From Magnetococcales bacterium (GTDB taxonomy: Bacteria > Pseudomonadota > Magnetococcia > Magnetococcales > JADFWU01), in NCBI GenBank assembly GCA_015234045.1, contig JADFWU010000074.1, forward strand, positions 1-11,145: a stretch of DNA of 11,145 bases, read 5' to 3'. The translations under genes and the position numbers were made by a program. The notes beneath the pieces were generated by a model that had not been told where the DNA came from, searched no databases, and saw only the letters and a program-made list of their open reading frames with translations. Of this stretch, positions 1 to 11,145 are shown one piece after another (the stretch's first letter is position 1; each line of letters starts with the position of its first letter).

Positions 1-32
1 TTTTTTTTTTTTTATCAGTAAGGGCGTCTCTC

Positions 33-1742
33 ATGCCTGTAGATAATCGATTTTCTTTACTCCTCACTCTGCTATTCGGTTCGCTTCTGCTGACCGGATG
101 CGAAACCATGCTCGATCCGGTATCAGATTTTGATGTCCGGGCGAGAATGGATGAAGACCGGAAAGAGTTGTTTACCGCTCAGGAACCAGTCAGAGGGCCG
201 ATCACCATGTACGAAGCGATGGCACGTGCCATCAAGTACAATGTGGAAAAGCGCCTGAAATTGATGGAAGAAGAGGCCCTTAAAGGCAAATATGAACTCT
301 CTCGTCTTGAACTACTGCCTCGACTGTCAACAACGCTAAGCAGTAATGCGCGCTCCAATGACAGCGGTGGTGTATCACGCTCTTTGCTGGATGGTTCTCA
401 ATCTTTGGTCGCTTCAACCTCTCAGGAGAAGAACCTCAGCTCAGCGGATATGAGCCTGACTTGGAATGTATTGGACTTTGGTATCAGCTATATTCGCTCC
501 AAACAGAGCGCCAACGATATTCTCATCGCACGTGAAAAACGGCGTAAGGTGATCCAGGACATCATTAAGGATGTACGCACTTCCTATTGGCGCGCCGTTG
601 GTGCAGCCTATCTTAAAGATGATGTCGATGCCCTGCTGAAAAAGACCACATTGGTATTGCAACGTGCCCGAGAAATGGAAGAGAAACAGATTCGTGCGCC
701 GCTGAAAACGTTAAATTTTCAGCGCACACTGCTTCAGGTGGAACGTAAGCTCAAAGAGATGCGCCACAAAATGTGGATCGCTAAAACCGAACTTGCAGCC
801 TTAATGAACCTACCACCGGGAACGCCGTTTTCTCTGGCTTTGCCAACTGAAAAGGATCTGATGACACCCAACCCACCGGCTGCCATCGATCATTTGGAAT
901 ATCTCGCCCTGTATAATCGTGCGGAACTGCGTCAGGAAGACTATGCAACCCGCAACTCAGCCGAAGAGATCAAACTGGCCTATTTAAGCCTGTTTCCAGG
1001 ACTCCAGATATCCGATACCGCCACGTGGAACTCCAACTCCATGTTAGCCAACAATACCTGGATGCAAGCCGCAGTTCAGGTCTCCGGCAACTTGGTCAAT
1101 CTGTTTACCGCACCCACGGTTATCAATGCTGCTGAACAGCAGAAAAGACTTGCTGACATGCGCCGCATCGCGTTGAGCATGGCTGTTATTACTCAGGTTC
1201 ATGTCGCCTATGGTCGAATGTTTCTGGCCATGGAAGATTATGATCTGGCTCGGCGTTTGGAAACAGTCAACTGGCGTATTTTCAAAAGCGTGGAATCGGC
1301 ATCCAGAGCCAGTTCTGAAGGTGAATTTGAACTGGTGCTCAATGCGGCCAATGCCCTTTCCGAGCGTATGCGGCGTTTGACTATTTATGCAGAACTTCAA
1401 AATGCCATGGGCAGTATTTTTGCTTCAATCGGTCACGATCCATTGCCCGAATCCGTACCATCCAATGACGTAGCCACGCTCTCCTGGGCAATTGAAACCA
1501 ACTATAACACGCTGCCGCCACCACGTTCGGATGATGTGCAGTTTCAACAGACGCTGTTGATTCATAAAAAAGCACGTAACAAACCCATGAGTCTGAAATA
1601 TTTCCTGTTTGGCATTCCAGAAGATGCCGATGATTTTCAGACGCTTTGGGAAACAGGTGACCGTACGGAAGATGATCCGAATGGCGACTTTACCTCGGTT
1701 TGGTCTCCTGAAACGGATGTGCCTGCGCCACCTGGACCATGA
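33..1742 (+). CDS. TolC-family outer membrane efflux lipoprotein
   Basis: This is probably the outer-membrane exit duct of the export cluster. TolC-family proteins form trimeric alpha/beta barrels that cross the outer membrane and reach into the periplasm. The N-terminus is a lipoprotein signal: a hydrophobic stretch at residues 8-20 ends in the lipobox L20-T21-G22-C23. Glu at +2 rather than Asp favours outer-membrane sorting. Residues of about 60-470 are long, amphipathic and helix-rich, with the two-repeat look of the OEP family. Examples are the AMARAIKYNVE segment near residue 63 (typical of the first helix) and the later LYNRAELRQEDYA segment. The 569-residue length exceeds the usual 450-490 because of a polar, proline-rich tail of about 97 residues from residue 473. 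The start has an AGGG-type ribosome site 8 bases upstream. The adaptor gene follows 49 bases after the stop. Family assignment is firm; the substrate is unknown. Confidence 0.88.
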   Translation: MPVDNRFSLLLTLLFGSLLLTGCETMLDPVSDFDVRARMDEDRKELFTAQEPVRGPITMYEAMARAIKYNVEKRLKLMEEEALKGKYELSRLELLPRLSTTLSSNARSNDSGGVSRSLLDGSQSLVASTSQEKNLSSADMSLTWNVLDFGISYIRSKQSANDILIAREKRRKVIQDIIKDVRTSYWRAVGAAYLKDDVDALLKKTTLVLQRAREMEEKQIRAPLKTLNFQRTLLQVERKLKEMRHKMWIAKTELAALMNLPPGTPFSLALPTEKDLMTPNPPAAIDHLEYLALYNRAELRQEDYATRNSAEEIKLAYLSLFPGLQISDTATWNSNSMLANNTWMQAAVQVSGNLVNLFTAPTVINAAEQQKRLADMRRIALSMAVITQVHVAYGRMFLAMEDYDLARRLETVNWRIFKSVESASRASSEGEFELVLNAANALSERMRRLTIYAELQNAMGSIFASIGHDPLPESVPSNDVATLSWAIETNYNTLPPPRSDDVQFQQTLLIHKKARNKPMSLKYFLFGIPEDADDFQTLWETGDRTEDDPNGDFTSVWSPETDVPAPPGP

Positions 1743-1791
1743 TCTGTTTTATCTCTTAACTCACTCGCTTTGGCTGGATTATACTGTTGCC

Positions 1792-2571
1792 ATGAATCGA
1801 ATCTTTCGTACTTTGTTGATATCTTTCAGCACACTGCTGTTTGCAGTTCCGTCAACACTTATTGGCGACACAGACACCTCTCCTGAAGCGTTGCTATACG
1901 GTGCGGTTCAAAGCAGTGGCCTTCGTGCTTTGCTACATCCAAAACGAGAAACCACCCTGGCCAGTCAGATGGGCGGACGTATCCTACGTTTGACAGTTCG
2001 CAATGGTGAACGGTTTGAAGCGTGGCAGCCTCTGGTTGTTTTTGACTGTGAAATCAATGAAGCACGGCTCAAAAAATCTGCTGCTGGCGTAAAAATGGCC
2101 ACTAAAAAACATGAAGCCAACCTGATGCAGAAACAGTACGGCTCTGTGGGTGATCTGGAAGTCGGTGTCAGCGAAGCAGAACTTGAAGAGACTCAAGCGG
2201 AACTGGCAATTCAGCAAGCCCAGGTAAAAATGTGTCAGATTGCGGCACCTTATCCAGGTCGTGTAATCAAGACCCATGTCCACTCTCATCAATCAGTGCC
2301 CTCTGGTGAACCGTTACTGGATATTTTGGATGATTCGGAACTGGTGGTGAAGCTCTATGTGCCATCACCTTGGTTACGCTGGTTGAAGACCAACACATCA
2401 TTCATGTTAAGTATTGATGAGACAGGCAAGCGTTATCCTGCCCGTATACGCATGTTTGGTGCGGCAGTAGATCCAGCCAGTCACACCATTGAAGTCAGCG
2501 CAGAAATTGAAGGAAAGCATTCTGAACTACTTTCCGGCATGAGTGGAACCGCTCATTTTAAGACACCGTAA
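1792..2571 (+). CDS. Periplasmic adaptor (HlyD/RND membrane-fusion protein family)
   Basis: This is a periplasmic adaptor that would link an inner-membrane partner to the TolC-type duct. I chose the ATG at 1792, giving 259 residues, because it starts a signal-peptide-like segment (MNRIFRTLLISFSTLLF, residues 1-17). An in-frame extension back to 1609 would overlap the TolC gene and place hydrophilic sequence before that signal. In order there are a first half lipoyl/biotinyl-like domain at about 54-86 (GGRILRLTVRNGERF), a short helical hairpin at about 88-147, a second half-lipoyl at about 148-181 (APYPGRVIKTHVHSHQSV), and a beta-barrel-like region ending near 225. It stops soon after, so the membrane-proximal domain of full-length RND adaptors (350-400 residues) is mostly missing. 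The ribosome site is weak, which suggests translation tied to the gene before it. No RND or ABC pump is nearby. Confidence 0.85.
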   Translation: MNRIFRTLLISFSTLLFAVPSTLIGDTDTSPEALLYGAVQSSGLRALLHPKRETTLASQMGGRILRLTVRNGERFEAWQPLVVFDCEINEARLKKSAAGVKMATKKHEANLMQKQYGSVGDLEVGVSEAELEETQAELAIQQAQVKMCQIAAPYPGRVIKTHVHSHQSVPSGEPLLDILDDSELVVKLYVPSPWLRWLKTNTSFMLSIDETGKRYPARIRMFGAAVDPASHTIEVSAEIEGKHSELLSGMSGTAHFKTP

Positions 2572-2625
2572 GAGTAAAATTTTGCCTGTTTCAATCGGCA
2601 ATTGTGTAACGCCTAAGTCACTATC

Positions 2626-2631
2626 TATAAA
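2626..2631 (+). promoter_or_regulatory. Possible internal promoter -10 (TATAAA) before the GAF-HlyD gene
   Basis: In the 85-base gap between the two adaptor genes, TATAAA lies 18 bases after TTGTGT (2602-2607), a poor -35 match with 3 of 6 consensus bases. The ten bases ATCTATAAAC that include it (2623-2632) occur again at 6972-6981, before the sensor gene. This would allow the last three genes of the cluster to be made separately. It is based on consensus matching only. Confidence 0.25.
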
Positions 2632-2656
2632 CCTCAAACAGTAGAACTTACCGCCC

Positions 2657-4090
2657 ATGGCGACGTCGAAAAATATTGTACCCAGCCGCAAACCCCCACC
2701 AGCAAAGGGGCGTGTTGCCCCTAACCCGGAAATGGATAGTCTGAAAAGGCAAAACCAAGGGTTGAGCACACTGCTTCAGCTGCAACGGGAACTTTTGCAA
2801 GGAGACACAGCGGATGCATTGATCTTTATTGTGGTCAATGACAGCCACCGCTTGGTGCCCTATCGACAAGCTATCTATTGGGAGCCGAAATCAAGGCGGA
2901 AAGCACGTATCAAAGCCGCTTCCGGTGTTTCTCAAATCGACAGCAATGCACCCTTTTCTATCTGGATGCAACAGGTCTGCTCCGGTCAGCTAAAACGGGG
3001 CGATGCCAAACTGGCGCGCGTTGTTGGCAAGGATGATGTCCATACCCGACTCCATGAAGGCTGGGAACAGTGGAGCGCTGGCCATGTGCTTTGGTTGCCC
3101 TTGGTGGATCAAAGTTCAGATACGCTTCTGGGCGGTCTATGGATGGACCGTAATGTCCCGTGGCAAGAGAGTGAAATCACCATTCTGAAACTGCTTGCGG
3201 AAGTGCAGGCACATGCGCTTGCCAGTTTGCACTGTCGGAAACGCTCATTTGCCCATCGTCTGCGCGCCATACTGCCTAAAAGCATCTGGCGTGTCTTACT
3301 GCTACTCATTATAACCGCCTGCATGTGGATTCCTATTCATCAATCCGTGTTGGCTCCGGCTGAAGTGGTTCCACTGGATCCGGTGGTCGTGACATCACCA
3401 TTGGATGGCGTGGTCAAAACGTTTTTTATCAAACCCCACGAAGCTGTCCGAAAAGATCAACCTCTGTTTAGTCTGGATGATACAGCCATTCGAAATCGGC
3501 ATGAGGTGGCAAAAAAATCTCTCGCCGTGGTTAAGGCTGAACATCTTCAAGCAGCGCAAAAAGCGTTCTGGGATACCGAAAGTAAAGCAGACCTCGCTCT
3601 ATTAGAGGCTCAAATCACAACCAAAAAAGCTGAGGTGGAGTATACCCGCGAGTTGTTGGACCGCGTAATTATCCGCGCTGAACGCGATGGCATGGCCGTA
3701 TTCAATGATATCAATGACTGGATCGGCAAACCGGTAGCACTGGGTGAAAAGGTGATGACCCTGGCAGATCCTGAGCATTCGGAACTGCAAATCTGGATTC
3801 CGGTCAGCGATGCCATCAATCTGGATGCGGGTGCTAAAACGCTCTTTTTCTTAAACGTAGACCCCACCAAACCACTGTCCGCTTCACTGTACCGCGCCTC
3901 TTTTGAAGCACAAAAGACACCGGAAGATATTCTGGCCTATCAGGGCAAAGCAACGTTTAGCGATGACTTGTTAGTGCAACCTCGGGTTGGATTGAAAGGC
4001 ACAGCGAAGATATTCGGACGAGAAGTGTATCTCTACTATTATCTGTCTCGTCGTCCATTAGCGGCTGCGCGTCAGTTCCTGGGGCTATAA
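2657..4090 (+). CDS. GAF-like domain fused to membrane-anchored HlyD-type adaptor
   Basis: This 477-residue protein has an unusual layout for an adaptor. Residues 1-30 are a basic, proline-rich tail. Residues of about 35-195 resemble a GAF-type domain: a helix at 27-48 (SLKRQNQGLSTLLQLQRELL), a strand/helix core, HVLWLPLVDQSSDTLLGGLWMDR near 143-165, and a closing helix ESEITILKLLAEVQAHALASL at 171-191. One membrane segment follows (about 212-227) with Arg/Lys before it, so the GAF-like part should be cytoplasmic and the rest periplasmic. The periplasmic part has two half-lipoyl motifs (about 243-275 and 338-370) around a short coiled hairpin (about 278-335), then a beta-barrel-like region. 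The stop codon TAA is followed at once by the ATG of the M50 gene, so the two are probably translationally coupled. HlyD homology is clear; the GAF call is by pattern only. A ligand or signalling role is inferred. Confidence 0.82.
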   Translation: MATSKNIVPSRKPPPAKGRVAPNPEMDSLKRQNQGLSTLLQLQRELLQGDTADALIFIVVNDSHRLVPYRQAIYWEPKSRRKARIKAASGVSQIDSNAPFSIWMQQVCSGQLKRGDAKLARVVGKDDVHTRLHEGWEQWSAGHVLWLPLVDQSSDTLLGGLWMDRNVPWQESEITILKLLAEVQAHALASLHCRKRSFAHRLRAILPKSIWRVLLLLIITACMWIPIHQSVLAPAEVVPLDPVVVTSPLDGVVKTFFIKPHEAVRKDQPLFSLDDTAIRNRHEVAKKSLAVVKAEHLQAAQKAFWDTESKADLALLEAQITTKKAEVEYTRELLDRVIIRAERDGMAVFNDINDWIGKPVALGEKVMTLADPEHSELQIWIPVSDAINLDAGAKTLFFLNVDPTKPLSASLYRASFEAQKTPEDILAYQGKATFSDDLLVQPRVGLKGTAKIFGREVYLYYYLSRRPLAAARQFLGL

Positions 4091-6256
4091 ATGCAGGCCG
4101 CTGCTGCAAAACCGATGATTCAAATGGGTGGTCAACAGGAGTTGACCACTCTGCCGCCCTTGCGGCAGGAATTAGGGCTGTTCCCAGGTCCAAGGCAACC
4201 GGATGGATCGCCAACATGGTCTGTTCACGATCCCATTCGCAATCGATTTTTTCGTATTGGTTGGTTGGAGTTTGAGATTCTCAAGCGCTGGGATAGAATT
4301 GGTGATGCTGACCCACTTATTGAAGAGGTGCTGACACAAACCACGCTGCGTATCAACAAGAGCCATCTTGAGCAACTGTTGAAATTCCTTATGGTCAACC
4401 AACTCCTTCAATCAAAGGGGGGGGAAACATCTAAGAAATTTGCCAGTCAGATTGCGGCCAGCAAGCAGAATATTTTTTCATGGCTTTTGCATCACTATCT
4501 CTTTTTCCGTATTCCACTGCTTAAACCAAATAAATTTTTAGAAGCCACACTGCCCCATGTGCGCTTTTTCTTTACCAAACGATTCATTAAATTGCTCATT
4601 CCCTTGGCACTGATAGGGCTGTATCTCGTCATGCGTCAATGGGATCTGTTTACACAAACATTTCTCTATTTCTTTTCAGCGGAAGGGTTTGCCTATTTTA
4701 TCATGGCCACGGTGTTTACCAAGCTGGTCCATGAAGGCGGGCATGCCTACGCCTGTAAGCACAATAAGATCAATGTGCCCAATATGGGCATTGCGTTTAT
4801 GGTCATGTGGCCGGTCTTCTATACCGACACATCCGAAACCTGGAAACTGGTGAGTCGTTGGGCCAGACTTCAAGTAGCCGCAGCGGGCATTATGGCAGAG
4901 CTTGCCCTGGCGGTGATTGCTATTTTACTCTGGAGCTTTCTGCCTGATGGACCGGTCCGCAGTGCGACTTTTTATGTCGCATCGGTCTCATGGATTACGA
5001 CGCTGATGATCAACCTCAGCCCGTTTATGCGTTTTGACGGGTATTATCTATTAGCAGATTTTCTTGATATTACCAATATGCAACCACGCTCTTTTGCCAT
5101 AGGGCGCTGGAAAATCCGTCGGTTACTGCTCGGGCTACAAGAACCTTTTCCTGAACCTGGACTACCCAAGCGTACCCGCCGGATCATGATGTGGTATGCC
5201 TATGGCACCTGGCTTTATCGTTTGACACTGTTTATCGGTATCGCCCTGCTGGTTTACAATATGTTTTTTAAGCTGGCAGGCGTCGTTCTGATGGCTGTCG
5301 AAATTTTATTTTTTGTGACTTTACCGATATTTCGGGAGCTGAAGCACTGGTTTCAGATACGCCAAATGATCCACTTTAATCTAAATATCGTGATCACTAC
5401 GCTGATTTTAGCTGGTTTGATCACGCTTTCCATCATCCCATGGAGTACCCAGATTGAGGCATCTGCCTTGATGAAATCTCGTGAGCACAGCATCATCTAT
5501 CCACCGCTTTCTGGTCAACTGGACAAGGTGCATGTGCAATGGGGTTCTCATGTGCGTCGTGGCGAACCGCTTTTCACCATGAGTTCACCGGATCTCACCT
5601 TTGAAAAGGATCAGGCACTCACGCGGATTCAATCCATTCGTGCCCAAATAGCCAGCCTGATCGCACGTGAAAAACAGCTGAGTAGCCGACAGATTCTGGA
5701 ACAGCAGCTTGCTGAAACCATGGCCACACTTCAAGGTGTCAAAGAGCAGCTGTCTAAATTGGTGATTACCGCACCGTTTGATGGTGTCATCGCTGAATTG
5801 GATGAAACATTGCGCGCAGGTCGTTGGTTGAATGAAGATCAACAGCTGGGGCTGTTGATCAATCCACGTCAAGCGCAGGTCGCAGCCTTTGTCTATGAAA
5901 ATGATCTGACGCGGATTCAGCTTGGCGGTTTTGCCAAGCTCTATCCTGAGAATCCAGATCTTGAACCAATTCCTTTAACCGTGCGTTCCATAGATCCGTC
6001 CAACACACGAATTATTGAGGAGATGTACCTTTCCTCAATCTATGGCGGAGATATTGCTGTACGCCAAGGTGAAAAAGGCGAGATGATCAGTAATGAAACG
6101 ATCTATCGCGTTCTATTGCAACCGCCAGAATCGTTTCCGCTTCCAGCGCAAGCCATGCGCGGCACCGTTCAAATGCAAGGTACGCCATTGAGCCTTATAG
6201 AGCGCGCCTGGACAGTGGTTTCAGCAGTCGTTATTCGTGAGAGTGGTGGATTCTAA
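4091..6256 (+). CDS. M50 site-2-type metalloprotease fused to HlyD-type adaptor, with PqqD/RRE-like N-terminus
   Basis: This 721-residue polytopic membrane protein has three parts. Residues of about 43-106 (from TWSVHDPIRNRFFRIGWLEF) resemble the PqqD/RiPP-recognition winged-helix fold. Residues of about 165-450 are the membrane region, with roughly seven to eight hydrophobic segments and the M50 zinc site: H214-E215-G216-G217-H218, plus N308-x-x-P311 leading to D316-G317. The catalytic and zinc-binding residues are all present. Residues of about 455-700 are periplasmic and HlyD-like: a half-lipoyl at 466-498, a coiled coil at 503-555, a second half-lipoyl at 557-590 and a barrel region after it. 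Proteins with this layout are often annotated as putative peptide zinc metalloproteases, or HlyD-family/site-2 protease fusions. In this cluster it is the only polytopic inner-membrane member. It could cleave the exported substrate or a regulator, or act as a conduit platform. The start directly abuts the previous stop. Confidence 0.9.
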   Translation: MQAAAAKPMIQMGGQQELTTLPPLRQELGLFPGPRQPDGSPTWSVHDPIRNRFFRIGWLEFEILKRWDRIGDADPLIEEVLTQTTLRINKSHLEQLLKFLMVNQLLQSKGGETSKKFASQIAASKQNIFSWLLHHYLFFRIPLLKPNKFLEATLPHVRFFFTKRFIKLLIPLALIGLYLVMRQWDLFTQTFLYFFSAEGFAYFIMATVFTKLVHEGGHAYACKHNKINVPNMGIAFMVMWPVFYTDTSETWKLVSRWARLQVAAAGIMAELALAVIAILLWSFLPDGPVRSATFYVASVSWITTLMINLSPFMRFDGYYLLADFLDITNMQPRSFAIGRWKIRRLLLGLQEPFPEPGLPKRTRRIMMWYAYGTWLYRLTLFIGIALLVYNMFFKLAGVVLMAVEILFFVTLPIFRELKHWFQIRQMIHFNLNIVITTLILAGLITLSIIPWSTQIEASALMKSREHSIIYPPLSGQLDKVHVQWGSHVRRGEPLFTMSSPDLTFEKDQALTRIQSIRAQIASLIAREKQLSSRQILEQQLAETMATLQGVKEQLSKLVITAPFDGVIAELDETLRAGRWLNEDQQLGLLINPRQAQVAAFVYENDLTRIQLGGFAKLYPENPDLEPIPLTVRSIDPSNTRIIEEMYLSSIYGGDIAVRQGEKGEMISNETIYRVLLQPPESFPLPAQAMRGTVQMQGTPLSLIERAWTVVSAVVIRESGGF

Positions 6257-6257
6257 T

Positions 6258-6264
6258 TAGGAGA
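6258..6264 (+). promoter_or_regulatory. Ribosome binding site TAGGAGA deciding the start at 6271
   Basis: AGGAG at 6259-6263 lies 7 bases before the ATG at 6271. A GTG immediately before it (6268) is also in frame, but at 4 bases it is too close to the Shine-Dalgarno sequence, so the ATG is preferred. Confidence 0.7.
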
Positions 6265-6270
6265 ACAGTG

Positions 6271-6825
6271 ATGGCAGAGTCCGATGAGCGTGCTTTGAAA
6301 CTGGAAAAGAAGCGTGCACGGCTAAAAGCCGAAAAACGGCGTGCAGCAGCCAAGGCAAAAGCCAAGGCCGCCAAAGAAAAGGCCGCAACCAACGTGCAAC
6401 AGGAAGATCAACCAGAGAGCGGCAAAACCACCAAAGCCAAAACCCGCTACGCTATTCAACAGCTTCTCAGTGCTAATTTCACCGCAGACCGTGAAAATTT
6501 CTCACTGGTCTTCGAACTGAGCAATAAAAAGAAACTGACGCTGGATTGTGAAAATAAACGCTTGGCCCAATTAATCAACGCATTACAAGGGCTCGAATAT
6601 GCCGCAGCCATGCAAGATCCCAAGTTTCAAGGCAACAAACAGGGTGTCACAGCCCGGTTTGAACGGGCGGAAACAGTGCATAGCACTCAGGTTGAAATGA
6701 ACCATGAGAAAGTGAATCTAATCGGCGTTAAAGTGCAAAAAGGTCCTATTCGCTGGTTTGGCTTCTCACCTGAAGGGGTTACAGCCCTGTTCCAAGCCGC
6801 AAGACAGCTGGTGAGAAAACGGTGA
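6271..6825 (+). CDS. Small basic protein of unknown function, last gene of the export cluster
   Basis: I do not recognise this 184-residue protein. It has no signal peptide or membrane segment, so it should be cytoplasmic. Residues 1-40 are extremely rich in Lys, Ala, Arg and Glu, with KAKAKAAKEKAA-type repeats, and predict a long charged helix or coiled coil. Residues 41-57 are a polar linker. Residues of about 58-184 look like a compact alpha/beta domain: FSLVFELSNKKKLTLDCEN (78-95) reads as a beta hairpin, RLAQLINALQGLEYAAAM (97-114) as a helix, then strands such as EKVNLIGVKVQKGPIRWFGFS, and a closing helix (168-182). The gene has a good ribosome site and starts 14 bases after the M50 gene, so it is very probably co-transcribed. 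It may serve the exporter on the cytoplasmic side, for example as a substrate chaperone or an assembly factor. That is a guess from position only. Confidence 0.82.
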   Translation: MAESDERALKLEKKRARLKAEKRRAAAKAKAKAAKEKAATNVQQEDQPESGKTTKAKTRYAIQQLLSANFTADRENFSLVFELSNKKKLTLDCENKRLAQLINALQGLEYAAAMQDPKFQGNKQGVTARFERAETVHSTQVEMNHEKVNLIGVKVQKGPIRWFGFSPEGVTALFQAARQLVRKR

Positions 6826-6843
6826 TACGGTTTTCCTGTATCA
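6823..6843 (+). terminator. Weak stem-loop at the end of the export cluster
   Basis: TGATAC (6823-6828) and GTATCA (6838-6843) form a perfect 6-bp stem with a 9-base loop. It starts on the TGA stop codon of the last cluster gene. The stem is only moderately stable and no T-run follows, so it is a poor intrinsic terminator. It may protect the 3' end or be chance. Confidence 0.2.
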
Positions 6844-6953
6844 AATGTAGCAGTCTGTTTAATAAGTGATTAAGATACCTTGATGGAACATCCGCCAGCT
6901 GCCAAGAAAACCATGCATTGTTTACATGGAAAATTCATGTGCGAACCTGAACG

Positions 6954-6980
6954 TTGTTTTATTAAAAAATCATCTATAAA
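6954..6980 (+). promoter_or_regulatory. Possible promoter for the membrane sensor gene
   Basis: TTGTTT (6954-6959) and TATAAA (6975-6980) have the look of -35 and -10 boxes, but their 15-base spacing is shorter than the ideal 17. The surrounding 199-base gap (6826-7024) holds no credible gene and is AT-richer than the flanking genes, as expected of a promoter region. The start codon lies 44 bases downstream. ATCTATAAAC around the -10 box is also found at 2623-2632. Confidence 0.35.
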
Positions 6981-6983
6981 CAG

Positions 6984-6995
6984 ACTATTAATAGT
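6984..6995. promoter_or_regulatory. 12-bp perfect palindrome, possible operator
   Basis: ACTATTAATAGT is its own reverse complement. It lies a few bases after the candidate -10 box and 29 bases before the sensor start codon, a natural place for a dimeric repressor or activator site. A 10-bp sequence partly overlapping it (TAAACAGACT, 6977-6986) recurs inverted at 6852-6861. A regulatory role is inferred from position and symmetry only. Confidence 0.3.
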
Positions 6996-7009
6996 TCAAA
7001 TGATCTGCC

Positions 7010-7015
7010 GGAAGG
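7010..7015 (+). promoter_or_regulatory. Ribosome binding site GGAAGG for the sensor gene
   Basis: GGAAGG lies 9 bases before the ATG at 7025. It supports that start, which also opens directly into the first membrane segment. Confidence 0.6.
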
Positions 7016-7024
7016 CATGACAGA

Positions 7025-9961
7025 ATGATTCCTGTTCATGTACAACCCATCATCATGGTCTACGGACTCACCCTCTTTTTCTTTGGGTCTGTTTTGTGGA
7101 GCCGTACCCAACAATGGGCACAAGTGGAAGGCGGTGAGCCTATCCGCTGGATGGGCTGGTTCGGCATGTTGTCCGGCGTGGCTGTTCTCACCCATATCCT
7201 CGGCAAAGAGGGTAGCCAGTTGGTGGCGTTGCAGGTGCTACATCATGCAATCAATGCGCTGGCGTTTACTGCATTGTGGTTTGTGGCTCTCAGCAAACCG
7301 CCTCTGTCATTCTCTATTACATTACAAAAGCGTCTGCGCTATCTGCCGCTGTTTGGTTTGATGAGCTGGTTCGGTGTGTTTGCCCTGACCCGGCTGGGTC
7401 TGCTTTCTGAAAGTTGGCCAGTTCTGGCAGAGCATCTGTTTCTGATCATACCCGCTTCAGTGACCACAGGTTTCCTGTTGATGCGCTATCCCACGCTGGT
7501 GTCAGAAGAGGGTTGGCAGGTTAAACCCATTAAACGCAGCGGTATCCTACTACTGGCTTTCGGTGTTTTTCAGCTTTTTTCACCGGCCTTTCTCGGGCTG
7601 TTTTTCTCCAACGCACTGCCGACATTTGTTCATCTTATTTTCCATCTGATTCTGCTGATTACAATCCTTGTTCTCAGTCGTATGTTTCTGCGCGGCACCA
7701 ATAAACCCATACCCAAAACACTCTCTCCTGAGGAGGAGACTGTACGGGCGGTTATTCGTGCGCCGAAACCGGAAATCAAACCGGCACCTACGATGGTAGA
7801 TCCAGATATCAGCCACCTGGAAGAGGCAAGCATCATTTTTCAATATGAAGAAGAAGATGCGCGCATCACGAATGCCAATCAACGTGCGGCTAACCTGTGG
7901 CGCTCCACCACCAACGCATTGATCGATACCAACTTCAGTCAGTTGGTCACTCCGGTTGGAGAGCAAACCAGTCTTGAAGTGGCTGATAAGGTTATGACTG
8001 ATATTCTTAATGGCCATAAGATCATCATCAAGAATATTGAGATCTTACCGGCATCTGGCGCTTCATTTCATGTAGACCTGGTTGGTATTCAACTGCCCTA
8101 TAATGATGACCAGCATCCGCTGTTTCAGCTGATCTTCTGGGAATCAGGCACACTTTTTCCGATCGAATCCAAAGACGGTGATACCACACAGAAACCTATT
8201 GATACAATTACAGAAAAAATACCTGAACCCGCTATAGACTCCAAATCCCTTCAAACCCCAGAGACAGAACCTCTTTCCGAACAAAACAGTGGTCTGCAAG
8301 AGAGTGAACTACGCCACCGCACCTTTTTCCATCGTTCGGGCATGCCGTTTTTCTTTCTGGATGAAGAAGGCGGATTGCTTCATTTTAATCAGTCCTTGCG
8401 ACTGATGACCGGCCATTCACGCGACACGTTGAAAAATCTGACCTGGCTTGATCTTTTCCCTGAGAAAAACCATGAAAAGAGTCAAGCACTGCTTGATCGG
8501 GTCATATCGGGTGATGTGGATCAGATCCATGAAGAAGCACCACTACTTCATCAAAGTGGCGCAGTTCTCTGGGTTACCATCTATCTCTCAGTACTGCGCA
8601 ATGAGACGGGCCAAATTCGGTTCCTCATGGGACAGCTGCAAGACCTGACACGGCGCAAAAAAATGGAGAAGGTGTTCCAGTATCACCATGATCATCTGGA
8701 TCAGAAGGTGAAACAGCAGGTCAAACTGCTGAAAGAAGCCGGAAACCGTATTGCGAAACAAGATATACGGCTTGAACGTCTGCACGCATTGATGACATCC
8801 CTGCCCCATGCCGTGGTCATTCTGGATACAAAGACCGCTTGTCGTATGGCAAACCCGGCCTTTGTACGATTTATTAAAAAAACCGCTAAAGAAATTCTTG
8901 GTCAACCGCTTGAGAAAATCCTGCCCGAGACGTTTGCTGAAGCCATAGTACCGTTGATTGATCAAGGACTGACCGGTACACGCATGAAACAGTGGCACAC
9001 TCTCAGATCCTCTGATGCTGAAAAACCAACAATGGATCTGCTCTGCCAACCCTTTGGCAAAAAAGAACAAGGACCAGGTGGTCTCGTGGTGGTGTTTGCA
9101 CCACAGCATATTCAGCAGGTTGCCAAAGAACCGGTGATTGAACTCTCTCTGGATCAAGAAGAGACACCCGAGCTTGATCTGGATATCTCGCCCGGCTTTG
9201 CACGTGAAATGGAGAATGCACCTGTACGTTTACAGACACCCAGTGAACCGCTCACTGTGGATACCACGGAGTCTGATGCACAAATCGAAGCATTGTGTCA
9301 TTTCCAGACCGGTGCCATGAATCGTTTTTTTGATCAGCTTGAACTTCAGATCACACCGCCAGCACGTGATCTGTATACAATGCTCAAAAACGGTCCAAAT
9401 GTGCCTCTGGATGTCCAACAAGCCAACGCCCATCTGCGTGATCTTTTAATGGCGCTGGACCGGTGCCACTCTGCATTTCCATCCAAGTCTGACGATCCTG
9501 TTTTTGCTCCCTTTGAGATCCTTCAGCCCATCGTCAATCTGGTTTCGGCAGACTTCAAACAACGGGGTATAGCACTTCGACTGCTCCCCTTTGAACAGTC
9601 TGTAGAGGTCTCTGGCAGTCCTCAGATTTTAAGTCAGGTCTTACTGACGATTCTGGAGCAGTGCCGCGATACACTGTTGAACCGCAAAGATGAGGCGAGT
9701 GAACTGGCCGGCGAAGTGATTTTGTCGATGTCTGCTCGCAACAATGAAGCGATTATTGCCATTCGTGACAACGGACCACGCATCAACCCGGATGTTCTCA
9801 TCAAACCTTTGGAATCTCAACAAAACCCAGAACGCGCCCACTCTGTTGATCTGCCTACGGCCCGCATTCTGGTTTCTGAAGGATTGGATGGTACACTTGA
9901 GGTAGTCAACGTCATTGGCGGTGTAGAGTTTAGAATTCAACTGCCCATTGCCACCGCTTAA
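7025..9961 (+). CDS. Seven-TM, multi-PAS membrane sensor with degenerate histidine-kinase core (pseudokinase)
   Basis: This 978-residue protein looks like a membrane sensor. About seven hydrophobic segments fill residues 8-222 (near 8-25, 42-59, 72-90, 106-125, 135-153, 172-195 and 200-221). Three PAS-like domains follow, at about 262-380, 427-545 (with a PAC-like end LMGQLQDLTRRKKMEK) and 587-695, with a coiled coil at about 547-586. A charged linker leads to a kinase-like end (about 753-978). There, IEALCHFQTGAMNRFFDQL aligns by eye with the H-box of HisKA kinases, but the phospho-acceptor His position is Asn766. In the ATPase part, the N-box reads TILEQCRD with Gln879 at the expected Asn. 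The G1 motif is D915-N-G-P-R, lacking its second Gly, and no GLGL-type G2 box is visible. I therefore expect no autokinase activity. No response regulator gene is adjacent. It may act by partner binding or allosteric control of another kinase. Confidence 0.85.
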   Translation: MIPVHVQPIIMVYGLTLFFFGSVLWSRTQQWAQVEGGEPIRWMGWFGMLSGVAVLTHILGKEGSQLVALQVLHHAINALAFTALWFVALSKPPLSFSITLQKRLRYLPLFGLMSWFGVFALTRLGLLSESWPVLAEHLFLIIPASVTTGFLLMRYPTLVSEEGWQVKPIKRSGILLLAFGVFQLFSPAFLGLFFSNALPTFVHLIFHLILLITILVLSRMFLRGTNKPIPKTLSPEEETVRAVIRAPKPEIKPAPTMVDPDISHLEEASIIFQYEEEDARITNANQRAANLWRSTTNALIDTNFSQLVTPVGEQTSLEVADKVMTDILNGHKIIIKNIEILPASGASFHVDLVGIQLPYNDDQHPLFQLIFWESGTLFPIESKDGDTTQKPIDTITEKIPEPAIDSKSLQTPETEPLSEQNSGLQESELRHRTFFHRSGMPFFFLDEEGGLLHFNQSLRLMTGHSRDTLKNLTWLDLFPEKNHEKSQALLDRVISGDVDQIHEEAPLLHQSGAVLWVTIYLSVLRNETGQIRFLMGQLQDLTRRKKMEKVFQYHHDHLDQKVKQQVKLLKEAGNRIAKQDIRLERLHALMTSLPHAVVILDTKTACRMANPAFVRFIKKTAKEILGQPLEKILPETFAEAIVPLIDQGLTGTRMKQWHTLRSSDAEKPTMDLLCQPFGKKEQGPGGLVVVFAPQHIQQVAKEPVIELSLDQEETPELDLDISPGFAREMENAPVRLQTPSEPLTVDTTESDAQIEALCHFQTGAMNRFFDQLELQITPPARDLYTMLKNGPNVPLDVQQANAHLRDLLMALDRCHSAFPSKSDDPVFAPFEILQPIVNLVSADFKQRGIALRLLPFEQSVEVSGSPQILSQVLLTILEQCRDTLLNRKDEASELAGEVILSMSARNNEAIIAIRDNGPRINPDVLIKPLESQQNPERAHSVDLPTARILVSEGLDGTLEVVNVIGGVEFRIQLPIATA

Positions 9962-10022
9962 GGCCACGGAAAAAATTAATCATGCCAGTTGCGCAGGATA
10001 TGATTCTCCCGGTAAAGAGATC

Positions 10023-11048
10023 ATGGATATCATTACACAAGGATTGTTAGGGGCCGTTGCTGCACAGGCAGCGACACGCCCTATCCATAAGGAAAAAATC
10101 CACATCATCACGATGGTGGGCTTTTTGGCAGGTCTTCTGGCCGATGCGGATATATTCATCCGTTCATCCAGCGATCCTCTGCTCACGTTGGAGTTTCACC
10201 GACAGTTTACCCATTCAATACTGTTTATTCCATTTGGCGGCTTATTGGCTGCTATGGGTCTGTGGCTGCTCTATTTCCGCGATCGTCTACCATTTAAGCA
10301 ACTGGTTCTATTTTCTACCGTAGCTTACGCCACATCCGGCATATTGGATGCCTGCACCAGCTACGGCACGCAACTGCTTTGGCCATTTACCGATCTGCGT
10401 ATTGCCTGGAATCTGGTCTCAGTGGTGGACCCGTTGTTCTCTTTGATTCTCTATTTGGGCTTACGCAGAAGTTGGAAACGCGAAGGACAACGCAATGCCA
10501 ACAGACCCGCCCGCGTGGTTCTGGTATTGGCTATCTGTTATCTCTGTTTTGGCTGGTTTCAACAAAATCGCGCCATGGTATTCATGGAGGCTTTGGCCCA
10601 TTCACGCGGCCATATCATAGAAAAACATACGGTCAAACCAACCATGGGCAATATGATACTCTGGCGGAGTATCTATCAAGCGGATGGTCAGTTTCATGTG
10701 GATGCCGTGCGTGTCTCATTGAGCGGTGAGATCAAACTGTACCCTGGCCTTTCTGTCGCTATTTTTGATGAAACAGTGACTCTACCACATGTTAAGCCTG
10801 ATTCTGTTCTATCCTATGACATCCAACGCTTTCGGCATTTCTCAGACGGCTATATCGCCACAGCACCGGATGATGATCTGATGATCAGTGATGTCCGATA
10901 TTCTCTCTTACCAAACCGATTGGATCCACTTTGGGGTATTCGCATCAATCCAGATCATCCAGATCAGCGTGTTGCCTTTGAAAATGTGCGTAACATGTCA
11001 CCAGCGCTGATGAAGCAATTCATGGCTATGATTCGTGGATTCGATTGA
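10023..11048 (+). CDS. Membrane-bound putative metal-dependent hydrolase, YdjM/DUF457-like
   Basis: This 341-residue inner-membrane protein resembles the DUF457/YdjM group (COG1988-type putative metal-dependent hydrolases), whose substrate is mostly unknown. The N-terminus MDIITQGLLGA matches the usual family opening, which is why I start at 10023. An in-frame extension to 9948 would overlap the sensor gene and adds no conserved residues. Candidate metal ligands are D41-x-D43 at the end of a membrane segment, H59 and H64 in HRQFTHS, and D109. Hydrophobic segments lie near 27-46, 63-84, 92-110, 132-147 and 164-178. A soluble region of about 160 residues follows (182-341), with alternating strands such as GEIKLYPGLSVAIFDE; many family members are shorter and lack it. 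A 61-base gap separates it from the sensor gene, so co-transcription is possible. A functional link to the exporter is not evident. Confidence 0.8.
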   Translation: MDIITQGLLGAVAAQAATRPIHKEKIHIITMVGFLAGLLADADIFIRSSSDPLLTLEFHRQFTHSILFIPFGGLLAAMGLWLLYFRDRLPFKQLVLFSTVAYATSGILDACTSYGTQLLWPFTDLRIAWNLVSVVDPLFSLILYLGLRRSWKREGQRNANRPARVVLVLAICYLCFGWFQQNRAMVFMEALAHSRGHIIEKHTVKPTMGNMILWRSIYQADGQFHVDAVRVSLSGEIKLYPGLSVAIFDETVTLPHVKPDSVLSYDIQRFRHFSDGYIATAPDDDLMISDVRYSLLPNRLDPLWGIRINPDHPDQRVAFENVRNMSPALMKQFMAMIRGFD

Positions 11049-11105
11049 GCAGGCATCTTTATAGAAGATATGAGTTACGCAGTTGGTGGCCTGTCTGTGT
11101 TTTGC

Positions 11106-11118
11106 GCCGCTTCGCGGC
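11106..11118. repeat. Short hairpin 1 of a terminal repeat cluster
   Basis: GCCGC-TTC-GCGGC forms a perfect 5-bp stem with a TTC loop, 58 bases after the hydrolase gene. It is the first of consecutive hairpins with the same 5-3-5 geometry but different stems. It could help end transcription, although no T-run follows it. Confidence 0.6.
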
Positions 11119-11119
11119 T

Positions 11120-11132
11120 ATGCCTTCGGCAT
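11120..11132. repeat. Short hairpin 2 of a terminal repeat cluster
   Basis: ATGCC-TTC-GGCAT is a second perfect 5-bp stem with the same TTC loop, one base after hairpin 1. A third unit seems to begin at 11136 (AGCCC-TTT-GG), reading towards AGCCC-TTT-GGGCT, but the window ends inside it. Confidence 0.6.
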
Positions 11133-11145
11133 GCCAGCCCTTTGG

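Follow-up and report, generated by a model that had tools for sequence, protein, structure and literature searches.

Giant repeat proteins are encoded by some of the largest bacterial genes. Giant adhesins such as LapA (LapBCE) and the RTX adhesins leave the cell by type I secretion, which has three elements in common with the system described here: a giant repeat adhesin, an HlyD adaptor and a TolC-type channel. In RiPP systems, the leader is bound by a PqqD/RRE domain, and the normal substrates of site-2 proteases are transmembrane helices. The daptide protease MpaP joins an RRE to a site-2 protease, and its precursor leaders carry ELExMEAP (PMC10036551); EpeP, an M50 protein, is thought to cleave and export its own peptide (PMC10885120).

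Many giants with a LEPR-XLL or LExRxMFDGA start have no known export route. The present study ties these starts, in several phyla, to a specific gene set, which in the window (the whole contig of 11,145 nucleotides that was analysed) encodes a TolC-family channel, a periplasmic HlyD adaptor, a GAF-HlyD fusion and an M50-HlyD fusion on one strand between positions 33 and 6256. The window belongs to clade A, defined in this analysis as the M50-HlyD exporter of LExRxMFDGA giants; the same four-protein set, with a related leader motif, characterizes a sister clade (clade B). This operon is probably a dedicated exporter of giant surface proteins, in which the leader would be read by the M50 protein and the HlyD and TolC parts would provide the conduit. 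Searches of the open-access literature (DUF4347, LEPR-XLL, M50 with HlyD/TolC/adhesin, and SecA with HlyD and M50) turned up neither an account of such a system nor a mechanism behind the LEPR-XLL motif model NF012209, and the export machine is apparently previously undescribed.

Gene content of the window

The five open reading frames reported in the first-pass annotation were confirmed as a single plus-strand cluster (Table 1). Pfam and NCBIfam searches identified no ABC, RND, MFS or SecA genes in the window, in agreement with the original description of the cluster as having no recognisable pump or ATPase. The TolC and periplasmic HlyD genes are genes 1 and 2 of the conserved operon in homologous loci. 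The small basic protein, initially counted as a fifth part, was rejected as a component of the system: it matches no Pfam or NCBIfam family above its cut-off and has no relatives, being present in 1 of 61 genomes, i.e., in this genome alone.

Table 1. Features of the window and their coordinates.
Feature	Coordinates	Strand	Details
Contig edge	1..32	.	window = G000:C89:1-11145, whole contig
TolC-family outer-membrane channel, lipoprotein	33..1742	+	569 aa; LLTGC lipobox; Pfam OEP 8.4e-22
Periplasmic HlyD/RND-type adaptor	1792..2571	+	259 aa; signal-peptide-like start; HlyD_3 2.5e-16; RND_mfp 7.5e-25
GAF-like/HlyD fusion	2657..4090	+	477 aa; HlyD_3 5.5e-12
M50/HlyD fusion, core inner-membrane protein	4091..6256	+	721 aa; Peptidase_M50 and HlyD above Pfam cut-offs
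PqqD/RRE-like domain of the M50 protein	4178..4399	+	approximately residues 30-103; candidate leader-binding domain
Small basic ORF, directly after M50	6271..6825	+	outside the conserved system

The GAF-HlyD protein combines a cytoplasmic GAF-like domain, a single transmembrane helix and a periplasmic HlyD adaptor. Pfam GAF matched the window protein itself weakly (E 0.12) and was found in 15 of 43 homologues (best 5e-6); the predicted structure (pLDDT 91) contains an alpha/beta N-terminal domain of the GAF type, the transmembrane helix and an adaptor part that resembles MacA.

The end of the giant cargo gene usually lies immediately before TolC in relatives. There is no giant gene on the window contig, which starts 32 nt before TolC, and the break at this contig edge has probably removed the window's own cargo gene. 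Four motif-bearing DUF4347 giants are located elsewhere in the source genome; contig ends truncate two of them and also two operons of this kind. No sequence overlap was found between position 1 of the window and the other contig ends.

The M50 protein and its N-terminal domain

The M50 protein is composed of an N-terminal domain that is probably PqqD/RRE-like, a polytopic M50 (site-2-type) metalloprotease and a C-terminal HlyD adaptor (predicted structure, pLDDT 87). It shows the features expected of a site-2-type protease: a Pfam Peptidase_M50 match (32.7 bits, cut-off 27.2) and intact zinc-protease motifs, with HEGGH at 214 and the distal DG motif in NLSPFMRFDG at 308. HExxH is present in all 89 of the 89 M50 proteins, and D316 is invariant.

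The predicted N-terminus has strands at residues 29-33, 42-47 and 52-56, followed by helices at 58-102. Aligned with hhalign, the clade A N-terminal domain scored 90% against PqqD, compared to 0.1-0.3% for controls. Clade B homologues exceed the Pfam PqqD cut-off; in clade A the Pfam match is remote, touching 4 of 56 members only (best E 0.09). A PDB sequence search with the domain yielded HlyD-like chains, biotinyl-domain chains and site-2 proteases and nothing else, and the matches listed when the complete M50 model was used for a structural search were adaptor proteins, a result that covers its adaptor part. The NCBIfam model for MpaP (NF041824) aligned to residues 50-410 with 149.5 bits, far below its cut-off of 300. 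The RiPP M50 leader proteases MpaP, EpeP and YydH/LiaK fuse a PqqD/RRE-like domain to a site-2-type M50 core, an arrangement that the clade A protein probably shares, and a short LE-containing leader motif occurs in both settings (ELExMEAP in daptides, LExRxMFDGA in clade A). Unlike these proteases, the clade A M50 protein is fused to an HlyD adaptor, is linked to TolC and has a giant protein rather than a peptide as its cargo.

Distribution and conservation of the operon

The search for M50-HlyD loci yielded 501 matches, in Pseudomonadota, Nitrospirota, Desulfobacterota and Planctomycetota. Operon conservation was judged on 80 clade A loci fetched from these matches with flanks of up to 10 kb. 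The four-gene operon was conserved across the 80 loci, the three HlyD adaptors of different topology remaining together with TolC, and its recurrence in hundreds of genomes places it far beyond chance. In some betaproteobacterial loci, M50 and cargo genes occur with the TolC and HlyD genes not adjacent.

The first-pass annotation placed the M50 protein in the position of the pump, a view that would have given way to an ordinary type I-like or RND system if homologous clusters carried an ABC or RND gene. None of the 80 loci contained a SecA-like gene, ABC matches occurred in only 7, scattered in position and strand, and neither an RND nor an MFS pump appeared as a conserved fifth operon gene. 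The M50 protein therefore keeps its place, with no conserved pump or ATPase in the window or in homologous loci. The HlyD and TolC homology could also reflect an ordinary RND, MFS or ABC tripartite pump whose pump gene was overlooked; however, with no pump gene beside the adaptor in the window and none conserved in the 80 loci, a missed ABC or RND pump was rejected, and this reading is largely refuted and highly improbable. As to constant neighbours, for which ATPases, large repetitive proteins and short precursors had been proposed, the giant repeat protein was found, while no ABC or SecA-like ATPase was conserved and no short precursor gene recurred among the neighbour families (ORFs of at least 80 aa).

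Cargo proteins and their leader motif

The conserved operon neighbour is a giant cadherin/Ig/VCBS-type protein, usually with DUF4347; in relatives the cargo is thus encoded next door and not, as first supposed, made elsewhere. The cargo leader is N-terminal and basic, carries the motif LExRx[M/L]FD[G/A] and has no classical hydrophobic signal-peptide core. The giants and this motif are associated with the M50 system: the motif was present in 19 of 20 DUF4347 proteins from M50-positive genomes and in 0 of 15 from M50-negative genomes (Fisher 5e-9), and a scan of the locus ORFs (456,707 aa) gave 20 occurrences, each within the N-terminal 80 residues of a giant. Outside the order of the source genome, 27 genomes contained both DUF4347 and a clade A M50 protein, 4 M50 only, 19 DUF4347 only and 223 neither (Fisher 7e-21); counted per genus, the corresponding numbers were 17, 2, 16 and 134 (p 2e-12). 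Among 43 DUF4347-M50 pairs chosen for sharing a contig, 41 were separated by at most 20 kb. A different role for the operon, in efflux of or signalling by a small peptide or metabolite, is improbable; on that view the giant would be no more than a frequent neighbour. Small RiPP peptides are processed by RRE-M50 proteins and the window contig has no giant gene, but LExRxMFDGA near-perfectly divides M50-positive from M50-negative giants and the neighbour families offer no recurrent short precursor.

DUF4347 proteins are found in both type I and M50-HlyD settings, and by itself DUF4347 has no fixed link to the M50 system, as it also occurs in the 19 M50-negative genomes. It was rejected as the export signal: in three M50-negative genomes a motif-less DUF4347 gene adjoins an ABC and HlyD type I pair, and one M50-positive genome has a motif-bearing giant without DUF4347 (LEQRFVFDGAG).

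Compared to type I systems, clade A has the TolC-type channel and an HlyD adaptor but no ABC gene in the operon, three adaptors instead of one, an N-terminal leader motif and nearly no RTX nonapeptides, the GGxGxDxx repeat being absent from 24 of the 26 cargo fragments checked, many of which are truncated. Another reading has the M50 protein only process the cargo, the C-terminal tail serve as the true signal, and export follow a type I-like route with an ABC ATPase borrowed from another locus. It would explain the TolC and HlyD parts and the proximity of DUF4347 genes to ABC and HlyD genes in M50-negative genomes. The cargo C-terminal tail is conserved (16/32 versus 21/600) and may act as a signal of the type I kind, and type I HlyD is encoded elsewhere in most clade A genomes. 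This explanation is nevertheless unlikely, given that no ABC gene is conserved in the 80 loci, that the N-terminal motif is missing from DUF4347 proteins in ABC loci, and that, among the five candidates scored per genome, type I HlyD was not found at E 1e-30 in 6 of the 31 genomes outside the order that have the M50 protein (G050, G064, G095, G113, G189 and G251).

Proposed export model and source of energy

The association of the giants with the M50 system and their motif are observed; recognition and cleavage of the leader and the energy source are inferred. In the cytoplasm, the PqqD/RRE-like domain of the M50 protein would bind the cargo leader, and the M50 core would then cut it off or hold it within the membrane. 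Judging by fold and operon, the cargo would enter a sealed conduit that sits on TolC and is built from the periplasmic HlyD and the HlyD parts of the M50 and GAF-HlyD proteins, perhaps as the mixed adaptor ring first suggested. The GAF domain is a possible gate. As regards cleavage by the M50 core, the leader is not obviously a transmembrane helix, the usual site-2 protease substrate. The chances are about even that this is a new class of secretion system, in which a leader-reading intramembrane protease replaces the ATP-driven pump, an N-terminal leader rather than a C-terminal signal selects the giants, and two sister versions use either their own SecA-like protein or a host motor. The model provides a testable rule, that the RRE-like domain of a membrane protease reads a short leader; if true, very large proteins can cross both membranes with no ABC pump of their own, and RiPP leader logic extends to giant-protein secretion.

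The clade B operon encodes M50-HlyD, GAF-HlyD, HlyD and TolC together with a SecA-like ATPase of approximately 660 aa, the gene for which sits beside the M50 gene. Its cargo consists of LEPR-XLL giants (NCBIfam NF012209) with the leader motif LExRxLLSA, carrying LLS[A/G] where clade A cargo has MFD[G/A]. The M50 proteins of the two clades share 23-28% identity, and the split is supported at 100/100. The dedication of an extra SecA-like protein to large surface proteins is reminiscent of SecA2 accessory export; however, SecA2 models scored far below their cut-offs on the clade B protein, clade B has no SecY2, and clade A has no SecA-like gene altogether. The sister version opens the energy question to direct testing.

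No gene of the clade A operon encodes a motor, and export may draw on a shared energy source, as first proposed. Because the LEPR-XLL sister operon encodes its own SecA-like ATPase, housekeeping SecA/SecYEG is the likeliest candidate and probably serves as the clade A motor. Of the 14 named clade A genomes, 12 have housekeeping SecA as their sole SecA, and so does G059. An alternative arrangement, tentative though possible, is that housekeeping SecA/SecYEG carries the cargo across the inner membrane while the M50 protein acts mainly as a signal peptidase-like processing factor and also anchors the conduit. The SecA-like ATPase of the sister operon, the genomes with only housekeeping SecA and the removal of RiPP leaders by M50 proteases are consistent with this arrangement; the leader's lack of a classical hydrophobic core and the absence of a linked SecY partner argue against it. 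It overlaps with the dedicated leader-reading exporter, the sole difference being the weight placed on the protease. Supply of the sister-operon SecA-like protein in trans was rejected as a general rule by the complete or named clade-A-only genomes (G059 and the 12 of 14 named genomes). In the source genome, which holds a SecA-like gene on contig C108, supply in trans is possible.

The operon and its distribution

The window comprises one entire contig, C89, with a length of 11,145 b; the draft genome to which it belongs measures 3.65 Mb and is 93% complete. All five genes that the first-pass annotation had assigned to an export cluster were found where it had placed them (see the table below). 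Pfam and NCBIfam backed the TolC-type lipoprotein, the periplasmic HlyD and the M50 protease-HlyD fusion. For the proposed GAF-like/HlyD fusion, they supported another HlyD protein whose N-terminal domain is cytoplasmic. The same databases identified no pump or ATPase gene in the window, as had been claimed. The small basic protein has been dropped from the system, since its ORF was absent from all relatives searched; it is lineage-specific. The PAS-rich sensor and the YdjM-type protein that follow the cluster showed no recurrent link to the operon.

Features of the window and of one related locus
Feature	Locus	Coordinates	Strand	Remarks
Operon of TolC, HlyD, GAF-HlyD and M50-HlyD genes	Window	33-6256	+	
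Proposed RRE, N-terminus of M50 protein	Window	4178..4399		
Small basic ORF	Window	6271-6825		Directly behind M50 gene; good ribosome-binding site
PAS-rich sensor	Window	7025-9961		Weak HATPase domain
YdjM-type membrane protein	Window	10023-11048		
Large ORF	L123	1-7601		
Two-partner secretion channel (ShlB/FhaC type)	L123	7616-9313		

The operon proved genuine and broadly distributed. Its M50-HlyD protein gave 501 matches in one-genome-per-species data and was found in most of 61 relatives, with hosts that include Pseudomonadota, Nitrospirota, desulfobacteria and a Scalindua. Of 80 loci analysed, many of them on contigs that end early, 68 had a recognisable GAF-HlyD gene, 60 a periplasmic HlyD gene and 52 a TolC gene.

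Giant cargo proteins and their leader motif

A survey for constant neighbours, which the first-pass annotation had proposed, showed that a large repetitive protein recurs beside the operon in relatives. These giants range from 900 to several thousand residues, contain cadherin, Ig-like or VCBS repeats, and usually carry DUF4347 near the N-terminus. The N-terminus itself has a basic stretch followed by LExRx[M/L][F/Y/L]D[G/A]. Locus ORFs totalling 456,707 residues contained this leader motif 20 times, and each occurrence lay in a giant, among its first 80 residues. Across 273 genomes from the phylum but outside the window's own order, the M50 protein of the window's type (clade A) and DUF4347 occurred together in 27, M50 alone in 4, DUF4347 alone in 19 and neither in 223 (Fisher, 7e-21); counting by genus, which controls species relatedness only partly, gave 17/2/16/134 (2e-12). 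Half of the cargo proteins (16/32 vs. 21/600) have a conserved C-terminal tail, G[LF][ST]xQ[LV], at about 33 residues from the end (approximately 30-34; clade A examples at L044, L095, L039 and L081). This tail may serve as an additional signal or as an anchor.

The motif follows the exporter rather than the cargo domain, because it is missing from DUF4347 proteins of M50-negative genomes (0/15) and is kept in a giant without DUF4347 in an M50-positive genome (G251). Within M50-positive genomes, 19/20 DUF4347 proteins carried it (17 by the strict pattern and two as LEQRIAFDA). At three of the eight M50-negative loci inspected, genes for an ABC transporter and for a type I HlyD come directly after the DUF4347 gene; the DUF4347 cargo domain would have two export routes. 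Motif-less DUF4347 proteins lie directly beside such genes at L217, L218 and L219.

The source genome contains three clade A operons (contigs C89, C37 and C117) and one operon of the sister clade, clade B (C108). Its motif-bearing giants number at least four. Giants on C83 and C25 run off contig ends and the operons on C89 and C37 start at contig ends, as expected if repetitive giant genes break an assembly; one of these truncated giants is therefore probably what the window's operon has as its cargo.

The M50 protein and the sister system

The protease motifs are intact: HExxH is kept in 89/89 M50 proteins, and the M50 part retains a distal NxxPFMRFDG motif. An AlphaFold2 model (pLDDT 87) places a small domain of three strands followed by helices at residues 29-102, then the membrane part and a MacA-like adaptor. 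Profile comparison matched the clade A N-terminal domain to PqqD with 90% probability over 62 columns (control domains, 0.1 and 0.3%); single clade A members match Pfam PqqD only weakly, and clade B M50 proteins reach its cut-off at their N-terminus. In RiPP systems, PqqD-like RREs serve to bind leader peptides.

For daptides, a site-2 protease fused to an RRE removes a leader with ELExMEAP (PMC10036551), and EpeP, another M50 protein, is thought to both cleave and export its own peptide (PMC10885120). Both ELExMEAP and the cargo LExRxMFDGA have LE and then M three to four residues on, a suggestive likeness between two leaders linked to RRE-M50 proteins that may be due to chance.

Clade B M50-HlyD proteins are 23-28% identical to those of clade A and separate from them at 100/100 in the tree. 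Their operon encodes M50-HlyD, GAF-HlyD, HlyD, TolC, a giant and a SecA-like ATPase of approximately 660 residues (L120, L121, L122, L124 and L111), whose gene has a 48-nt overlap with that of the M50 protein. No SecA-like gene was found at 80 clade A loci, and G059, a single-contig genome, and 12/14 named clade A genomes have only the housekeeping SecA. Giants at L121 and L124 carry an LEPR-XLL-like LEDRILLSAE at the N-terminus, and in genomes with clade B only, 2/3 DUF4347 proteins have LLSA or LLFSA forms.

Proposed mechanism and novelty

The analysis established the gene set, the cargo linked to it, the leader motif with its tie to the exporter, the intactness of the protease motifs and the lack of a local motor. 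We propose that the RRE-like domain would bind the leader, the M50 protease would cut or hold it, and the HlyD parts and TolC would form the conduit; the GAF domain may gate export, and housekeeping SecA/SecYEG would power inner-membrane passage. The system has no ABC ATPase that would make it type I, is not an RND/MFS pump and does not belong to the daptide protease model. No description of the gene set was found in the open-access literature. An HlyD/TolC conduit and an RRE-M50 protease are known kinds of parts; to our knowledge, no exporter of giants that combines the two has been described. The claim of novelty applies to the complete exporter and hinges on the steps we infer for it.

Variant arrangements and neighbouring genes

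At four betaproteobacterial loci (L058, L059, L062 and L080), M50-HlyD adjoins a motif-bearing or DUF4347 giant without adjacent TolC, HlyD or GAF-HlyD genes, possibly a minimal module or a split system. At L123, a two-partner secretion channel and a large ORF directly adjoin the clade A operon. Some clade A operons adjoin FecR-domain proteins, a Cache-GGDEF protein or a PilZ-GAF hybrid kinase, located upstream of the giant or TolC (L037, L039 and L049) or downstream (L112 and L114), which hints at c-di-GMP control.
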